From: an uncultured Bacteroides sp.
GTDB taxonomy: Bacteria > Bacteroidota > Bacteroidia > Bacteroidales > Bacteroidaceae
Direction of reading: 5' to 3'
Assembly: GCA_947074205.1 (NCBI GenBank)
Contig: CAMTOQ010000001.1
Location: 62,001-126,000, forward strand
DNA: 64,000 bases
Below the pieces are notes generated by a model. That model worked only from the letters and a program-made list of their open reading frames with translations. It was not told the DNA's origin and ran no database searches. Made by a program: the position numbers and the translations under genes. Position 1 is the first letter of the stretch; each line of letters begins with the position of its first letter. This document shows positions 1 to 64,000 of this stretch, one piece after another.

Positions 1-827
1 CAGACAACGGTCTAGTACAAGTCAACGCTAACAGCTTCGAACTTAAAAGACACATCAACTTGAAGGGCAAGCTAAGAAGCTACAATGCAGTACAGCTAGA
101 AGACAATAAGGTATTTGTGGCAGGCGACGAGCTGGACTATACATACAATGCTGTTGTGGGCGACCTTAATGCTGAAACTGACGAGGAGTTTGTTCTCGAA
201 GATATGAGCACAGGTATTGTAGTAAATGCCATGAGACGCGTGGGCGACAATATCTTTATGGCTTCTGCCTCTGCTTCTTCTCCATTGTTGATGATGAATG
301 TAAACAACATCTCAGCAGAAGGCATTCAGACTCTAGCAGAGAACTTCCAATTGACAAATCGTGCTAACCGATTCGTGAAAGATAAGAACAACAACCTTTG
401 GGTAGCTATCAAGCAAAGCCAGCGTGTGAAGCTGATTGCTATTAACGGTGAAACAGGTGCTATCGTTCATGAGGTACCAATGCCTTACAGTGTGAGCACG
501 CTACTCGAAACGATGTACGACATCAGCAACGATGGAGCTACACTCTATGCACGTAGCCACAAAGCTATCTTCAAAATCAATGTAGACAGCCCACAAGAGC
601 TTGACGAAGCTGATTATGAATATCGCGACCACGTGGGTCTACTCAAAGACCTAAAGGTGACAGAAGATGGCACACTTATCTTTATCAACCAAAGACAAGA
701 GTCTTTTATGCCTAGCGAAGTTGTGGAACTTACAATCACCGATGATGCAAACTGGGGAATCAACAAGTATGATGTTGGCTACCAAGGTGTAATTCTATTT
801 GTGCCGAACTATGCAAAAGCTTATTAA
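1..827 (+). CDS. DUF5074/YncE-like beta-propeller protein, 5' end outside window
   Basis: The frame is open from the first bases of the window, so the ORF-track start at the TTG at 60 is an artefact and the true start lies upstream. The visible ~275 residues read as repeated beta-propeller blades, with alternating short hydrophobic strands and recurring N-x-L-W and I-x-x-E-T-G-type turns (for example NNLWVAI and INGETGAIVHEV). It resembles the YncE/DUF5074 surface-lipoprotein family, which includes the Bacteroides B12-binding protein BtuG. The stop lies 17 bases inside the next gene, which also encodes a propeller, and a BtuB-like receptor follows; this suggests a corrinoid uptake operon. The signal peptide cannot be seen. 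Family assignment is by sequence feel, and ligand specificity is inferred from context only. Confidence 0.7.
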   Translation, partial: DNGLVQVNANSFELKRHINLKGKLRSYNAVQLEDNKVFVAGDELDYTYNAVVGDLNAETDEEFVLEDMSTGIVVNAMRRVGDNIFMASASASSPLLMMNVNNISAEGIQTLAENFQLTNRANRFVKDKNNNLWVAIKQSQRVKLIAINGETGAIVHEVPMPYSVSTLLETMYDISNDGATLYARSHKAIFKINVDSPQELDEADYEYRDHVGLLKDLKVTEDGTLIFINQRQESFMPSEVVELTITDDANWGINKYDVGYQGVILFVPNYAKAY

Positions 828-1872
828 TTGTTTCGCATTTTGTGCTCTACTCTGCCTTGGCTGCACGCCGGCGGTAGAGTACAATGCACCTGAAAACCTC
901 GGCGACATAAGGGCTATCGTGGTAAGCGAGGGACAGTTTGGCTACGGCACTTCTTCGCTTACTTCACTTTCGTATGATGGTGAGGTAGAGCAAGACTTGT
1001 TTCGCCGTATCAACAACCGTCCAATGGGCGATGTGGCGCAATCGATGACACGAATTGGCGATTACTTCTATGTGCCGCAAAACAACTCGCGAAAGGTGGA
1101 GGTGATGGATTGCAAGACCTTCGAGTCGATTGAAACAATGCCTATCAATCACGATGTGATTCCAATGTATGTGCAACATCTAGGAGGCGACTCGATAGTG
1201 GTGACCGATCAGAAACCCAACTCTCAAATCATCATCATGGACATTAACCATGGCACAGAGCGCAGCATTGTACGCCGCACAGTTTCTATGGGTGGTTACA
1301 ACCGTTCGTTCCAGATGCAACTCATCAACAACAAACTGTTCATTGGTGCAGACCGTATGTCGGTTTTCGACCTTGGCAACATAACCGAAAAAGGACGACG
1401 CGAACTGAAGAAACAGAGTGGTGAGGATATACAGGTAACAGACTTCTCGAAATTGGTAGTCGATCACAAAGGAAGACTTTGGGTATTGGGCTATTGGCAA
1501 GTGATCTGTATCGACCCTGCAACAGAGAATACTATCTACGAGCTAAATGTAGGCGATTTAAAGATTAACAGTCGCACCTCTAGCATGGATATCTCACCCG
1601 ATGGACGCACTATCTACTTCAATTCGGCTCGCCGAGTATATACTATCGATGTAGACAATCCCGTGGTGCCTACTGCCCCCATCATCTACCCTACTCGTGA
1701 CGATGGCCGTACTGTCTACTTGATGACTATATCGCCCGAAAATACGATCTTCCTAAGCGAAGTTTTGTACGGCTCTTTATCACGTTCGCGTATCTTCGAA
1801 TACGATCAAGACGGTACTGAGCTTCAAACTTTTCGTGCAGGAATCTTCTCACATTTCATCTATTTTAATTGA
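811..1872 (+). CDS. DUF5074-type surface propeller lipoprotein (BtuG-like)
   Basis: A 353-residue lipoprotein. I take the ATG at 811, not the TTG at 799, because MQKLINCFAFCALLCLGC then forms a normal lipoprotein signal peptide with lipobox LGC. The rest reads as a beta-propeller, with motifs such as GDVAQSMTRIGDYFYV and a C-terminal AGIFSHFIYFN typical of DUF5074 proteins. BtuG of Bacteroides belongs to this group and passes cobalamin to BtuB on the cell surface. The start overlaps the end of the preceding propeller gene, implying translational coupling. The btuB-like gene follows after 95 bp that hold a repeat array. The B12 role is inferred; another TonB-linked ligand is possible. Confidence 0.78.
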   Translation: MQKLINCFAFCALLCLGCTPAVEYNAPENLGDIRAIVVSEGQFGYGTSSLTSLSYDGEVEQDLFRRINNRPMGDVAQSMTRIGDYFYVPQNNSRKVEVMDCKTFESIETMPINHDVIPMYVQHLGGDSIVVTDQKPNSQIIIMDINHGTERSIVRRTVSMGGYNRSFQMQLINNKLFIGADRMSVFDLGNITEKGRRELKKQSGEDIQVTDFSKLVVDHKGRLWVLGYWQVICIDPATENTIYELNVGDLKINSRTSSMDISPDGRTIYFNSARRVYTIDVDNPVVPTAPIIYPTRDDGRTVYLMTISPENTIFLSEVLYGSLSRSRIFEYDQDGTELQTFRAGIFSHFIYFN

Positions 1873-1879
1873 TAAAGCT

Positions 1880-1945
1880 GACAAGGGCTACTCACCGTGG
1901 TGACTAGCCCTTGCCAGCACGGTGAGTAGCCCTTGCCACCAAACC
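1880..1945. repeat. 22-nt tandem repeat array, copy A (3 units)
   Basis: Three consecutive 22-nt units lie between the propeller lipoprotein and the btuB-like gene. The third begins GAGTAGCCCTTGCCACC and the second GACTAGCCCTTGCCAGC. The first carries the same core inverted (CAAGGGCTACTCACC), so units 1 and 2 form an almost perfect 15-bp inverted repeat around a 2-nt centre, with one mismatch. About 49 bp of this copy matches copy B near 11.2 kb with two differences. A 22-nt period is not a multiple of three, and the region is intergenic, so it is non-coding. If transcribed it could fold between the two cistrons. Confidence 0.8.
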
Positions 1946-1967
1946 ACCCTTTATACCCTCACAAACC

Positions 1968-3893
1968 ATGGCGCGTTTCCGTATATATTTTCTACTATTA
2001 TCCACAATTGCTATCAATATAGCAGCACAAAACAGCACTACCAATCGTTCGGTAAACCTAGACGAAGTAAACGTCACCGCCAAGAAAAAACAAGCCGAAG
2101 CAGCTATAGGCGCCAAAGTCACTGAAATCACACAAGAAGATATCAAGACCAATCTCACCAAGAGTCTATCAGAGATACTTTGGGAAAGTAGCCCCATACA
2201 AATCAAAAGCATGGGACAGGGCGCCATGGCTACAGCCTCGTTTCGTGGCACCGCCTCCTCGCACACGCAGGTGACATGGAATGGCATCTCCATCAACTCC
2301 ACACAGCTAGGCAGTTTCGACCTCTCCATGGTTCCCATCTATTTTGTAGATAACATCAGCCTTTATCATGGCGGTAGCGCTCAAAAAGGAGGCAGTGGAG
2401 CACTAGGTGGTAGTATCAACTTTGGGAATGAGCTCAACTTTGGCAATAAGCCCAGCGGATCATTGCTCTTCGAAGCGGGTAGCAACGACACCTACACAGG
2501 TGCCGGCAGCTTGCAGGTCTCTAAGAAGCGTTTTACATCGAGCACAAAGTTCTTCTATCAACAGTCGGACAACGACTATAAGTATCTCAATACTGTTTAC
2601 CAAAAAGATCCCTTCAAAGAGCGCCGCAAGAACGCGGACTATCGCCAGGCAGGAGTGCTGCAAGGGTTTGGATATCGACTAAAGAACAACGACATGCTAT
2701 CGGCTACTTGCTGGTGGCAATACGATAAGCGCTCGCTGCCCCAAGGCATCTATATAGACAATATCCCGGAAGAAAAGAATAAAACAAACAATGTGCGTAC
2801 CATGCTGAGCTATGATGGGCAACGCAGCAAATACGACTTTAATGCTACGCTAGCCTACTTTTATAGTGATATGCACTACAGCCGCTATTTCAGCCATCAA
2901 CTCACCAATGAGAGCACTAATATCAACAACAGTGTTGTAGCCAAAGGGGAGTTGAACTACACCGCCCTTAAAAAGATGATGCTAACGGGTATTCTATCCT
3001 ATAGAATGGATCAAGTGCGATCGGAAAACATAGAAGGGAAGACAAAGGTACGCAATACCGTGAATGCTACAGCTGTAGCGGCTTACCGCTTTACTCCTCG
3101 CCTACACGTGGACGCTAGAGTGCCCATTGAGTGGAGCGAAGAGAAACTATTTGCACGCTATAACCTCTCTGCCCGCTACAGGCTAATTGACGAATGGCTC
3201 ACACTGAAAGCCAGCAACGGATACAACTACCGCATCCCTACCCTCAACGATATGTATTGGCAGCCGGGTGGCAATCCCGACTTGAAGCCCGAAAAAGGTT
3301 TTTCGTCCGACATAAGCATTGCCACTCAACCCACTTTTGGCAACATCGGCCTACGCGTAGAGGCCACTTACTTCTATATGAATATCGACGATTGGATTAT
3401 GTGGGTAGTAAAAGATAAAGGTCCTATCTGGGAGCCAGTCAACTTCAACAATGTGATATCGCAAGGATTGGAGGTCAATGCAGACCTTCGACTACAATGG
3501 GGGAAAACTTCCCATACCCTATCGGGCAACTATGCTTACACTAGCTCTGTGGACAACAGCTATCGCGAGGAGGGGACACAAGGAAAGCAGCTCCCCTATA
3601 TCCCTCGAAACAGATGGACAGCTGGATACCGGTTTAATTTCGACGACATCTTCTGGCTGCACTACAATATAGGATATACCGATGCACGTTTCACTAGCGC
3701 CGACGAAGCCTATCAGACCGAAGCCTATACTTTGCACAATGCCGAAGCAGGTTATCGACTAAAACTGAAGGGAGAAATGAATCTAGACTTTACCCTTAAG
3801 GTAGACAATATATTCAATGCCTATCACGAAAGCACACAGTATTATCCCATGCCGCTGCGCATGTTTTGGGGAAGAGTGATTTATTCATTCTAA
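1968..3893 (+). CDS. btuB: TonB-dependent outer-membrane receptor, BtuB-like
   Basis: A 641-residue TonB-dependent receptor. A signal peptide ends near NIAAQ. A TonB-box-like stretch (LDEVNVTAKK) follows at about residues 30-40. Next comes a plug domain with the usual FRGTASSHTQVTWNGI and GGSGALGGSINF motifs, then a C-terminal barrel ending in aromatic strand FWGRVIYSF. The short length, the plug motifs and the neighbouring DUF5074 propellers fit the cobalamin receptor BtuB of Bacteroidales. It would pull corrinoids across the outer membrane using TonB energy, with the propellers acting as surface binders. No cobalamin riboswitch is visible in the 95 bp upstream; if present it would precede the truncated first gene. 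Receptor family is secure; substrate is inferred. Confidence 0.82.
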   Translation: MARFRIYFLLLSTIAINIAAQNSTTNRSVNLDEVNVTAKKKQAEAAIGAKVTEITQEDIKTNLTKSLSEILWESSPIQIKSMGQGAMATASFRGTASSHTQVTWNGISINSTQLGSFDLSMVPIYFVDNISLYHGGSAQKGGSGALGGSINFGNELNFGNKPSGSLLFEAGSNDTYTGAGSLQVSKKRFTSSTKFFYQQSDNDYKYLNTVYQKDPFKERRKNADYRQAGVLQGFGYRLKNNDMLSATCWWQYDKRSLPQGIYIDNIPEEKNKTNNVRTMLSYDGQRSKYDFNATLAYFYSDMHYSRYFSHQLTNESTNINNSVVAKGELNYTALKKMMLTGILSYRMDQVRSENIEGKTKVRNTVNATAVAAYRFTPRLHVDARVPIEWSEEKLFARYNLSARYRLIDEWLTLKASNGYNYRIPTLNDMYWQPGGNPDLKPEKGFSSDISIATQPTFGNIGLRVEATYFYMNIDDWIMWVVKDKGPIWEPVNFNNVISQGLEVNADLRLQWGKTSHTLSGNYAYTSSVDNSYREEGTQGKQLPYIPRNRWTAGYRFNFDDIFWLHYNIGYTDARFTSADEAYQTEAYTLHNAEAGYRLKLKGEMNLDFTLKVDNIFNAYHESTQYYPMPLRMFWGRVIYSF

Positions 3894-3977
3894 AAAAAAT
3901 CACCCTAGTTGCAACCTTTATCATATATGGTGCGTCTAACAGTATAAAGAACGAACTATAACAATAAATCGAACGAT

Positions 3978-4952
3978 ATGAAAAGAATTTTAGCACGAGT
4001 AATGACAACATTGTGTCTTGCCACTTTAGTAATGAGCTGTAACTCACAAGAAAAGATTTTTGCAAGTAAAAACATTCTCACCCGTAACATCACTATTGGG
4101 AGTTATGACCAGATTGAGGTAAATGGAGGGCTCAACGTAATATTTTCGCAATCGAGCGAAAACTGCAATACCCTCACCATCGAGGCATCAGACAACATAA
4201 TAGACCTCATCGAATGCAGTGTAAATAATAACAAGCTCACTGTAAAGATGAAAAACAAAATCCGTCTGCAACTTGGAGAAAAGGGGAAGGCAGTTATCAC
4301 TACCTGTAGCCCTACCATAAAGCAGTTGTTGCTAAATGGATCGGGAACGATTAAAGTAGATAACAACATCACCTGCGACAAAATGCAGTTGCAGATCAAC
4401 GGGTCGGGAGATATAAAAGGCAATGATATCAGCAGCTATGGCAATATCAACCTATCTATAAATGGATCGGGAGACATCGATCTCAACGACATGAAGGGTA
4501 CTGAGGTAGCAATTGGAATAAATGGATCGGGAGATATAAAAATCAATTCCATAACGGCGAACAATACTTCAACGCAAGTCAACGGATCGGGAGAGATAGC
4601 AATAGAACAATCGAACAGTAACACACTATCCACATCGCTCAATGGCAGTGGCGACATTGAAGTAAACGAAATCAGCTGTAAAGAAGTAGATAGTAATCTT
4701 CAAGGATCGGGAGAGATTACGCTATCCGGCAATACCCAATCGGCATTCTTTACGTTGAAGTCAAAGGGCAGCATTAATGCCAAAGGACTACAATCACAAG
4801 ATGTAGAAGCCACAGTGTCAGGGTCAGGCAAAATCACCTGCAACGGCACCCTCAAAGTGACCACCAGTATCAATGGTAGTGGAAACATCTCTTACAAAGG
4901 AGAACCACAGAACCTAGTGGTATTGAGCGAAAAGCAACCAGACAAACTCTAA
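3978..4952 (+). CDS. GIN-domain (DUF2807) lipoprotein with NGSG repeats
   Basis: A 324-residue lipoprotein with signal peptide and lipobox VMSC near residue 21. An N-terminal strand region (YDQIEVNGGLNVIFSQ) is typical of the head GIN domain (DUF2807). After that the protein is a chain of short repeats with core NGSG(D/E/T/N)I spaced about 18-25 residues apart, at least eight copies, predicted to stack as a right-handed beta-helix. Related proteins are putative adhesin heads of unknown function. At DNA level the repeats share AATGGATCGGGAGA-type sequence, so unequal recombination could change copy number. The gene stands alone and ends at a bidirectional terminator shared with pckA. Confidence 0.85.
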   Translation: MKRILARVMTTLCLATLVMSCNSQEKIFASKNILTRNITIGSYDQIEVNGGLNVIFSQSSENCNTLTIEASDNIIDLIECSVNNNKLTVKMKNKIRLQLGEKGKAVITTCSPTIKQLLLNGSGTIKVDNNITCDKMQLQINGSGDIKGNDISSYGNINLSINGSGDIDLNDMKGTEVAIGINGSGDIKINSITANNTSTQVNGSGEIAIEQSNSNTLSTSLNGSGDIEVNEISCKEVDSNLQGSGEITLSGNTQSAFFTLKSKGSINAKGLQSQDVEATVSGSGKITCNGTLKVTTSINGSGNISYKGEPQNLVVLSEKQPDKL

Positions 4953-4987
4953 ACATCTATTCTCTCTTTACCTTACTAACTAACAAA

Positions 4988-5021
4988 AAATAAGGCCTTC
5001 CGCAATTGGAAGGCCTTATTT
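4988..5021. terminator. Bidirectional terminator between GIN lipoprotein and pckA
   Basis: A perfect 14-bp stem (AAATAAGGCCTTCC paired with its complement) around a 6-nt loop, with A-run on one side and T-rich sequence on the other. It lies between two convergent genes and can stop transcription from both. Confidence 0.88.
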
Positions 5022-5043
5022 AGTTTATGTAGTCTGTAATTGA

Positions 5044-6636
5044 TTACAATTGAGGACCAGAAGCGATCAATGCTTTAGCAGCATCGTTGTCACAATATTG
5101 CTCGAAGTTCTTGATGTACATACCAGCAAGTTTGATAGCTTTTTCTTCCCATTCTGCAACGTTAGCATAAGTATCACGTGGGTCAAGGATACCTTCAGAC
5201 ACGTTGTTCAATGCTTTAGGAGCAGTCAAGTTCATGATAGGAATGTGTACTTGTTCAGCAGATTCGATAGAACCGTCGATGATAGCATCGATGATAGCAC
5301 GAGTATCCTTAATAGAGATACGTTTGCCAGTACCGTTCCAACCTGTGTTCACCAAGTAAGCTTTAGCACCATGTTCGTGCATTTTTTCAACCAATGTCTT
5401 AGCGTACATAGTTGGGTGAAGAGTCAAGAACGCTTCGCCGAATGCAGGAGAGAATGATGGAACTGGTTCAGTGATACCACGTTCAGTACCAGCAAGCTTA
5501 GAAGTAAATCCGCAAAGGAAGTGGTATTGAGCTTGTTTTTCGTCAAGGATAGAAACTGGAGGCAATACACCAAATGCGTCAGCAGACAAGTAAATGATCT
5601 TCTTAGCGTGGCCAGCACGTGAAGGAAGAACGATCTTGTTGATGAAGTAGATTGGGTAAGATACGCGAGTGTTCTCAGTTTTAGAACCATCAGCGAAATC
5701 TACGCTACCGTCTTCACGAACAGTTACGTTTTCAAGAAGTGCATCACGACGGATAGCTCTCCAGATGTCTGGTTCGTTTTCAGCGCATAGGTTGATAACT
5801 TTTGCGTAGCAACCACCTTCGTAGTTGAATACACCGTTTTCGTCCCATCCGTGTTCGTCGTCACCAATCAAGTAACGTTTTGGGTCAGCAGACAAAGTAG
5901 TTTTACCTGTACCAGAAAGACCGAAGAATACAGCTACGTCGCCATCTTCACCTACGTTAGCCGAGCAGTGCATAGAAGCCATGCCTCTCAATGGTAGGTA
6001 GTAGTTTTGCATAGCAAACATACCTTTTTTCATTTCACCACCGTACCAAGTACCGCCGATGATTTGCATTTTTTCAGTCAAGTTGAAGCAAACGAATACT
6101 TCAGAGTTCAAACCTTGTTCTTTCCAGTTAGGGTTAACTGTTTTAGAAGAGTTCAATACTACGAAATCTGGCTCACCATAGTTGTTCAAATCGTAGAATG
6201 AAGGACGCATAAACATGTTAGTCACAAAGTGTGCTTGCCATGCTACTTCCATCACGAAACGTACTTTCAAACGAGTGTTTTCGTTAGCACCACAGAAAGT
6301 ATCTACAACGTAAAGCTTCTTAGAAGAAGAAAGTTGTTTCAAAGACAAAGCTTTCAAATCATCCCATACTTCTGTAGAAACTGGCTTGTTAATAGTGCCA
6401 TCCCACCAGATTGTATCTTCTGATGTAGCATCTTTAACAATATATCTATCTTTAGGAGAACGTCCTGTAAATTTACCTGTATCAACAGCTACAGCACCTG
6501 TGTTAGTCAAAATACCTTTTTCAAAACCTTCGTTAGCAGGGTTTGTTTCGTCCTGGAACAATTGTTCGTAAGAAGGATTGTGTACGATTTCAAAATCACC
6601 AACAATTCCGTACTTGCTTAAATCTAAATTTGCCAT
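5044..6636 (-). CDS. pckA: Phosphoenolpyruvate carboxykinase (ATP)
   Basis: A 530-residue enzyme of the usual length for ATP-dependent PEP carboxykinase, converting oxaloacetate and ATP to PEP, CO2 and ADP. In saccharolytic Bacteroidales it often runs in the CO2-fixing direction towards succinate. Seen motifs: [10 protein letters not shown] near the N-terminus, the P-loop [11 protein letters not shown] at about residue 239, and the metal-binding GDDEHGW that follows, all diagnostic. The start [13 protein letters not shown] is well placed below a promoter region with paired direct repeats. It is monocistronic, facing a bidirectional terminator downstream and divergent from upp upstream. Confidence 0.98.
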
Positions 6637-6740
6637 TTACGTTTAAATTAAATTAATTGATATTCTAGTTATTATCTCTTTCTTAAGTGTTTCAAGGCAA
6701 ACATGTCATCTCACTGATGTGTTATATAACATAGCCTTGT

Positions 6741-6781
6741 AAATCCGGTACAAAAATAGTATTTTCCAATAAATCCGGTAC
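6741..6781 (-). promoter_or_regulatory. pckA promoter with paired 11-bp direct repeats
   Basis: On the minus strand a good Bacteroidetes -7 element TATTTTTG (complement at 6751-6758) lies about 115 bp upstream of pckA. Its expected -33 position, 19 nt upstream, reads GTAC instead of TTTG. Two identical 11-bp repeats (AAATCCGGTAC on the plus strand) lie at 6741-6751 and 6771-6781, exactly 30 bp apart and therefore on the same DNA face. One abuts the -7 element and the other covers the -33 position. A poor -33 covered by such repeats suggests a regulator-dependent promoter. The regulator is unknown. Confidence 0.5.
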
Positions 6782-6915
6782 TTAATTATGGAAATATTTC
6801 TCCAATCTAAAAACTTTTATAACTCAGTAACAAAAAGTGTAATCTGTATGTTACAATTCAAAAGTTTATATTTTACTTTGTAAAAGACTACCTAAAGAAA
6901 CCAATATAGTTCAAA

Positions 6916-7569
6916 ATGAAAGTTATAGATTTTAGTAAAGAGAACTCCATTCTCAACCAATTTGTATCCGAAATAAGGAACGTTGACGTACAAAACGACA
7001 GTATGCGCTTCCGTCGCAACCTTGAGCGCATCGGAGAGGTGATGGCCTATGAAATGAGCAAAACCTTCCCCTATTCGGTAAAAGACATTCAGACCCCACT
7101 TGGTGTGGCCAAAGTAAGTACGCCAGACTTGTGCCCTGTGGTTTGCACCATTCTTCGCGCAGGACTTCCGTTCCACCAAGGTTTTTTGAGCTATTTTGAC
7201 CGTTGCGAGAATGCTTTCGTATCTGCTTTCCGCAAATACACAGCCGAAGACCATTTCGATATTCATATTGAATATATTGCTTCGCCTCGTATCGATGGAA
7301 AAACTCTTATTATCACCGACCCTATGCTAGCTACCGGCGGCAGCATGGAGCTTAGCTACAAAGCGATGCTAACAAAAGGTGAACCTGCACATATTCATGT
7401 GGCTTCGATCATTGCGAGCCAAGCGGCAGTGGATCATGTTATGAAGACATTCCCAGCCGATCGCACTACTATATGGTGTGCTGCTATCGACCCAGAAATC
7501 AATGCACACTCGTATATTATCCCAGGATTGGGTGATGCAGGCGACTTAGCCTATGGCGATAAAGAGTAA
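6916..7569 (+). CDS. upp: Uracil phosphoribosyltransferase
   Basis: A 217-residue type I phosphoribosyltransferase that salvages uracil with PRPP to make UMP. The PRPP-binding loop appears as TLIITDPMLATGGSM at about residues 133-147, and the C-terminal uracil-binding segment as PGLGDAGDLAYG, both characteristic of Upp. The N-terminal RFRRNLERIGEVMAYE region also matches the family. Single gene, divergent from pckA, ending before a long hairpin terminator. Confidence 0.96.
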   Translation: MKVIDFSKENSILNQFVSEIRNVDVQNDSMRFRRNLERIGEVMAYEMSKTFPYSVKDIQTPLGVAKVSTPDLCPVVCTILRAGLPFHQGFLSYFDRCENAFVSAFRKYTAEDHFDIHIEYIASPRIDGKTLIITDPMLATGGSMELSYKAMLTKGEPAHIHVASIIASQAAVDHVMKTFPADRTTIWCAAIDPEINAHSYIIPGLGDAGDLAYGDKE

Positions 7570-7600
7570 GCTGCTTAGCTATTCATTGTAATACAAACAA

Positions 7601-7643
7601 AAATATCCGTCCTATTGATGTTACATCAGTAGGACGGATATTT
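7601..7643. terminator. Bidirectional terminator between upp and korB
   Basis: A stem of about 20 bp (AAATATCCGTCCTA... with a near-perfect complement) and a 3-nt loop, flanked by A- and T-rich sequence, between convergent genes. Confidence 0.88.
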
Positions 7644-7674
7644 ATATATAGGTATCCGTTAGGATTATTCTATC

Positions 7675-8685
7675 TTACTTCACTTCCCAAGTTTCGTTGG
7701 TCATCAACAGCTCTTGGAAGTTGTGGTACTTCTTCATAGCTTTTACTTCTTCAATCTGAGCCATCAACGATGCATCATAAGTAGGAGCTTCTACATCACG
7801 AATCACACCTAAAGCGATAGGGAAATCGGGACCTTGCATCAATGCTAAATGCAGCTGAAGCGTGTTGTCTTGGCAATGTGCGTCGTGTACTAAGATATCT
7901 TTCTCTGTGATACCGTTTTCGCCTAGCTTCACTACTTTCAAGCCAAAGCCTTCTTGTACCAAGCCAAACTCGTTCTCAGCACCAAACAACATAGGTTTAC
8001 CATGTTCTAGATAGATGGCATTCTTTGCACGTAGTTCTTTTGTAGCAACAGATGCATGTGTGCCATCATTAAAGATCACACAGTTTTGCAGAATCTCTAC
8101 TACCGAAGTACCTTTGTGTTTTGCAGATGCTTTCAACACTTCTACTGATGCAGGGCCATCTACTGCTACGCAGCGAGCGAAGAAGCGTCCACGAGCACCA
8201 AACGTCAATTCGGCTGGGAAGAATGGATCTTCTACTGTACCGTATGGAGATGTTTTACTTACGAAGCCACGCTCTGATGTTGGAGAGTATTGTCCTTTAG
8301 TCAAACCATAGATACGGTTGTTCAGCAACAAGATGTTCATATCTATATTACGACGTACTGCATGGATAAAGTGGTTACCACCGATAGCTAGTCCATCGCC
8401 GTCGCCCGAAACTTGCCACACTGTAAGATCGGGGTTAGCCACCTTTACGCCTGTAGCGATAGCAGCCGCACGACCATGAATAGTATGGAAACCGTAAGTA
8501 TTCACATAATAAGGTAGACGCGAAGAGCAGCCGATGCCCGATATCACAGCGATATCGTGAGGGGCTACTTCAAGGTCGGCCATAGCCTTATAGAGTGAGT
8601 TTAGGAAGGCATGGTCACCACACCCCGGACACCAGCGAGGCTGACCATTCTTATAATCTTGTATTGTATATTTCTGTTCGCTCAT
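7675..8685 (-). CDS. korB: 2-oxoacid:ferredoxin oxidoreductase, beta subunit
   Basis: A 336-residue beta subunit of a 2-oxoacid:ferredoxin oxidoreductase, most likely the 2-oxoglutarate enzyme. It binds thiamine diphosphate and an iron-sulfur cluster. The N-terminal RWCPGCGDHAFL carries the cluster cysteines and the GDGDGLAIGGNHF segment is the ThDP/metal motif, followed by LLLNNRIYGLTKGQ. It sits 3 bp downstream of the alpha subunit gene, so the two are one operon. The complex oxidatively decarboxylates the 2-oxoacid with CoA and reduces ferredoxin, or the reverse in anaerobes. Which 2-oxoacid is used cannot be decided from sequence reading alone. Confidence 0.93.
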   Translation of the reverse strand: MSEQKYTIQDYKNGQPRWCPGCGDHAFLNSLYKAMADLEVAPHDIAVISGIGCSSRLPYYVNTYGFHTIHGRAAAIATGVKVANPDLTVWQVSGDGDGLAIGGNHFIHAVRRNIDMNILLLNNRIYGLTKGQYSPTSERGFVSKTSPYGTVEDPFFPAELTFGARGRFFARCVAVDGPASVEVLKASAKHKGTSVVEILQNCVIFNDGTHASVATKELRAKNAIYLEHGKPMLFGAENEFGLVQEGFGLKVVKLGENGITEKDILVHDAHCQDNTLQLHLALMQGPDFPIALGVIRDVEAPTYDASLMAQIEEVKAMKKYHNFQELLMTNETWEVK

Positions 8686-8688
8686 CGC

Positions 8689-10542
8689 TTAATCCTCCAT
8701 AATTTTAGTAAATGCTTCTACAAGTTCGGCTGTCACAAAAGGTTGACCTTTCACTTCGTTGAACTGGTTTAGTTCCACTCCAGGCACGCTCATGCGCAAG
8801 TAACCCGCAAACTGACCTAAGTTTTGTTCGGCCACTACAATCTTTTTGTACTTCTTCAAGATATCAGCCGTGTTGGTTGGTAGTGGGTTGATGTATTGGA
8901 ATTGCGCCAATGCCACCTTCTTGCCTGCTGCACGAAGATCGTCCATCGCAGCGTGAAGGTTACCATAAGTACCACCCCATCCCACGATCAACAAATCTGC
9001 ATCTTCTACATCACCCACAACTTCTTGTTGAGGAATGTATTGTGCGATGCGGTCCACCTTAGCTTGACGCAAACGAGTCATCAAGTCGTGGTTTTCAGGA
9101 TCGGTAGAGATTGCACCTGTCTTATCATCTTTCTCCAAACCACCTATGCGATGCGTAAAGCCTTCTGTACCTGGTACTGCCCAATAGCGAGCACCGTTTT
9201 CAGGGTTGCGTTGAAATGGAGTCCAACTTCCTTGCATATCGGGAGTCACATAAGGAGGAGTGATAGATGGAGCTTTCTCCAAATTGGGCAAATGCCATGC
9301 AGCCGATCCGTTTGCGATGAAAGCATCTGTAAGCAACACCACAGGAGTCATGTGCTCTACAGCTATCTTACAAGCCATATAGGCCGAATCGAAGCAGTTG
9401 GTTGGCGAAGTAGCAGCAATCACCGGCATAGGGCTTTCGCCATTACGACCATAAAGAGCTTGCAACAAGTCACCTTGTTCCGACTTAGTAGGAAGACCGG
9501 TAGATGGACCACCACGTTGCACGTTCACCACCACCAATGGTAGCTCGGCAATCACAGCAAGGTTCATCGCTTCACTTTTAAGACATACACCAGGGCCCGA
9601 AGTAGTGGTGACAGCCAAATTTCCTGCAAATGCAGCACCTACAGCCGATGCACATCCCGCAATTTCGTCTTCGCACTGCACAGTTTTCACACCAAGCGAT
9701 TTGTGTTTCGCCAATTCGTGTAGAATATCTGTAGCAGGAGTGATAGGGTAAGAACCGAGATAAAGAGGAAGACCTGCTTTCTCGGCAGCAGCTATCATAC
9801 CATAAGCAGTAGCTTTATTGCCATTAATATCTGTATAAAGACCTTTAGCCTTTTGTTCTTTGCTTTCTATGCGATAGGTCGATGTAGAAGCGTGCGTATT
9901 TGCACCATAGTTATAACCATCGTTCAACACCTTAATGTTGGCCTCGGCAATAGCAGGTTTTTTAGCGAATTTCTCGCGAAGCATCTCCTCTGCAATCTTC
10001 ACATCACGGTTGAACAACCAGCACACTAAGCCTAGTGCAAACATATTTTTGCAGCGAAGCATCCCTTTGTTGTCCAATCCAGAGTCTTTCAGACTCTCTT
10101 TACACATCGACGAAATGGGAACTTCAAGCACATCTTGTTTCACACCCAACTCCTCGAAAGGCTGATCGGTTTTGAACAATGCTTTTTCCAAATCTTTGGC
10201 AGTAAACGAGTCCGAATCGGTAATTACCAAACCATCTGCCGCACAAAACTTGATTTGTGTCTTAAGTGCTGCAGGGTTCATCGCTACCAATACGTTGCAA
10301 AGATCGCCCGGTGTATACACTTTATCGGCACCAATATGTACTTGGAAACCCGATACACCTGTCAACGAGCCTTGTGGGGCACGGATATCTGCCGGATAGT
10401 CGGGGAATGTACAAATGTCGTTTCCTACATTTGCCGACACGTTCGAGAAGATGTTACCGGCCAACTGCATACCGTCGCCCGAGTCGCCCGAGAAGCGAAC
10501 TACCACATCATTCAATTCTTTAACCATCATTTCGTCTGCCAT
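8689..10542 (-). CDS. korA: 2-oxoacid:ferredoxin oxidoreductase, fused gamma-alpha subunit
   Basis: A 617-residue fusion. The N-terminal ~190 residues are the gamma domain (VRFSGDSGDGMQLAGN). The rest is the pyrimidine-binding alpha domain (GSYPITPATDILHELA and TTTSGPGVCLKSEA). This gamma-alpha fusion is common for KorA in Bacteroidetes. Motifs such as VNVQRGGPSTGLPTKSEQGD are strongly conserved in the family. It is the first gene of the korAB operon. A long hairpin lies about 120-150 bp upstream in the probable leader. Confidence 0.94.
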   Translation of the reverse strand: MADEMMVKELNDVVVRFSGDSGDGMQLAGNIFSNVSANVGNDICTFPDYPADIRAPQGSLTGVSGFQVHIGADKVYTPGDLCNVLVAMNPAALKTQIKFCAADGLVITDSDSFTAKDLEKALFKTDQPFEELGVKQDVLEVPISSMCKESLKDSGLDNKGMLRCKNMFALGLVCWLFNRDVKIAEEMLREKFAKKPAIAEANIKVLNDGYNYGANTHASTSTYRIESKEQKAKGLYTDINGNKATAYGMIAAAEKAGLPLYLGSYPITPATDILHELAKHKSLGVKTVQCEDEIAGCASAVGAAFAGNLAVTTTSGPGVCLKSEAMNLAVIAELPLVVVNVQRGGPSTGLPTKSEQGDLLQALYGRNGESPMPVIAATSPTNCFDSAYMACKIAVEHMTPVVLLTDAFIANGSAAWHLPNLEKAPSITPPYVTPDMQGSWTPFQRNPENGARYWAVPGTEGFTHRIGGLEKDDKTGAISTDPENHDLMTRLRQAKVDRIAQYIPQQEVVGDVEDADLLIVGWGGTYGNLHAAMDDLRAAGKKVALAQFQYINPLPTNTADILKKYKKIVVAEQNLGQFAGYLRMSVPGVELNQFNEVKGQPFVTAELVEAFTKIMED

Positions 10543-10989
10543 ATTTTCTTTCTATAATTTAATTCAAAAGACAAAATCATACCTATTTTCAAAGGGCTAT
10601 CGCTGGAGGGGTTTTCTAGTGGACCACAGCCGGCAATAGCTGCACTATGAAGAGCGGCAAAGTTCGCAAACTTTAACGAGTTTGCAAAACTTTTATAGTT
10701 ATATCTGATAGAACATAACAAAAAGATAGAAACACATCTATATTATTGAATTGCAGACAGAAAGAATACAGAAAGAGCACCAACAGACACCTTAAATTAT
10801 ACCTTTTTGACAGCACTAGATTCGACTAAAAGTAACTTTATAGAGTCTCAGCATTGAATAAACATTCTATTTTGTTACAATTAGACAGAAATAGAGCTTT
10901 ATCTGTAAGAAATAACATAAATAAAGTAACAAATAGAGAAGAATGTAAACATTCAACTTTTAAATAGGACTCAAATTGTAAAGATTGGG
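10543..10989. other. AT-rich intergenic region upstream of korA and tRNA-Arg
   Basis: About 450 bp without a convincing gene. The ORF-track entries here (10527-10721 and 10838-11026, minus) have no recognisable protein character. It contains the hairpin listed separately and is otherwise very AT-rich. The region next to korA must hold the korAB promoter, but I could not place one with confidence. Confidence 0.6.
10659..10693. other. Inverted repeat in the probable korAB leader
   Basis: Arms AAAGTTCGCAAACT and AGTTTGCAAAACTTT around a 6-nt loop, pairing over about 14 bp with one bulge. It lies 117-151 bp upstream of korA. It could be a leader hairpin on the minus strand or an operator. No gene ends here that would need a terminator. 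Confidence 0.5.
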
Positions 10990-11020
10990 TTTGGTGAATA
11001 GATATATTGAAGTATATTTG
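10990..11020 (+). promoter_or_regulatory. Promoter of tRNA-Arg (TTTG-N19-TATATTTG)
   Basis: A perfect match to the Bacteroidetes housekeeping promoter: -33 TTTG at 10990-10993, 19-nt spacer, -7 TATATTTG at 11013-11020. The tRNA begins 25 bp downstream, leaving a short leader for 5' processing. Confidence 0.85.
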
Positions 11021-11045
11021 CATCACAATCCATCACGGATAATGG

Positions 11046-11117
11046 GGCCTTGTAGTTCAACGGATAGAATAGAAGTTTCCTAAACTTTAGATAGGGGTTC
11101 GATTCCCCTCGGGGCTA
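11046..11117 (+). tRNA. tRNA-Arg (anticodon CCT)
   Basis: All arms can be drawn. The acceptor GGCCTTG pairs with CGGGGCT (four Watson-Crick pairs and three G-T wobbles). U8-A9 is followed by D-stem GTTC/GAAT. The anticodon stem GAAGT/ACTTT has loop TTCCTAA, giving anticodon CCT for the AGG codon. The variable loop is 4 nt. The T-arm is AGGGG-TTCGATT-CCCCT and the discriminator base is A. The genome continues CTA instead of CCA, so the CCA tail must be added by nucleotidyltransferase. The gene has its own promoter and terminator. Confidence 0.95.
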
Positions 11118-11128
11118 CTAAAGCAAGA

Positions 11129-11158
11129 AGTCTGCTTACTTTTAAGCAGGCTTTTTTT
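11129..11158 (+). terminator. Intrinsic terminator of tRNA-Arg
   Basis: Stem AGTCTGCTTA/TAAGCAGGCT with a 4-nt loop followed by seven T residues, 11 bp after the tRNA. Confidence 0.9.
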
Positions 11159-11180
11159 GTACACCCATACTCCGTTTGGT

Positions 11181-11268
11181 AGCCAGCCGTGGTCACCAAC
11201 CTAGCAAGCCCTTGCCACCGTGGTGAGTAGCCCTTGCCAGCACGGTGAGTAGCCCTTGCTACCAGCCC
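11181..11268. repeat. 22-nt tandem repeat array, copy B (4 units)
   Basis: Four uninterrupted 22-nt units between the tRNA-Arg terminator and miaB. Units 3 and 4 share GAGTAGCCCTTGC; unit 2 is AGCAAGCCCTTGCCACC; unit 1 is the most diverged (AGCCAGCCGTGGTCACC). A stretch of about 49 bp across units 2-4 is nearly identical to copy A. There are no spacers between the units, so this is not a CRISPR. Confidence 0.8.
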
Positions 11269-11298
11269 ATATATAAACAGCTGATTATCAGATACAGA

Positions 11299-11339
11299 AA
11301 AGCGAACCTACACAAGTACTCCTTGCCTAGATTCGCTTT
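11299..11339 (-). terminator. Probable terminator of miaB
   Basis: Arms AAAGCGAACCTA and TAGATTCGCTTT pair with one mismatch around a loop just past the end of miaB. The T-run on the minus strand is short, so this is less certain than the other terminators. Confidence 0.5.
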
Positions 11340-11361
11340 ATATATTATATATAGGTAGAGA

Positions 11362-12729
11362 TTACACCACTTCGCCCTTCAAGGTAGCCGATGATGCTTC
11401 GGTGATGCGCACATTCACCAAGTCGCCAATACGGTGTGTATCTCTGTCGAACACCACCACACGGTTTTGCTCGGTACGGCCAAAGAGTTGCTCGCGCGAA
11501 CGCTTCGACACACCTTCTACCAATACTTCGTAGGTATGACCGATGCAACGCTGGTTGGCTTCGGCAGACAGACGACCTTGGAGAGCGATAATCTCGTTGA
11601 GGCGGCGCACCTTTACATCTTCCGGAACGTTGTCTTCTAAGTGCTTAGAAGCGTAGGTACCTGGACGCTCGGAGTATTTAAACATGAATGCTGAATCGTA
11701 TCCGCAGATTTCCATCAACGACAAAGATTCTTGGTGATCTTCTTCTGTTTCCGAGTGGAAACCGGCAAAGATGTCGGTAGACAAACCACAATCGGGCACG
11801 ATGCGTTTGATGGCCTCCATACGCTCTAGATACCACTCGCGCGTATATTTGCGGTTCATCAGTTTAAGAATACGCGAACTACCACTTTGCACCGGCAGGT
11901 GGATAAACTTACACACGTTGGGCACATCGGCAATAACATGTAGTGTTTCGTCGCTCATGTCTTTGGGGTGCGATGTAGTGAAACGCACACGCATACTTGG
12001 CACAGCCTCTGCCACAAGGCGAAGGAGTTGAGAGAAGTTTACTGTTGTACCGTCTTCTTTTTCGAAAAGATAAGAGTTTACATTCTGACCTAGCAGAGTT
12101 ACCTCTTTGTAGCCTTTTGCCTGAAGGTCGTTCACCTCGTTAAGGATGCTCTCTACGTCGCGGCTACGCTCGCGGCCACGTGTGTAGGGCACAATACAGT
12201 AGGTACAGAAGTTGTTACATCCACGCATGATAGATACAAAACCTGAGATGCGATTACCGTGCATACGCTTGGGCAACACATCGCGATAGGTTTCTGTAGT
12301 AGACAGATCGACATTGATAGCCTTCTCGCCCGACTCTACGGCAGCCACCAACTCGGGCAGACTAAGGTAGGCATCAGGACCCACAACCAAGTCTACATTG
12401 TGATTGTTGATAAGATCATCTTTCACACGTTCGGCCATACAGCCTAATACACCAATAATCAGCTTACGCCCTTTGCGGCGCATAGCGTGAAATTGTGCCA
12501 AACGGCTTAAAATCTTTTGCTCGGCATTGTCGCGTACTGAGCAGGTATTAAGAAACACTGCATCAGCCTCTTCTAGCGTGTCAGCCATATCGTAGCCTGC
12601 CATTTGCATCACCGAGGCAATCACCTCACTATCTGCCACATTCATCTGGCAGCCATACGTTTCGATAAACAGTTTCTTGTTTTCTCCAGCAGTCGCGGAT
12701 TTAAAGTCCGCTCCCGAAATTTCGTTCAT
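11362..12729 (-). CDS. miaB: tRNA-2-methylthio-N6-dimethylallyladenosine synthase
   Basis: A 455-residue radical-SAM methylthiotransferase that adds a methylthio group to i6A37 of tRNAs. The N-terminal UPF0004 domain shows YGCQMNVADSE and NTCSVRDNAEQK, contributing the three cysteines of the auxiliary cluster. The radical-SAM motif is CNNFCTYCIVPYTRGRERSR (CxxxCxxC). A TRAM-like RNA-binding domain occupies the C-terminus (about 385-455). These residues separate MiaB from MtaB and RimO relatives reasonably well. Monocistronic; a -7 element TATCTTTG (complement at 12760-12767) lies about 30 bp upstream. Confidence 0.95.
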   Translation of the reverse strand: MNEISGADFKSATAGENKKLFIETYGCQMNVADSEVIASVMQMAGYDMADTLEEADAVFLNTCSVRDNAEQKILSRLAQFHAMRRKGRKLIIGVLGCMAERVKDDLINNHNVDLVVGPDAYLSLPELVAAVESGEKAINVDLSTTETYRDVLPKRMHGNRISGFVSIMRGCNNFCTYCIVPYTRGRERSRDVESILNEVNDLQAKGYKEVTLLGQNVNSYLFEKEDGTTVNFSQLLRLVAEAVPSMRVRFTTSHPKDMSDETLHVIADVPNVCKFIHLPVQSGSSRILKLMNRKYTREWYLERMEAIKRIVPDCGLSTDIFAGFHSETEEDHQESLSLMEICGYDSAFMFKYSERPGTYASKHLEDNVPEDVKVRRLNEIIALQGRLSAEANQRCIGHTYEVLVEGVSKRSREQLFGRTEQNRVVVFDRDTHRIGDLVNVRITEASSATLKGEVV

Positions 12730-12881
12730 AACTATATTATATTAAGCGATTAAAATGGATGCAAAGATAGAGTAAAGCAAGCAAAAGACGAGTTTTAGTA
12801 TAGGAAAATGAGTTAAAAGGAATAGGCCATAAACACCAACCTTAATAATAGTTAATAATTTAATCTTTTTTATATGTATTT

Positions 12882-12996
12882 TTTGTTAATACAATTTAAA
12901 TAACCACATTTGTGATGTGAAAGAAACATTTGATTTTTTCATAGTTAAGGTTTAGGTTAAAAAATTAAAGGGGAGCTGTGAAGCTGCCCTTTTTTA
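12882..12996 (+). ncRNA. Candidate small RNA with own promoter and terminator
   Basis: A promoter-like pair (TTTG at 12882-12885, 19-nt spacer, CACATTTG at 12905-12912, off by one base from TAnnTTTG) is followed about 55 bp later by a hairpin. The hairpin is AAGGGGAGCT/AGCTGCCCTT with one mismatch and loop GTGA at 12968-12991, then a T-run, i.e. an intrinsic terminator. No gene ends upstream on this strand, since miaB points the other way. The arrangement predicts a transcript of roughly 75-80 nt. It could instead be a leader attenuator of the following small gene. No known RNA family was recognised. Confidence 0.4.
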
Positions 12997-13008
12997 TTTG
13001 TACATATA

Positions 13009-13041
13009 TTTGCACAGTTCCAATTTTATTAATTATCTTTG
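13009..13041 (+). promoter_or_regulatory. Promoter of the small membrane protein gene
   Basis: -33 TTTG at 13009-13012, 21-nt spacer, -7 TATCTTTG at 13034-13041, 26 bp before the ATG at 13068. It lies downstream of the GTG proposed by the ORF track, which argues for the later start. Confidence 0.65.
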
Positions 13042-13067
13042 GGCAAATCATTAAAAAAGATTGGACT

Positions 13068-13433
13068 ATGGACGACTTACTTGGCTATCTCGTGCTCGCT
13101 TTATTCATTGGTTTTTCCGTATTTTCCGAAATTCGCAAAAAAGCCAAAGAGAAGAAAAGTGTACCTCATCCTGATAGTCATCCATCCACTTTCGAATCTT
13201 CATTGGAGACGAAGACCTCAATATCGCCACCACAGAATGAGAAGAGACGCGACCACTATCGCCCTCTTTGCGACAACACTTCCACTATGCCCCAAAAGCC
13301 GCAGCCATCTAAAAACTGTATGGAAGATCGATCTGATGTGAACTCTAGTGGCTCATCTCCCTACACCATTTCATCGGCCGAAGAGGCACGCCGCGCCATC
13401 ATCTGGTCCGAGGTATTTAGACGAAAATATTAA
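13068..13433 (+). CDS. Small membrane-anchored hypothetical protein
   Basis: 121 residues from the ATG at 13068. The ORF track starts at a GTG (12978) that lies inside a terminator hairpin and upstream of a good promoter, so I prefer the internal methionine MDDLLGYLV. One N-terminal transmembrane helix (about residues 4-20) is followed by a basic KKAKEKK stretch and then a low-complexity Ser/Pro-rich tail. The C-terminus (SSAEEARRAIIWSEVFRRKY) looks more ordered. Topology is probably tail in the cytoplasm by the positive-inside rule. No family recognised. It precedes the CoA-transferase gene by 34 bp and may be cotranscribed. Confidence 0.65.
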   Translation: MDDLLGYLVLALFIGFSVFSEIRKKAKEKKSVPHPDSHPSTFESSLETKTSISPPQNEKRRDHYRPLCDNTSTMPQKPQPSKNCMEDRSDVNSSGSSPYTISSAEEARRAIIWSEVFRRKY

Positions 13434-13467
13434 CCCTTACTTTTACCGATAAATATATTCCAAACTT

Positions 13468-14964
13468 ATGTCATTCAGAATTATATCGGCAGCCGAAGCT
13501 GCAAGCCTTGTACAACATGGCAACAACATTGGACTAAGCGGGTTTACGCCCGCAGGAACGCCAAAAGCCGTAACAGCAGAAATAGCAAAGATAGCAGAAG
13601 CAGAACACACAAAAGGTAACCCTTACCAAATCAGTATATTTACCGGTGCATCTACCGGCGACTCTTGCGACGGTGTATTGGCACGTGCCAAAGCCATCCG
13701 TTATCGTGCTCCCTACACCACCAACCCCGATTTTCGTAAAGCCGTGAATGGCGGTGAGATTGCTTATAACGACATTCATCTTTCGCAGATGGCACAAGAG
13801 TTGCGCTATGGCTTCTTGGGCAAGATAGACCTTGCTATTATTGAAGCATGCGAGGTAACTGCAGATGGCAAAATCTATCTGACAGCAGCTGGTGGTATTG
13901 CTCCTACCCTCTGCCAAATGGCCGACCGCATCATTATCGAGCTCAACTCGGCTCATAGCAAACAAATGATGGGTCTGCATGATGTATACCAACCACTAGA
14001 CCCTCCTTACCGTCGCGAGATTCCTATTTATAAGGCTAGCGACCGCATTGGTACTCCTTATATTCAGGTTGATCCTCGTAAGATTGTGGGTATAGTCGAA
14101 ACCAACCTACCCGATGAAGCTCGCGACTTCGCCAGCTCAGACCCGGTGACCGATCAGATTGGGCAAAATGTGGCCGACTTCCTATTAAGCGATATGAGAG
14201 CCGGACGTATTCCTTCTAGCTTCTTGCCATTGCAATCGGGTGTGGGAAACATCGCCAACGCTGTGCTAGGTGCACTAGGCCGCGAACAGGCCATCCCCGC
14301 CTTCGAAATGTATACCGAAGTGATTCAAAACTCGGTAATCGACCTGATTCGTGCTGGACGCGTTAAGTTTGGTAGTACTTGCTCATTGACGGTGACTAAC
14401 GACTGTCTACAAGGCATCTATGACGATATGGATTTCTTCCGCGACAAGCTAATGCTTCGTCCTTCCGAGATATCTAACAACCCAGAAGTGGTACGCCGAC
14501 TAGGTGTTATCTCAATGAATACTGCTATCGAGGTTGACCTTTACGGTAATGTCAACTCTACTCATATCACAGGTACCAAGATGATGAACGGTATTGGTGG
14601 TTCGGGCGACTTCACTCGTAATGCTTATATCTCAATCTTCACCTGCCCATCGCTAGCGAAAAATGGAGCTATCAGCTCTATCGTTCCTATGGTGTCGCAC
14701 GAAGATCACAGCGAGCACTCGGTAAAAATCATCATCACCGAGCAAGGTGTAGCCGACCTTCGTGGCAAGAGCCCCAAGGAACGCGCCGCAGCTATCATTG
14801 AAAACTGTGCTCACCCTGCCTACAAGGAGATTCTTTGGGACTATTTGAAGATTGCGGGCAATCGTGCTCAGACTCCACATGCCATTCAGGCAGCCTTGGG
14901 TATGCACGCCGAGCTTGGACGCAGTGGCGATATGCGCAACATCGATTGGGCAGCTTTTAAATAA
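13468..14964 (+). CDS. Acetyl-CoA hydrolase/CoA-transferase (succinate:acetyl-CoA type)
   Basis: A 498-residue class I CoA-transferase of the Cat1/AarC group, which moves CoA between acetyl-CoA and succinate (or another acid). The N-terminal GLSGFTPAGTPKAV and the GVGNIANAVLG loop are typical. The catalytic glutamate is expected in MYTEVIQ, where I place Glu284. GIGGSGDFTRNA near the C-terminus is a family signature. Such enzymes are often annotated acetyl-CoA hydrolase but act as transferases. It lies upstream of an ADP-forming acetate-CoA ligase, together giving routes between acetyl-CoA, acetate and succinyl-CoA. Ends at a strong hairpin terminator. Confidence 0.92.
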   Translation: MSFRIISAAEAASLVQHGNNIGLSGFTPAGTPKAVTAEIAKIAEAEHTKGNPYQISIFTGASTGDSCDGVLARAKAIRYRAPYTTNPDFRKAVNGGEIAYNDIHLSQMAQELRYGFLGKIDLAIIEACEVTADGKIYLTAAGGIAPTLCQMADRIIIELNSAHSKQMMGLHDVYQPLDPPYRREIPIYKASDRIGTPYIQVDPRKIVGIVETNLPDEARDFASSDPVTDQIGQNVADFLLSDMRAGRIPSSFLPLQSGVGNIANAVLGALGREQAIPAFEMYTEVIQNSVIDLIRAGRVKFGSTCSLTVTNDCLQGIYDDMDFFRDKLMLRPSEISNNPEVVRRLGVISMNTAIEVDLYGNVNSTHITGTKMMNGIGGSGDFTRNAYISIFTCPSLAKNGAISSIVPMVSHEDHSEHSVKIIITEQGVADLRGKSPKERAAAIIENCAHPAYKEILWDYLKIAGNRAQTPHAIQAALGMHAELGRSGDMRNIDWAAFK

Positions 14965-14992
14965 GCCTCAACGCTAAAACAGTATACAGTTC

Positions 14993-15032
14993 AACAGCCC
15001 CGTTTGCGCCCCACGGCATAGACGGGGCTGTT
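14993..15032 (+). terminator. Terminator after the CoA-transferase gene
   Basis: Stem AACAGCCCCGT/ACGGGGCTGTT, 11 bp, with an ~18-nt loop and a short T-stretch, 28 bp after the stop codon. Confidence 0.75.
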
Positions 15033-15108
15033 TGCATTTCTATAAATAAGTGCTCTGATAGCAACACTGTTTTTAATAGACTGATAAACATATAACACCT
15101 TAAAGAAT

Positions 15109-15288
15109 ATGGAGAAGAAAGACGATAGGATAGAAGAAGAACAAGCTTTCGACGAAATGGAAACCACACCTCTTACCGAGGAAGAGGAGAAACTGCGCAA
15201 CGCACGCGCGCTAAAAATGCTAGGTATACCTCCCAATATCATTGAAGAGGTTCTAGGTATAAGCAATGAAGATCTAGATATATTTTAA
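15109..15288 (+). CDS. 59-residue acidic protein, not in ORF track
   Basis: An ATG at 15109 opens 59 codons ending in TAA at 15286-15288. The product is highly charged: the first half is rich in Glu and Asp (MEKKDDRIEEEQAFDEMET), and the second half predicts one or two helices (NARALKMLGIPPNIIEEVLG). The balanced amino-acid use and a GIPPNIIEEVLGIS segment resembling a helix-turn dimer or UBA-like fold make it look real, not random. It lies between the CoA-transferase terminator and the acetate-CoA ligase promoter. I recognise no family; a regulatory or partner role would be guesswork. Confidence 0.65.
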   Translation: MEKKDDRIEEEQAFDEMETTPLTEEEEKLRNARALKMLGIPPNIIEEVLGISNEDLDIF

Positions 15289-15362
15289 ACTTTCTAAGCA
15301 AACGGGGCTTCCAACTATCATTCTGATAGAATCGAGCTCTCACAGTCTATTTTTCACGACAA

Positions 15363-15397
15363 TTTGTAAGGTTTCAACAGTAGAAATACTATATTTG
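15363..15397 (+). promoter_or_regulatory. Promoter of acetate-CoA ligase gene
   Basis: -7 TATATTTG at 15390-15397 with TTTG at 15363-15366; the 23-nt spacer is slightly long. It overlaps the ORF-track start (TTG at 15397), so translation must start later, at the ATG at 15436. Confidence 0.6.
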
Positions 15398-15435
15398 TGT
15401 ATAACAATAATAGTATTCTAATAACGAGTAGAGTT

Positions 15436-17496
15436 ATGATTACCAAAGAACTACTTCAGCCCAATAGCATTGTGGTGGTGGGTGCCTCCAACAACATACA
15501 AAAGCCCGGAGGCGCCATACTTAGAAACCTTATCCATGGAGGTTACAAGGGGGAGCTACGCGCCGTTAATCCCAAGGAAACCGAAGTGCAGGGCGTACCA
15601 TCGTTTGCCAATGCCAACGATATACCACGCACCGACCTGGCTATTCTTGCTATACCGGCAGCGATGTGTCCCGATGTAGCAGAGACACTGGTCAGCCAAA
15701 AAGGGGTGAAGGCAGTTATCATTCTATCGGCCGGATTTGGCGAAGAAACGCACGAAGGGGCCTTACTCGAAGAACGTATCCTCCAAACCGTGAATCAATA
15801 TGGGGCGGCACTGATTGGTCCCAACTGTATCGGCATGATGAACACCTATCACCACAGTGTGTTCAGTCAGCCCATCCCCAACCTCAATGCAAAGGGAGCA
15901 GACCTAATCTCAAGCTCCGGCGCTACAGCGGTATTTATCATGGAGAGTGCGGTAACTAAAGGGCTTCAGTTCAACTCTGTGTGGTCGGTGGGCAATGCCA
16001 AACAGATTGGTGTGGAAGAAGTGCTGGAGTATATGGACACCAACTTCAACCCCGAAACCGATTCGAAGATCAAACTACTCTACATAGAAAGCATAAGCGA
16101 CCCCGACCGTTTGCTTATCCATGCCTCATCCCTCATAAAGAAAGGATGCAAGATAGCAGCCATTAAAGCAGGGAGCTCGGAGAGTGGTAGCCGCGCTGCT
16201 TCCTCTCATACAGGAGCCATCGCCAGCTCGGACTCCGCTGTCGAGGCCTTATTCCGTAAAGCAGGTATTGTGCGCTGTTTCTCACGCGAGGAGCTTACTA
16301 CCGTGGGGTGTATCTTCACTCTGCCACAGCTGCATGGCAAGAACTTTGCCATTGTAACTCACGCAGGCGGACCGGGTGTGATGCTGACCGATGCGCTTAG
16401 CAAAGGCGGACTCAACGTACCGCCTATTGAAGGCAAAGCGGCCATGGAACTAAAATCAAAACTGTTTCCGGGCGCCTCGGTAGCCAACCCCATCGATATT
16501 CTAGCCACTGGCACACCCGAGCATCTTCGTCTTTGCATTGACTACTGCGAAGAACGATTCGACAATATAGACGCCATCATGGCTATATTTGGCACACCGG
16601 GATTGGTAACCATGTTCGATATGTATGATGTGTTGCACGAGAAGATGCAGACGTGCCACAAACCTATCTTCCCTATTCTCCCCTCAATAAACACTGCAGG
16701 GGCCGAAGTGGCAGAGTTTCTAGCCAAAGGTCACGTCAACTTTGCAGATGAGGTGACATTGGGTACAGCCTTGACACGCATCATCAATTCGCCTCAACCT
16801 GCCGCCAACGAAATTGAACTTTTTGGGGTAGATGTGCCACGCATACGCCGCATCATAGATAGCATTGAAGAAAACGGTTATATAGAGCCTAGCCTTGTCA
16901 ATGCACTGCTCAACGCTGCAGGTATCCCTATGGTGGAGGAGTTTGTATCTGCTAATAAAGAAGATATTATAGGTTTTGCTCACCGTTGCGGCTACCCTGT
17001 AGTGGCAAAAGTAGTGGGCCCTATACATAAGTCGGACGTGGGTGGTGTGGTGCTCAACATCATTAGCGATGAACACTTAGCTTTGGAGTTCGACCGTATG
17101 ATGCAGCTACCGGAGGCACGTGCCATCTTAGTGCAACCCATGCTAAAAGGCACAGAACTATTTATAGGCGCCAAATATGAGGAGAAGTTTGGCCACGTGG
17201 TACTTTGTGGACTGGGCGGCATCTTTGTAGAGGTGCTCAAGGACGTATCTTCGGGGCTTGCGCCGCTCTCTTACGAGGAGGCCTATTCTATGATCCACTC
17301 GCTACGTGCCTATAAGATTATTCAAGGCACACGCGGCCAAGAAGGGGTAAACGAAGCACAGTTTGCCGAGATCATTGTACGCTTATCTACACTGTTGCGT
17401 TTTGCAACAGAGATAAAAGAGATGGATATCAATCCGCTGCTAGCCAACGAGAAGCGAGTAGTAGCAGTAGATGCACGTATCCGTATAGAAAAGTAA
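15436..17496 (+). CDS. Acetate-CoA ligase (ADP-forming), alpha-beta fusion
   Basis: 686 residues from the ATG at 15436 (MITKELLQPNSIVVVG). The N-terminal CoA-binding domain has GASNNIQKPGGAILRN. The succinyl-CoA-ligase-like middle carries the phosphorylated histidine in SSHTGAIASSDSAV at about residue 255. The C-terminal ~220 residues form the ATP-grasp beta part (GYPVVAKVVGPIHKSDVGGV, ILVQPMLKG). The enzyme interconverts acetyl-CoA + ADP + Pi with acetate + ATP + CoA, conserving energy during acetate formation. Other short acyl groups are possible substrates. No GNAT domain is fused, unlike Pat-type relatives. Confidence 0.9.
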   Translation: MITKELLQPNSIVVVGASNNIQKPGGAILRNLIHGGYKGELRAVNPKETEVQGVPSFANANDIPRTDLAILAIPAAMCPDVAETLVSQKGVKAVIILSAGFGEETHEGALLEERILQTVNQYGAALIGPNCIGMMNTYHHSVFSQPIPNLNAKGADLISSSGATAVFIMESAVTKGLQFNSVWSVGNAKQIGVEEVLEYMDTNFNPETDSKIKLLYIESISDPDRLLIHASSLIKKGCKIAAIKAGSSESGSRAASSHTGAIASSDSAVEALFRKAGIVRCFSREELTTVGCIFTLPQLHGKNFAIVTHAGGPGVMLTDALSKGGLNVPPIEGKAAMELKSKLFPGASVANPIDILATGTPEHLRLCIDYCEERFDNIDAIMAIFGTPGLVTMFDMYDVLHEKMQTCHKPIFPILPSINTAGAEVAEFLAKGHVNFADEVTLGTALTRIINSPQPAANEIELFGVDVPRIRRIIDSIEENGYIEPSLVNALLNAAGIPMVEEFVSANKEDIIGFAHRCGYPVVAKVVGPIHKSDVGGVVLNIISDEHLALEFDRMMQLPEARAILVQPMLKGTELFIGAKYEEKFGHVVLCGLGGIFVEVLKDVSSGLAPLSYEEAYSMIHSLRAYKIIQGTRGQEGVNEAQFAEIIVRLSTLLRFATEIKEMDINPLLANEKRVVAVDARIRIEK

Positions 17497-17519
17497 ACGG
17501 TAGTTTTATTAGGGGAGTC

Positions 17520-18449
17520 TTATAAGATGTGCATACTACGCACATCAGCCTCATCACGGTTGAGTTGTTCGGCCAATTGGTCCAACGAATCAAACTTCAC
17601 TTCGGAGCGGATGTAGTAAATGAACTCTACACGCAACGATTTGTTGTAAAGGTCGCCCGAGAAGTCGAGCAGATGCACCTCTATGGTGAGATGAGAGTCA
17701 TTGTCCAATGTAGGGCGGTGACCTATATTGAGCATACCTGCATACTTTTCACCATCTGCTAGGGTAACACGCACCGCATACACACCATCGGCAGGTATCA
17801 GTTTCCGTGGATGATCTACTGCAAGGTTGGCTGTAGGGAAGCCTATTTTGCGTCCTATCTGGTAACCACTTGTCACAGTGCCATCCAAATAATAAGCATA
17901 GCCCAGCGCACAGTTGGCCTCATCAATGCGTCCCGAAAGCAAGGCTTGGCGTACATAAGAGGAACTAACCTGTACCTCATCCAGACTATAAGCCGGAGTT
18001 TGGAGCACCTCCATGCCCATCTCCCTGCCATAGCGACAGTAGTCATCAAACCCTTCGCTACGCCCACAGCCAAAACGGTGATCGTGACCAATAAGCAGAC
18101 TTCGCACACCACATTGGTGGTAGAGCACCTCCTCCATAAACCGTTTAGCGGAAAGTGCCGCCATATCCTTAGTAAAAGGAAGCACCACCACATAGTCCAC
18201 CCCCGTCTGTTCGAGCAGTTCGAGCTTCTCGGCCGTGGTAGTAAGTAGGTGCAGATCGAAGTCAGGGTTCATCACTTGCCTAGGGTGCTGCGCAAAGGTG
18301 ATAAGCATAGACGAAAGTCCGGCAGCGGCAGCCTGACGGCGCACGGTATCGATGAGAAAGCGGTGTCCGCTATGCACCCCATCAAAAAAGCCAATAGTAG
18401 CTATACTAAGTACATCCGGACTGGCAGGCAGGTGATCTATTACTTTCAT
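17520..18449 (-). CDS. ribF: Bifunctional riboflavin kinase/FMN adenylyltransferase
   Basis: A 309-residue enzyme making FMN and then FAD. The N-terminal nucleotidyltransferase domain shows ATIGFFDGVHSGHRFLI and later LIGHDHRFGCGRSEG. The C-terminal flavokinase domain shows GTVTSGYQIGRKIGFPTANL and the DGVYAVRV strand. It converges tightly (23 bp) with the acetate-CoA ligase gene and follows a HAD phosphatase gene by 27 bp in the same direction, so the two may be one transcript. Confidence 0.96.
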   Translation of the reverse strand: MKVIDHLPASPDVLSIATIGFFDGVHSGHRFLIDTVRRQAAAAGLSSMLITFAQHPRQVMNPDFDLHLLTTTAEKLELLEQTGVDYVVVLPFTKDMAALSAKRFMEEVLYHQCGVRSLLIGHDHRFGCGRSEGFDDYCRYGREMGMEVLQTPAYSLDEVQVSSSYVRQALLSGRIDEANCALGYAYYLDGTVTSGYQIGRKIGFPTANLAVDHPRKLIPADGVYAVRVTLADGEKYAGMLNIGHRPTLDNDSHLTIEVHLLDFSGDLYNKSLRVEFIYYIRSEVKFDSLDQLAEQLNRDEADVRSMHIL

Positions 18450-18476
18450 TCGTCTATATTATTGGTAGGGTTGAGA

Positions 18477-19094
18477 CTATTTGAATAGGTGGCTCCAATC
18501 TTCGCCTTGTGCAGGCATATAGGTGGAGATACCCAACTCTTGTGCCATCAAGCAGTTGGCTTCTGAGTCATCAATAAAGAGGGTTTCTTGAGGCACAATA
18601 CCTGCATCTTCTACCACACGTTCAAATATATCACGGTCGGGTTTCGCCGTCTTCATCTCAAACGACAAATATATCTTCTCAAAATAATCTTCTACACGGA
18701 AGGCACGATAAGGAAAGGCTTTTTGGCACGACCAGTCCCAGTGTATCTTGTTGGTGTTGCTCAGCAGATAGACCACATATTTCTCGCGCAGCTTCAACAA
18801 TAGTTCAAGTTTGGCCACCGGAATACCTATTAGAAAGCTGTTCCATGCAGCATCAATCTGCTCATCGGCCACATCTTTGCCTATCATTTCACGAATACCA
18901 TCGCGAAACTGTGCGGGAGTGATGAGTCCCTTCTCTTGTTGCAAGAAGATGCCTTGGTGATGGCTGAGCGACAACATTTGGTCGATTTGATCGAACCCTA
19001 TTTGTTTGAAATTGCCGATACAGCGATCGCGATCGAGGTCGATAAGCACACCTCCGAAGTCTATCAATAGATTCTTTATTCCTTTAATCTCCAT
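18477..19094 (-). CDS. HAD-family phosphatase
   Basis: 205 residues from the ATG ending at 19094 (MEIKGIKNLLIDFGGVL). The longer ORF-track start would run through a likely -7 element (TACTTTTG on the minus strand), so I shorten it. HAD motif I is DFGGVLIDLD; in this subgroup the second Asp is replaced by Gly, as in YihX-like or epoxide-hydrolase-N-terminal-type HADs. Motif II is LLSNTNKIHW. Motif III/IV is KPDRDIFERVVED then FIDDSEANCLMA. Substrate unknown; sugar phosphates such as alpha-glucose-1-phosphate are hydrolysed by YihX. Lies upstream of ribF. Confidence 0.85.
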   Translation of the reverse strand: MEIKGIKNLLIDFGGVLIDLDRDRCIGNFKQIGFDQIDQMLSLSHHQGIFLQQEKGLITPAQFRDGIREMIGKDVADEQIDAAWNSFLIGIPVAKLELLLKLREKYVVYLLSNTNKIHWDWSCQKAFPYRAFRVEDYFEKIYLSFEMKTAKPDRDIFERVVEDAGIVPQETLFIDDSEANCLMAQELGISTYMPAQGEDWSHLFK

Positions 19095-19253
19095 CTGTGT
19101 GGATTTATAGATTGTAAAGCGGGTTAGTAATTTTTCGGCGCAAAAGTACAATTTAAAAACAAGCGCCGCCGTGGACATTAATCTTTTTTAATGTATGAAC
19201 AAATACGAAAAAGAATTGTTATATCTATAAATCAATTATAAAAGAACAGCCTT

Positions 19254-19418
19254 ATGAAAAAGTTCATCTGCACCGTTTGCGAGTATGTATACGATCCTGA
19301 ACTGGGTGATCCAGCAACAGGCATCGAACCAGGGACAGCTTTCGAAGATTTACCCGATGACTGGACATGTCCGCTATGCGGCGTGGGGAAAGAAGACTTT
19401 GAGCCCTACGAAGGATAA
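19254..19418 (+). CDS. Rubredoxin (54 aa), not in ORF track
   Basis: A short gene too small for the track. [20 protein letters not shown] contains the first CxxC (CTVC) and the second is [11 protein letters not shown], giving the four cysteines of a single iron site. The central [18 protein letters not shown] matches rubredoxins closely. It is a small cytoplasmic electron carrier, in anaerobes often feeding peroxide- or oxygen-reducing enzymes. No partner oxidoreductase lies next to it. It ends at a long bidirectional hairpin. Confidence 0.97.
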
Positions 19419-19421
19419 GAA

Positions 19422-19475
19422 AACAACAATGCCCGAGAACAGTGAACTTCACACTGCATTCGGGCATCGTTGTTT
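19422..19475. terminator. Bidirectional terminator, rubredoxin/Na-Pi cotransporter
   Basis: Long stem with arms AACAACAATGCCCGA and TCGGGCATCGTTGTT (one mismatch), between convergent genes. Confidence 0.85.
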
Positions 19476-19505
19476 AGAAGGGATCTACTTGATTTTAATC
19501 ATTCA

Positions 19506-21206
19506 TCAAACCGCCATTCTGCGTTCCTTTAAGTCGGAAGCCGATTCGACCACATTGACCACATAGTCGCCTAGCTTTTCGCATTCGGTGATGATATCCA
19601 TATAGAATACACCTACTTGGTAGTTGTATTCTTTGTTGTTAACATCGATAATATTCTGACTCTTCAACTGATTGCGGTAGTTGTTGATCTGATCTTCGAT
19701 ATTAAACGTTTTGTTGAGTTCTACTTTCTGAAGCTCACTCTTCTCAAGCGTCTCAATCATCTGTTTCAAGGCTTCATCGGTGAGTTGCAACATAAAGTGT
19801 ATATGCTCGTACTGCTTCTCTGTAAACTCCATATTCGATTGACGTTTACGGTTGATGGTACGTGCCAAGTTATAGCAGCTATCACCAATACTCTCGATCT
19901 CGGTCACTTCGCGCAACATGCTACGAATGTGTATTTTACTTTCCGAGCTCAATCGGCCTTCCGACACATCATTCAGATAGTTACCAATCTCGAGTTCCAT
20001 ATTGTCACTGATCTTCTCGTACTTCTCAATGCGGCTAAACAGCTTGTTAAAGTCTTCCGTCTTTTCAGTATGAAGCAGTTGATGCACCATGCCAAACATA
20101 CGGTTGATACGCTCTGCATAAAGGTGAATTTCTTTGCGTCCTTGAATGATAGAAAGTTCGGCTGTAGACATCATTCCGCTGGTAATAAACTGCAAACGTG
20201 GCTCGTCATCCTCCTCTTTTGGATGAATGATTAGACAAACCGTACGCTCTATAAGTTTAACAAACCAAATCAACACCAATACGTTGCACACATTAAATAT
20301 AGAGTGAAAAGCAGATAGCTTGTAAGACACCAACACAGCGGGATTAGTGGTATTAAAGAAGGTTTCTACCACCCAGCTCACCATTGTCATAAAAGGGTTG
20401 AACAGCACTAACACCCAGATAACCCCAAAGACATTGAACACCAAGTGGGCCATAGCTGCACGCTTAGCTTGCGTGTTACCGGTGAGTGCAGCCAAGTTGG
20501 CCGTTATCGTAGTACCGATATTCTCACCCAACACCAGTGCCGCTCCTAGCTCCACACTGATCCAGCCGTTGGCACACATAATCAGGGTAATAGCCATAGT
20601 TGCCGCCGATGCTTGTACCACCATGGTGAGCACTGTACCAATAAACAAAAACAACAATACCGAAAGGAAGCCCATATCGGTGTAGTTTTGCACGAAAGCC
20701 AACATATCGGGATTGGCGCCTAGGTCAGGAGCATTCTCTTTTAAGAAGCCTAACCCCATAAAAAGAAAAGAAAACCCAAAGATGAACTCACCTATAGATT
20801 TTCGTTTATTACTTTTCGAGAAAATGAAAGGAAGGGCAATGGCAAGGATAGGGAGAGCCAAAGCAGCCATATTGACTTTGAAGCCAAATACAGAGATAAT
20901 CCATGCGGTGACAGTAGTACCCACATTGGCCCCCATAATCACGGTGATAGATTCTAAAAGTGTGAGCAATCCTGCGTTGACAAAGCTTACTACCATCACA
21001 GTAGTGGCCGAAGAAGACTGAATAAGAGCAGTGATAAGTACACCTGTCAGCATACCCGTCACACGGTTTGTAGTCATCGCAGTGAGAATGTGTCGAAGGC
21101 GATCTCCTGCAATTTTTTGCAGTCCTTCGCTCATAATTTTCATTCCGTAGAGGAACAATCCTAGCCCACCAATGAGTTTTAAAAAATCATAAAAGCCGTA
21201 CTCCAT
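19506..21206 (-). CDS. Na/Pi cotransporter family protein with PhoU-like domain
   Basis: 566 residues. The N-terminal ~310 form the membrane part with the two inverted Na/Pi repeats (TALIQSSSATTVMVVSFVNAG and later VQASAATMAITLIMC), rich in the QSSS/QASA signature of NptA/SLC34 transporters. GANVGTTVTAW and GENIGTTITANLA are the paired re-entrant motifs. The C-terminal ~220 residues are helical and PhoU-like, probably sensing or controlling flux. It would import phosphate with sodium across the inner membrane, though some relatives export it. Monocistronic. Confidence 0.93.
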   Translation of the reverse strand: MEYGFYDFLKLIGGLGLFLYGMKIMSEGLQKIAGDRLRHILTAMTTNRVTGMLTGVLITALIQSSSATTVMVVSFVNAGLLTLLESITVIMGANVGTTVTAWIISVFGFKVNMAALALPILAIALPFIFSKSNKRKSIGEFIFGFSFLFMGLGFLKENAPDLGANPDMLAFVQNYTDMGFLSVLLFLFIGTVLTMVVQASAATMAITLIMCANGWISVELGAALVLGENIGTTITANLAALTGNTQAKRAAMAHLVFNVFGVIWVLVLFNPFMTMVSWVVETFFNTTNPAVLVSYKLSAFHSIFNVCNVLVLIWFVKLIERTVCLIIHPKEEDDEPRLQFITSGMMSTAELSIIQGRKEIHLYAERINRMFGMVHQLLHTEKTEDFNKLFSRIEKYEKISDNMELEIGNYLNDVSEGRLSSESKIHIRSMLREVTEIESIGDSCYNLARTINRKRQSNMEFTEKQYEHIHFMLQLTDEALKQMIETLEKSELQKVELNKTFNIEDQINNYRNQLKSQNIIDVNNKEYNYQVGVFYMDIITECEKLGDYVVNVVESASDLKERRMAV

Positions 21207-21296
21207 TAATTTTTATTTTAATTATTATTTGTTTAACAGTTTTACATGTTTTATTTTTAGCCAAAAGTATGTTGCTCAATAGTACTAGAAATTCTT

Positions 21297-22970
21297 ATGA
21301 AACAGATGCTACAAATATATTGCAAAAATAACAATAAATACAAAGAGTTCCCAATCGGGAGCACTCTTTTGGAAGTTTATAAAGGTTTTAACCTAGAGTT
21401 TGACTATCAGGTGGTAAGTGCCAAAGTAAACAATCGTTCCGAGGGACTTGGCTACCGCATCTATCATCCGAAGGATGTTGAATTCCTCGACATCCGCGAT
21501 CTATCGGGCATGCGCACCTATGTACGCTCTCTCTGCTTCGTTCTCTACAAGGCCATTACAGAGCTTTACCCTAATGGAAAATTACATGTTGAACACCCCG
21601 TATCAAAAGGGTATTATTGCAATGTAGATCTTGGACATCCACTAACAGAAGAAGACGTAGATGCTGTTCGCCAACGCATGCAGGAGCTCATCAGTGAGAA
21701 CATCAGATTTCACCGTTACGAATGCCGCACCGAAGAAGCTGTAAGTATATTTAGTGAACAAGGGTTAATGGACAAAGTAAAACTTCTCGAAACTTCGGAT
21801 GAGATTTATAGTTTCTTTTACAAACTAGGCGATACAGTAGATTACTACTATGGAAACCTAGTACCCTCCACAGGTTATCTTCATCTGTTTGATATAGTGA
21901 AATACTCTAGCGGCATGCTGCTTCGCATACCTAGTCGTTCTAACCCTAATGAGTTGGAAGAGGTGGTAAAGCAAGAAAAAATGCTCGATGTATTTAAAGA
22001 GTATGTCAACTGGAGCAAGATTATGGGACTAAACAATGCAGGCGACTTCAATGTGGCTTGTAAAGAGGGACACGCCACTAGCTTAATTAACGTAGGCGAA
22101 GCTCTTCAAGAGAAGAAGATTGTAAAGATTGCCGATACGATCTACCAACGTGGAGTGGATGGCGAACCTGTACGATTGGCACTAATATCTGGGCCATCAT
22201 CTTCGGGAAAGACCACCTTTAGCAAACGACTATCGGTACAGCTGATGGCAAATGGTTTGCGTCCCCACCCTATATCGCTCGACAATTACTTTGTAGATCG
22301 CGAAGAGACTCCTCTCGACGAGAATGGCAACTACGACTACGAATCGCTCTATGCGCTCGACCTAAAACTATTCAACGACCAGATGCAAGCATTGATGCGC
22401 GGCGAAGAGGTGGAACTTCCTACTTTCAATTTCATGCTAGGAAAGAAAGAATACAAGGGCGATAAGCTAAAAATCGATGAAAGTACCATTTTGATACTCG
22501 AAGGGATTCATGCACTAAACCCCGAACTATTGCCACATATTCCACAGGACAAGGTATTCAAAATCTATGTTTCTGCACTGACCACTATATCACTAGACGA
22601 TCACAACTGGATACCCACTACCGACAACCGTTTGTTGCGTCGCATCATACGCGACTTTAACTACCGCGGCTATTCGGCTCGCGACACTATATCACGTTGG
22701 GCTAGCGTACGAGCAGGCGAAGACAAATGGATCTTCCCATTTCAAGAGAACGCCGATGCTATGTTCAATTCAGCATTACTCTTCGAGTTGGCTGTACTCC
22801 GCGAACACGTAGAACCTGTATTGCGTAGTGTACCGCAAAACTGTCCGGAGTTTTCCGAAGCACACCGATTGCTAAAGTTCATCAAGTACTTTACCCCGGT
22901 AAAGGACAAAGAATTACCTCCCACCTCACTACTTCGCGAATTCTTGGGTGGAAGCAGTTTCAAATATTAA
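21297..22970 (+). CDS. Nucleoside kinase with TGS and ThrRS-like N-terminus
   Basis: A 557-residue composite protein. Residues ~1-65 resemble a TGS domain and ~70-230 a threonyl-tRNA-synthetase second-additional-domain-like region (HPVSKGYYCNVDLGHPLTEEDV). From ~290 a uridine-kinase-like P-loop domain begins (ISGPSSSGKTTFSKRL, P-loop at ~299) with DNYFVDREETP and ILEGIHALNP. This architecture is widespread in Bacteroidetes and Firmicutes and is annotated nucleoside kinase. The precise nucleoside and the role of the synthetase-like part are not settled. Followed after 33 bp by the sensor gene, with no terminator seen between. Confidence 0.9.
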   Translation: MKQMLQIYCKNNNKYKEFPIGSTLLEVYKGFNLEFDYQVVSAKVNNRSEGLGYRIYHPKDVEFLDIRDLSGMRTYVRSLCFVLYKAITELYPNGKLHVEHPVSKGYYCNVDLGHPLTEEDVDAVRQRMQELISENIRFHRYECRTEEAVSIFSEQGLMDKVKLLETSDEIYSFFYKLGDTVDYYYGNLVPSTGYLHLFDIVKYSSGMLLRIPSRSNPNELEEVVKQEKMLDVFKEYVNWSKIMGLNNAGDFNVACKEGHATSLINVGEALQEKKIVKIADTIYQRGVDGEPVRLALISGPSSSGKTTFSKRLSVQLMANGLRPHPISLDNYFVDREETPLDENGNYDYESLYALDLKLFNDQMQALMRGEEVELPTFNFMLGKKEYKGDKLKIDESTILILEGIHALNPELLPHIPQDKVFKIYVSALTTISLDDHNWIPTTDNRLLRRIIRDFNYRGYSARDTISRWASVRAGEDKWIFPFQENADAMFNSALLFELAVLREHVEPVLRSVPQNCPEFSEAHRLLKFIKYFTPVKDKELPPTSLLREFLGGSSFKY

Positions 22971-23003
22971 CAACAATAGAACGACAACAGTCTTATAGCA
23001 AGT

Positions 23004-24560
23004 ATGAAAAACAAAATATTAATAGTGTTCATCGTTCTCATAATGGGAGCAGTACACGCAGGCTATTCACAACAGAATGGGGGGTTAGCCACACTAAAAG
23101 CTAATGCAGAGAAGGCATTAAACGACAAACAGCCCAATCGTGCCCGCGAGCTGTATCTACGTCTGTACGAAAGCTATCTAGAGAAAGGCGACTACAAACA
23201 GGCTGTTGAATGTGGATTGAAAGCCAACCAAATCAACATCAACGAACGTGCTTATAAAGAGGCTTTCGACCTATTTAGAAGCATCAACTCTACTATCGTA
23301 AAGTCAGAGGAGAATGGCAAGAATCCTCAGCCGGCATTGTCGTATCAACTAGCTAGCGAACGCCTACAACTCTATCAGGTACTGCGCCGTGACTCCATGG
23401 CCAAATGGCAGCTATCGCGCATGGAGGTGTTTGCTAAGCAGCTCAATAATGATTCAATAGATAAAGAGCTCATCGTACAAAAGATGAGCAATAGCTTCAC
23501 ATTTGGACGTTACACCGAAGGCGAAAAATACTTGCAACAACTCGGAAGTATGCAGGGCGAAGGCGACGTACAACAGATGGAGGGGTACTATAATCAACTG
23601 TTTGGAGTAGCCAGACAGAAAAACAACGCTGCATTCACCACACAAATCTATAAGCAGTATATTGCTTGGAAAGATTCAGTGAATCAAGCCGCCGCCGATG
23701 CTAAGTATCAGACGTTACAACTACAATTTGATGAAACTAAAGATCTTCTTAGCGAAAAAGAAGATAAGCTCCAAGTAAAGCAATGGTTTATCATCTTGTT
23801 GTGCATCATATTGGGGGGAGCTATAGTATTGATCATCGTACTTCTTTTGGCGCGTCTATCTGCTGCCATGAAGATGAAGAAGATGAAACGAATGGTGCAG
23901 GTTAGCGATGAACGCAATCAACGCCATACGCTCTTCATAAAGAATGTAAGTGCCGAAATGACTCCTAGTTTGAAAGAACTAGGTGCTGCAGCTACCAACC
24001 TAGCCGCCACTTCACCAAAAGATGCAGAAGTGATTACAGCTCAAAGCGAAGCATTATCATCATTCTTAACACATATAAAGGAACTTACGGAGCTAGAAAA
24101 TTCTTTGAATGATCTTTACCCTATGGCCAGCATCAACCTCAAAGATTTCTTTGAAGAGTTGGAGACAAAGATGCGCCCTAGTGTGGTTGAAGGTGTAAAT
24201 CTCAACTTCGATACACCTAAGATGCAGGTAACATCTAATCGCGAAGAACTCGAAAAACTGTTGCTACACCTCTTGCACAATGCTGCAATCTACACCACAG
24301 AAGGTAACATACGCCTTGAATTCAAGAAACGTGGAGCACACACCCACCAGTTCATTGTAACAGACAACGGTCCGGGTATCCCACCGGAGCTTCACGAAGA
24401 TCTATTTAAGCCTTTCAGCCAACCTAATTCAGACTTACTGAAAGGAGATAAACTAGGGCTTCCTATCTGCTATATGATGGCTGTGAAGTTAAATGGAACC
24501 TTATCGCTTGACAGCAATTACAAAAGAGGTTGTCGCTTCATTGTAGAGCTGCACAGCTAA
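23004..24560 (+). CDS. TPR-sensor protein with degenerate HisKA and intact ATPase domain
   Basis: 518 residues. Signal peptide (to about residue 23), a periplasmic TPR-like helical region (~25-235), a coiled stretch, one transmembrane helix (WFIILLCIILGGAIVLIIVL, ~255-280), then a cytoplasmic kinase-like part. The HisKA H-box, normally F..NxSHExRTPL, reads FIKNVSAEMTPSL: the phospho-accepting His is Ala. The ATPase domain looks complete, with N-box LLHNAAIY, G1 DNGPGIPP, FKPFSQ and G2 GLPICYMM. So it cannot autophosphorylate at the usual site. It may act as a pseudo-histidine kinase, or through a partner. No response regulator is adjacent. Confidence 0.82.
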   Translation: MKNKILIVFIVLIMGAVHAGYSQQNGGLATLKANAEKALNDKQPNRARELYLRLYESYLEKGDYKQAVECGLKANQININERAYKEAFDLFRSINSTIVKSEENGKNPQPALSYQLASERLQLYQVLRRDSMAKWQLSRMEVFAKQLNNDSIDKELIVQKMSNSFTFGRYTEGEKYLQQLGSMQGEGDVQQMEGYYNQLFGVARQKNNAAFTTQIYKQYIAWKDSVNQAAADAKYQTLQLQFDETKDLLSEKEDKLQVKQWFIILLCIILGGAIVLIIVLLLARLSAAMKMKKMKRMVQVSDERNQRHTLFIKNVSAEMTPSLKELGAAATNLAATSPKDAEVITAQSEALSSFLTHIKELTELENSLNDLYPMASINLKDFFEELETKMRPSVVEGVNLNFDTPKMQVTSNREELEKLLLHLLHNAAIYTTEGNIRLEFKKRGAHTHQFIVTDNGPGIPPELHEDLFKPFSQPNSDLLKGDKLGLPICYMMAVKLNGTLSLDSNYKRGCRFIVELHS

Positions 24561-24667
24561 AACAAACAGGCCGAAAAGTTTTAACACAACGAGAGAGAAC
24601 TTTTTGGTAAACAATACGTTAGTATAATATCAACATGGATTATTGTTGATATAAGCCCTATGTCTAT

Positions 24668-25441
24668 ATGAAAAGATTCGCTTACATACTAACCATCTTT
24701 ATTGCCTTCTTGGCTTTCGCAATAGGTTGCGAAGGAGATAGAGGTACAGATGTGCCCAATGGTGTGTGGAGTGCTCTAGATACAAGCAGCCACACATCGT
24801 GCGAGGTACTGATAGGTGGTAGCAACGCGATATCTACTGGAGGCATATATACCAGGGTGACGATTACTCATGGGCCAGGCGACTATGACATCCTTGTAGG
24901 TGGACTTACAATGATCGAGAATGGCGAAAGAGGCATCATTAACTTTAGCGAGTCGATTGATGGATCGCCCAATAGAGCTTTTATCACATTGTTAGGCAGC
25001 AAACGAATGCTTCTCCAATTTGATTCCAACAGTAGCATGGGAAATATTTCCTATGGGCTAGTAGAAAACGAATACCCCATCAGCATGAGTGGTATATGGG
25101 GAGGCGAAAACGAAGTTGATGACAACAACTTTAGTGTTATTGCAGTGACCTACCCTTACGAAACCAATGGCAACTATGGAGTTGTAACAGTGAAATACTC
25201 TACTCTAGGGGTAGCGATGACTCTCAAGATTAAAGAACTTAAATACCTAGACCAAAACGGTACAACTTATTTTGTATTAGAGAATAACGATAGTGACCAA
25301 AGCACTGTGGTCTACGAAGGTACAATGATGTACGATTATGAACGTGATGTGATGGAAGGAGTAGCAACATGTGTCAACACTGGCAAGAATTACAACCTCC
25401 AGCTTTCCCCCGTACTAACAATTGATGCGCTTAATAATTAA
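24668..25441 (+). CDS. Hypothetical lipoprotein
   Basis: 257 residues with signal peptide and lipobox AIGC (Cys at about 21). The mature part is beta-rich and acidic, with two regions that look like related beta-sandwich halves: GVWSALDTSSH... and GIWGGENEVDD..., each opening with a G-(V/I)-W motif. This suggests an internal duplication. No family recognised. It stands alone, 107 bp after the sensor gene. Confidence 0.7.
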   Translation: MKRFAYILTIFIAFLAFAIGCEGDRGTDVPNGVWSALDTSSHTSCEVLIGGSNAISTGGIYTRVTITHGPGDYDILVGGLTMIENGERGIINFSESIDGSPNRAFITLLGSKRMLLQFDSNSSMGNISYGLVENEYPISMSGIWGGENEVDDNNFSVIAVTYPYETNGNYGVVTVKYSTLGVAMTLKIKELKYLDQNGTTYFVLENNDSDQSTVVYEGTMMYDYERDVMEGVATCVNTGKNYNLQLSPVLTIDALNN

Positions 25442-25663
25442 GAACCCATCCCTTTAGGCAGTGTGTGCCGGTTAGTACAACTCCAACCTTCAAGCCTTTT
25501 CAAATACCTTTTAGTATAGCATAACTATTTTTAGGTAGGCAGCTATACAACACACTACAAGTCCCGATTGGCAAGCAATTGCCTACTCACAAAGAGCTTT
25601 CCGCAAGCATCTTTCTCCACTTCTCCGCATATCCCCAGCCTTGCAATTAACTATTTATAGCGA

Positions 25664-25694
25664 TTGTTTAGCCTTTTTGCCTAATGTACCTTTG
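25664..25694 (+). promoter_or_regulatory. Promoter of the TonB receptor operon
   Basis: -33 TTG at 25664-25666, 20-nt spacer, -7 TACCTTTG at 25687-25694, about 40 bp before the receptor ATG. A Fur-type iron box was not recognised with confidence. Confidence 0.65.
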
Positions 25695-25735
25695 CAGCAA
25701 AAATAATAAGTACATCTCACAGGCTACAATTTGAT

Positions 25736-28138
25736 ATGAAATTCGGACTAGTTATAACATTTATACTTCTTTCCTTAACAAGCTGGGCACAACAGTCAAA
25801 ACTGACAGGTACGCTTCGTTTTCTAGATGGGCGTCCTGCTAGTTATGCAGTTGTTTATATAGACAAAAGCAAAGTATACGCCACTTCGGACGACGACGGC
25901 AATTGGCAGATGGACAAAGTGCCTTATGGCAACCACATGCTAGAGGTAAAGACTATCGAGGCCGAACCGTTTAGCATACCCATCCAAGTCAAGTCACCTT
26001 CACTTACCATCCCAATTACTTTGGAGGAGAGCAAAGACTTTCGTCTGGATGATGTCGTGATTATGGGGAAAACCGAAGAGCGCAAGATGAAAGAGCTGGG
26101 CTTTGCCGTGGGCATGGTAGAAACCAATAAAGCTAGCATTCAATCTCTACAGACCACCGACCTACTAGATCGTACAGCTGGTATCCGTATCCGCCAATCG
26201 GGTGGAATGGGCTCAGATACTCAGTTCAACATCAATGGCCTTACTGGTAACTCGGTTCGTATCTTTATCGATGGAGTACCTATTCGCAACTTCGGTAACT
26301 CTTTTTCATTGAGCAGCATCCCGCCTGCACTGATTGAGCGCATCGAGGTGTACAAAGGCGTAGTCCCTACTCACTTAGCCGAGGATGCTTTGGGTGGAGC
26401 TATCAACGTGGTCATGAAGAAGTCGGCAAGCAACAACCTTTCCGCATCTTACTCCTTCGGGTCGTTCAACACCCACCAAGCCAATGTCAACGGGCATTAC
26501 CGCAACAACAAAACAGGTTTCACTGTAGGTGGTGGAGCATTCTATAACTATACCGATAACGATTATAATGTCTGGGGCGACCAAGTGTACGTGGTGGAAG
26601 ATCCTACCACATCGGGCCGCATGAAGTATGTTACTGCTCGTCGTTTTCACGACAGCTTTCAGTCGATGGGTGTAAATGCCGATATCGGTTTCACCGGACT
26701 GAAGTGGGCCGATCGTTTGACAGCCGGAGTGGTAGTATCCGACATGGATAAAGATATCCAACATGGAGCTACGATGGAGGTAGTCTATGGCAATCGCCGA
26801 TCGGAAACAGTATCGCAAATGGTGAATCTGAAATATGAGAAGTTCAACATCCTAGAGCGTCTTTCCGTGAACCTTTACGCCTCCTACGCACACGCCAACC
26901 GTACAGTGATCGATACTATTGCCGATATCTACAACTGGAACGGCGTGGTGCTGACCGACCGCAATGGTAATCCCTACCAATGGAACAAAGGCGGTGGCGA
27001 AGCTGGCGACGCTACACATGCCAAAAACATCGAGAAGATGATTGCCGGTCGCGGTAGCTTGGACTATAAGATCAACAACACCAATAGATTGGCTGTGAAC
27101 TATCTTTTCAACCATTTCACTCGCGATGTAGACGATCCTTATTTGACAGAGCTAGAGCGTGAACTAAGCGACACACGCTACCTTACCAAAGGCATTTTAG
27201 GTGTGAGCTATAACAACTCCCTCTTCAACGAACGTTTAAAGTCGTCTTTCTTCTATAAGTATTACACACAGAAGGTAGAACTAAAAGATTTCTATATCGA
27301 AAACAATGAGACGCTTTCGGAGGTAGTCAACCGCACTACTCGCGAGTCGGGCTATGGAGCCGCTTTCTCTTTAGAGATTGTACCACGTGTGATGCTGATG
27401 CTTTCTGGCGAAAAGGCCCTGCGCATGCCCGAGAGTACAGAGATACTGGGCAACACCAGCCAAAACATCGAATCGTCATACGACTTGCGTCCCGAAGAGA
27501 GCATCAACCTAAATATCGGTTTAAACCTAGGCACATTTAAGATGAAAGACCATTGGCTGGGTTTTGATATCAACTTCTTCTACCGCGATATCAGCAACAT
27601 GATCACCCGCAAGGTAAGCAATAATACTGCCACCGACATGACCTCTTATGAGAACTTAGGCAAGGTATTGAGCAAAGGTGTGGATGTAGAGTTGAAATAT
27701 GGCTATAAAGATATGATAAGCTTCATCACAAACTTATCGAACTTCAATGCTCGTTTCAACCAGCGCTTTGATGAGAATGGCAACGAGTACAGCTACTATC
27801 GCAACCGCTTGCGCAATGCACCCTACTTCACTTGGAACAACGCATTGGAGGTGAGTTTCGACAATGTATTACTGAAAGGATCGCGCCTCACGTTGAGCTA
27901 TTATTTCAACTATGTGCATCAGTTCTTCCGCAACTGGGAGACCTTTGGCGGAGCTGGCAAGGCCATCATACCTACACAGGCGGTACACGATTGTGGGGTG
28001 AGTTATAGTTTCCCCGGGCGTAAACTCACGCTGAGCTTTGATGGTCGCAACATCACCAACGAGCAGGTGTTCGACAACTGGGCACTGCAAAAGCCCGGAC
28101 GTGCCTTCTACGGCAAGGTGAGCTACCGTATCTTCTAA
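25736..28138 (+). CDS. TonB-dependent receptor, XusA-like (siderophore type)
   Basis: 800 residues. The signal peptide ends near SWAQ. A carboxypeptidase-regulatory-like domain follows (~22-105, TGTLRFLDGRPASYAVVYI). Then comes a plug domain (DLLDRTAGIRIRQSGGMG, VYKGVVPTHLAEDALGGAINV) and a 22-strand-type barrel ending GKVSYRIF. The single N-terminal extension and length suit siderophore/xenosiderophore receptors, not SusC proteins, and no SusD follows. The next gene, 27 bp on, is a propeller lipoprotein resembling XusB, the surface siderophore binder of Bacteroides. Iron-chelate uptake is therefore likely but inferred; corrinoid or haem remain alternatives. Confidence 0.83.
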   Translation: MKFGLVITFILLSLTSWAQQSKLTGTLRFLDGRPASYAVVYIDKSKVYATSDDDGNWQMDKVPYGNHMLEVKTIEAEPFSIPIQVKSPSLTIPITLEESKDFRLDDVVIMGKTEERKMKELGFAVGMVETNKASIQSLQTTDLLDRTAGIRIRQSGGMGSDTQFNINGLTGNSVRIFIDGVPIRNFGNSFSLSSIPPALIERIEVYKGVVPTHLAEDALGGAINVVMKKSASNNLSASYSFGSFNTHQANVNGHYRNNKTGFTVGGGAFYNYTDNDYNVWGDQVYVVEDPTTSGRMKYVTARRFHDSFQSMGVNADIGFTGLKWADRLTAGVVVSDMDKDIQHGATMEVVYGNRRSETVSQMVNLKYEKFNILERLSVNLYASYAHANRTVIDTIADIYNWNGVVLTDRNGNPYQWNKGGGEAGDATHAKNIEKMIAGRGSLDYKINNTNRLAVNYLFNHFTRDVDDPYLTELERELSDTRYLTKGILGVSYNNSLFNERLKSSFFYKYYTQKVELKDFYIENNETLSEVVNRTTRESGYGAAFSLEIVPRVMLMLSGEKALRMPESTEILGNTSQNIESSYDLRPEESINLNIGLNLGTFKMKDHWLGFDINFFYRDISNMITRKVSNNTATDMTSYENLGKVLSKGVDVELKYGYKDMISFITNLSNFNARFNQRFDENGNEYSYYRNRLRNAPYFTWNNALEVSFDNVLLKGSRLTLSYYFNYVHQFFRNWETFGGAGKAIIPTQAVHDCGVSYSFPGRKLTLSFDGRNITNEQVFDNWALQKPGRAFYGKVSYRIF

Positions 28139-28165
28139 ATAAAGAAAAAGATTATCAACAATAAA

Positions 28166-29470
28166 ATGAAAACTAAAATGAAAAGAAATCTACTTAAAGG
28201 CTTAGGCTTATTAGCTATGTCGGCTGCAATGGTCGGTATCAGCAGCTGCGAAAGTGTTGAGTTGAACAGTCACACCAACGGAGGTAATGAGGATGTTACT
28301 ACACGTGCTTGGTTTAATATTGCTATGGGTACAGACGTGAGTGGCAGCACAGGTGCCACTTATGTACAAGCGTTGAGCGATGTTACTTCGGGAACAGTAT
28401 CTTTCAAAGGACATGGATTTGAAGTACCTTGCACACGCACAGCAAGAATCTTTGCTTCGGAAGATGGCAAGATACTCTATAGCCTCGATTACGGTGGCGG
28501 TACTATCAGCAAGTATGATGTAAACGGTGGACAGTCGTACACACTAGATACGCGTATCAATGTGTCGTATGCCATCGGTACCGAAAACCCTCGTTGGACA
28601 AAGTTGACCGATCAGTATGCAATGGTACAACACGCCACTACCTCTCATCAGATGAATGCGGACAATACGTACAACTACACTAAAGCATTGATCTACCTCG
28701 TTTCATTGGATCTTGGCGAGATGAGTATGAACTCTATCGAACAGTTTGACATGCCTCGCTCGGCCGAAGATGACGAAAAGAGTCTGCACGTATGGCGCAT
28801 CGACGCACCTGTGGTGCAAGGTGGTAAAGCCTATGTGGGCCTCAACAAGCGCTCTTATGACCCTACAACAGCATCTAACGTGAGTACCTCTGACTATAGC
28901 GCTTCTACATTGGTAGTAGACTATCCATCGTTGACCAATCCAAAAATAATCAGCTCAACCAACGGCAAAGGCTCTACACAAGGCTATCGCACACCCGTGG
29001 CACATGCCGATGAAAAAGGCGATATCTATCAGATCACTGCTGCACCATCGAAAATGTTGAAGATCAGCAATGGCGACTATGACAACAGTTATGTAATGGA
29101 TCTATCGGCTCTTCTTGGTGTAGAGATTGGATCTAATGGCTGGTTCTATGTAGGCAACGGCATTGGCTACTTGCCATATTACGATAAAGCATTGGGCAAC
29201 AGCGCAGCTGCCGGTGCATGGAGTGTGGCTCGTATCGACCTATACAACAAGTCGGTTGTAAAACTTAACGTACCTCAAAACCTTTGGTTGCAACAGTATC
29301 AGTACAGCATCACTGGCGAAGATGGCAAATTCTATATGGCACTTGCTCCTGTAACCGGCGAAGGTCATATCTATATGTTCGACCCTACATCGACTTCGGC
29401 CGATGGTTTCGAGAAAGGCGCTACACTGCCTGCACTTGATTCGGACTGCACTTATATCGGCATCTTCTAA
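28166..29470 (+). CDS. Surface propeller lipoprotein, XusB/DUF4374-like
   Basis: 434 residues with signal peptide and lipobox SSC (Cys ~28). The rest reads as a beta-propeller: repeated G-x-Y/F strands such as GKILYSLDYGGGTISKYD, GGKAYVGLNKRSYD and DGKFYMALAPVTGEGHIY. It resembles DUF4374 proteins, of which XusB captures catecholate siderophores and works with the TonB receptor XusA. The gene pairs with the receptor just upstream. The third member, the PepSY membrane protein XusC, is absent: a terminator follows 46 bp later. DUF4374 membership is my best reading, not verified. Confidence 0.68.
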   Translation: MKTKMKRNLLKGLGLLAMSAAMVGISSCESVELNSHTNGGNEDVTTRAWFNIAMGTDVSGSTGATYVQALSDVTSGTVSFKGHGFEVPCTRTARIFASEDGKILYSLDYGGGTISKYDVNGGQSYTLDTRINVSYAIGTENPRWTKLTDQYAMVQHATTSHQMNADNTYNYTKALIYLVSLDLGEMSMNSIEQFDMPRSAEDDEKSLHVWRIDAPVVQGGKAYVGLNKRSYDPTTASNVSTSDYSASTLVVDYPSLTNPKIISSTNGKGSTQGYRTPVAHADEKGDIYQITAAPSKMLKISNGDYDNSYVMDLSALLGVEIGSNGWFYVGNGIGYLPYYDKALGNSAAAGAWSVARIDLYNKSVVKLNVPQNLWLQQYQYSITGEDGKFYMALAPVTGEGHIYMFDPTSTSADGFEKGATLPALDSDCTYIGIF

Positions 29471-29516
29471 CAAATGGCTTTACATAATTGCTTAATTAAT
29501 TGATTGATTGAAAGAC

Positions 29517-29567
29517 AACGCCTCGCATCTCCTTATGGAAGAATGCGAGGCGTTTCTTTTTTTCTTT
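29517..29567 (+). terminator. Terminator of the receptor-propeller operon
   Basis: Perfect 12-bp stem AACGCCTCGCAT/ATGCGAGGCGTT with 14-nt loop, followed by a long T-run. Confidence 0.9.
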
Positions 29568-29899
29568 CTAGCCGACCACAATGGCCAAGCTTCTTTCTTT
29601 GTCCTAATGAAGCATTTGGTGAGGTATTTGCGCACCGTAATATCGTAGAGTCGGAGGTAGAGATAAGGATAGTGTACCATTTAGAACGGATAAGATATAT
29701 CGCCTAAACATGATAGCGACTACACCGCGCAGTCCATCGAGTACGTTGTAGTGGGGATTGGTATTGGGAAACACCAAATGAACATATCAATATTTTTCCA
29801 AACCCACTAGAAAGTTGCACCACCTCACTCCCCCATATCACAAAGAGGTAAAGAGGGTTCCATCGGCACCTGTAACCATCTATAAATCTGTAATTTGCA
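29568..29899. other. Intergenic region without a recognisable gene
   Basis: About 330 bp between the operon terminator and repeat copy C. The 67-aa ORF-track entry that enters it (29504-29707) reads through the terminator hairpin and looks spurious. I see no promoter or RNA gene. Confidence 0.6.
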
Positions 29900-30009
29900 A
29901 AAGAGCTTTACTCAACATATTGAGTAGCCCTACTCACCGCACTGAATAGCCCTACTCACCGAGGTAGCAAGGGCTAGCCACCAAGCAGAGTAGCCCTAGT
30001 CAGCAAATC
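29900..30009. repeat. 22-nt tandem repeat array, copy C (5 diverged units)
   Basis: Four clear 22-nt units from 29922, preceded by a degenerate one. They start GAGTAGCCCTACTCACC, GAATAGCCCTACTCACC, AGCAAGGGCTAGCCACC and GAGTAGCCCTAGTCAGC. The period and the TAGCCCT core match copies A and B, but the second half often reads TACTCACC in place of TTGCCACC. The third unit carries the core inverted (AAGGGCT), as in copy A. Intergenic and non-coding. Confidence 0.75.
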
Positions 30010-30019
30010 GAATAAAAAA

Positions 30020-30057
30020 GCGTGCCATTCTGAGTATCTCTATTCAGAATGGCACGC
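30020..30057 (-). terminator. Terminator of pepP
   Basis: Perfect 14-bp stem GCGTGCCATTCTGA/TCAGAATGGCACGC with 10-nt loop. On the minus strand it is followed by a T-run. Confidence 0.88.
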
Positions 30058-30087
30058 CTCTATTTGTTGTCTATTTTTACTCCAAAC

Positions 30088-31461
30088 TTATCGCAAAGCT
30101 TCCACCTCTTCTGGAGTCAAAGGAATCTGCTTGCCTAGACGGCGTGTGCCCGATGGGGTAATTAGATAATCTTCTTCGTTGCGTATACCGCCAAAGTCCT
30201 TATAGGTTTGCACCTTGTCGTAGTTGATAAAATCGGCAAATTTGCCTTCGGCTTGCCATTGGTCTATCAACTCAGGGATGAAGTAGATGCCTGGTTCAAC
30301 AGTCAGTACAAAGCCGGGTTGAAGTGGCAATGCCAAACGTTGCGAGCGGCGACCAAACTGCGTGCTCTTTGGTTGGCCATCGTAGCCTACCCACACTTCG
30401 CCAAGGTTCTCCATATCGTGTACATCAAGTCCCATCATGTGGCCCAAACCGTGAGGGAAGAACAGTGCATGTGCACCTTCGCGTACAGCAGCCTCAGCAT
30501 CCCCCTTCATCAAACCAAGGTTTTTCATACCATCGACAAGCACTAGAGAAGCGTAGTCATATACATCCATATAGTTGATGCCGGGGCGAAGAGCTGCCAC
30601 AGAAGCGTTGTGCATAGCGTTCTGTATCTCGTACACCTCGCGTTGACGAGTAGTAAATGTTTTCGAAGCAGGTATGGTGCTCGACATATCGCCGGCATAG
30701 CCCATAGCCGTTTCGGCACCTGCATCAATCAAGAACAGGTCGCCTTCGTTTACCTTGTTGCCATGATAGTGGTTGTGCAAGGTTTGACCATTGATTGTAG
30801 CAATCGTAGCAAATGAAGTTTCGCAACCATTGCGCATGGCTACAGCCTCCATAGCTGCCACTACTTCGTACTCCATCATACCCGGACGCAACACACGCAT
30901 CGCCTCGATGTGCATATCGGCAGTAACATTACAAGCACGTTCAATCTCTACTATCTCTTCTTCGGTCTTAAAGTTACGTTGACTCACCACCGCGCGGATA
31001 AAGGGCACCGATCCGGGTTGCTCATAAGGAGGCAATCCTAACCAGTCCATCAATTTCAAACGATGTTCAGCACGATAGGGCGGCAAGTAGTTCACTGCAC
31101 GTTTATCTACCCCACATTTATCGATAAATTCCATTATTTTACAAGCAGGGCGCACCTCTGTGATACCTACACGCTCGGCTTTATCACGCAAAGTAGGCTG
31201 TACACCCATCCAAATAATATCGTCAATAGTCAGCTCATCGCCAAAAATGATGGTGCGAGCATTGTCTACGTCAATAATAGCCGAAAGGCCAGCTTGAGCG
31301 ATACCAAAGTAATAAAGGAAAGTAGAATCTTGGCGATAGCGGAACGTATTTCCTGCATAATGAAGACCCTGTTCTTCGTTGCCCAAAAAGAGGCAGACTC
31401 CCGAACCCATGCGCTCCATAAGGGTAGCGCGACGTGCCATATAAGTTTCTTTGCTGAACAT
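30088..31461 (-). CDS. pepP: Xaa-Pro aminopeptidase (M24B, aminopeptidase P)
   Basis: 457 residues. The N-terminal creatinase-like domain (~1-165) has YFGIAQAGLSAIIDV. The M24 catalytic domain carries the dinuclear metal ligands in DAGAETAMGYAGDMSST, the His in FPHGLGHMMGLDVHD, and Glu in VLTVEPGIYFIPE and GGIRNEEDYLIT. It releases N-terminal residues in front of proline in the cytoplasm. A -7-like TATCTTTG (complement at 31490-31497) lies about 30 bp upstream. Monocistronic. Confidence 0.95.
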   Translation of the reverse strand: MFSKETYMARRATLMERMGSGVCLFLGNEEQGLHYAGNTFRYRQDSTFLYYFGIAQAGLSAIIDVDNARTIIFGDELTIDDIIWMGVQPTLRDKAERVGITEVRPACKIMEFIDKCGVDKRAVNYLPPYRAEHRLKLMDWLGLPPYEQPGSVPFIRAVVSQRNFKTEEEIVEIERACNVTADMHIEAMRVLRPGMMEYEVVAAMEAVAMRNGCETSFATIATINGQTLHNHYHGNKVNEGDLFLIDAGAETAMGYAGDMSSTIPASKTFTTRQREVYEIQNAMHNASVAALRPGINYMDVYDYASLVLVDGMKNLGLMKGDAEAAVREGAHALFFPHGLGHMMGLDVHDMENLGEVWVGYDGQPKSTQFGRRSQRLALPLQPGFVLTVEPGIYFIPELIDQWQAEGKFADFINYDKVQTYKDFGGIRNEEDYLITPSGTRRLGKQIPLTPEEVEALR

Positions 31462-31597
31462 AGTACAATTACGTTAATAGTGAATTCAACAAAGATATTG
31501 GTTTTGCTGTTATACTAAAAAAAAGAAGCTGCCAATCTCTGCTTTTTGTACTAAAAAGCTATTTTTGCAACGGATATTAGCATCCTAAATCAGAGTT

Positions 31598-33067
31598 ATG
31601 TCGCAAAATCGTCAGATACAATCCCAAAGTCAACAGCAGGTACAAACCCTCTCGCCCCAACAGATATTGGCGGTAAAGCTTCTAGAGCTCCCCACAATGG
31701 AGTTCGAAGACCGCATTCATGCCGAACTACTTGAAAACCCGGCGCTGGACGAAGGAAAGGAAGAGGAGTCTACTACCGATGTGCTGACCCCTGAAAATGA
31801 CGGGGAGACTGAGAGTATGGAATATGACGCGATGGACGACTATCTGCGCGATGATGACATACCGGATTATAAGTTACAAGACAACAACAGATCTCGTGGA
31901 GAGGTGCAAGAGGAGATTCCTTTGGCCGGTGAGATATCGTTCTACGAAGTGTTGAACGAGCAGCTCAACGAGCGCGACCTCAACGAGCATCAACGACAGT
32001 TGGCCGAGTATCTTATCGGCTCACTAGACGATGATGGGTTGCTACGTAAATCTTTAGAATCCATATGCGATGAACTAGCCATCTATATCGGCATCATGAC
32101 CGATGAGAAAGAGCTGGAAGAGGTGTTGCACATCATCCAAGACTTCGACCCTGCCGGTATCGGTGCACGAGACCTGCGCGAATGTCTTTTGATTCAGCTC
32201 CACCGCAAGCGCGAAGACGATCCGCACAATGAGTTGTTGATTCTTGAACAGCGCATCATAAAAGATTGCTACGAAGAGTTTATCAAGAAGCATTGGGAGA
32301 AGATGCAAAGAAAACTCGACATCACCGAAGAGAAGTTGCAGGAGGCATTAGCCGACATCACTCGCCTCAACCCTCGCCCTGGCGCATCGCTTGGCGAAAC
32401 TGTGGGGCGAAATATGCAACATATCATCCCCGATTTTATCATCGAGAGCTTCGACGATGGCACTATCACAGTGACCCTAAACAGCCGCAATACACCCGAG
32501 TTGCGCATGAGCCGCGACTTCACCGATATGGCGAAAACCTACACCGACAGTCCTAATTCGATGAGCAAAGAGTCGAAAGAGGCTTTTCTCTTCTTGAAGC
32601 AGAAGATGGATGCGGCGCAGGGTTTCATCAATGCCGTGAAGCAGCGTCAACACACCATGATGAGCACTATGGAGGCCATCGTGGCCTTTCAGCGTCCCTT
32701 CTTTGCCGATGGCGACGAATCGCTTCTCCGACCTATGATTCTGAAAGACATTGCCGAGCGCACAGGTCTCGACATATCTACCATATCGCGTGTGAGCAAT
32801 AGCAAATACGCACAAACTAACTTTGGTATCTATCCACTAAAGTATTTCTTTAGCGATGGTTATACCACCGAAGATGGAGAAGAGCTATCGGTACGCGAGA
32901 TTAAACGCATCTTGAAAGAGTGTATCGACAACGAAGATAAAAAGAAGCCTCTAACCGATGATGAATTGGCCGAGATACTTAAAGAGAAGGGTTATCCTAT
33001 AGCCCGCCGCACAGTGGCCAAGTATCGCCAACAGCTCAATATCCCTGTGGCTAGACTCCGAAAATAA
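31598..33067 (+). CDS. rpoN: RNA polymerase sigma-54 factor
   Basis: 489 residues. Region I is glutamine-rich (QSQSQQQVQTLSPQQILAVK) with LELPTMEFEDRIHAELLENPAL. An acidic region II follows (~50-105). The core-binding region and the helix-turn-helix (ERTGLDISTISRVSNSKYAQT) are present. The RpoN box for the -24 element is at the C-terminus (PIARRTVAKYRQQLNIP). It directs transcription only with AAA+ enhancer-binding proteins, none of which is in this window. Followed 22 bp later by a PAP2-like membrane protein gene. Confidence 0.97.
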   Translation: MSQNRQIQSQSQQQVQTLSPQQILAVKLLELPTMEFEDRIHAELLENPALDEGKEEESTTDVLTPENDGETESMEYDAMDDYLRDDDIPDYKLQDNNRSRGEVQEEIPLAGEISFYEVLNEQLNERDLNEHQRQLAEYLIGSLDDDGLLRKSLESICDELAIYIGIMTDEKELEEVLHIIQDFDPAGIGARDLRECLLIQLHRKREDDPHNELLILEQRIIKDCYEEFIKKHWEKMQRKLDITEEKLQEALADITRLNPRPGASLGETVGRNMQHIIPDFIIESFDDGTITVTLNSRNTPELRMSRDFTDMAKTYTDSPNSMSKESKEAFLFLKQKMDAAQGFINAVKQRQHTMMSTMEAIVAFQRPFFADGDESLLRPMILKDIAERTGLDISTISRVSNSKYAQTNFGIYPLKYFFSDGYTTEDGEELSVREIKRILKECIDNEDKKKPLTDDELAEILKEKGYPIARRTVAKYRQQLNIPVARLRK

Positions 33068-33089
33068 ACCCCTTAATACACAAAAGGTA

Positions 33090-33821
33090 ATGAATACCTC
33101 AACAGAGATAGATTATAGTTGCGAGATGGACAACACAGTGACTACCACTCCCGAGACAAAGGGCAGAGAAAGAGGGCTACGTCGAGCAGCTAGAATCATG
33201 TCATGGCTACTTCACCCCGCTATAATACCGTTATTGGTGTTCACCGTCCTGTTTGTGTTTACCTATCTGCGCATCTTGCCCAATGCCTATAAACTAATAG
33301 TGCTCGGCATCATCGCCTGTTTCACCATTGTGACCCCTGCCATAGCTATCTATGTGTACCGCCGTCTACATAAAATCAGTATTACCGACATCAGCAATCT
33401 GCGCCATCGCCGCTTCATTCCTTTCTTGATGACCGCTATGTGCTACTTTGTCTGCCTACAACTGATGTACAAGTTAATGCTACCTTGGTATATGACAGGC
33501 GTAATTGTGGCTGCCCTTATCATTCAAATCATCTGCATGATTGCTAATTTCTGGTGGAAGCTTAGCGAGCACATGGCAGGTATGGGCGCTATAATTGGTG
33601 GACTAGTGGCTTTTGGTACTCTATTTGGCTACAACCCCTTAATGTGTCTTTCTTTTGCCATCCTCATATCGGGTGCAATGGGTAGCTCTCGCATGATTCT
33701 GCGCTTTCACTCTTTGGGACAAGTACTTGCCAGCTTCGTTGTTGGCTTCGTCTCTACCATCTTTGTATTGAACCCACAGTACAATAGTGTGCTAAGATTC
33801 TTGTTGGAAGCGGGATTGTAA
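33090..33821 (+). CDS. PAP2-like integral membrane protein
   Basis: 243 residues with six predicted transmembrane segments after a ~35-residue hydrophilic N-terminus. Late segments resemble PAP2 phosphatase motifs: KLSEHMAGMGAIIGG in place of the PSGH motif, and SSRMILRFHSLGQVLA in place of SRxxxxxHxxxD. The final Asp is Gln and the first motif (KxxxxxxRP) is not seen, so catalysis is doubtful. An alternative start lies at residue 13. Probably cotranscribed with rpoN. Could act on undecaprenyl or phosphatidyl phosphates if active, but this is uncertain. Confidence 0.65.
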   Translation: MNTSTEIDYSCEMDNTVTTTPETKGRERGLRRAARIMSWLLHPAIIPLLVFTVLFVFTYLRILPNAYKLIVLGIIACFTIVTPAIAIYVYRRLHKISITDISNLRHRRFIPFLMTAMCYFVCLQLMYKLMLPWYMTGVIVAALIIQIICMIANFWWKLSEHMAGMGAIIGGLVAFGTLFGYNPLMCLSFAILISGAMGSSRMILRFHSLGQVLASFVVGFVSTIFVLNPQYNSVLRFLLEAGL

Positions 33822-33918
33822 TAGAAAAAGAACTAGATGTTCGCATCTCTTCAGAAATCGCATATCAACAAAATGACATATGAGTTTGTTAGTCTTTAAA
33901 CTCTAATCAATTATTGAT

Positions 33919-34914
33919 ATGAAGCATTTAAAATATCTTTTAGCAATAATGTTTTTTGGCTTTGCTTGCTCTTCCGATCATTCCTCAAACGAACCTGACA
34001 ACCCTGAACCTGATGTTACAAAAACTTTTTTAGTTAGCTCTTATTTAAGAGGTAATTTCTATAATAGGGGACTTATATCATCTTTGCAGCTAAATGCCTG
34101 CACTGACATAATTTGTATCGGAGCTACTCCTAACGTAGATGGCACTCTAGTATTTGATAGTTTTGACTTATTCAATGGGGAAGGTGCGGCAACTTATGAA
34201 GATCTAATTGCTTCAATTAAAAATGAGTTGACGGGAAAAACAACTCTAAGACTTGGTATTTCGGGTGGAGACTATTGGAAACAAATGGTCACTAATCAGA
34301 CAGCAATTAATAATTTTGCGCAAAACGTGAAATCGTCATTGACAACATTGCAGCTCGATGGAGTAGACCTAGATTTTGAATGGGCCGAAAACGATACTGA
34401 ATATTCAAACTATAGCTTAGCTATTGTTGCTTTATCAGATGCACTGTCAGAAGATCAAATATTCTCTATTACCCTAGACCCTGATTCATATAAGATTTCG
34501 GATGATGCAATTCAAGCTGTAACATATATCTCATTGCAGTGCTACGGCCCTTCACCTACCCGATTTAGTTATGACAATTATGTATCAAGCATAAATGATC
34601 TTATTAGCTATGGTATTCCGGCAGATAAATTAGTTCCGGGAATACCATTTTACGGTGTAACAGCTGATGATTCGAAACAAACCGTTTCCTATAGTGAATT
34701 TGTAAACTCTAACCTCATAACATCTCCGGCTATCAACGAAGTAAGTTATAATAATGTTAGCTATGTATTCAATGGAGTCGATATGGTTATGAAAAAAACA
34801 TCCTACGCGTATTCTGAAGGATATTATGGCGTCATGAGTTGGAGTCTTGGTACTGACACTGATTATTCTAGTAAATGGTCATTGCTCAAGGCAATAAATA
34901 CAAGCTTAAACTAA
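33919..34914 (+). CDS. GH18-family lipoprotein glycosidase
   Basis: 331 residues with signal peptide and lipobox FACS (Cys ~17). The GH18 catalytic motif DGxDxDxE is present as LDGVDLDFEW, with the last Glu as proton donor. A downstream YISLQCYGPS strand and the C-terminal GYYGVMSWSLGTD (the conserved barrel Trp) complete the TIM barrel. Members are chitinases or endo-beta-N-acetylglucosaminidases that cut N-glycans or chitin oligomers. A small single-domain lipoprotein suits the endoglycosidase group, acting at the cell surface. The gene is clearly more AT-rich than neighbouring rpoN and ispG, hinting at acquisition. No SusCD partner nearby. Confidence 0.87.
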   Translation: MKHLKYLLAIMFFGFACSSDHSSNEPDNPEPDVTKTFLVSSYLRGNFYNRGLISSLQLNACTDIICIGATPNVDGTLVFDSFDLFNGEGAATYEDLIASIKNELTGKTTLRLGISGGDYWKQMVTNQTAINNFAQNVKSSLTTLQLDGVDLDFEWAENDTEYSNYSLAIVALSDALSEDQIFSITLDPDSYKISDDAIQAVTYISLQCYGPSPTRFSYDNYVSSINDLISYGIPADKLVPGIPFYGVTADDSKQTVSYSEFVNSNLITSPAINEVSYNNVSYVFNGVDMVMKKTSYAYSEGYYGVMSWSLGTDTDYSSKWSLLKAINTSLN

Positions 34915-34956
34915 TCATCTTTTAGGATATACAATGCTTCTTAAAAAAAATATTTT

Positions 34957-34987
34957 CCTCTGCTTTTTGAAAGACAGAGGTTTTTTC
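34957..34987 (+). terminator. Terminator of GH18 gene
   Basis: Short stem CCTCTG/CAGAGG with 12-nt loop followed by TTTTTTC, 43 bp after the stop. Confidence 0.75.
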
Positions 34988-35128
34988 TTATCCTGTCTTG
35001 TTGGATGATTGACAGTTCTCTTCTACCCAAAATATATGCATATAATATGAATTGATATGTAGTAATTTTCTATATCTTTGCCCAACATAAGTTTAACTCT
35101 AATAGCTAATTAAAAAAACATTGCGATT

Positions 35129-35515
35129 ATGGAATTTCCTACTAACGTAAAATATAGTGCGGACCACGAGTGGGTGCGTATTGAAGGCGAAGTAGCTTAC
35201 GTGGGTATCACAGACTATGCACAAGAGCAACTAGGCGACATCGTTTTTGTAGACATCCCAACAGTGGGTGAACATCTAGACACAGAAGAAGTATTTGGTA
35301 CCATCGAAGTGGTGAAGACGATCTCAGACTTGATGTTACCATTGGCAGGCGAAATCTTGGAGCAAAACGAAGCGCTCGAGAACAACCCTGAGTTGGTGAA
35401 CAACGACCCTTACGGCGAAGGCTGGATTGTAAAGGTGAAGTTCGATACCATCGAAGACTATTACAACCTGATGGATGCCGATGCCTACAAAGTAGTGGTG
35501 AACAGCCAAGGTTAA
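35129..35515 (+). CDS. gcvH: Glycine cleavage system H protein
   Basis: 128 residues, standard H-protein length. The N-terminus VKYSADHEWVRIEGEVAYVGITD is typical. The lipoylated lysine lies in GTIEVVKTISDLMLPLAGE at about residue 64. It shuttles the methylamine group between the P, T and L proteins; none of those genes is present here. A second role in lipoate relay is known for H proteins of other bacteria. purE follows after 94 bp containing only a weak hairpin. Confidence 0.96.
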   Translation: MEFPTNVKYSADHEWVRIEGEVAYVGITDYAQEQLGDIVFVDIPTVGEHLDTEEVFGTIEVVKTISDLMLPLAGEILEQNEALENNPELVNNDPYGEGWIVKVKFDTIEDYYNLMDADAYKVVVNSQG

Positions 35516-35609
35516 TCGCAGCAACAACAAAAACCTATGCCTCACCTTGCAAAAGATGGGGCATCGATTATAAATTAACTAACGCTTTAACAAGTTTATT
35601 TTTACCATT

Positions 35610-36119
35610 ATGACTCCAGTTGTAAGTATCATTATGGGCAGCACCTCCGACCTTCCGGTTATGGAAAAGGCCGCCGACCTGCTGAATGAAATGCAGATTC
35701 CTTTCGAGATCAACGCACTTTCGGCGCACCGCACACCTAAAGAGGTGGAAGACTTTGCACACGGCGCACAAGCTCGTGGATTGAAAGTGATTATCGCCGC
35801 TGCCGGTATGGCTGCCGCTCTTCCGGGAGTGATTGCTGCCAATACTACATTGCCGGTTATTGGCGTACCCATCAAGGGTTCTGTACTCGATGGCGTAGAT
35901 GCACTCTACTCTATCGTACAAATGCCTCCAGGTATCCCTGTAGCTACTGTAGCCATCAATGGCGCGATGAACGCAGCTATCCTTGCTGTACAGATGTTGG
36001 CGCTTGGCAATGCTGAGATTGCAGAACGCTTGACAGCTTACAAAGAGGGATTGAAACAAAAGATCGTGAAGGCTAATGCCGAGCTAGAAGGTATTAAATA
36101 TCCATTTAAGACTAACTAA
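35610..36119 (+). CDS. purE: N5-carboxyaminoimidazole ribonucleotide mutase
   Basis: 169 residues. The N-terminal loop IIMGSTSDLPVMEKA and the SAHRTP motif (INALSAHRTPKEVEDFA) are diagnostic of class I PurE, and AAGMAAALPGVIAANTTLPV is the conserved active-site segment. It rearranges N5-CAIR to CAIR in purine synthesis. ispG follows 28 bp later in the same direction, so the two are probably one transcript. Confidence 0.97.
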   Translation: MTPVVSIIMGSTSDLPVMEKAADLLNEMQIPFEINALSAHRTPKEVEDFAHGAQARGLKVIIAAAGMAAALPGVIAANTTLPVIGVPIKGSVLDGVDALYSIVQMPPGIPVATVAINGAMNAAILAVQMLALGNAEIAERLTAYKEGLKQKIVKANAELEGIKYPFKTN

Positions 36120-36147
36120 GCGGTCGAACAACTAAAAGATTACAACG

Positions 36148-37995
36148 ATGGACTTGTTTAACTATCAACGCAGAAAGTCGTCGGAAGTGAATATAGGGGC
36201 TGCTCCAATGGGCAGCCTTTATCCTATCCGCATACAGTCGATGACCAACACATCGACAATGGACACAGAGGCGAGTGCCGCACAAGCTCAACGCATTGCC
36301 GAAGCTGGCGGTGAGTATGTACGCCTCACCACGCAAGGGGTACGCGAAGCCGAAAACATGCGCCTCATCAATGGTGCTCTTCGCCGCGAGAAGCAGATGG
36401 TTCCTTTGGTGGCCGACGTGCATTTCAACCCAAAGGTGGCCGAAGTAGCTGCCCTCTATGCCGAGAAGGTGCGCATCAATCCGGGCAACTATGTAGACCC
36501 TGTTCGCACGTTCAAGGAGATGACTTACACCGACGAGGAGTATGCTCAAGAGGTAGAGAAGATTCGCGAACGCTTTATCCCCTTCTTGGAGATCTGCAAA
36601 ACCAACCATACGGCTATCCGCATCGGTGTGAACCACGGTTCGCTGTCCGATCGCATCATGTCGCGCTATGGCGATACCCCCGAGGGCATCGTGGAGTCGT
36701 GCATGGAATTCTTGCGCATCTGTGTAGCTGAAGGGTTTACCGATGTGGTGGTATCTATCAAAGCCTCTAACACGGTGGTGATGGTGCGTGCAGTACGTCT
36801 GCTAGCGCAAGTGATGGAGCAAGAAGGTATGAGTTTTCCTCTTCACCTAGGTGTGACCGAGGCAGGTGACGGCGAAGATGGCCGCATCAAATCGGCATTG
36901 GGTATCGGTGCATTGTTAGCCGATGGTTTGGGAGATACCATCCGTGTATCGCTTAGCGAAGAGCCGGAAGCAGAGATTCCTGTGGCACGCCGCATTGTGG
37001 ACTACATTGGCGAACGTGCCGAGCATCCTTTTATCTATGGTGAGGCGGCCGAGGAGTTCAACTACTTACAACCCGAACGTCGCAAGACGCAAGCCATCCG
37101 CAACATTGGTGGTGGTCAGCCACCGGTAGTAATTGCCGAACGCATGAGTGGCAGCTTGGAATACGATCCGAACTTCAAACCCGACTATATCTATTGTGGC
37201 CGCACGCTGCACGAACATCGCATCGAAGATACCGACTATATTGTCGATATCGAGAAGTGGGCAGGTCAACCGGGTACGTTCCCTGTATTCAAATACAACC
37301 AGGTTCGCTTAATCGATCAGTTCCCCGAAGGCTTAAAGTTCCTCTTTATGCCGTTGCAAGGCTTCACCGAAGAGGTAGCCGATGTGTTGCGTCGCAATCC
37401 CGATGTGGTATTGATCTCACAAAGTGGTCACGCCAACCGTCTAGGCGAACAACGCGCACTGGCTCATCTTTTGATGAAAGGCGAACTGCTCAACCCTATC
37501 GTCTACTTCCAACTTTATCGTGAGGAGGATGCAGAGATCTTCCAAACCAAAGCTGCGATTGATATGGGTGCATTGCTATTCGATGGCCTATGTGATGGTA
37601 TCTTCTTGATCAATATGGGCAAGGTGAGCCACGAGGTACAAGATGCTACGGCTTTCAATATCTTGCAAGGCAGCCGCACACGTATCTCTAAGACGGAGTA
37701 TATCTCTTGCCCCGGATGTGGACGTACGTTGTTCAGCTTGCAACCTACGATTGCACGTGTAAAGGCCGCTACATCGCACCTCAAAGGTCTGAAGATTGGC
37801 ATCATGGGCTGCATCGTAAACGGTCCCGGCGAGATGGCCGATGCCGACTACGGCTATGTAGGTGCAGGTCGTGGCAAGATTAGTCTATACAAACAGAAGG
37901 AGTGTGTAGCTCGCAATATCCCCGAAGAAGAAGCTGTGGAACGCCTCATCGAATTGATGAAGGAGCATGGCGACTATAGGGAGATTGAAGAGTAA
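36148..37995 (+). CDS. ispG: 4-hydroxy-3-methylbut-2-enyl diphosphate synthase, long form
   Basis: 615 residues, the long IspG form (as in plants and Bacteroidetes) with a large domain inserted between the TIM barrel and the iron-sulfur domain. N-terminal PIRIQSMTNTSTMDTEA and IRIGVNHGSLSDR mark the barrel. The C-terminal cluster cysteines are in ISCPGCGRTLFSLQ and GIMGCIVNGPGEMADADYGY. It makes HMBPP from MEcPP in the non-mevalonate isoprenoid pathway and needs reduced ferredoxin or flavodoxin. Last gene of the purE transcript. Confidence 0.97.
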   Translation: MDLFNYQRRKSSEVNIGAAPMGSLYPIRIQSMTNTSTMDTEASAAQAQRIAEAGGEYVRLTTQGVREAENMRLINGALRREKQMVPLVADVHFNPKVAEVAALYAEKVRINPGNYVDPVRTFKEMTYTDEEYAQEVEKIRERFIPFLEICKTNHTAIRIGVNHGSLSDRIMSRYGDTPEGIVESCMEFLRICVAEGFTDVVVSIKASNTVVMVRAVRLLAQVMEQEGMSFPLHLGVTEAGDGEDGRIKSALGIGALLADGLGDTIRVSLSEEPEAEIPVARRIVDYIGERAEHPFIYGEAAEEFNYLQPERRKTQAIRNIGGGQPPVVIAERMSGSLEYDPNFKPDYIYCGRTLHEHRIEDTDYIVDIEKWAGQPGTFPVFKYNQVRLIDQFPEGLKFLFMPLQGFTEEVADVLRRNPDVVLISQSGHANRLGEQRALAHLLMKGELLNPIVYFQLYREEDAEIFQTKAAIDMGALLFDGLCDGIFLINMGKVSHEVQDATAFNILQGSRTRISKTEYISCPGCGRTLFSLQPTIARVKAATSHLKGLKIGIMGCIVNGPGEMADADYGYVGAGRGKISLYKQKECVARNIPEEEAVERLIELMKEHGDYREIEE

Positions 37996-38089
37996 TACAG
38001 GTTTTGTATGTATTAGACATTGTATTTCTCCCGCGGTATGTGGGCACAGCAGGCTGTGCCGCTACAATAATGCAATTGATGAAACAAAT

Positions 38090-38124
38090 AAAGAGGGTGT
38101 GTCAACATAGGCACATCCTCTTTT
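38090..38124. terminator. Bidirectional terminator after ispG
   Basis: Stem AAAGAGGGTGTG/CACATCCTCTTT with one G-T wobble and a 10-nt loop, between convergent genes. Confidence 0.8.
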
Positions 38125-38134
38125 ATATTGGACA

Positions 38135-38671
38135 CTACTTGATTTTCAACACCGGAATATTCTCCGCACAAGCTTCCCGAAACGTCATCACCTCATCGGC
38201 CTCAGTATCAACCATTCGCAATTCGGCTATGGTGCCACCCTCTTGGGTATCGTTCATTTCGAAAGTCACTAGATAGGTGCCTTTATCGCTATCAAAGCTA
38301 TTCTGGAAATCCCACTCAAAAGTATAGAGTTGCGTGGGTATAGGATCTTGCAACTGTGTGGAATACTTCACATCGTAGATTGGTCCATAGGTCAAGGTTT
38401 GTTGACTGTTACTAACATTAGCCATCCCATATTTGCCAGTAACTGTATCTTTATAGAACAGTGTGTAGACACCTGCATCTAGCACTTCATCGGAAATATT
38501 TTGATCACCTCGTTTGGCATGAACCACCGTGAACTTTGCTATCGGCTCGTAAGACCCTATAACCTTAAGGTAGCTTTCGGACTCATATTGAGAGATTGGA
38601 ATCGACCCTTGTGCCAGCAGAGCCGATAGCATTCCACACAATGAAAAGAGAAGGAGTAACAGCTTTTTCAT
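38135..38671 (-). CDS. Small secreted hypothetical protein
   Basis: 178 residues with a clear Sec signal peptide (MKKLLLLLFSLCGMLSALLAQG, cleavage near LLAQ). There is no lipobox cysteine at the cleavage site, so it is likely periplasmic or released. The mature part looks beta-rich. No family recognised. Single gene, divergent from the KDN operon. Confidence 0.7.
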   Translation of the reverse strand: MKKLLLLLFSLCGMLSALLAQGSIPISQYESESYLKVIGSYEPIAKFTVVHAKRGDQNISDEVLDAGVYTLFYKDTVTGKYGMANVSNSQQTLTYGPIYDVKYSTQLQDPIPTQLYTFEWDFQNSFDSDKGTYLVTFEMNDTQEGGTIAELRMVDTEADEVMTFREACAENIPVLKIK

Positions 38672-38758
38672 ATCGATGTAAGAATAAGAGTTCTATATAG
38701 AAGGATAACAAAAAGATTGGGAAGGTTGTTGAGCCGACAATCTGCATATTTTTGACAA

Positions 38759-38794
38759 TTTGCGTGGGTAGAGGGGACAAAGTATTTATCTTTG
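38759..38794 (+). promoter_or_regulatory. Probable promoter of the nonulosonate operon
   Basis: -7 TATCTTTG at 38787-38794, 26 bp before the first ATG. The nearest TTTG is at 38759-38762, giving a longer-than-usual 24-nt spacer. Confidence 0.5.
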
Positions 38795-38820
38795 CGTAAA
38801 AGATATAGTAAAGACAAGAT

Positions 38821-39678
38821 ATGGCATTGGAAGACAAAATAGTCAAGGGCTTGACAGATATGTGGCAAACGCTACTCAGCGTGGTGAAGATAGTTCTCCA
38901 ATCTAAAGGCAAGAGCTCACTACCAACCACGTTCAGCAACCCTGACGAACTGCTTATTTTGGCCAACGGCCCTTCGCTCAACGAGACAGTGACTCAGCAC
39001 CCCGAGTTTGTACGCAGCAAGACCTTGTTGGCGGTGAACTTTGCGGTGAATTCACCTATGTTCGAGGAGCTAAAACCCGAAATCTACTTGATAGCCGACC
39101 CCTTGTTTTGGATTGTGCCCGAGAAGCGCGAACAGCTATTTGGTACGATGGCTCAGAAGACCACTTGGCCAATGAACTTCTTTGTACCTGCCCGTGCACT
39201 GAAAGATAAAGAGTGGAAACCGTTGATAGCCGGCAATCCCAACATACATCTGTACATCTACAACACCACTCCCATCGAAGGATATCAGGGCTTCTGCGAC
39301 CGCGTGTTCCGCTCGGGGTTGGGCGTACCTCGCCCACACAATGTGCTAATACCCTCTATCGCTGTGGGACTGCGTATGCCGTTCAAGAAGATCTATCTGG
39401 CCGGAGCCGACCACTCGTGGTTACCCGAGATCAGCGTTACCGATGACAATGTAGTGTTGATGCACCAGAAGCATTTCTATGACCAGAACCAGTCGAAAGC
39501 CGCTACAGTGAGTCAAGAGAACTTGAAGAGCGCACGCCTCTACACCATATTGCACCATATGTCGGTAGCTTTTAAATCGTACTTCGTGCTGGAAGCTTTT
39601 GCCGAGAAGATGCACAAAGAGGTGATCAACATCACCCCCAACTCCTATATCGACGCGTTTAAACGTTTGAAATTATGA
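38821..39678 (+). CDS. DUF115/MptE-like protein, putative nonulosonate transferase
   Basis: 285 residues, no signal peptide. The segment ELLILANGPSLNETV (~residue 40) matches the NGPSL loop shared by DUF115/Maf flagellar glycosyltransferases and GT42 sialyltransferases. KKIYLAGADHSWLPE (~residue 185) is the second conserved patch. DUF115 members are often auto-annotated 6-hydroxymethylpterin diphosphokinase-like, which the context does not support. Its stop overlaps the start of the cytidylyltransferase (ATGA), so it belongs to the operon making a CMP-nonulosonic acid. I infer that it transfers that sugar to a surface acceptor. Function is unproven. Confidence 0.7.
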   Translation: MALEDKIVKGLTDMWQTLLSVVKIVLQSKGKSSLPTTFSNPDELLILANGPSLNETVTQHPEFVRSKTLLAVNFAVNSPMFEELKPEIYLIADPLFWIVPEKREQLFGTMAQKTTWPMNFFVPARALKDKEWKPLIAGNPNIHLYIYNTTPIEGYQGFCDRVFRSGLGVPRPHNVLIPSIAVGLRMPFKKIYLAGADHSWLPEISVTDDNVVLMHQKHFYDQNQSKAATVSQENLKSARLYTILHHMSVAFKSYFVLEAFAEKMHKEVINITPNSYIDAFKRLKL

Positions 39679-40427
39679 AAGACGGAATCATCATACAGGC
39701 TCGCACCGGCTCTACTAGGTTGCACAACAAGATATTGCTCCCCTTCTATGGCGAGCAACGCATCATTGACATCTTGATAGAGAATGTGAAACGTAGCTGC
39801 CCCGATACCACTATCGTGTTAGCCACTACCGACCGCCCACAAGATGAGGTGTTGGCCCAAGTAGCTGCAAAGCACGGCATTGGCTGTTTCCGTGGTTCGG
39901 AAGATGATGTATTGAAGCGTTTCATTGGCGCTGCTGAAGCTTACAACATCGACCGCATTGTGCGTGTCTGCTCGGACAATCCTTTCTTGCAAACCGATAC
40001 GTTCCCGTTTTTCTTTTCCGAAGATACTAAGGCCCCTGCCGACTATCTGTCGTATGCCTTTGCCGATGGTCGTCCCACCATTAAGTCGCACCTCGGACTA
40101 TTTGCCGAACTAACCACTACCGACGCTCTTCGCTGCATCGCTGCATCGACTACAGAGAAGCTCTATGTAGAGCACGTCACCATCTACCTCTACACCCATC
40201 CCGAGGAGTTCAAGGTGCATCTGCTACCTCTCCCTGCCGAGTTGGAAGGCAGATTTGACTTGCGCTTCACCCTCGATACAGCCGAAGACTTTGCCCTGCT
40301 GCAAAAGCTCTACAAAGAGTGGATAGAAGAGACGCCCCATACCCTAGACAGCTTGCTGCAATTGGTAGAGGCGCATCCCGACTACCGCAGCCGAATGCTG
40401 GAGAACATTGCCCATAACGAGAAATAA
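39675..40427 (+). CDS. SpsF/NeuA-like cytidylyltransferase
   Basis: 250 residues of the SpsF-type nucleotidyltransferase family. N-terminal IIIQARTGSTRLHNKILLPF is the nucleotide-binding signature. RVCSDNPFLQTD carries the metal-binding Asp, and RFDLRFTLDTAEDF is the C-terminal conserved block. With a NeuB-like synthase and a KdsC-like phosphatase next to it, the likely reaction is CMP activation of a nonulosonic acid, probably KDN. Bacteroides thetaiotaomicron has a comparable synthase-phosphatase-cytidylyltransferase set. Starts within the stop of the DUF115 gene. Confidence 0.85.
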   Translation: MKDGIIIQARTGSTRLHNKILLPFYGEQRIIDILIENVKRSCPDTTIVLATTDRPQDEVLAQVAAKHGIGCFRGSEDDVLKRFIGAAEAYNIDRIVRVCSDNPFLQTDTFPFFFSEDTKAPADYLSYAFADGRPTIKSHLGLFAELTTTDALRCIAASTTEKLYVEHVTIYLYTHPEEFKVHLLPLPAELEGRFDLRFTLDTAEDFALLQKLYKEWIEETPHTLDSLLQLVEAHPDYRSRMLENIAHNEK

Positions 40428-40437
40428 CCACTAAGAT

Positions 40438-41475
40438 ATGAGTACCTATATCATCGGAGAAATTGGCCAAAACCACAATGGATCGGTGGACATAGCCAAA
40501 CTAATTGTCGAACTTGTTTCGCGCCCCGTTCGCGAGGAGGTTTTCAACATCGATCTGCGTCCAATGGATGCGGTGAAGATGACAAAACGCGACCTTCGCG
40601 AAGAGCTGGCACAGTCGCAGATGAATCGTCCCTACGATTCGCCTCACTCGTTTGGTGCCACCTATGGTGAACACCGCGACTACCTGGAGTTAAGCGACGA
40701 AGGACACCACGAGGTGTATCGTTATGCCAAATCGCTAGGACTCGACTTTGTGGAGACCCTCTGCTCGGTGGGCTGCCTGTCGTTACTGCGACTATTCACC
40801 CCCGACCGTTTGAAAGTGGCTAGCCGAGACCTCACCAATCTACCCCTACTGGAAGCATTGGCAGAGACACGCATCCCCATTATTCTCTCCACAGGTATGG
40901 CGGGCAAGAAGGAGTTGGACGAAGCTTTGGACATCATCACACGTCACCACAACGATATCTCTATCTTGCACTGTGTGTCGCAATATCCCACACACCCCGA
41001 CAACCTCAATCTGCGTACCATCAACTACCTGAAAGAGCATTACGGACAATATAAGATTGGCTTTTCCGATCACACCATCGGTATTGCAGCGCCGGTAGTT
41101 GCTGTAGGCATGGGTGCGGAGATCATCGAGAAACATATCACCATCGACCGCCGTATGAAGGGCACTGACCAACAAGGCTCATTAGGTCCCGACGGTGTGA
41201 ATCGTATGATTCGCGACATTCGCATTGCCGAACGTTGGCTAGGCCGCGACGAACTCTATATCGATCCCTCTGTTGAGGCCGCTAAGCATAAGCTAGAACG
41301 CTCTATAGCAACTCGCCATGCACTGCCCCAAGGACATATCATCAGCGAAACAGACCTACATTTGCTAAGTCCCGGTGATGGTTACAAATGGAGTCAACGC
41401 GATGCTTTAATAGGCAGACGTATTATAAAAGCAGTTGCCGAGAACGAAATCATCTATCCCGACGTTATAGAATAA
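40438..41475 (+). CDS. NeuB-family nonulosonate (KDN-9-phosphate-type) synthase
   Basis: 345 residues. The NeuB TIM barrel opens with YIIGEIGQNHNGSVDIAK and has ILSTGMAGKKELDEAL, ILHCVSQYPTH and IGFSDHTIGIAAPV, with GAEIIEKHITIDRRMKGTDQ as the active-site end. A C-terminal SAF (antifreeze-like) domain covers ~290-345. The enzyme condenses PEP with a hexose or its phosphate. An adjacent phosphatase gene implies a 9-phosphate product, as in KDN or animal-type sialic acid synthesis, instead of the free-sugar route. No GlcNAc-2-epimerase (NeuC) gene is present, which favours KDN over Neu5Ac. Specificity is inferred. Confidence 0.88.
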   Translation: MSTYIIGEIGQNHNGSVDIAKLIVELVSRPVREEVFNIDLRPMDAVKMTKRDLREELAQSQMNRPYDSPHSFGATYGEHRDYLELSDEGHHEVYRYAKSLGLDFVETLCSVGCLSLLRLFTPDRLKVASRDLTNLPLLEALAETRIPIILSTGMAGKKELDEALDIITRHHNDISILHCVSQYPTHPDNLNLRTINYLKEHYGQYKIGFSDHTIGIAAPVVAVGMGAEIIEKHITIDRRMKGTDQQGSLGPDGVNRMIRDIRIAERWLGRDELYIDPSVEAAKHKLERSIATRHALPQGHIISETDLHLLSPGDGYKWSQRDALIGRRIIKAVAENEIIYPDVIE

Positions 41476-41499
41476 ACCTACCTAAAAACCAATAAAGCT

Positions 41500-42045
41500 A
41501 TGTTACCCAAACTAGTGATTACCGATATAGATGGCGTGTGGACCGATGGCGGAATGTACTACACCCAAGAGGGCGATGTGATGAAACGTTTCTCTGTGAA
41601 AGATGGCTGGGGCGTTCTGTTCCTGCGCGAGCTAGGTATTCCGCTAGCCATTATGACAGGCGAAAACAGTCCCATCGTGCAGAAGCGTGCGGAAAAGCTG
41701 AAAGTAGATCGCTGCTATCTTGGTGTGCAAGACAAAGCGCGACTAGCCTTAGAGATCTGCCGCGAAATGAATATCAGCATGAGCGATGTGGCCTTTATTG
41801 GCGACGACCTCAACGACCTGCCCCTACTCCGTTTAGTGGGTCACAGTGCTTGTCCGCCCAACACTCCCGATTATGTGAAACGCGATGTGCGTTATGTCAC
41901 CATAGCCCATGGCGGCAACGGTGCGTTCCGCGAGTTTGTCGAACATCTGCTACAAGAGGAGAATATGCTAGAAGATAGCATAAAACGAATCTTGCTAAAG
42001 CATATCAACGACTTGCCTAAAGCGGAAGAGGAGTTTAAATTGTAA
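41500..42045 (+). CDS. KdsC-like HAD phosphatase (nonulosonate-9-phosphate)
   Basis: 181 residues, a capless C0 HAD. Motif I is VITDIDGVWTDGGMYY with both aspartates, motif II is IMTGENSP, the lysine sits in VQDKARLA, and motif IV is FIGDDLNDLPLLR. KdsC itself dephosphorylates KDO-8-phosphate. The very similar B. thetaiotaomicron enzyme BT1713 acts on KDN-9-phosphate and sits beside its synthase, as here. The 24-bp gap to the synthase and the shared terminator make it the last gene of the operon. KDO phosphatase is the alternative. Confidence 0.87.
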   Translation: MLPKLVITDIDGVWTDGGMYYTQEGDVMKRFSVKDGWGVLFLRELGIPLAIMTGENSPIVQKRAEKLKVDRCYLGVQDKARLALEICREMNISMSDVAFIGDDLNDLPLLRLVGHSACPPNTPDYVKRDVRYVTIAHGGNGAFREFVEHLLQEENMLEDSIKRILLKHINDLPKAEEEFKL

Positions 42046-42070
42046 AGAGGCTAATATTAAAACGACATAC

Positions 42071-42116
42071 AAAAAAGATGGCATTGAGCTTGTGAGTCAA
42101 TGCCATCTTCTTTTTT
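42071..42116. terminator. Bidirectional terminator of the KDN operon and M6 protease gene
   Basis: Stem AAAAAAGATGGCATTGA/TCAATGCCATCTTCTTTTTT with a 9-nt loop, A-run and T-run on either side. Confidence 0.92.
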
Positions 42117-42133
42117 ATAGTAGTCAACTAGTA

Positions 42134-43924
42134 TTAGCTGATATAAATCTTAAATGATTCACCAGTGTCAATACGGACAATATAAACACCTTGTGGCAAC
42201 GAATATTCTACTACTCTATCGGTTTTTGCAGACTCTATCTGGAAACCATTCAAATCATACAGTGAGATAGAGTGTAAACTGGGGTTTTGTATCTGTAATA
42301 CATTTCCAACAACAGTAATCTCGACAGAAGCAATTGTGCCGGCAGGAGACTGGATACCTGTAGAAAGCATATAGTCGAACGTTATCACACCATCATTTCC
42401 TTCTTTAATCTGCAGGATAGGTCTTTTTACTCGTTCACCATTATTCCACAGTGCAGCAGGAAGGCTAAAATCTGTAAAACTCATATTATTGGTTGAACCG
42501 GGGAAGGTGTCACCATCTTCATCCTCAAGCTCTTTGCTATTATCGGCTGCAATTAGTCTTACATGTTCGTATACCGCAGTAGTTGTGTTTACTCTATTGC
42601 TTCCCCATATAGCCGGCTTATAATGTATTTGTGAGATTAATAACCCATGGCCTGGAAGAGATGCATCCCACTTCACCGGTTGACGGTTTTCCATAACGAA
42701 ATACTCATTCTCATCATGATCGGACACCATGAAATAAGCCTTATTAGACTCTTCTATTGAGGTCAAGCTATGACTACCAGCCACATCAAGCACATCGGGC
42801 TGAAGCCAGCCTAGTGTATATCTTTCCATGGCTCCTAATGCAGGAGGTGTACGTGAGCCGTTGTTGTAAGAGCCAACATCCATCAAAGCCCAACGCCCCA
42901 TGCCATAAAATCCGGAATAAGTGGTATCATAAAGATCGGGTAAACCTAAAATATGACCGTACTCATGACAAAAGGTTCCAATACCATCGAGCTTAGTACC
43001 ACTGCCACCGCTTAGCTCGCATGAGCAAGCATAGTTACCAAGATATTTGCCACTGAGCTTCTTGAAGTAGACATATTCTAATGAAGCCGATTGTGGCCAA
43101 ACAGTCTCGGCTACTCCACCCTGTGCCTCGCCATGACCCGCATAAATCACATAGATAAAATCTACGGTCCCATCATTATTCATATCATATTGCGAGAAAT
43201 CGACACCCCATTCGCTATGAGCTAATAAGCAGGCATCAATAATCATTTGCGATACGTTCTCGCCTTGCGCAGTAGAAGTACCATAAAACTTTCTATTTTG
43301 TGGAAGCGTAACGGGGCCAACAACATCAAATTCCGGAATGAATTTACCACCAGACTGATCGACATAGTAGTCGCGAACACTTCCTGTAGAGTATTCTCCA
43401 GAATAGTTTTCGGCATTGATCATCTCTTTATACACGTCAAGAGTTTCGTAGTCACTGCAGAATTTCACATCTTGATATTCGGCTAGAATGACGATACCCT
43501 TTACTTTACCAACTGTAGGAAAAGATATATTGATAGCACCCGGCATGTTACTCCGAGTTGTTGCAGATAGAACATTTTCTTTCAGAAAAGCCTCCTTCAA
43601 GTCGTGAGTCTTAATACCTAAGATATAGTTATTCTCGTCTGCAGTTCTATTTTCTTTATCGGAAGCTATATATTTACCGGGTATTGCCTTACCCAACTGA
43701 TCGAGCACAGCATAATGCAGCGCTCCATTATCAGCAGCTTTCAGCAAAAGTCCATCGGCAGTTTCATAGAAATGAAAAGATTCATCTCCCTTAACACGGA
43801 CTGTAATTTCAGTACCATCGGGCTGACGATATTTACGCAAACCCGGTTTGGCAGGTATGGCATGTATAAATGAAGTTCCACATAAAAGTAGGAACAAGAG
43901 AGAAAGGATAGTAAGTTTTCTCAT
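42134..43924 (-). CDS. Secreted M6-family metalloprotease with C-terminal sorting-like domain
   Basis: 596 residues with signal peptide (to about residue 22). A ~100-residue propeptide-like region precedes the M6 (immune inhibitor A) catalytic domain. Zinc motif HExxH appears in FCHEYGHILGLPDLYD (~residue 320), with the extended LGLPDLYD typical of M6. The C-terminal ~75 residues (VVGNVLQIQNP, SLYDLNGFQIESA, LPQGVYIVRIDTGESFKIYI) match the type A sorting domain linked to type IX secretion in relatives. Whether this organism has T9SS is not visible here. Downstream on the same strand of a decayed relative. Confidence 0.9.
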   Translation of the reverse strand: MRKLTILSLLFLLLCGTSFIHAIPAKPGLRKYRQPDGTEITVRVKGDESFHFYETADGLLLKAADNGALHYAVLDQLGKAIPGKYIASDKENRTADENNYILGIKTHDLKEAFLKENVLSATTRSNMPGAINISFPTVGKVKGIVILAEYQDVKFCSDYETLDVYKEMINAENYSGEYSTGSVRDYYVDQSGGKFIPEFDVVGPVTLPQNRKFYGTSTAQGENVSQMIIDACLLAHSEWGVDFSQYDMNNDGTVDFIYVIYAGHGEAQGGVAETVWPQSASLEYVYFKKLSGKYLGNYACSCELSGGSGTKLDGIGTFCHEYGHILGLPDLYDTTYSGFYGMGRWALMDVGSYNNGSRTPPALGAMERYTLGWLQPDVLDVAGSHSLTSIEESNKAYFMVSDHDENEYFVMENRQPVKWDASLPGHGLLISQIHYKPAIWGSNRVNTTTAVYEHVRLIAADNSKELEDEDGDTFPGSTNNMSFTDFSLPAALWNNGERVKRPILQIKEGNDGVITFDYMLSTGIQSPAGTIASVEITVVGNVLQIQNPSLHSISLYDLNGFQIESAKTDRVVEYSLPQGVYIVRIDTGESFKIYIS

Positions 43925-43950
43925 ATTGCTTATTTTGAGTTAGTAAATTT

Positions 43951-43986
43951 AAAGGCATCTTCTGGGTTTCCCCCGAAAATGCCTTT
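43951..43986 (-). terminator. Terminator downstream of the decayed secreted-protein gene
   Basis: Arms AAAGGCATCTTCTGGG and CCCCGAAAATGCCTTT pair with two mismatches, closing on a short loop. Confidence 0.7.
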
Positions 43987-44006
43987 ATTATTCACTATAT
44001 CACTGA

Positions 44007-45085
44007 TTATTTAAAAACAACCTTGCTTGTTTTGGCAATGCCATTGCTTACTACAGTTACGAAGTAGATGCCAGAACCATATTGACCCACAGGGATAGTA
44101 GATGCAGTAGTATCAAACAGTGCAACACCACGTAAATCAGAAAGTACTACAAAGTCGAATTCGCCCGAAACATGCAATGCACCTTCGCTCATCCAAACTT
44201 GGTTAGCAAAATCGTTTTGTGACATGATGCTTGTGCCCGTTGCGTCAACCACAGATACAGATCTAATTTGCAAATGGCTACCAAACATATAGTTTTCGGC
44301 AGGGAAAGGAGTTGTCAAGTGGAAACCAATAGTTTTTACTCCGGCTCCTTCTGGAAGTTCAATTTCTTTAGAGTGATACTCTTTATCAGTGCTATCATAA
44401 TCGGTAGTACCGTTATAACCACTGTTATGAATAGTCATAGTTTCTAGTTCCAATTGTGTTTCTACAGTATTGTTGCTACCGCAAGTCACAGTCAAAACAT
44501 CATCTGTCAACGAACGGTATTCGAACTTTAGAACATACTTCTTACCATCTTCAACAGTAAATGGAGGAGAGATAAGCCATTCGTCAGCATCATTCTTAAT
44601 TGACTCGTCGACAAGGAAATAGTTGATAAAATATTCTACACCGATGTAGTTAGTATCAAAGAAAGTGGAGCGCGAAGCGTCAGTGTTTATCATCCATGAG
44701 TGTCCATCATTGTTACCATCAACTCCAGTCCACTGGTTGTTCACCTTGTTTATATCAAAGAAGTCTTCAGCATAAGGTAAGTTCAACGCTGGGCCCATCA
44801 CAATATATGAAGAGTTTGAGCTTGAAGCACCCACCTCATTAGAAGCAGTAATCTCGTAGTAATAAGAAGCAATACGATCGGCACCCATATCTATAAACAT
44901 AGTACGAGACCAATCTTCGGCCAATACTTCTTCATCAGGGAAACGTACAATCTTATAGGTCGTGTTTGCGTAGAAGAAACTAATTCCGAATTTTGTGTTG
45001 TGTACGCTGTTGCGGTTGCAACTGATGCCCCTTGAAGTAGAACAGAGGCTGTTAATGTGAGTAGTAGTTTTCCAATAAATTTAAT
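44007..45085 (-). pseudogene. Decayed secreted protein: FnIII fragment, jelly-roll domain, sorting-like tail
   Basis: The open 305-residue reading frame starts at a TTG inside an FnIII-like strand (SYYYEITASNEVGASS) and has no signal peptide. It continues with a choice-of-anchor-J-like domain (YAEDFF...DEWLISPPF) and a sorting-like C-terminus (GQYGSGIYFVTVVSNG). Upstream in a different frame I find a good signal peptide (KFIGKLLLTLTASVLLQG, ending near ATATA) directly behind a strong promoter, but its start codon is ATT and its frame hits a stop. The simplest reading is loss of the N-terminal domains by an out-of-frame deletion plus a start-codon mutation. The C-terminal part may still be intact by chance or recent decay. 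Confidence 0.7.
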
Positions 45086-45121
45086 TTAAATTAGTGTATT
45101 TATACCCAAAGTTAGGTGCTG

Positions 45122-45152
45122 CAAAAATAGGCACCCTAAAGGGAAAAACAAC
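45122..45152 (-). promoter_or_regulatory. Promoter of the decayed secreted-protein gene
   Basis: On the minus strand GTTG, a 19-nt spacer and TATTTTTG, a near-perfect promoter about 35 bp upstream of the orphan signal peptide. A second -7-like TAACTTTG lies just downstream. Confidence 0.65.
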
Positions 45153-45311
45153 TGAACATAGATTCATTTAAACCGCAAAAACGGCCTGAACACTATAATT
45201 TATCACATATTTATCTACTATTCTTTCATTTTTTCGCAATTTCTTCAGGTATAGAAACAATTCCTTACAAAACAGCAGACACCCTCATGATGTATTATGT
45301 TAGTAAAAAAG

Positions 45312-48032
45312 TTACTTCACCTCCTCAGCATACAACGAATCGAAAAAATATTCTCCCGAACCAACTTTGAGAACAACATAACCATCTTCTTGTCCCACTA
45401 TTTCAATATCAGATGAGGCATCCAATTTTTTATTTCCCTCTTTTATCGAAGAATACTCAGAAGTAGGGAGATAGACTAAAGCAGTGGTATTGGCAGGAAC
45501 AGTTATTTGTTGTAGGCATCTATCTTCCAGCAGGCCCCAGGTAGATGAAGCTTCGCCATAAGACGTCTGCTGTGTGGCACTGGCAAAAGTCAACCCCTCA
45601 GCAATCCGTGGCCTAATGATGATATTCTTAAATCCGGGGCTTGCCTCCTTGAGCCCTGCCACCTCACGATAAAGCCAATCACCAATCGCCCCATAGGCAT
45701 AGTGGTTGAAGGAGTTCATCTCATCTGTTTGGAAGGCTCCGTTGGGTTTTCGCCCATCCCAGCGCTCCCATATAGTTGTAGCACCCGCTTTCACCGGATA
45801 GAGCCAAGAGGGGTAATCTTCGCGCAATAGTAGTTGGTAAGCCATATCGCTACGGCCATTGTCGGACAAGACATGACAGATATAGGGTGTCCCCAAGAAA
45901 CCTGTAGTGATGTGTCCGTAGCTATTAATATTATCTACTAAGCGGTCTACCGTTTGCCCTCTTAACTCAGCAGGTAGCATATCAAAATGGAGAGCTAGTA
46001 CATAGGCTGTCTGAGTATCGGAAAGAAGTTTCCCGTCTTTGCCTACATAGGCTTTTACAAAAGCATCTTTTACGTTGCCTAATAGGTCGGCGTAATAATC
46101 CACATCTGCTTGCTTGCCTAAAACTTGCGCTGCATTGATAAGTAGCTGGGTGGAGTGGGCAAAGAAGCATTGAGCTATCAGGTGAATGTCGGTAATGGCT
46201 GCTACACCTTCCTCGCCTCCTTGAGGAGCATAAGAGAGCCAGTCGCCAAAATGATATTCCCGCGTATTCCAAAGGTAGCTTGGCGCGTTGTTCGCCATAA
46301 AGTCGACCCACCGCTTCATGCTGTCGTACTGATCGACAAGGATGCTCTCGTCACCATAGGCCATATAGAGTTGCCAAGGAATAATGGTAGCTACATCGGC
46401 CCAACCTGTTGCCGCAGCCGAACCTTCATCGAAAGTATTGGGTACCACATGAGTTATCTTACCATCAGGATATTGTTCTGAGGCAACATCCTTCATCCAC
46501 TTCTTGAAGAAGTTGCGTACATCCCTATTGTAAGCAGCAGTTCTAAAGAATGCTTGTGCATCGCCTGTCCAACCTAGGCGCTCGTCGCGCTGTGGGCAGT
46601 CGGTAGGCACGTCTAGGAAGTTGCTCTTCTGCCCCCACTCTATATTCTTTTGCAGCTGATTGACCAACGGGTGCGAACAGTAGAAGTCACCAGCGTGCGG
46701 CATATCAGAATAGAGAGCTATCACCTCCACATCTTCTGGGTTGATATCTTCGATCCCATCAAATTTAAGGTATCTAAAGCCATAGAAAGTAAAGTGCGGT
46801 TCAAAGAGGTCTTCCCCACCCGAAAGTATATAGGTACTTGTGGCTTTGGCCCCACGCAAGTTGGCTGTATAGAAGTTTCCATCTTTATCCAACACCTCAG
46901 CGTGGTAAATACGTACCGTATCACCTTTGTTACCTTTGAGACGAATCCTCTCCCAGCCTACTAGGTTTTGTCCAAAGTCGAGTACCATCTCTCCTTTTGG
47001 AGTAGTGATGACAGAGTCGGTGGTAAACACCTCATGTTGCTTCACAGGCTGATTATAGGTGGCTATCAGATTATCAAAACTGTAATTGGCCTGCTTCACC
47101 GATAGCCAGTTGGTTGTATCGTAGTCCACACCAAGCCACCCTTGCAATACTTTACAGGCATCATAGGTTTCGCCATCGTAGATTTCCGATAACATTATCG
47201 GCCCAAAAGAGCTTTTCCAGTCCGATTCCGTAATAACAATATCTTTAGAACCATCTTCGTAAAGGATCTCTAGCTGACAAAGCAAGCCCAATCGATCGCC
47301 ATATATATTTTTCCCCTTCACGGAAGCTAATCTGCCCTTATACCATCCATTCCCTACTACAGCGCCGATAATATTGGGGCCGTCTTGAAGAAGATTAGTC
47401 ACATCGTAGGCCTGATATTGAAGACGTTTATTGTAGTTGGTCCACCCGGGTGTGAAGTAGGCATCGCCTATCCTGTTATCATTCAGATATGCCTCGTACA
47501 CCCCTCTCGAGGTGAGGTAAGCTGTAGCCGATTTAATCGCCTTACCCACTTCGAACTCACTTCTAAAGTAGGGGCAGCGTGTTTCATCGGGATTATTGTC
47601 AGAGGTTTCTATCCACTGCGCCTTCCAGTTGGCAGGATTCATTAACCCCGTTTGCCAAAGTGTCACTTCACTTGTAGCTGATTGGTGCTTATTGTCCCAC
47701 ACCTTGACCCGCCAGTAGTAGCGAGAAGAAGGCTGAAGCGATGGTCCTCCATAGGGCACACTGATAGATTGATCACTTACTACCTTTCCCGACATCCATA
47801 ACGGACTACCTGAACATTCTGCATTCTCGAACACTTCTATTTCATAGGCGCTCTGCATCACTCCCCGTTTATCGGAGTGTAATATCCAGCTAAAAAGAGG
47901 ATTCGTATTATCCAAGCCGATAGGGTCTGTCATCCCCTCGACTTTCAAATCGGTCACTACGAGTTTTGCACTCAATACACAGCAAAACAGTAGAAGGAAT
48001 AGAGTTGATAGAGTAAAGCGTTTCATAGGCAT
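45312..48032 (-). CDS. Alpha-L-rhamnosidase, GH78
   Basis: 906 residues with signal peptide. The N-terminal beta-sandwich domains include VTDLKVEGMTDPIGLDNTNP and YRSEF-type strands; the (alpha/alpha)6 catalytic domain runs from about 430. The hallmark segment DVPTDCPQRDERLGWTGDAQ holds the acidic residues of the active site, and TTIWERWDG with MNSFNHYAYGAIGDWLYR near the C-terminus are also typical. It releases terminal alpha-L-rhamnose from plant pectins (RG-I, RG-II) or flavonoid glycosides, probably in the periplasm. It stands without SusCD or other polysaccharide-utilisation genes in this window. Confidence 0.95.
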   Translation of the reverse strand: MPMKRFTLSTLFLLLFCCVLSAKLVVTDLKVEGMTDPIGLDNTNPLFSWILHSDKRGVMQSAYEIEVFENAECSGSPLWMSGKVVSDQSISVPYGGPSLQPSSRYYWRVKVWDNKHQSATSEVTLWQTGLMNPANWKAQWIETSDNNPDETRCPYFRSEFEVGKAIKSATAYLTSRGVYEAYLNDNRIGDAYFTPGWTNYNKRLQYQAYDVTNLLQDGPNIIGAVVGNGWYKGRLASVKGKNIYGDRLGLLCQLEILYEDGSKDIVITESDWKSSFGPIMLSEIYDGETYDACKVLQGWLGVDYDTTNWLSVKQANYSFDNLIATYNQPVKQHEVFTTDSVITTPKGEMVLDFGQNLVGWERIRLKGNKGDTVRIYHAEVLDKDGNFYTANLRGAKATSTYILSGGEDLFEPHFTFYGFRYLKFDGIEDINPEDVEVIALYSDMPHAGDFYCSHPLVNQLQKNIEWGQKSNFLDVPTDCPQRDERLGWTGDAQAFFRTAAYNRDVRNFFKKWMKDVASEQYPDGKITHVVPNTFDEGSAAATGWADVATIIPWQLYMAYGDESILVDQYDSMKRWVDFMANNAPSYLWNTREYHFGDWLSYAPQGGEEGVAAITDIHLIAQCFFAHSTQLLINAAQVLGKQADVDYYADLLGNVKDAFVKAYVGKDGKLLSDTQTAYVLALHFDMLPAELRGQTVDRLVDNINSYGHITTGFLGTPYICHVLSDNGRSDMAYQLLLREDYPSWLYPVKAGATTIWERWDGRKPNGAFQTDEMNSFNHYAYGAIGDWLYREVAGLKEASPGFKNIIIRPRIAEGLTFASATQQTSYGEASSTWGLLEDRCLQQITVPANTTALVYLPTSEYSSIKEGNKKLDASSDIEIVGQEDGYVVLKVGSGEYFFDSLYAEEVK

Positions 48033-48115
48033 AGATGCATTAGTTAGAAGGCTTACTCAAAGATAGTCAATATTCCAATAAGTACCTGATATTAAGACTG
48101 TTTTTTGTATTACCA

Positions 48116-48494
48116 TTAACTCTGCAGATACAAACATTTCCTCCCATTAACCACATAAATCTTGCCGGCTTCTGGGGTCACTATCCTCCGCCCTTGCAGA
48201 TCATAATCACTGTTTCAGCCGATTCATCTTCTAGTATGGCATTGGGAAGAATGGTGTATATGCGGATATCACATCACCCTCTTTAGCTACTTTGCACAAC
48301 TCAGCATAAGTCTCATGATTAGCACACACAGCACACACAGTGACTCCGGCAGGTAGCTGTAGGGTATCAGCACTGTAGATGCTAGCAAAATGATAAGTAG
48401 CAAACTCCGCTATGGGTTCGGCTGCCAATGCCGCAAGTGTAGCGCCGCAAATACCATATACCGAACTATAGGCTTGCACCTGTTCAGCGGAGTT
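48116..48494 (-). pseudogene. C-terminal remnant of a secreted protein, frameshifted
   Basis: The 82-aa ORF (48231-48479) runs without a start context into VISAYTPFFPMP and then a stop. A second frame continues as NAILEDESAET, and a third as YDLQGRRIVTPEAGKIYVVNGRK followed by a stop. YDLQGRR...IYVVNGRK is a classic C-terminal motif of secreted Bacteroidales proteins, so the three frames together make one plausible protein end broken by at least two frameshifts. The N-terminal part is missing. The original function is not recognisable. Confidence 0.6.
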
Positions 48495-48528
48495 CTAGCC
48501 AAATTGAATTGAGAAAAGACAAAAATAA

Positions 48529-48579
48529 AATAGGCACTTATCTTGCCCATCTAATGATGGAAAAAGATAAATGCCTATT
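48529..48579 (-). terminator. Terminator of outer-membrane barrel gene
   Basis: Arms AATAGGCACTTATCTT and AAGATAAATGCCTATT, 16 bp with one mismatch, 25 bp after the barrel gene's stop. Confidence 0.82.
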
Positions 48580-48603
48580 ATAACTATTATTTTTTACTAG
48601 ATC

Positions 48604-49188
48604 TTAGAAGCGAGCTCTAACACCGACAATGGCAACACCCAATTGGCCAACACCAAGTTCTGCAAAACCTGCAATAGATTTACCTACTTCAAAGCCGAGC
48701 GCAGATACCTGCCAACCAAATCTAACTGAAGAGTCTGATTGATTGCCTACCTTATCTTTATAAAGAGTAACACCTAGAGCTACTGCCGAATAAAGAGTAA
48801 ATATATCACTGTGTACCCATTCACCTTTCACACGAGGCATCACTGTAATATAATCAAATTTCTGCTTCGTTGCATCATTGCCTTTGTCACCACTAACCCA
48901 GTCTTTTGAGCGATGTGAATAAGAAAGGACACCACCAATACCAAACGTCTTGTTTAGTCGATAGTTATACATAAGACTTATTGCACCCATAGATTTATCG
49001 TTCTTATCTCTTAGACCAGACAAGCCTGAAACAAAAGCATCAGAGAACGAATCAATATAATCGGATGCAGGTAGAACACCGTAACCAAGTGAAATTTCGT
49101 GTCTCTGGAGGTCATTCTGCGAGAATGCAGTTGCTGATAGCGCCAACATTAGGAGGGACAAGCACCACTTTTTACCTTTTTTAATCAT
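48604..49188 (-). CDS. Small outer-membrane beta-barrel protein
   Basis: 194 residues. Signal peptide (MIKKGKKWCLSLLMLALSATAFSQ). The mature part has alternating amphipathic strands (EISLGYGVLPA, GAISLMYNYRL, GIGGVLSYSH, YITVMPRVKGEW, TLYSAVALGVTLY, FAELGVGQLGVAIVGVRARF) ending in a C-terminal Phe, as required for Bam assembly. It suits an eight-strand barrel. Function unknown. Oriented away from the fimbrillin operon, with a -7-like TATATTTG (complement at 49218-49225) upstream. Confidence 0.8.
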   Translation of the reverse strand: MIKKGKKWCLSLLMLALSATAFSQNDLQRHEISLGYGVLPASDYIDSFSDAFVSGLSGLRDKNDKSMGAISLMYNYRLNKTFGIGGVLSYSHRSKDWVSGDKGNDATKQKFDYITVMPRVKGEWVHSDIFTLYSAVALGVTLYKDKVGNQSDSSVRFGWQVSALGFEVGKSIAGFAELGVGQLGVAIVGVRARF

Positions 49189-49579
49189 AATAAATGTGTT
49201 ATTGTTAATATTCGCTACAAATATACTGTTTTTACTAAAAAAACAGCATTTAAAACGACTTATATTAAATTATATTTAAAGAAATCACCACGTAGATACA
49301 GTAATCCTATCAGAGAAAGCTATAAAGATGCAACAACAATTCCCATCAAGAAAGTCCGCAAATAGGCGGTATAATCGCAATTATAAGAAAATAATTTTAC
49401 TACAAACACGCTCCATCTATTTGCATTTTAGCAAACTCGATAGACAAGAAAAAAAATAGTTAAATTTATAGGAAAAATACAACTGAATTAACGTATATTT
49501 GCCGTCCCATAAATAAACACGACAGGTTTTGGGATCATAAAACACAATTTTACAGCACTGAAAAACATACGACAGTCTA
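49189..49579. other. Divergent intergenic region before the fimbrillin operon
   Basis: 391 bp, AT-rich, without a gene. It holds a -7 element TATATTTG at 49494-49501, about 80 bp before the first fimbrillin, lacking a clear -33. I looked for inverted repeats that could make this an invertible promoter and found only short ones (for example CTGTTTTT/AAAAACAG at 49226-49246), which are not convincing. Confidence 0.55.
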
Positions 49580-50677
49580 ATGTTTAGTATATTCAAAAAT
49601 TCTGTGACAAGCTTATGCTTGCTGCCACTCTTTTTTTTGTCTAGTTGTACTGGCGAGGAAGTGATAGGACAAAGTTCGGCCAAGCAAATATCATTTGAGA
49701 CCTATCTAGCGAAAGGCAAAACTAGAGCTGCCGCGAAGGGCACTTTTGCTGTGGGCGACGAGATGGCCATCTATGGCTATTCGCATGGGAGCACCCGATG
49801 GAGCGACCTCGCCTCTATAGAGAGTGGTGTGGAAAAAAAGATGCACAACAACGCCGTGGTAAAACAAGATAATAACGTTTGGACATACGCCCCCATACAA
49901 TATTGGGACGGTGATGATTTCCATTCATTCCTAGCATATTACCCCTACAACAAAAGTTTTGATAGCAAGTTCTACAATGGAGTGATTGTCGAATATACTA
50001 CTCCTAAAGAAGCTAAAGATCAGCACGATTTCCTTTATACTACCCCTGTATCCGATCAGCAATGGGCTGAAAACAAAAAAATCAGTTTCACCTTTCGCCA
50101 TGCGCTATCTCAGGTTTGGTTTACGATAAAAACCAATGACGATTACTCAAGGTATTACAACATCAAGGTAAAGCAGGTGCAGATTGCTGGCATCAAAGAT
50201 CAAGCCGACTTGAACTTAAAGGTGAGCGATGCAGCCATGAACCCTTGGAACAACCTAGTTTATAGTAACTCTACCTCTTTCACAACATCAGCCATCTGCA
50301 ACAAAGAGCTTAGTACTGAAGAGAAAGCACTTACCGAGGGGGAAGAAATATTTATGCTTCTACCCCAAACAATTGAAACCGATCAAGCGACCGCTTCTCT
50401 TACTCTAGAAATCGAGGCTCAAGAACTGGGATCGCCTTCGTACAACAATGACAACAAGGTGATATCATTCAAAATTCCTGCTACTACGTGGTCGAAGAAT
50501 AATATCTATCATTATAAGATTACGCTCAATGTGGAGCAGGCATTAGGACTTGTACCCATTATCATTGACGATTCCGAGATTGTAGATTGGGAGACAGATG
50601 GTGAAGCAACACTCCCGAAAGATGTCTTACAACAAGGCGATTTTACCATTGAAGACGACTGGAAAGATGAAGAATAA
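49580..50677 (+). CDS. Fimbrillin-family lipoprotein 1
   Basis: 365 residues, first gene of the pilus operon. Lipobox SSC (Cys ~23). The pilin N-terminus has strand ISFETYL followed by KTRAAAKG, with the likely cleavage Arg at mature position 27. The beta-sandwich shows QYWDGDDFHSFLAYYPY and FTFRHALSQVWF, the hallmark of Mfa-like/FimA-type proteins, and a C-terminal strand region IVDWETDGEA. It is most similar to the last fimbrillin of the operon. After lipidation and transport, removal of the N-terminal strand would allow donor-strand polymerisation. Whether it is stalk or tip is unknown. Confidence 0.87.
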   Translation: MFSIFKNSVTSLCLLPLFFLSSCTGEEVIGQSSAKQISFETYLAKGKTRAAAKGTFAVGDEMAIYGYSHGSTRWSDLASIESGVEKKMHNNAVVKQDNNVWTYAPIQYWDGDDFHSFLAYYPYNKSFDSKFYNGVIVEYTTPKEAKDQHDFLYTTPVSDQQWAENKKISFTFRHALSQVWFTIKTNDDYSRYYNIKVKQVQIAGIKDQADLNLKVSDAAMNPWNNLVYSNSTSFTTSAICNKELSTEEKALTEGEEIFMLLPQTIETDQATASLTLEIEAQELGSPSYNNDNKVISFKIPATTWSKNNIYHYKITLNVEQALGLVPIIIDDSEIVDWETDGEATLPKDVLQQGDFTIEDDWKDEE

Positions 50678-51725
50678 AACGACTATACTACACAGAGCTT
50701 GCTTCGTACTTACCGCGGCACTCTGCTTTGCTTGCTCCGAAAGCTATGTGGAGACTCCAGTAGAGGAGGTTCCAAACCTACAAGAGTTGCGCATGAGCGG
50801 AAAGCTGGAGGAAGCAGCCAAAACACGCGCTTTGGATAAGTTTCCTCATGATGAGAAGATTGCTGTAGTAGCTACGGCTACACCTAGTGGCAGTACTATT
50901 GCAGGTGTATCTTGGGAACATCGACTAATCGATCATGTGACGGCGAAAGTGACTTCGACTACCTCTACAAAATATAATTTCGACTGGGTGGATGCCACTC
51001 AGGCCAACTACCTATGGCCCGAACAGAGCGATTTGCTATTCATGGCTTACGCTCCTGCCGATCTACCTACTACCGAGGCTACTCTTATCTGGAGAGACGG
51101 AGTAAGTCTGCACCTACAGCACAATGCCGATAACACTAAAATGCCGGATGTGATTTATGCCGATGGTACAATAGTAGATAAAGCCAATAAGTCGGTAGAC
51201 TTCGGAACTTTCCGCCATGTGTTTAGCCAAGTATCCATCAAACTAAAAGGCAAAGAGGTGAACCCTCATATATCGTTGGCACGCCTTGCATTGATCACCT
51301 CTAAAAAGGGGGTATATCACTTGCCTACTCGCTTGCTCACCCCAGAAGATGAAAACCTTATAACGTATGAATTGACTAGCGGACTACCTGCTTCACTAGG
51401 TAGCAATGAGTTTAAGCTAGAGGCGGGCGAGGACATTCCTTTCTATGTGTTCCCCGATACCGATACGCAAAGTTATACGCAGATTGCTGTGACCCTGAGC
51501 GATGCATCGCTAGGTGGCGAACCGATTATTATAACTCGTATATACGATATTGCAGAATTTAGCACCGCCAGTGGCGGGCATGCCAAGTTAGAGCGAGCAA
51601 CAAAAACCACGCTGGTTATCAGCATCAACGGTACCATCATTGGTACAGGAGTAGAATCGGCTCAACTCACCGCAGAGTCGGAACAGTGGAGCAACAATGG
51701 TGATTACGGAATAAATATAAACTAA
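50667..51725 (+). CDS. Fimbrillin-family lipoprotein 2
   Basis: 352 residues from the ATG at 50667, which gives signal peptide MKNKTTILHRACFVLTAALCFAC; the track's earlier start has no signal peptide. The start overlaps the previous stop by 11 bp. The mature N-terminus leads to AAKTRALDKFPHDEK, Arg at mature position 32. KMPDVIYADG and FRHVFSQVSIKLKG match fimbrillins 3 and 4, suggesting recent duplication. C-terminal SEQWSNNGDYGI is the usual last strand. Probable pilus subunit. Confidence 0.86.
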   Translation: MKNKTTILHRACFVLTAALCFACSESYVETPVEEVPNLQELRMSGKLEEAAKTRALDKFPHDEKIAVVATATPSGSTIAGVSWEHRLIDHVTAKVTSTTSTKYNFDWVDATQANYLWPEQSDLLFMAYAPADLPTTEATLIWRDGVSLHLQHNADNTKMPDVIYADGTIVDKANKSVDFGTFRHVFSQVSIKLKGKEVNPHISLARLALITSKKGVYHLPTRLLTPEDENLITYELTSGLPASLGSNEFKLEAGEDIPFYVFPDTDTQSYTQIAVTLSDASLGGEPIIITRIYDIAEFSTASGGHAKLERATKTTLVISINGTIIGTGVESAQLTAESEQWSNNGDYGININ

Positions 51726-51738
51726 AATACTAAAGATT

Positions 51739-52896
51739 ATGAAATTCAAATTTTTCATGCCTTTCGCCTGCCTTTGCGGCCTTATGACCGTTGCAACAGG
51801 TTGCAACAACAACGACGAAGTTGATCTACTAAGTACCCCCATCCGCCTGTCTGCATTTACTGAAGATGAAGGTGGTGCAAAAACACGTGCTGTATCAGAC
51901 TTCCCCAATAGCCAAAAGATTTATATCAAAGGAGCCTTTGCACCTGCTGAAAATAATTGGACTGCAGCAGATAGAGTTAAAGTAGACTGGACTAACGATA
52001 AAGATCATTTGTATATTATGGATGCTGAAGCTACAGCTACCGGAGAAGTTAGTGGTACTTTTAGCTTTACCTGGACTACTCCACAATATTGGCCATTGCC
52101 TGGTACAAAGGTGAAAGATAATGTTGATTATAAATTCCTTTCATTCTTTGCCTATAGTCCAGAAGTAGATGAAACCAATTTTACACTAACTACTGAAGCT
52201 GATACAGATAAGCTAAAGTTCAACTTGACTTTAACTGAACTAAATGGAACTAGCAATGTGCAAACCATGCCAGATGTACTTTATACTTATCAAGGGGCAA
52301 CAGCTGATCGTGCACGTAACACCGTAAATCTTGGAAAGTTCTGTCATGCATTGAGTCAAGTCCAAGTGGTTTTAAATACCACAAATGTAAGTCCTAATGT
52401 ATTTATCAAAGAATTATCAATTAGATTGAGTAAGTCGGGTAGTTTTATTCACGATGGTTGGTTGTCGGAAGACACAGAAGTAAACACTACAACTTTTGAC
52501 CCTATATATACTCATAGCGATAAAAATAATACAATCACATATTATAAATACAACGATGCCGATGAGACGTTAGGTGGTGCAACCAAAGCAATCTTCTTAA
52601 ACTCTGGTATGGCTAGTACTGGTACACCTTTCTTGGTGCTTCCTAATGACCCAAACGCTCTTGTAACATTGACATATGTAGATAAAACAATGGGTGGGGA
52701 AGGTGTTACCAAAACTAATACTTGGACTGTAGATAATTTCTTGCAAAGGGTAGGAGATACGACTATTCCTGCAAGCCTAGATCGTGGAAAGAAAACAACC
52801 CTAGAACTAACCATTACCGGTAATGAGATTACTACTCTAACAGGTAAACTAGAAGCGTGGGGCGCGGAAACCATATACGAAACTACAATCGATTAA
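51739..52896 (+). CDS. Fimbrillin-family lipoprotein 3
   Basis: 385 residues, lipobox TGC (Cys ~22). Donor-like strand IRLSAFT precedes GAKTRAVSDFPNSQ, Arg at mature position 29. The core is TPQYWPLPG, FLSFFAYSP, TMPDVLYTYQ and FCHALSQVQVVL, followed by SKSGSFIHDG, which recurs in fimbrillin 4. Ends with the LEAWGAETIY strand. The gene is more AT-rich than its neighbours over its central part. Thirteen bp separate it from gene 2. Confidence 0.88.
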   Translation: MKFKFFMPFACLCGLMTVATGCNNNDEVDLLSTPIRLSAFTEDEGGAKTRAVSDFPNSQKIYIKGAFAPAENNWTAADRVKVDWTNDKDHLYIMDAEATATGEVSGTFSFTWTTPQYWPLPGTKVKDNVDYKFLSFFAYSPEVDETNFTLTTEADTDKLKFNLTLTELNGTSNVQTMPDVLYTYQGATADRARNTVNLGKFCHALSQVQVVLNTTNVSPNVFIKELSIRLSKSGSFIHDGWLSEDTEVNTTTFDPIYTHSDKNNTITYYKYNDADETLGGATKAIFLNSGMASTGTPFLVLPNDPNALVTLTYVDKTMGGEGVTKTNTWTVDNFLQRVGDTTIPASLDRGKKTTLELTITGNEITTLTGKLEAWGAETIYETTID

Positions 52897-52934
52897 TCAG
52901 AAACAATACTCAATAGAATAAACAAATATAAGAT

Positions 52935-54089
52935 ATGAAAACGACTCACATCTATTTACTTGCCGGTGCATTGGCTATGGCAAGTTGCAGCAACGATATA
53001 GAAGAGTACACTACTTCTTCGAATGAAGAAATTAAACTATCTATCTCTGGCGTAGAGAATATGGTGGCAACAAGAGCAGCAGTTGCGTTCCCTAACAATG
53101 GAGAAATTGGGGTTACTGCTGTATTGACAAAAGAGGCTAACGCTTTTAGTTCAGCAGACTGGAATAATAATATATACATTAATAACCAAGAAGCTTCAAC
53201 TACTGAGCAAAAAGAAACAGGTCTAGATTATAGCTTTACTTGGGGCACTCGTCAATATTGGCCGCTTAAAAACATACATACAAATTCTGAACTAACTTTT
53301 ATCGCGTATAGTCCCAAAGTAGTTGATTCAAGATTTACAATCGCAGCTGCAGACCAAGGTGATGATAAAGACAAAATGAAGTTCACAATGAATCTTCCTC
53401 CTATAAGCGAAGATGAAGTGACACAAGATATGCCGGACGTACTTTATAGCACTCAATCCATAGGAACACGTGGAAACAGAGGCTTTCTTGATATGGGAAC
53501 ATTCAACCATGCGCTGAGCCAAATGTCGGTGGTAATTAGCTATAAGGACATGAACCCTAGAATGTATCTCACTAGATTCCAAGTTACAGTACCAAATAGT
53601 GGTTCATTTATACACCCAGGTTCATTTGTGAAAGAAGATTTGACAATCACAGAACCAACCTATACACGTGAAAGCAGTACAATCACTTATGCTTATAATA
53701 TAGAAAAGTATCAATTCGTTGCAAACCCTGATGATCAGAAAGACAAACTAACCTATTTGTATCTCAACTCGGGTATGTCTGGCACGCAAGAAGGTGTTAC
53801 TACAGGCACTCCATTCTTCGTTCTGCCAGGTAGCGACGTAAAAATTGAACTTGAGTTTAAAGACTATACTAACGGATTGGGTGATGGTTCTGAATCAAGC
53901 CATACTCCTGGCTACACTGTAACAAAAGAATTCACGCTAGCAGACTTCCTAAACGGAGGGGATACCGCTACTCTTGGCCGCGCGAAAAACACACGCCTCC
54001 AAATTAACTTGGTAGGTCATAGCGTAGGCATCACTGCAACACTAGAGCCATGGGTTGACAAAGGTAACTTTGTAATCGGACTAGACTAA
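52935..54089 (+). CDS. Fimbrillin-family lipoprotein 4
   Basis: 384 residues, lipobox ASC (Cys ~18). Strand IKLSISG, then MVATRAAVAFPNNGE, Arg at mature position 30. It parallels gene 3 throughout: TRQYWPLKN, FIAYSP, DMPDVLYSTQ, FNHALSQMSVVI, NSGSFIHPG, and C-terminal TLEPWVDKGNFVIGLD. Genes 3 and 4 are clear tandem duplicates that have diverged. Confidence 0.88.
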   Translation: MKTTHIYLLAGALAMASCSNDIEEYTTSSNEEIKLSISGVENMVATRAAVAFPNNGEIGVTAVLTKEANAFSSADWNNNIYINNQEASTTEQKETGLDYSFTWGTRQYWPLKNIHTNSELTFIAYSPKVVDSRFTIAAADQGDDKDKMKFTMNLPPISEDEVTQDMPDVLYSTQSIGTRGNRGFLDMGTFNHALSQMSVVISYKDMNPRMYLTRFQVTVPNSGSFIHPGSFVKEDLTITEPTYTRESSTITYAYNIEKYQFVANPDDQKDKLTYLYLNSGMSGTQEGVTTGTPFFVLPGSDVKIELEFKDYTNGLGDGSESSHTPGYTVTKEFTLADFLNGGDTATLGRAKNTRLQINLVGHSVGITATLEPWVDKGNFVIGLD

Positions 54090-54117
54090 TAAAAACTCTT
54101 TGCATCAATAGACAAAC

Positions 54118-56250
54118 ATGAAACGATACGGAATACTCGCTGCATTAGGTATTTGCATCATTGGGCTGATGGGCTGCAATGATGCAATGGATACGTATGA
54201 ATCGGCAGAAGCAACTCCCATTAATCTCTCTGGAACCATCAGCAACGGCTACTCTACAAGGGCAGACGAAGAAGTTGAGGACGGGGATAATAGCGACGCT
54301 TCGACCGACCTACCTATGACCTTTACTTCATTGATGAGGGATGTAGATGGTAATCCTATCTTTCATTTTGCGCAATATGCCCGACTAGCCACCACGGTAC
54401 TAGCAGACAACGGGATAGGGAAAGTAAGCTTTGTGCAAGATAAAGACTTTCCAAGCTACCCCATGGCAGGCCAGTTTGTCCGCATGATTCTACATACACG
54501 TACGTCGGCCAATCCGCGTGAGGACTATGCGGAAGACAATCGCAAACTTCTTAATTTGAAGGCGGGCCGCGACTATTTGCTGGGCAACAATGCAACAGGT
54601 AATAAAGATACAGAGTCTGCTAACATCCGGCTACACCACATTATGACACGTATTGTGGTACAGTTTACTAAAGCTGATGATTTTGTAAAGCTGCCCGAAT
54701 CGGCTTCGTTTACATTGAAAGATAAAAAAGTATTGAAAGAGGGAACTTTCCCTATTGATATCGTTATTGGCGATAAAATTAGTGAAGCCGACGAAGCCAT
54801 CAAAGCTACTGCTAAAATGAATAGTGGCGACCACGTGCTAGGCGCGGGAGAGAACTTTGTACTAGCTACGGGGGAGAACCTTACCGGTACAGGTTTTAGC
54901 TCGATCACCATAGACGACTATACCCTGAACGCTACAGACTTGGCCAAACTATTTGTTCCTAAGGGAGAGAATAAAGAGACAGAAATGATACTCAATCCTG
55001 GCCTATCTTATACGCTCACCTTCCATGTAAACATATTGGGATTAGCAGGACTGAGCATCCATGTGGCTCCATGGGATGTGATAGATGTCACTACCCCGGA
55101 AGCCGACCATACTGCTCAGCGAATTCATCTATCACTAGGCGACTATGAAAAAGAGGACCTTGAGAAAATCGTTGTCTTCGACGAAGAGAATAATAAGTAC
55201 ACTGCCGAGATTGACAAGGAATACCCGTCTCCGGAAGCAAGTTCTAATAGAACCACCAATAGTGTGCAGTTGCCTAATAATATTGTAAAAGCAGAATTAT
55301 ACACCTCGAAGGGTATGATTATCAGCACTACTAACATCACTTATACTGAGAGTGTGTTGACGATTGGACTTTCTAAATCGGGTATGCTTCCAGTCGATCC
55401 CTCGGCAGCTTATGATGCAACAAACAATCCCTATGCAGTAACCACTCCTATCCAGCTCTTTAAGATAGAAGATCTGCCAGATGCATCTTTTAGGCAAACA
55501 GCCGACTTGGACTTATGCAGCACTGCAAACAATTCAATTGGTGGGGCTTTCACCGGACGATTTGATGGAAATTCAAAATACATCAGCAACCTGCTACTCA
55601 ACGACAACGGCTTGTTTGAACACAATATAGGAGTTATTGAAAATGTACACTTGAAATCAGGACTGATTAATGTGCAACCTGGAGCTACCCATGCAGGCAG
55701 TATTGCTGCTATTAACAGCGGAAAGATTATTGCTTGCAACAATAATGCCCGTATCAAGAGTACCTCTGTATCGCCGACCTATATTGGAGGCATCTGTGGG
55801 AAGCTAAGCGGCGAACTAAAAAAACAAGGTTTAGTCATTGGCTGTTTGCAGAGCGCTACCATCACCGCTGCCAATGGAGTGGCTGCAGGTATCGTTGGCC
55901 AGCAAATCGACAACAAATCGCTTACCACTGCATGTATAAATGTAGGCAAGATGTCGGCCCCAAAGATCGCCGGTATTTGCGGCAGTATAGAGAGTTACAG
56001 TTTAAGCAATATTGAATATTGCTATTGGCTGGCCGGAACAGCTACAGCTCCAAACTCCGATGAAGAAGTAGCCGTAATAGGCTATGAGGAATCTGTTTCA
56101 AACGAGAAGGACATTTGTGCACTTAGCACCTACCGACTACGCGAAACTGAAACTATTGATAGACTGAATGACGTGCTTCTAAATAATGAAATATCAACCT
56201 ATACTTTTAAGTTGAGCGTTTGGCCAACAGCAGTCGTTCTTATAGACTAA
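54118..56250 (+). CDS. Fimbrillin 5 with C-terminal GLUG-like module
   Basis: 710 residues. Lipobox MGC (Cys ~20), strand INLSGTI, then GYSTRADEEV, Arg at mature position 29. The N-terminal half (~1-320) is fimbrillin-like: RLHHIMTRIVVQF and LSYTLTFHVNILG, with HVAPWDVID as the closing strand. A linker domain follows, then a GLUG-type repeat region (~440-660) with ASFRQTADLDLC, GAFTGRFDGNSKYISNLLL and repeated GSIAAINSGKI / GGICGKLSGELK turns, predicted beta-helical. Such large pilins are candidate tip adhesins. It is the longest protein of the operon. Confidence 0.82.
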   Translation: MKRYGILAALGICIIGLMGCNDAMDTYESAEATPINLSGTISNGYSTRADEEVEDGDNSDASTDLPMTFTSLMRDVDGNPIFHFAQYARLATTVLADNGIGKVSFVQDKDFPSYPMAGQFVRMILHTRTSANPREDYAEDNRKLLNLKAGRDYLLGNNATGNKDTESANIRLHHIMTRIVVQFTKADDFVKLPESASFTLKDKKVLKEGTFPIDIVIGDKISEADEAIKATAKMNSGDHVLGAGENFVLATGENLTGTGFSSITIDDYTLNATDLAKLFVPKGENKETEMILNPGLSYTLTFHVNILGLAGLSIHVAPWDVIDVTTPEADHTAQRIHLSLGDYEKEDLEKIVVFDEENNKYTAEIDKEYPSPEASSNRTTNSVQLPNNIVKAELYTSKGMIISTTNITYTESVLTIGLSKSGMLPVDPSAAYDATNNPYAVTTPIQLFKIEDLPDASFRQTADLDLCSTANNSIGGAFTGRFDGNSKYISNLLLNDNGLFEHNIGVIENVHLKSGLINVQPGATHAGSIAAINSGKIIACNNNARIKSTSVSPTYIGGICGKLSGELKKQGLVIGCLQSATITAANGVAAGIVGQQIDNKSLTTACINVGKMSAPKIAGICGSIESYSLSNIEYCYWLAGTATAPNSDEEVAVIGYEESVSNEKDICALSTYRLRETETIDRLNDVLLNNEISTYTFKLSVWPTAVVLID

Positions 56251-56265
56251 AATAACATTATATCA

Positions 56266-58248
56266 ATGAAGAAAATATATCTGTACATCACTCTACTTTC
56301 TGTCATCTTCTTCAACTTCTCACTAGTAGGTTGTAAAGATGATGAGCTTTTGAGTAGGCCACACGGAGAGGGAGTGCCACTGACGTTTGGAGAGGTTAGC
56401 TTCGATTATGAAAGCAATCAGCCCAACACACGTTTGGCAGAACTGAATCCGGATAGTATCAATGGAAACTCTGTAGACCAATTCAAGCATATCGGGGTAT
56501 ACGTATTCTACAAATCAGATTATAATAAGGGAGATTACTCTAAACCTTATGTAAAGAATCTCGAATACAAATATGAGAACAATACAATTGTTCCGGTTCA
56601 GGATTCGGGCGAGAAAATCTATATCTACGATGAGATGGTAGTAGTTGCGCTATATCCATATAATGATTATTACAACACTAATCCTTTGACAGACTTCAAC
56701 CTCTATCCAAGAACAAAAAGTGATTATAGCGAACAGAAATACATCCCTTACCGAGCGACGAGTCAAATCTACCCTAGTACTGCCTATAAGACCCATCTTT
56801 ATTTCAGTCCTATGCACACCATTAAGATTGAGATTGTGGTAGTGGGCAGCTTTACCGCTTATGCTGATTTAGGAGACGAAAAGAATATCAAAATAGCCCC
56901 AAATGTGGATCCTGTCGATGCAGAAGAAGGAGATAAACGCGAGAAGTGGGTAGATAATATTGTGAACTATGACAACGATGGTTCGGGTAGATTCACTCGT
57001 AAATATAGCGCTTATATATGGAAGAACTGGGTAGACTTTGAAGGCACAACACACAGCGACAATAAGCTCCAAAAAGGAGATATTATCTTCCAAAGCGATA
57101 AACTTACGCTTTCGGCCATAGAAGATGTGGACTTTGTGAGCGGAGTAGGATATCGCTATGGATACAACATCGAAACGGGCGAATATTTCGTCCTCAGTTC
57201 TTCGTCCATTGTGAACTGTGCGAAACGCATTCATGGTGGTGGCTTTCAAGTGTGCGACATCGACCTATCTAAAGTGAGTTGGACACCAAAAGACTTTACG
57301 TCTTCATTCTATGATGGGGGTGGACATAAAATTTATGGATTGACTATAGATCAAGACTTTTCGAGCCAACCCGATAAGATTCACTATACAGGTTTGTTTA
57401 CACGCACTATAAACTGGACTACAATGGTCAACATGTGTTTGGAAAGTCCCGTTATCAATGTAAAAACCTCTCCGGATGCTACCGAACCTACCTACGTAGG
57501 AGGCTTTCTGGGGTATGCTATGCAGAGCGACAGTTTGACAACACTACACCGACGATTGAGTATAAGGGGCTGTAAAGTAAACAACCCTATCATCAACGTA
57601 ACTGGAGCTAATATCTATGTGGGAGGGTTTGCCGGACGATATGGTCACACCACAAATCGAGATTATCTGAGAGATAGCTACGTGTTAGGAGGTAGCATTA
57701 CTACCAATCCTTTACCTCTCGACTCTATCAGCCCGGACACCATCAATGCCAGCTGCTTTGTAGGTGGTATGATCGGTGCCAATATGGGAAACTTACAAAA
57801 TTGCTTCACCACAACTTCGGTGACTAGTGCAAGACGCGATTCAACATGGACCATCACCGTTCAAAGAGATACAATAGAGATAGAGAATGAGTGGGGAGGC
57901 ATAGATGAAGAATATATCATCACACGTGATACGATAGTCAATTGGTTTGAAGCAGATTTGGCTTATGGTTTTGGCACAAACCGCCAAAATCACTGTCGCG
58001 AAAAAGCTCCCGGTGTGGCTAGCGGCTGCTATTCACGTCAAGAGGTCACTGCAGAGTACGACACTGTAGACTCAGAAAAGAACGAGAGCGTCATTGGCAC
58101 CACCATGAGTGAATCGGATGGGAGCACCGAATGGGCAACCTATAGCGGTGTATGGCCTGTGATATATTCTAAGTTGGGAGGCAGTTATTGGCGTACCAAT
58201 TCCTATCAACCACAAAATAGTAGTTTCCCCATCTTAGCTTGGGAGTAA
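56266..58248 (+). CDS. Fimbrillin-like lipoprotein 6 with GLUG-like module
   Basis: 660 residues. Lipobox VGC (Cys ~23), strand PLTFGEVSF, then QPNTRLAELNP, Arg at mature position 34. VVVALYPYNDYY and the FSPMHTIKIEIVVVG strand replace the usual LSQV block. From ~300 the GLUG-like region begins: GGGFQVCDIDLSKVSW, SSFYDGGGHKIYGLTI, then YVGGFLGYAM and YVGGFAGRYG, SCFVGGMIGANMGN turns. A Thr/Asp-rich insert (~530-570) interrupts it. Probable adhesin or minor pilin. No fimbrillin closing strand is evident at the C-terminus. Confidence 0.78.
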   Translation: MKKIYLYITLLSVIFFNFSLVGCKDDELLSRPHGEGVPLTFGEVSFDYESNQPNTRLAELNPDSINGNSVDQFKHIGVYVFYKSDYNKGDYSKPYVKNLEYKYENNTIVPVQDSGEKIYIYDEMVVVALYPYNDYYNTNPLTDFNLYPRTKSDYSEQKYIPYRATSQIYPSTAYKTHLYFSPMHTIKIEIVVVGSFTAYADLGDEKNIKIAPNVDPVDAEEGDKREKWVDNIVNYDNDGSGRFTRKYSAYIWKNWVDFEGTTHSDNKLQKGDIIFQSDKLTLSAIEDVDFVSGVGYRYGYNIETGEYFVLSSSSIVNCAKRIHGGGFQVCDIDLSKVSWTPKDFTSSFYDGGGHKIYGLTIDQDFSSQPDKIHYTGLFTRTINWTTMVNMCLESPVINVKTSPDATEPTYVGGFLGYAMQSDSLTTLHRRLSIRGCKVNNPIINVTGANIYVGGFAGRYGHTTNRDYLRDSYVLGGSITTNPLPLDSISPDTINASCFVGGMIGANMGNLQNCFTTTSVTSARRDSTWTITVQRDTIEIENEWGGIDEEYIITRDTIVNWFEADLAYGFGTNRQNHCREKAPGVASGCYSRQEVTAEYDTVDSEKNESVIGTTMSESDGSTEWATYSGVWPVIYSKLGGSYWRTNSYQPQNSSFPILAWE

Positions 58249-58271
58249 GTACAATAGAACTTAAAATACGA

Positions 58272-59321
58272 ATGGATAGAATGACCTATAGAATATGGAT
58301 GCTGCTGGCAACACTATTTATGGTGAGTTGTCAAAGCAATTTAAACGAGCATGGGATTGCCGAGGAGAGAGAAGAATTGATCATCCTTGCAAAGGTAGCC
58401 AATCTAGGCTCGCACATCTCTACCCGAAATGACAACTATGGTTTTGCCTTTGCCGAAGGCGACACAGTGGATCTATGGATAGATAATGACATCATCATAC
58501 GCAACTATGTTTATGAGGGCGGCATACTGCATGGAGCCACCGATGATGATGTATACTACTTCCGTGTGGACAATCGCCCCATTGCAAAGTTGTATTCGCA
58601 ATGGCCCACTGCCTATGGCCGCGAAGAGTTTCCTACCTTTCAAGGTTCTGAGGAGGAGTACAAGCGTGCCGACTGGTTGCGTGCCGAGATGACCAATGTG
58701 CAAGCCAGCGGTACAGGAGTACCTGTGCACTACGAACATCAAAACAGCCGTCTGGTTTTTGAACTACCCGACTATGCCGGACAGCTTACAGCTCTATCGC
58801 TACAAATTGGGGCTGACACCTACGAGGGATTCATCCCCGATGGAGGCAACAGAGGCGAACTCATTCTAAAGCCCGGACCACTCAACATAGCCGCTAGCCA
58901 CATCAACAACTATATTCAGGTGAATGATGTGCAGATGCCATTGGTGTTTACGGAGAACATCCAATTAAATATGGCAAGTGGATATTCTTATGTCATCACC
59001 TTGACTCGCAAGGGGGATGATCTAGTCTTCATCATCCACATTTATGGGTTTGGTACTACCGACAATAACATTGCAGTGCCTTTCACACAAGACGAAGATG
59101 GCTATTATCTGATTGGAGCCGAGCACCAACTTAGGGCAGCCCGCTCTTTGGTGATGCAGTATCAATGGAGAGATAAGAATTTCCGTCTGACAGAAGATAT
59201 AGAGTTAACCTCTTCGTGGGACCCAGTTAAAGAGGGATTGTATAGCGGTATATTTGATATGAATGGAAAGACAGTAAGCCTAGCCGAAGGTGAAGAGGGC
59301 AGTTTTGTATTCAAATTGTAA
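58272..59321 (+). CDS. Fimbrillin-like lipoprotein 7 with truncated GLUG-like module
   Basis: 349 residues from the ATG at 58272; the track start is a TTG inside the previous gene. Signal peptide with lipobox VSC. Strand LIILAKV, then SHISTRNDNYG, Arg at mature position 33. The middle is a compact fimbrillin-like fold. The last ~75 residues open a GLUG-like module (GYYLIGAEHQLRAARS, NFRLTEDIELTSSWDP, SGIFDMNGKTVSL) but stop after this first turn, where genes 5 and 6 continue for 200 or more residues. It may be a shortened adhesin. Confidence 0.75.
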   Translation: MDRMTYRIWMLLATLFMVSCQSNLNEHGIAEEREELIILAKVANLGSHISTRNDNYGFAFAEGDTVDLWIDNDIIIRNYVYEGGILHGATDDDVYYFRVDNRPIAKLYSQWPTAYGREEFPTFQGSEEEYKRADWLRAEMTNVQASGTGVPVHYEHQNSRLVFELPDYAGQLTALSLQIGADTYEGFIPDGGNRGELILKPGPLNIAASHINNYIQVNDVQMPLVFTENIQLNMASGYSYVITLTRKGDDLVFIIHIYGFGTTDNNIAVPFTQDEDGYYLIGAEHQLRAARSLVMQYQWRDKNFRLTEDIELTSSWDPVKEGLYSGIFDMNGKTVSLAEGEEGSFVFKL

Positions 59322-59344
59322 TTAGAATAAGTGATAAAAGAAAT

Positions 59345-60535
59345 ATGAGAAAATCTCTATATATACTTGGATGGATGGTTGCGTTACTAGTCACCTCTTG
59401 CACGGAATCGTCGTATGATGTAGCAGAGTTGCCGGAAGACGATGGCCGCATTGCCATCGAAAGCGTGACGGCGCAGATTGATGGCGACATATCTACTCGC
59501 TCCACCGATACAGATAGCAATGAGGTGCTTTATGTGATCAATGACCCTACAACCGATGCACCCGCAACAAGAAGCGGTAACTGGAACCTATTCTTCGATA
59601 TGAAAACGATTGATGCAGAAGGCAATTATACCAAAACACTTAGTACAGAAGAAACTGGGTATTATATTAAAGGAGGAGATGGTAGCTGGGTACCCCAAGA
59701 TCCAGATCAACCGCTTTACTTTTACAGTTATATGCGTGGAATTAATGCACACTTCTTGTTATCGCAGAAGACGGAGTTCGATATATCTCTTGAAACTCAA
59801 TCTATAGAAACCGATCAAAGCACTAAAGATAATCTATTGAACCAAGATGCACTCTACAGTGAGTTTAGTCGTTTCAATCCCGGTAAAACACTATCGGTGA
59901 CGCTTAAGCATCTTCATGCCATGCTCGATTTCTCGTTTGACTATGAGCCCGACGAAGAGAATGAAATTAGTGTGGTGGTAGGCGATAAGACTTATATGCC
60001 TTATTGCCATCCTAAAGAGGTGACTACCGATGGTAAATCACACTATCTACTGATATTGCCCTATTCATTGGATGCAAACCCTACCATCATGGTGACTTAT
60101 AGAGGTACGGAGTACTTTACAGAAGTTCCTATATTCCCATCAGCTAGCCGCACACAGTTGGGTAAAAACACACGCTACCTCTTTACGGTACACGGTAAGG
60201 AGCTAAAAATTGAATCGATCACCATTGCCGAATGGAAGGTGGGACAAGCCTTCACAGGCGAATATATCAGTCCGGTGGCCTACCCCGTTTTTCGAGGGGA
60301 CCCGAATACCAGCTATACCCTAACCTACTCCAACGATCTATGGCAAACAGTGACGATGAATCTTCGTGGCGAGAAGTTGGCAAAGCCGGTGGGAAGTAAA
60401 ATCGTAAAGATAGAAAAAGGAGAGGAAGAAGCAGTGGATGTAAATGTGCCACTAAGTAATTATGGACAATTGGTCGATTTGGAGGATATCCTAACCAAAG
60501 CGAGTACCCCCTCTGAACCTCCTACAAATGAATAG
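59345..60535 (+). CDS. Fimbrillin-family lipoprotein 8
   Basis: 396 residues, lipobox TSC (Cys ~19). Strand IAIESVTAQI, then DISTRSTDTDSN, Arg at mature position 34; a second ATRSG lies about 30 residues later. PLYFYSYMRG and LKHLHAMLDFSF correspond to the conserved pilin blocks, and ITIAEWKVGQAF to the closing strand, after which ~80 extra residues form a short additional domain with a Pro/Glu-rich end. Pilus subunit of unclear position. Confidence 0.8.
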   Translation: MRKSLYILGWMVALLVTSCTESSYDVAELPEDDGRIAIESVTAQIDGDISTRSTDTDSNEVLYVINDPTTDAPATRSGNWNLFFDMKTIDAEGNYTKTLSTEETGYYIKGGDGSWVPQDPDQPLYFYSYMRGINAHFLLSQKTEFDISLETQSIETDQSTKDNLLNQDALYSEFSRFNPGKTLSVTLKHLHAMLDFSFDYEPDEENEISVVVGDKTYMPYCHPKEVTTDGKSHYLLILPYSLDANPTIMVTYRGTEYFTEVPIFPSASRTQLGKNTRYLFTVHGKELKIESITIAEWKVGQAFTGEYISPVAYPVFRGDPNTSYTLTYSNDLWQTVTMNLRGEKLAKPVGSKIVKIEKGEEEAVDVNVPLSNYGQLVDLEDILTKASTPSEPPTNE

Positions 60536-60539
60536 AACA

Positions 60540-61442
60540 ATGAAATTGAATCAACTATATATCGTAGCTATCAGCTTACTGCTAGGCTTCTCTTCGTGTA
60601 GCGACGAGTTTCAGCAAGAGAGCAACGTGCAACAAGCGGTGGAAATCACCGGTGCTGTAGGCGATGCGAGCACTCGCGTGAGTGGTACTGCATGGGAAGA
60701 TGGAGATAAGATTGGAGTGACTTTGTTCAACTACAACTCTTCCAACCTGAACTTACCTTCTTCGTACAATCGCCAATACACCACGAAGAGCGGAGAATTG
60801 GGCCATTTCAAACCGACAACGCTCAACGAAACACTATTCTATCCACTAGGGCAAGAGGTGTCGTTAGCGGCCTACTATCCTTACCAAGCAGGGATAGACA
60901 GAACTCTGAAAGTACCTATTAATGTGGCCGATCAGAGCAATTTGGGCAAACTAGATTTTATCGTAGGCTACTCGGCAGGACCTTATAGCTTGAATAATAC
61001 AACAATCAGCATGAGCTTTAAACGTAAGATGTCGATGTTGCGTTTTCGTTTTGCGGTGACGTCCGATTCTGATAAAGCTAAATTAACTGGTGCTACTATC
61101 ACAATGACAGGAATGTATACTGCCGGGAACTACAATATCACTAATTCTGATGCTGACAATATGAGTGAGCTTTCAACTATAAGTGATATCACACTGAACA
61201 TCGACGGGACAACGTTGCAAGCCGAAGCTATCGTATTTCCACGCGCAGCGGGAGATGGGATAACCTTCACCATTACCTTTAACGATAATAGTACACAACT
61301 CTTCTATATGCCCTCCGACCACGCGTTACGCTCCGGCTACCGCCGCACCTATACGTTTAGTGGCAGTGAGAACATCACAATGGTAGGAAGTGCATTAGAA
61401 CCTTGGACAGACAAGGGTGATTTTGGAAATACATGGGAATAA
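60540..61442 (+). CDS. Fimbrillin-family lipoprotein 9
   Basis: 300 residues from the ATG at 60540 (MKLNQLYIVAISLLLGFSSC); the ATG at 60528, overlapping the previous stop, adds four residues and is also possible. Strand VEITGAV, then DASTRVSGTAWEDGDKIGVTL, Arg at mature position 27. This N-terminus and AAYYPYQAG, SMSFKRKMSMLRFRF and C-terminal ALEPWTDKGDFG make it a textbook small fimbrillin, the shortest of the set. Confidence 0.88.
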   Translation: MKLNQLYIVAISLLLGFSSCSDEFQQESNVQQAVEITGAVGDASTRVSGTAWEDGDKIGVTLFNYNSSNLNLPSSYNRQYTTKSGELGHFKPTTLNETLFYPLGQEVSLAAYYPYQAGIDRTLKVPINVADQSNLGKLDFIVGYSAGPYSLNNTTISMSFKRKMSMLRFRFAVTSDSDKAKLTGATITMTGMYTAGNYNITNSDADNMSELSTISDITLNIDGTTLQAEAIVFPRAAGDGITFTITFNDNSTQLFYMPSDHALRSGYRRTYTFSGSENITMVGSALEPWTDKGDFGNTWE

Positions 61443-61468
61443 TTTTCTTAAACAAATAAATAAACATT

Positions 61469-62587
61469 ATGAAACAGAAACTAGGATTCGCAGCCATTGC
61501 TCTCGGATTGTTGGCAAGCTGCTCGGAAGCTGAGATTATCGAACGCTCAGATTCAAAAATTATCTCTTTTGATACTTACATCGGTAAGGGTAGCGAAACT
61601 CGTGGGGTGCCGGTAGCCGATTTTGTTGATGGTAATGCAATGCAGGTTTTCGGGGTGACAACCGATACTAAATTGGGCGCTGGTTGGGCTGGCACAGGCA
61701 TTCCCGGTATGATTCCTGAAGATGGTGGCTCTATCTATACAAAAACATCATCTAATTGGAGCGGTAACAGCATATCTTACTGGGAAGAGAATAAATTCCA
61801 CTCTTTCTTTGCTTACGCACCAGCAACAACTTCGAATACATCACTGTTCAACAATGGTATTGTTACCTATACAGTGGCAGACGAGTTGGCTAATCAGATA
61901 GACTTTATGGTGGCTGATCCTGTTAAACAAGATCTTTATACGACAGGTACTCCAAGTGCAGTTACATTTACATTCCGCCACATGCTATCTCAAGTTCGCT
62001 TCAAAGTAATCTACAAAGAGAACTATGCTAACAACACCTTCAAATTGGAAGATAATGTAATAGCAAATAGTGTAGTGATTTCATTGAATAATGGAATAAA
62101 CAACACTTTTGTAAAAACCGGTAGTGTGAATGTTATTGGTAAAACTGATACAGAAGCATGGAATGTAATTAATAATACTACAGGTGCTGTAGCAAGCTAC
62201 ACAGTAACCCCTGACAATAGTATTTCTATACCATTCACTTATTATAAGAAAGGAGTTAATCAAGAGGAATCAATTACTTTTAATGGCGGTGCTAATGACC
62301 ACATTTTAATGCTAATGCCTCAAACTACCGATGGTAAATTAAAGATTGATTTAGAACTTAGCTATAGATATACATACACCACTCCTGAAGATAAAAAAGA
62401 AAACATAATTGCTAACTTCATTACATCAGGACCTCAAACTTGGGAAGCCAATAAGATCTATACTTATGTGCTAGTCCTAGATATGGTAAATGTTCTAGAT
62501 AGAAAACCTATTGTGATTGCTAACCCTACAATCGTAGGATGGGACGAGGATAACATTGTAGAACAAGAGTTTCCAGCACAACCATAA
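61469..62587 (+). CDS. Fimbrillin-family lipoprotein 10
   Basis: 372 residues, lipobox ASC (Cys ~18). Strand ISFDTYI, then GSETRGVPVADF, Arg at mature position 28. YWEENKFHSFFAYAP, DELANQIDFMVADP and FTFRHMLSQVRFKV parallel fimbrillin 1, so the first and last pilin genes are paralogues. Closing strand IVGWDEDNIVEQ. Like gene 3 its middle is AT-rich. A perfect hairpin follows before the accessory genes. Confidence 0.88.
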   Translation: MKQKLGFAAIALGLLASCSEAEIIERSDSKIISFDTYIGKGSETRGVPVADFVDGNAMQVFGVTTDTKLGAGWAGTGIPGMIPEDGGSIYTKTSSNWSGNSISYWEENKFHSFFAYAPATTSNTSLFNNGIVTYTVADELANQIDFMVADPVKQDLYTTGTPSAVTFTFRHMLSQVRFKVIYKENYANNTFKLEDNVIANSVVISLNNGINNTFVKTGSVNVIGKTDTEAWNVINNTTGAVASYTVTPDNSISIPFTYYKKGVNQEESITFNGGANDHILMLMPQTTDGKLKIDLELSYRYTYTTPEDKKENIIANFITSGPQTWEANKIYTYVLVLDMVNVLDRKPIVIANPTIVGWDEDNIVEQEFPAQP

Positions 62588-62621
62588 TCTCTTAAAAGAT
62601 AAAAACTCCAATTAGAATAAT

Positions 62622-62671
62622 ATAGTTTGGTTCTTAAGGGGAAAAGGAATTACCCTTAAGAACCAAACTAT
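62622..62671 (+). terminator. Perfect 19-bp hairpin between fimbrillins and accessory genes
   Basis: Arms ATAGTTTGGTTCTTAAGGG and its exact complement around a 12-nt loop, in an otherwise tightly packed operon. The T-run after it is poor, so it may attenuate transcription or stabilise the upstream mRNA instead of fully terminating. Confidence 0.7.
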
Positions 62672-62706
62672 CTATTTAGCGTTTCAACATCATTCACAAT
62701 CTATTC

Positions 62707-63744
62707 ATGACAATCAAGAACTGTAAACTTATCGCATTCCTATTGCTATTGCTGCCCCTTGTTACAAGCTGCGAACGCAATGAACTTTGTTATAGTCATC
62801 CACATGGCAATCTGTATGTCAATGTCGTATGGGATGATGTTCCACCGCTAATTCAAAACACCCTACCCGAAGGGATGGCCATTCGCTTCTTTCACAAAGA
62901 CGAAGCAGCCGGTTACCCCTATGCCAATCACTTCTATCGTGGCCCCTATGGCGGCCTTACCAACGTACCCAATGGCGATTACAAACTGATGGTGTACAAC
63001 AGTGACACCGAGCGAATCAACCTAAAAGGGCTCGACAAGCACAATGACGTGTGCGCTTTCCTATCGCAACGCACCCGCAACAACTACCTAAGCGGCATTG
63101 TATCTTCTAGCAATGTCTATCGCATCGAATACCTCGACGATACACGCGCCAATACCCGCACACGTAGCGAAATTCTAATCGGTCAGACCGACCGTGTATT
63201 TACCACCATGAGCCAAGACGCAAGAAGTACGGCCATTGGCGGGATCGACAATGCAGAAACAGATACCATTTACACTCACCCACAAAGTAGAGTGATGTGG
63301 ACAAAAATCACCGTCAAGGCAAATGGACTGAAAGGTGCCCTCTCGTGCGCCGGTTCCATCAGCGGTGTCAACCATACCTTGCAACTCCATGACAGCAACA
63401 CTACCGACGAGACTGGTACCATCATCTTTGATATGTTCCAAACTGATGACACCACCCTCTCGCAAACCCTCTACATATTTGGATTTGAACAGTCGCCTGC
63501 CGGCACTCCACGCGATGAATCCATTCAGCAAATTCTTCGCCTAGAGTTCTTGATGACCGACAATAAAGTCTATGCCTACGAATTCGATGTAGCCAACCAG
63601 ATTGACTTTGCCAATCTTAAACCCGAAACAGAAGTTCCTATATATATCACCGAGATAGATCTACCCACCATGACCGACCAAAGTGGTGGACTTTTTGATG
63701 CCGATATCTCAAACTGGGGTGATGAAATCATCACCGAATTATAA
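62707..63744 (+). CDS. DUF5119-type fimbrial accessory lipoprotein
   Basis: 345 residues, lipobox TSC (Cys ~22). CERNELCYSHPHGNLYVNVVWDD followed by GMAIRFFHKDEAAGYPYANHF is the DUF5119 pattern: a carbohydrate-binding-like beta-sandwich found in Bacteroides pilus loci, often beside anchor proteins. A second beta-domain (~165-330) has VMWTKITVKANGLKGAL. There is no TR site near the lipid Cys, so it is probably not polymerised; an anchor or assembly role is inferred. The downstream gene begins 7 bp later. Confidence 0.75.
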   Translation: MTIKNCKLIAFLLLLLPLVTSCERNELCYSHPHGNLYVNVVWDDVPPLIQNTLPEGMAIRFFHKDEAAGYPYANHFYRGPYGGLTNVPNGDYKLMVYNSDTERINLKGLDKHNDVCAFLSQRTRNNYLSGIVSSSNVYRIEYLDDTRANTRTRSEILIGQTDRVFTTMSQDARSTAIGGIDNAETDTIYTHPQSRVMWTKITVKANGLKGALSCAGSISGVNHTLQLHDSNTTDETGTIIFDMFQTDDTTLSQTLYIFGFEQSPAGTPRDESIQQILRLEFLMTDNKVYAYEFDVANQIDFANLKPETEVPIYITEIDLPTMTDQSGGLFDADISNWGDEIITEL

Positions 63745-63751
63745 CATAGAC

Positions 63752-64000
63752 ATGAAAAGACTACTCTACCCTATATTACTATTTGCTCTTCTATTGACGG
63801 CCAACTGCTTCAGCGGCTTGCAGGCGCAAGGAGTGCATAAAAAAGCTCAAATCAAGCTTCTTTTCAAGCAAGGCAACTCACACATCGACCGCGAGCTACT
63901 AGCCAATGCCGACTCTATCAACAAGTTTATACGTATGGTAGAAGAGGTAAAGCAAGACACAGCCTTTACACTAGTGGCAGCCCGAATCAACAGTTCGTGT
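63752..64000 (+). CDS. DUF3575/OmpA-like fimbrial outer-membrane protein, 3' end outside window
   Basis: Only the first 83 codons are visible and the ORF track omits it. Signal peptide (MKRLLYPILLFALLLTANCFSGLQAQG) is followed by KLLFKQGNSHIDRELLANADSINKF, an OmpA-like opening (hydrophobic strand, Q-G-N/S, I-D, then a helix). This resembles DUF3575 or DUF3868 proteins that accompany Bacteroides fimbrillin loci. Identity within that group cannot be decided from the fragment. Confidence 0.6.
   Translation, partial: MKRLLYPILLFALLLTANCFSGLQAQGVHKKAQIKLLFKQGNSHIDRELLANADSINKFIRMVEEVKQDTAFTLVAARINSSC

Follow-up and report, generated by a model that had tools for sequence, protein, structure and literature searches.

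Dispersed intergenic arrays of pseudo-palindromic 22-bp units in Bacteroides, with a conserved layout and species-specific words

Three short tandem arrays in a 64,000-nucleotide stretch of DNA from an uncultured Bacteroides sp. (the window, analyzed at its full length) belong to a large family of intergenic arrays, typically of four dyad units at an exact 22-bp step, whose words are used about equally on both strands and whose layout recurs, with other words, in congeneric species. In the best reading, to which we give an even chance, these are old dispersed elements of a MITE- or REP-like type that work at the level of DNA, with sites for binding dimers lined up along a single helical face and read by a protein whose existence we infer.

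Array A (1877-1940) consists of three 20-bp units (1877-1896, 1899-1918, and 1921-1940); its position in the earlier note, 1880-1945, was nearly right. It lies 4 bp past an open reading frame (ORF 799-1872) and 27 bp ahead of the ATG of a TonB-dependent receptor gene (ORF 1968-3893). The right flank (1941-1967) begins AAACCACCC and matches the family end pattern, with the ATG following at 1968, and the fourth unit and left arm that would be expected are missing, cut off where the ORF upstream ends (stop at 1872); with its three units adjoining a stop codon, array A looks like a truncated copy. Array B (11178-11263; units starting at 11178, 11200, 11222, and 11244) has a tRNA-Arg on one side and, on the other, a MiaB-type radical SAM gene whose 3' end faces it; its left arm (11147-11177) terminates in CTCCGTTT, with family conservation reaching to about position -31, and its right arm (11264-11294) matches the family arm weakly. 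Array C (29919-30004; units starting at 29919, 29941, 29963, and 29985) sits in the gap ahead of an M24 peptidase gene that reads toward it, with a left arm (29888-29918), a right arm (30005-30035) that starts AAATCG, and a near-symmetric first unit, GAGTA-GCCC-TACTC. The exact 22-nt step, close to two helical turns, holds for all three arrays, and the mixed orientation of units described in the earlier note is confirmed, as is the stretch of 48 to 49 bp with two differences common to A and B. Allowing up to three mismatches, the 14-nt core TAGCCCTTGCCACC has 15 matches in the window against 3.8 expected, a count reached by no shuffle, and a genome-trained scoring matrix yields 12 strong matches, 11 of them within A, B, and C, with none in the shuffle. 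A lone weak unit at 38861-38880, TGTGGCAAACGCTACTCAGC, lies within an ORF and is probably a chance match.

The window's own genome (G000; 3.3 Mb, 89% complete) contains 53 occurrences of the exact 12-mer TAGCCCTTGCCA, and none when it is read backwards. With the scoring matrix, followed by a sequence-only profile derived from 36 ungapped four-unit copies, we found at least 78 intergenic arrays, with exactly four units in 72 of the 78 and a 22-bp step in all that were fitted. The earlier note had proposed a three-site family, open to the objection that no further copies might exist genome-wide; a family it is, but because at least 78 arrays exist the objection falls away and three is an undercount. 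Even 78 is a lower bound, since a spot check of 400 kb turned up six arrays, and one of these (C9, near 68.5 kb) is absent from the list. The arrays are non-coding, as had been claimed, with only 2 of the 78 overlapping a called (putative) ORF; 41 lie between tandem genes, 21 between convergent genes, and 14 between divergent genes. We found no recurrent gene family beside them (the largest group accounts for 3 of 78 loci), and no two listed arrays share a contig at a distance short enough to bracket a transposase gene. A second family of 22-bp arrays, of the GTGCATAGGGCTATTGACTTTA type, is represented in the same genome at L479:19417.

The likeness of A and B had been taken as a sign of recent spread or gene conversion, a view that the wider family does not bear out: among the first 38 arrays no pair of four-unit copies exceeds 85% identity, and two units from one array resemble each other no more than units from different arrays do (14.18 versus 14.07 of 20 positions; z 1.1). 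Nor does array C stand apart as a diverged copy, as it falls within the normal variation of the family.

Each unit comprises 20 bp and a 2-bp linker, which together give the 22-bp step, and follows the consensus GSTR RSWA NNNN TWSY YASC, formed by two inverted half-sites, TRRNNA-N4-TNNYYA. The inner words are drawn from small sets (AGT, GCA, ACC, and GAT), as do the centers (GCCC, GCTG, GCCT, CGCC, and their reverse complements) and the linkers; GAGTAG is present in only some words. Strong covariation between letters is confined to units and their junctions, with none detected between units. Self-complementary centers are strongly depleted (10 of 288, with 86 expected) and matching inner words are too (39 seen, 71 expected), and because both are avoided the units are best described as asymmetric pseudo-palindromes.

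Of 121 genomes of the genus searched with the profile, 38 (G000 among them) carry the family; G093 has at least about 75 arrays, and G176 and G004 have many. Dialects with other words and the same layout are present in G093, G131, G004, G176, G121, G077, and others, in which the units retain T-R-R-N-N-A-N4-T-N-N-Y-Y-A, the 22-bp step, and usually the number of four, and the words differ (for example GTTGGGAAAGGTTACCCAAC in G121 and GGTGGATAAGGTAACCCACC in G077). A dialect-free three-unit pattern is matched in 52 of 160 genus genomes (about a third), including 107 matches in G093 and 65 in G000; in an order-wide sample it occurs in 7 of 344 genomes, two of them (G000 and G034) in the genus, and G362, from outside it, has five matches in a TGGCAA dialect. 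Several dialects may coexist in one genome, as in G112, which has TGAGAA, TATATA, and TGGTAA. Patterns read backwards were intended as controls for the dialect-free scan but can themselves catch other array families, because G035 gives 24 matches to the backward pattern, which represent another family of 22-bp arrays with AYYNNT half-sites. Bacteroides finegoldii carries a TGAGAA-type copy between trkH and an SGNH hydrolase gene, and a search of plasmids and phages with a G112-type copy returned one Bacteroides finegoldii record and no phage. Matches to array B on a Streptomyces plasmid coincide with an annotated coding gene, and we regard them as chance; a 15-mer scan of named genomes gave 110 stretches among the matches listed, which we attribute to chance because each has a single match with no second array core nearby.

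Some orthologous positions are occupied in different species by arrays whose words have changed. Both G000 (array B) and G093 carry an array about 100 bp downstream of miaB, as does, in degenerate form, the closest congener G176, and two more gaps hold arrays in both G000 and a relative (L305/L219 and L313/L037); such shared positions could in part be insertion hot spots. In four other genomes (G112, G012, G009, and G068) arrays lie about 1.1 kb downstream of miaB beside a small basic ORF (loci L280, L279, L287, and L284), each periodic at about 22 bp and with differing sequences at the one gap. Comparison with empty sites found loci that were either both occupied or too diverged to align, and between G067 and G144 a locus that is 92% identical differs in length by exactly 44 bp, or two units.

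Four orthologous pairs of TGAGAA-type copies allow rates of change to be compared, with changes at 3 of 144 half-site positions, 4 of 48 center positions, 19 of 48 linker positions, and 60 of 351 flank positions (Fisher tests: half-site versus flank, p 5e-7; linker versus flank, p 7e-4). Because both members of each pair matched the search pattern, the search itself partly selected the fixed half-site letters; with only the free NN positions of the half-sites considered, and 3 of 48 taken as the bound, the difference from linkers persists (19 of 48; p 2e-4), and that from the flanks is marginal (p 0.06). In these alignments of close species pairs, the half-sites are conserved and the linkers diverge faster than the flanks.

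Half-sites that alternate at about 11 bp and are conserved above the linkers fit a row of DNA-binding dimers. Each array is the core of a non-coding interspersed element of about 148 bp. Its four 20-bp pseudo-palindromes give eight inverted TRRNNA half-sites that recur every 11 bp or so along one helix face, and a degenerate inverted arm of about 31 bp lies on either side. The units would be filled side by side by dimers of a protein that binds DNA sequence-specifically, forming a cooperative nucleoprotein row. The elements would once have dispersed as MITE- or REP-like DNA and would now be kept mainly by descent, with half-sites that may have tracked the changing specificity of the binder to give one dialect per species; nucleoid or topological functions and local insulation are possible host roles. 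Several points speak against this reading, among them the lack of a recurrent neighbor gene and the search-pattern and hot-spot caveats given above. The word-like coupling within units (AGT versus GCA, with few intermediates) is unlike simple site-by-site selection, and the multitude of unrelated motifs that G125 and G178 each carry (see below) would need many binders.

A first alternative is a plain MITE, whose 22-bp units are transposase binding sites, whose arms are its ends, and whose copies do nothing for the host. Left ends and reversed right ends do fall into one common pattern extending about 31 bp outward, in which many positions carry 0.1 to 1.1 bits against a background of 0.02, with an end consensus of CSGTTT at -6 to -1 (CSGTTT.../...AAACSG) and weak arm conservation out to -31. 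As the end pattern reaches about 31 bp on each side, the element measures about 148 bp with degenerate inverted arms, and the generic MITE trait of terminal inverted repeats is therefore present, though degenerate. Short internal tandem units also resemble those of BrickBuilt (see below), and three G112 loci (L366, L368, and L369) have 156 to 190 bp beyond the array in common at 84 to 91% identity. The arms, the interspersed intergenic copies, and these larger common segments make dispersal by ancient transposition likely. A plain MITE is nonetheless a rather doubtful account of the whole, given that we found no enzyme for it, that no convincing target-site duplication emerged from 800 tests of offset and length (best z 3.6; old copies could have lost theirs), that no recurrent gene adjoins the arrays and no compared G000 pair exceeds 85% identity, and that half-sites change less than flanks between species and some orthologous positions are kept.

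A second alternative is that the arrays act in RNA, as tandem hairpins that terminate transcription or stabilize mRNA at gene ends. Array A folds strongly (-41 kcal/mol; z -7.4), with unit 1 pairing with unit 3 in the best fold; units 1 and 2, cited in the earlier note as an inverted repeat, do pair, with one mismatch. There is also some bias toward gene 3' ends (90 versus 42 facing ends, in line with the excess of convergent over divergent gaps). However, real arrays fold no better than unit-shuffled arrays assembled across loci, on either strand, a null that rules out a whole-element RNA structure, and the depletion of self-complementary inner words and centers, the lack of strong covariation between units, and the strand-symmetric use of words all run counter to selected hairpins. 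No array matches Rfam, the only match being a tRNA at 11046-11117. RNA folding is not what selection keeps, and we consider an RNA element improbable.

Equally improbable, in our estimation, is that the arrays are of the REP/REPIN type and serve a Y1 (RAYT) transposase as substrates; this reading takes in the tnpAREP subclass 2.6 of Bacteroidetes, which is on record with "atypical" flanking structures (PMC6006769). Species-specific families coexist in one genome, as REPs do, and three Y1 loci (L390, L391, and L393) have 22-bp arrays no more than 1.5 kb away. Against this, there is no PF01797 gene in G000 (89% complete) and none among the matches listed for the array-rich genomes G093, G034, G103, G067, and G112, no TRRNNA arrays lie near Y1 genes, and a density of about 10 arrays per 100 kb predicts roughly as many Y1 neighbors by chance; a RAYT is unlikely for these reasons. 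Among congeners, Y1 genes within about 1.5 kb of arrays have either 22-bp (L390, L391, and L393) or 20-bp (L389 and L392) periods nearby, which is probably expected from density. Local minisatellites, with in-place slippage and a 22-bp mutational bias, could draw on the two-unit difference between G067 and G144 and on the many unrelated motifs of G125 and G178, but are disfavored for G000, and highly improbable overall, given units no more alike within arrays than between them, four units in 72 of 78 arrays, and a genome-wide dialect with conserved ends.

The layout appears to extend beyond the TRRNNA pattern. A motif-free scan, which seeks the period alone and ignores sequence, gave, for the congeners G125 and G178, some 10 tandem arrays per 100 kb; among these 85 arrays, 64 have a period of 22 and 8 a period of 23, and lags of 22 to 23 account for 35 of 45 arrays in G125 and 37 of 40 in G178. 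Named loci totaling 831 kb, for the most part from other bacteria, gave 22 arrays, none of them of period 22. A looser scan gave 41 arrays per 400 kb in each of the two genomes, or by extrapolation about 300 per genome, and arrays lying mostly in ORFs number 0 of 41 in G125 and 6 of 41 in G178, where ORFs make up 85 to 88% of the sequence. G125 by itself holds some two dozen dyad motifs that are unrelated to one another. Inspection of loci L404-L423 (G125) and L424-L443 (G178) shows dozens of unrelated 22-bp dyad motifs (e.g., GGACC-N7-GGTCC, GTTTGCAAC, and TCTAAGCCTTAGAG), each in a few to many arrays, many of which have about four units. In G149, which is without the TRRNNA pattern, 400 kb contain five arrays of period 22 and two of period 23, and in the sampled sister genus G415 a period of 21 is favored. 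Period-21 arrays with a common TCTCCAGCCTAAAGAT-type unit were seen at L465-L472 (G415) and at L077 (Bacteroides muris).

The main novelty is this conservation of a two-turn period with free sequence. We tentatively propose, with somewhat less than even confidence, that Bacteroides genomes carry an undescribed class of about 80 to 330 intergenic two-turn dyad arrays each, in which the geometry (21 to 23 bp, about four units) would be kept and the sequence rewritten in each species, each family being read by a fast-evolving DNA-binding protein, and of which BrickBuilt would be a distant member. Usual repeat searches miss such arrays because sequence varies by array and by species and only the period is kept. 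The intergenic DNA of this major gut genus appears to hold hundreds of regularly phased putative protein-site arrays per genome, which open a directly testable route to a new protein of the nucleoid or of transposition and provide an example of sites and protein coevolving across more than 100 sequenced species.

As interspersed non-coding repeats the arrays are of a known kind, and the question of what protein reads them is testable. ERIC and similar fixed-length repeats are intergenic, about 100 to 150 bp long, vertically retained, and of imperfect dyad symmetry; they share length, setting, and symmetry with the present element, but lack its 22-bp internal period and species dialects. Tn7-type ends carry several 22-bp TnsB sites at the end of the element that are not inverted half-site dyads, whereas the units here are dyads with no recurrent transposition gene. 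REP/BIME sequences and REPINs with their RAYTs (PMC3733652, PMC3116915) are likewise short, palindromic, intergenic, and of high copy number, with alternating orientation and species-specific families. They differ in that G000 has no detected Y1/RAYT gene and its family has an exact 22-bp lattice, asymmetric units that avoid perfect palindromes, and no GTAG/CGTC tag by a stable 20- to 40-bp hairpin. The near-palindromic PM2 promoter motif of B. thetaiotaomicron, with -10/-30 boxes, is not described as a 22-bp array (PMC7366714). The openly searchable literature yielded no published description of two-turn dyad arrays or of this dispersed family, in agreement with the earlier note. The closest known system in form is the BrickBuilt MITE of Porphyromonas gingivalis, which has 23-nt direct repeats in 1 to 23 copies over 84 to 991 nt, a leader and tail, and IS5-like ends, GAGACCTTTGCA, in 19 genomic copies, and is named alongside MITE464/PgRS with its 41-nt repeats (PMC4596501). 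Both BrickBuilt and the present arrays are intergenic elements of the Bacteroidales with tandem units of about two turns and no spacers, flanking sequences with inverted ends (a leader and tail there, arms in G000), and species-limited sequence. The arrays of G000 differ in having 22-nt units of alternating orientation rather than 23-nt direct repeats, CSGTTT.../...AAACSG rather than IS5-like ends, and, in place of 1 to 23 units in 19 copies, four units in 72 of 78 arrays, at least 78 copies, and dialects across a genus.
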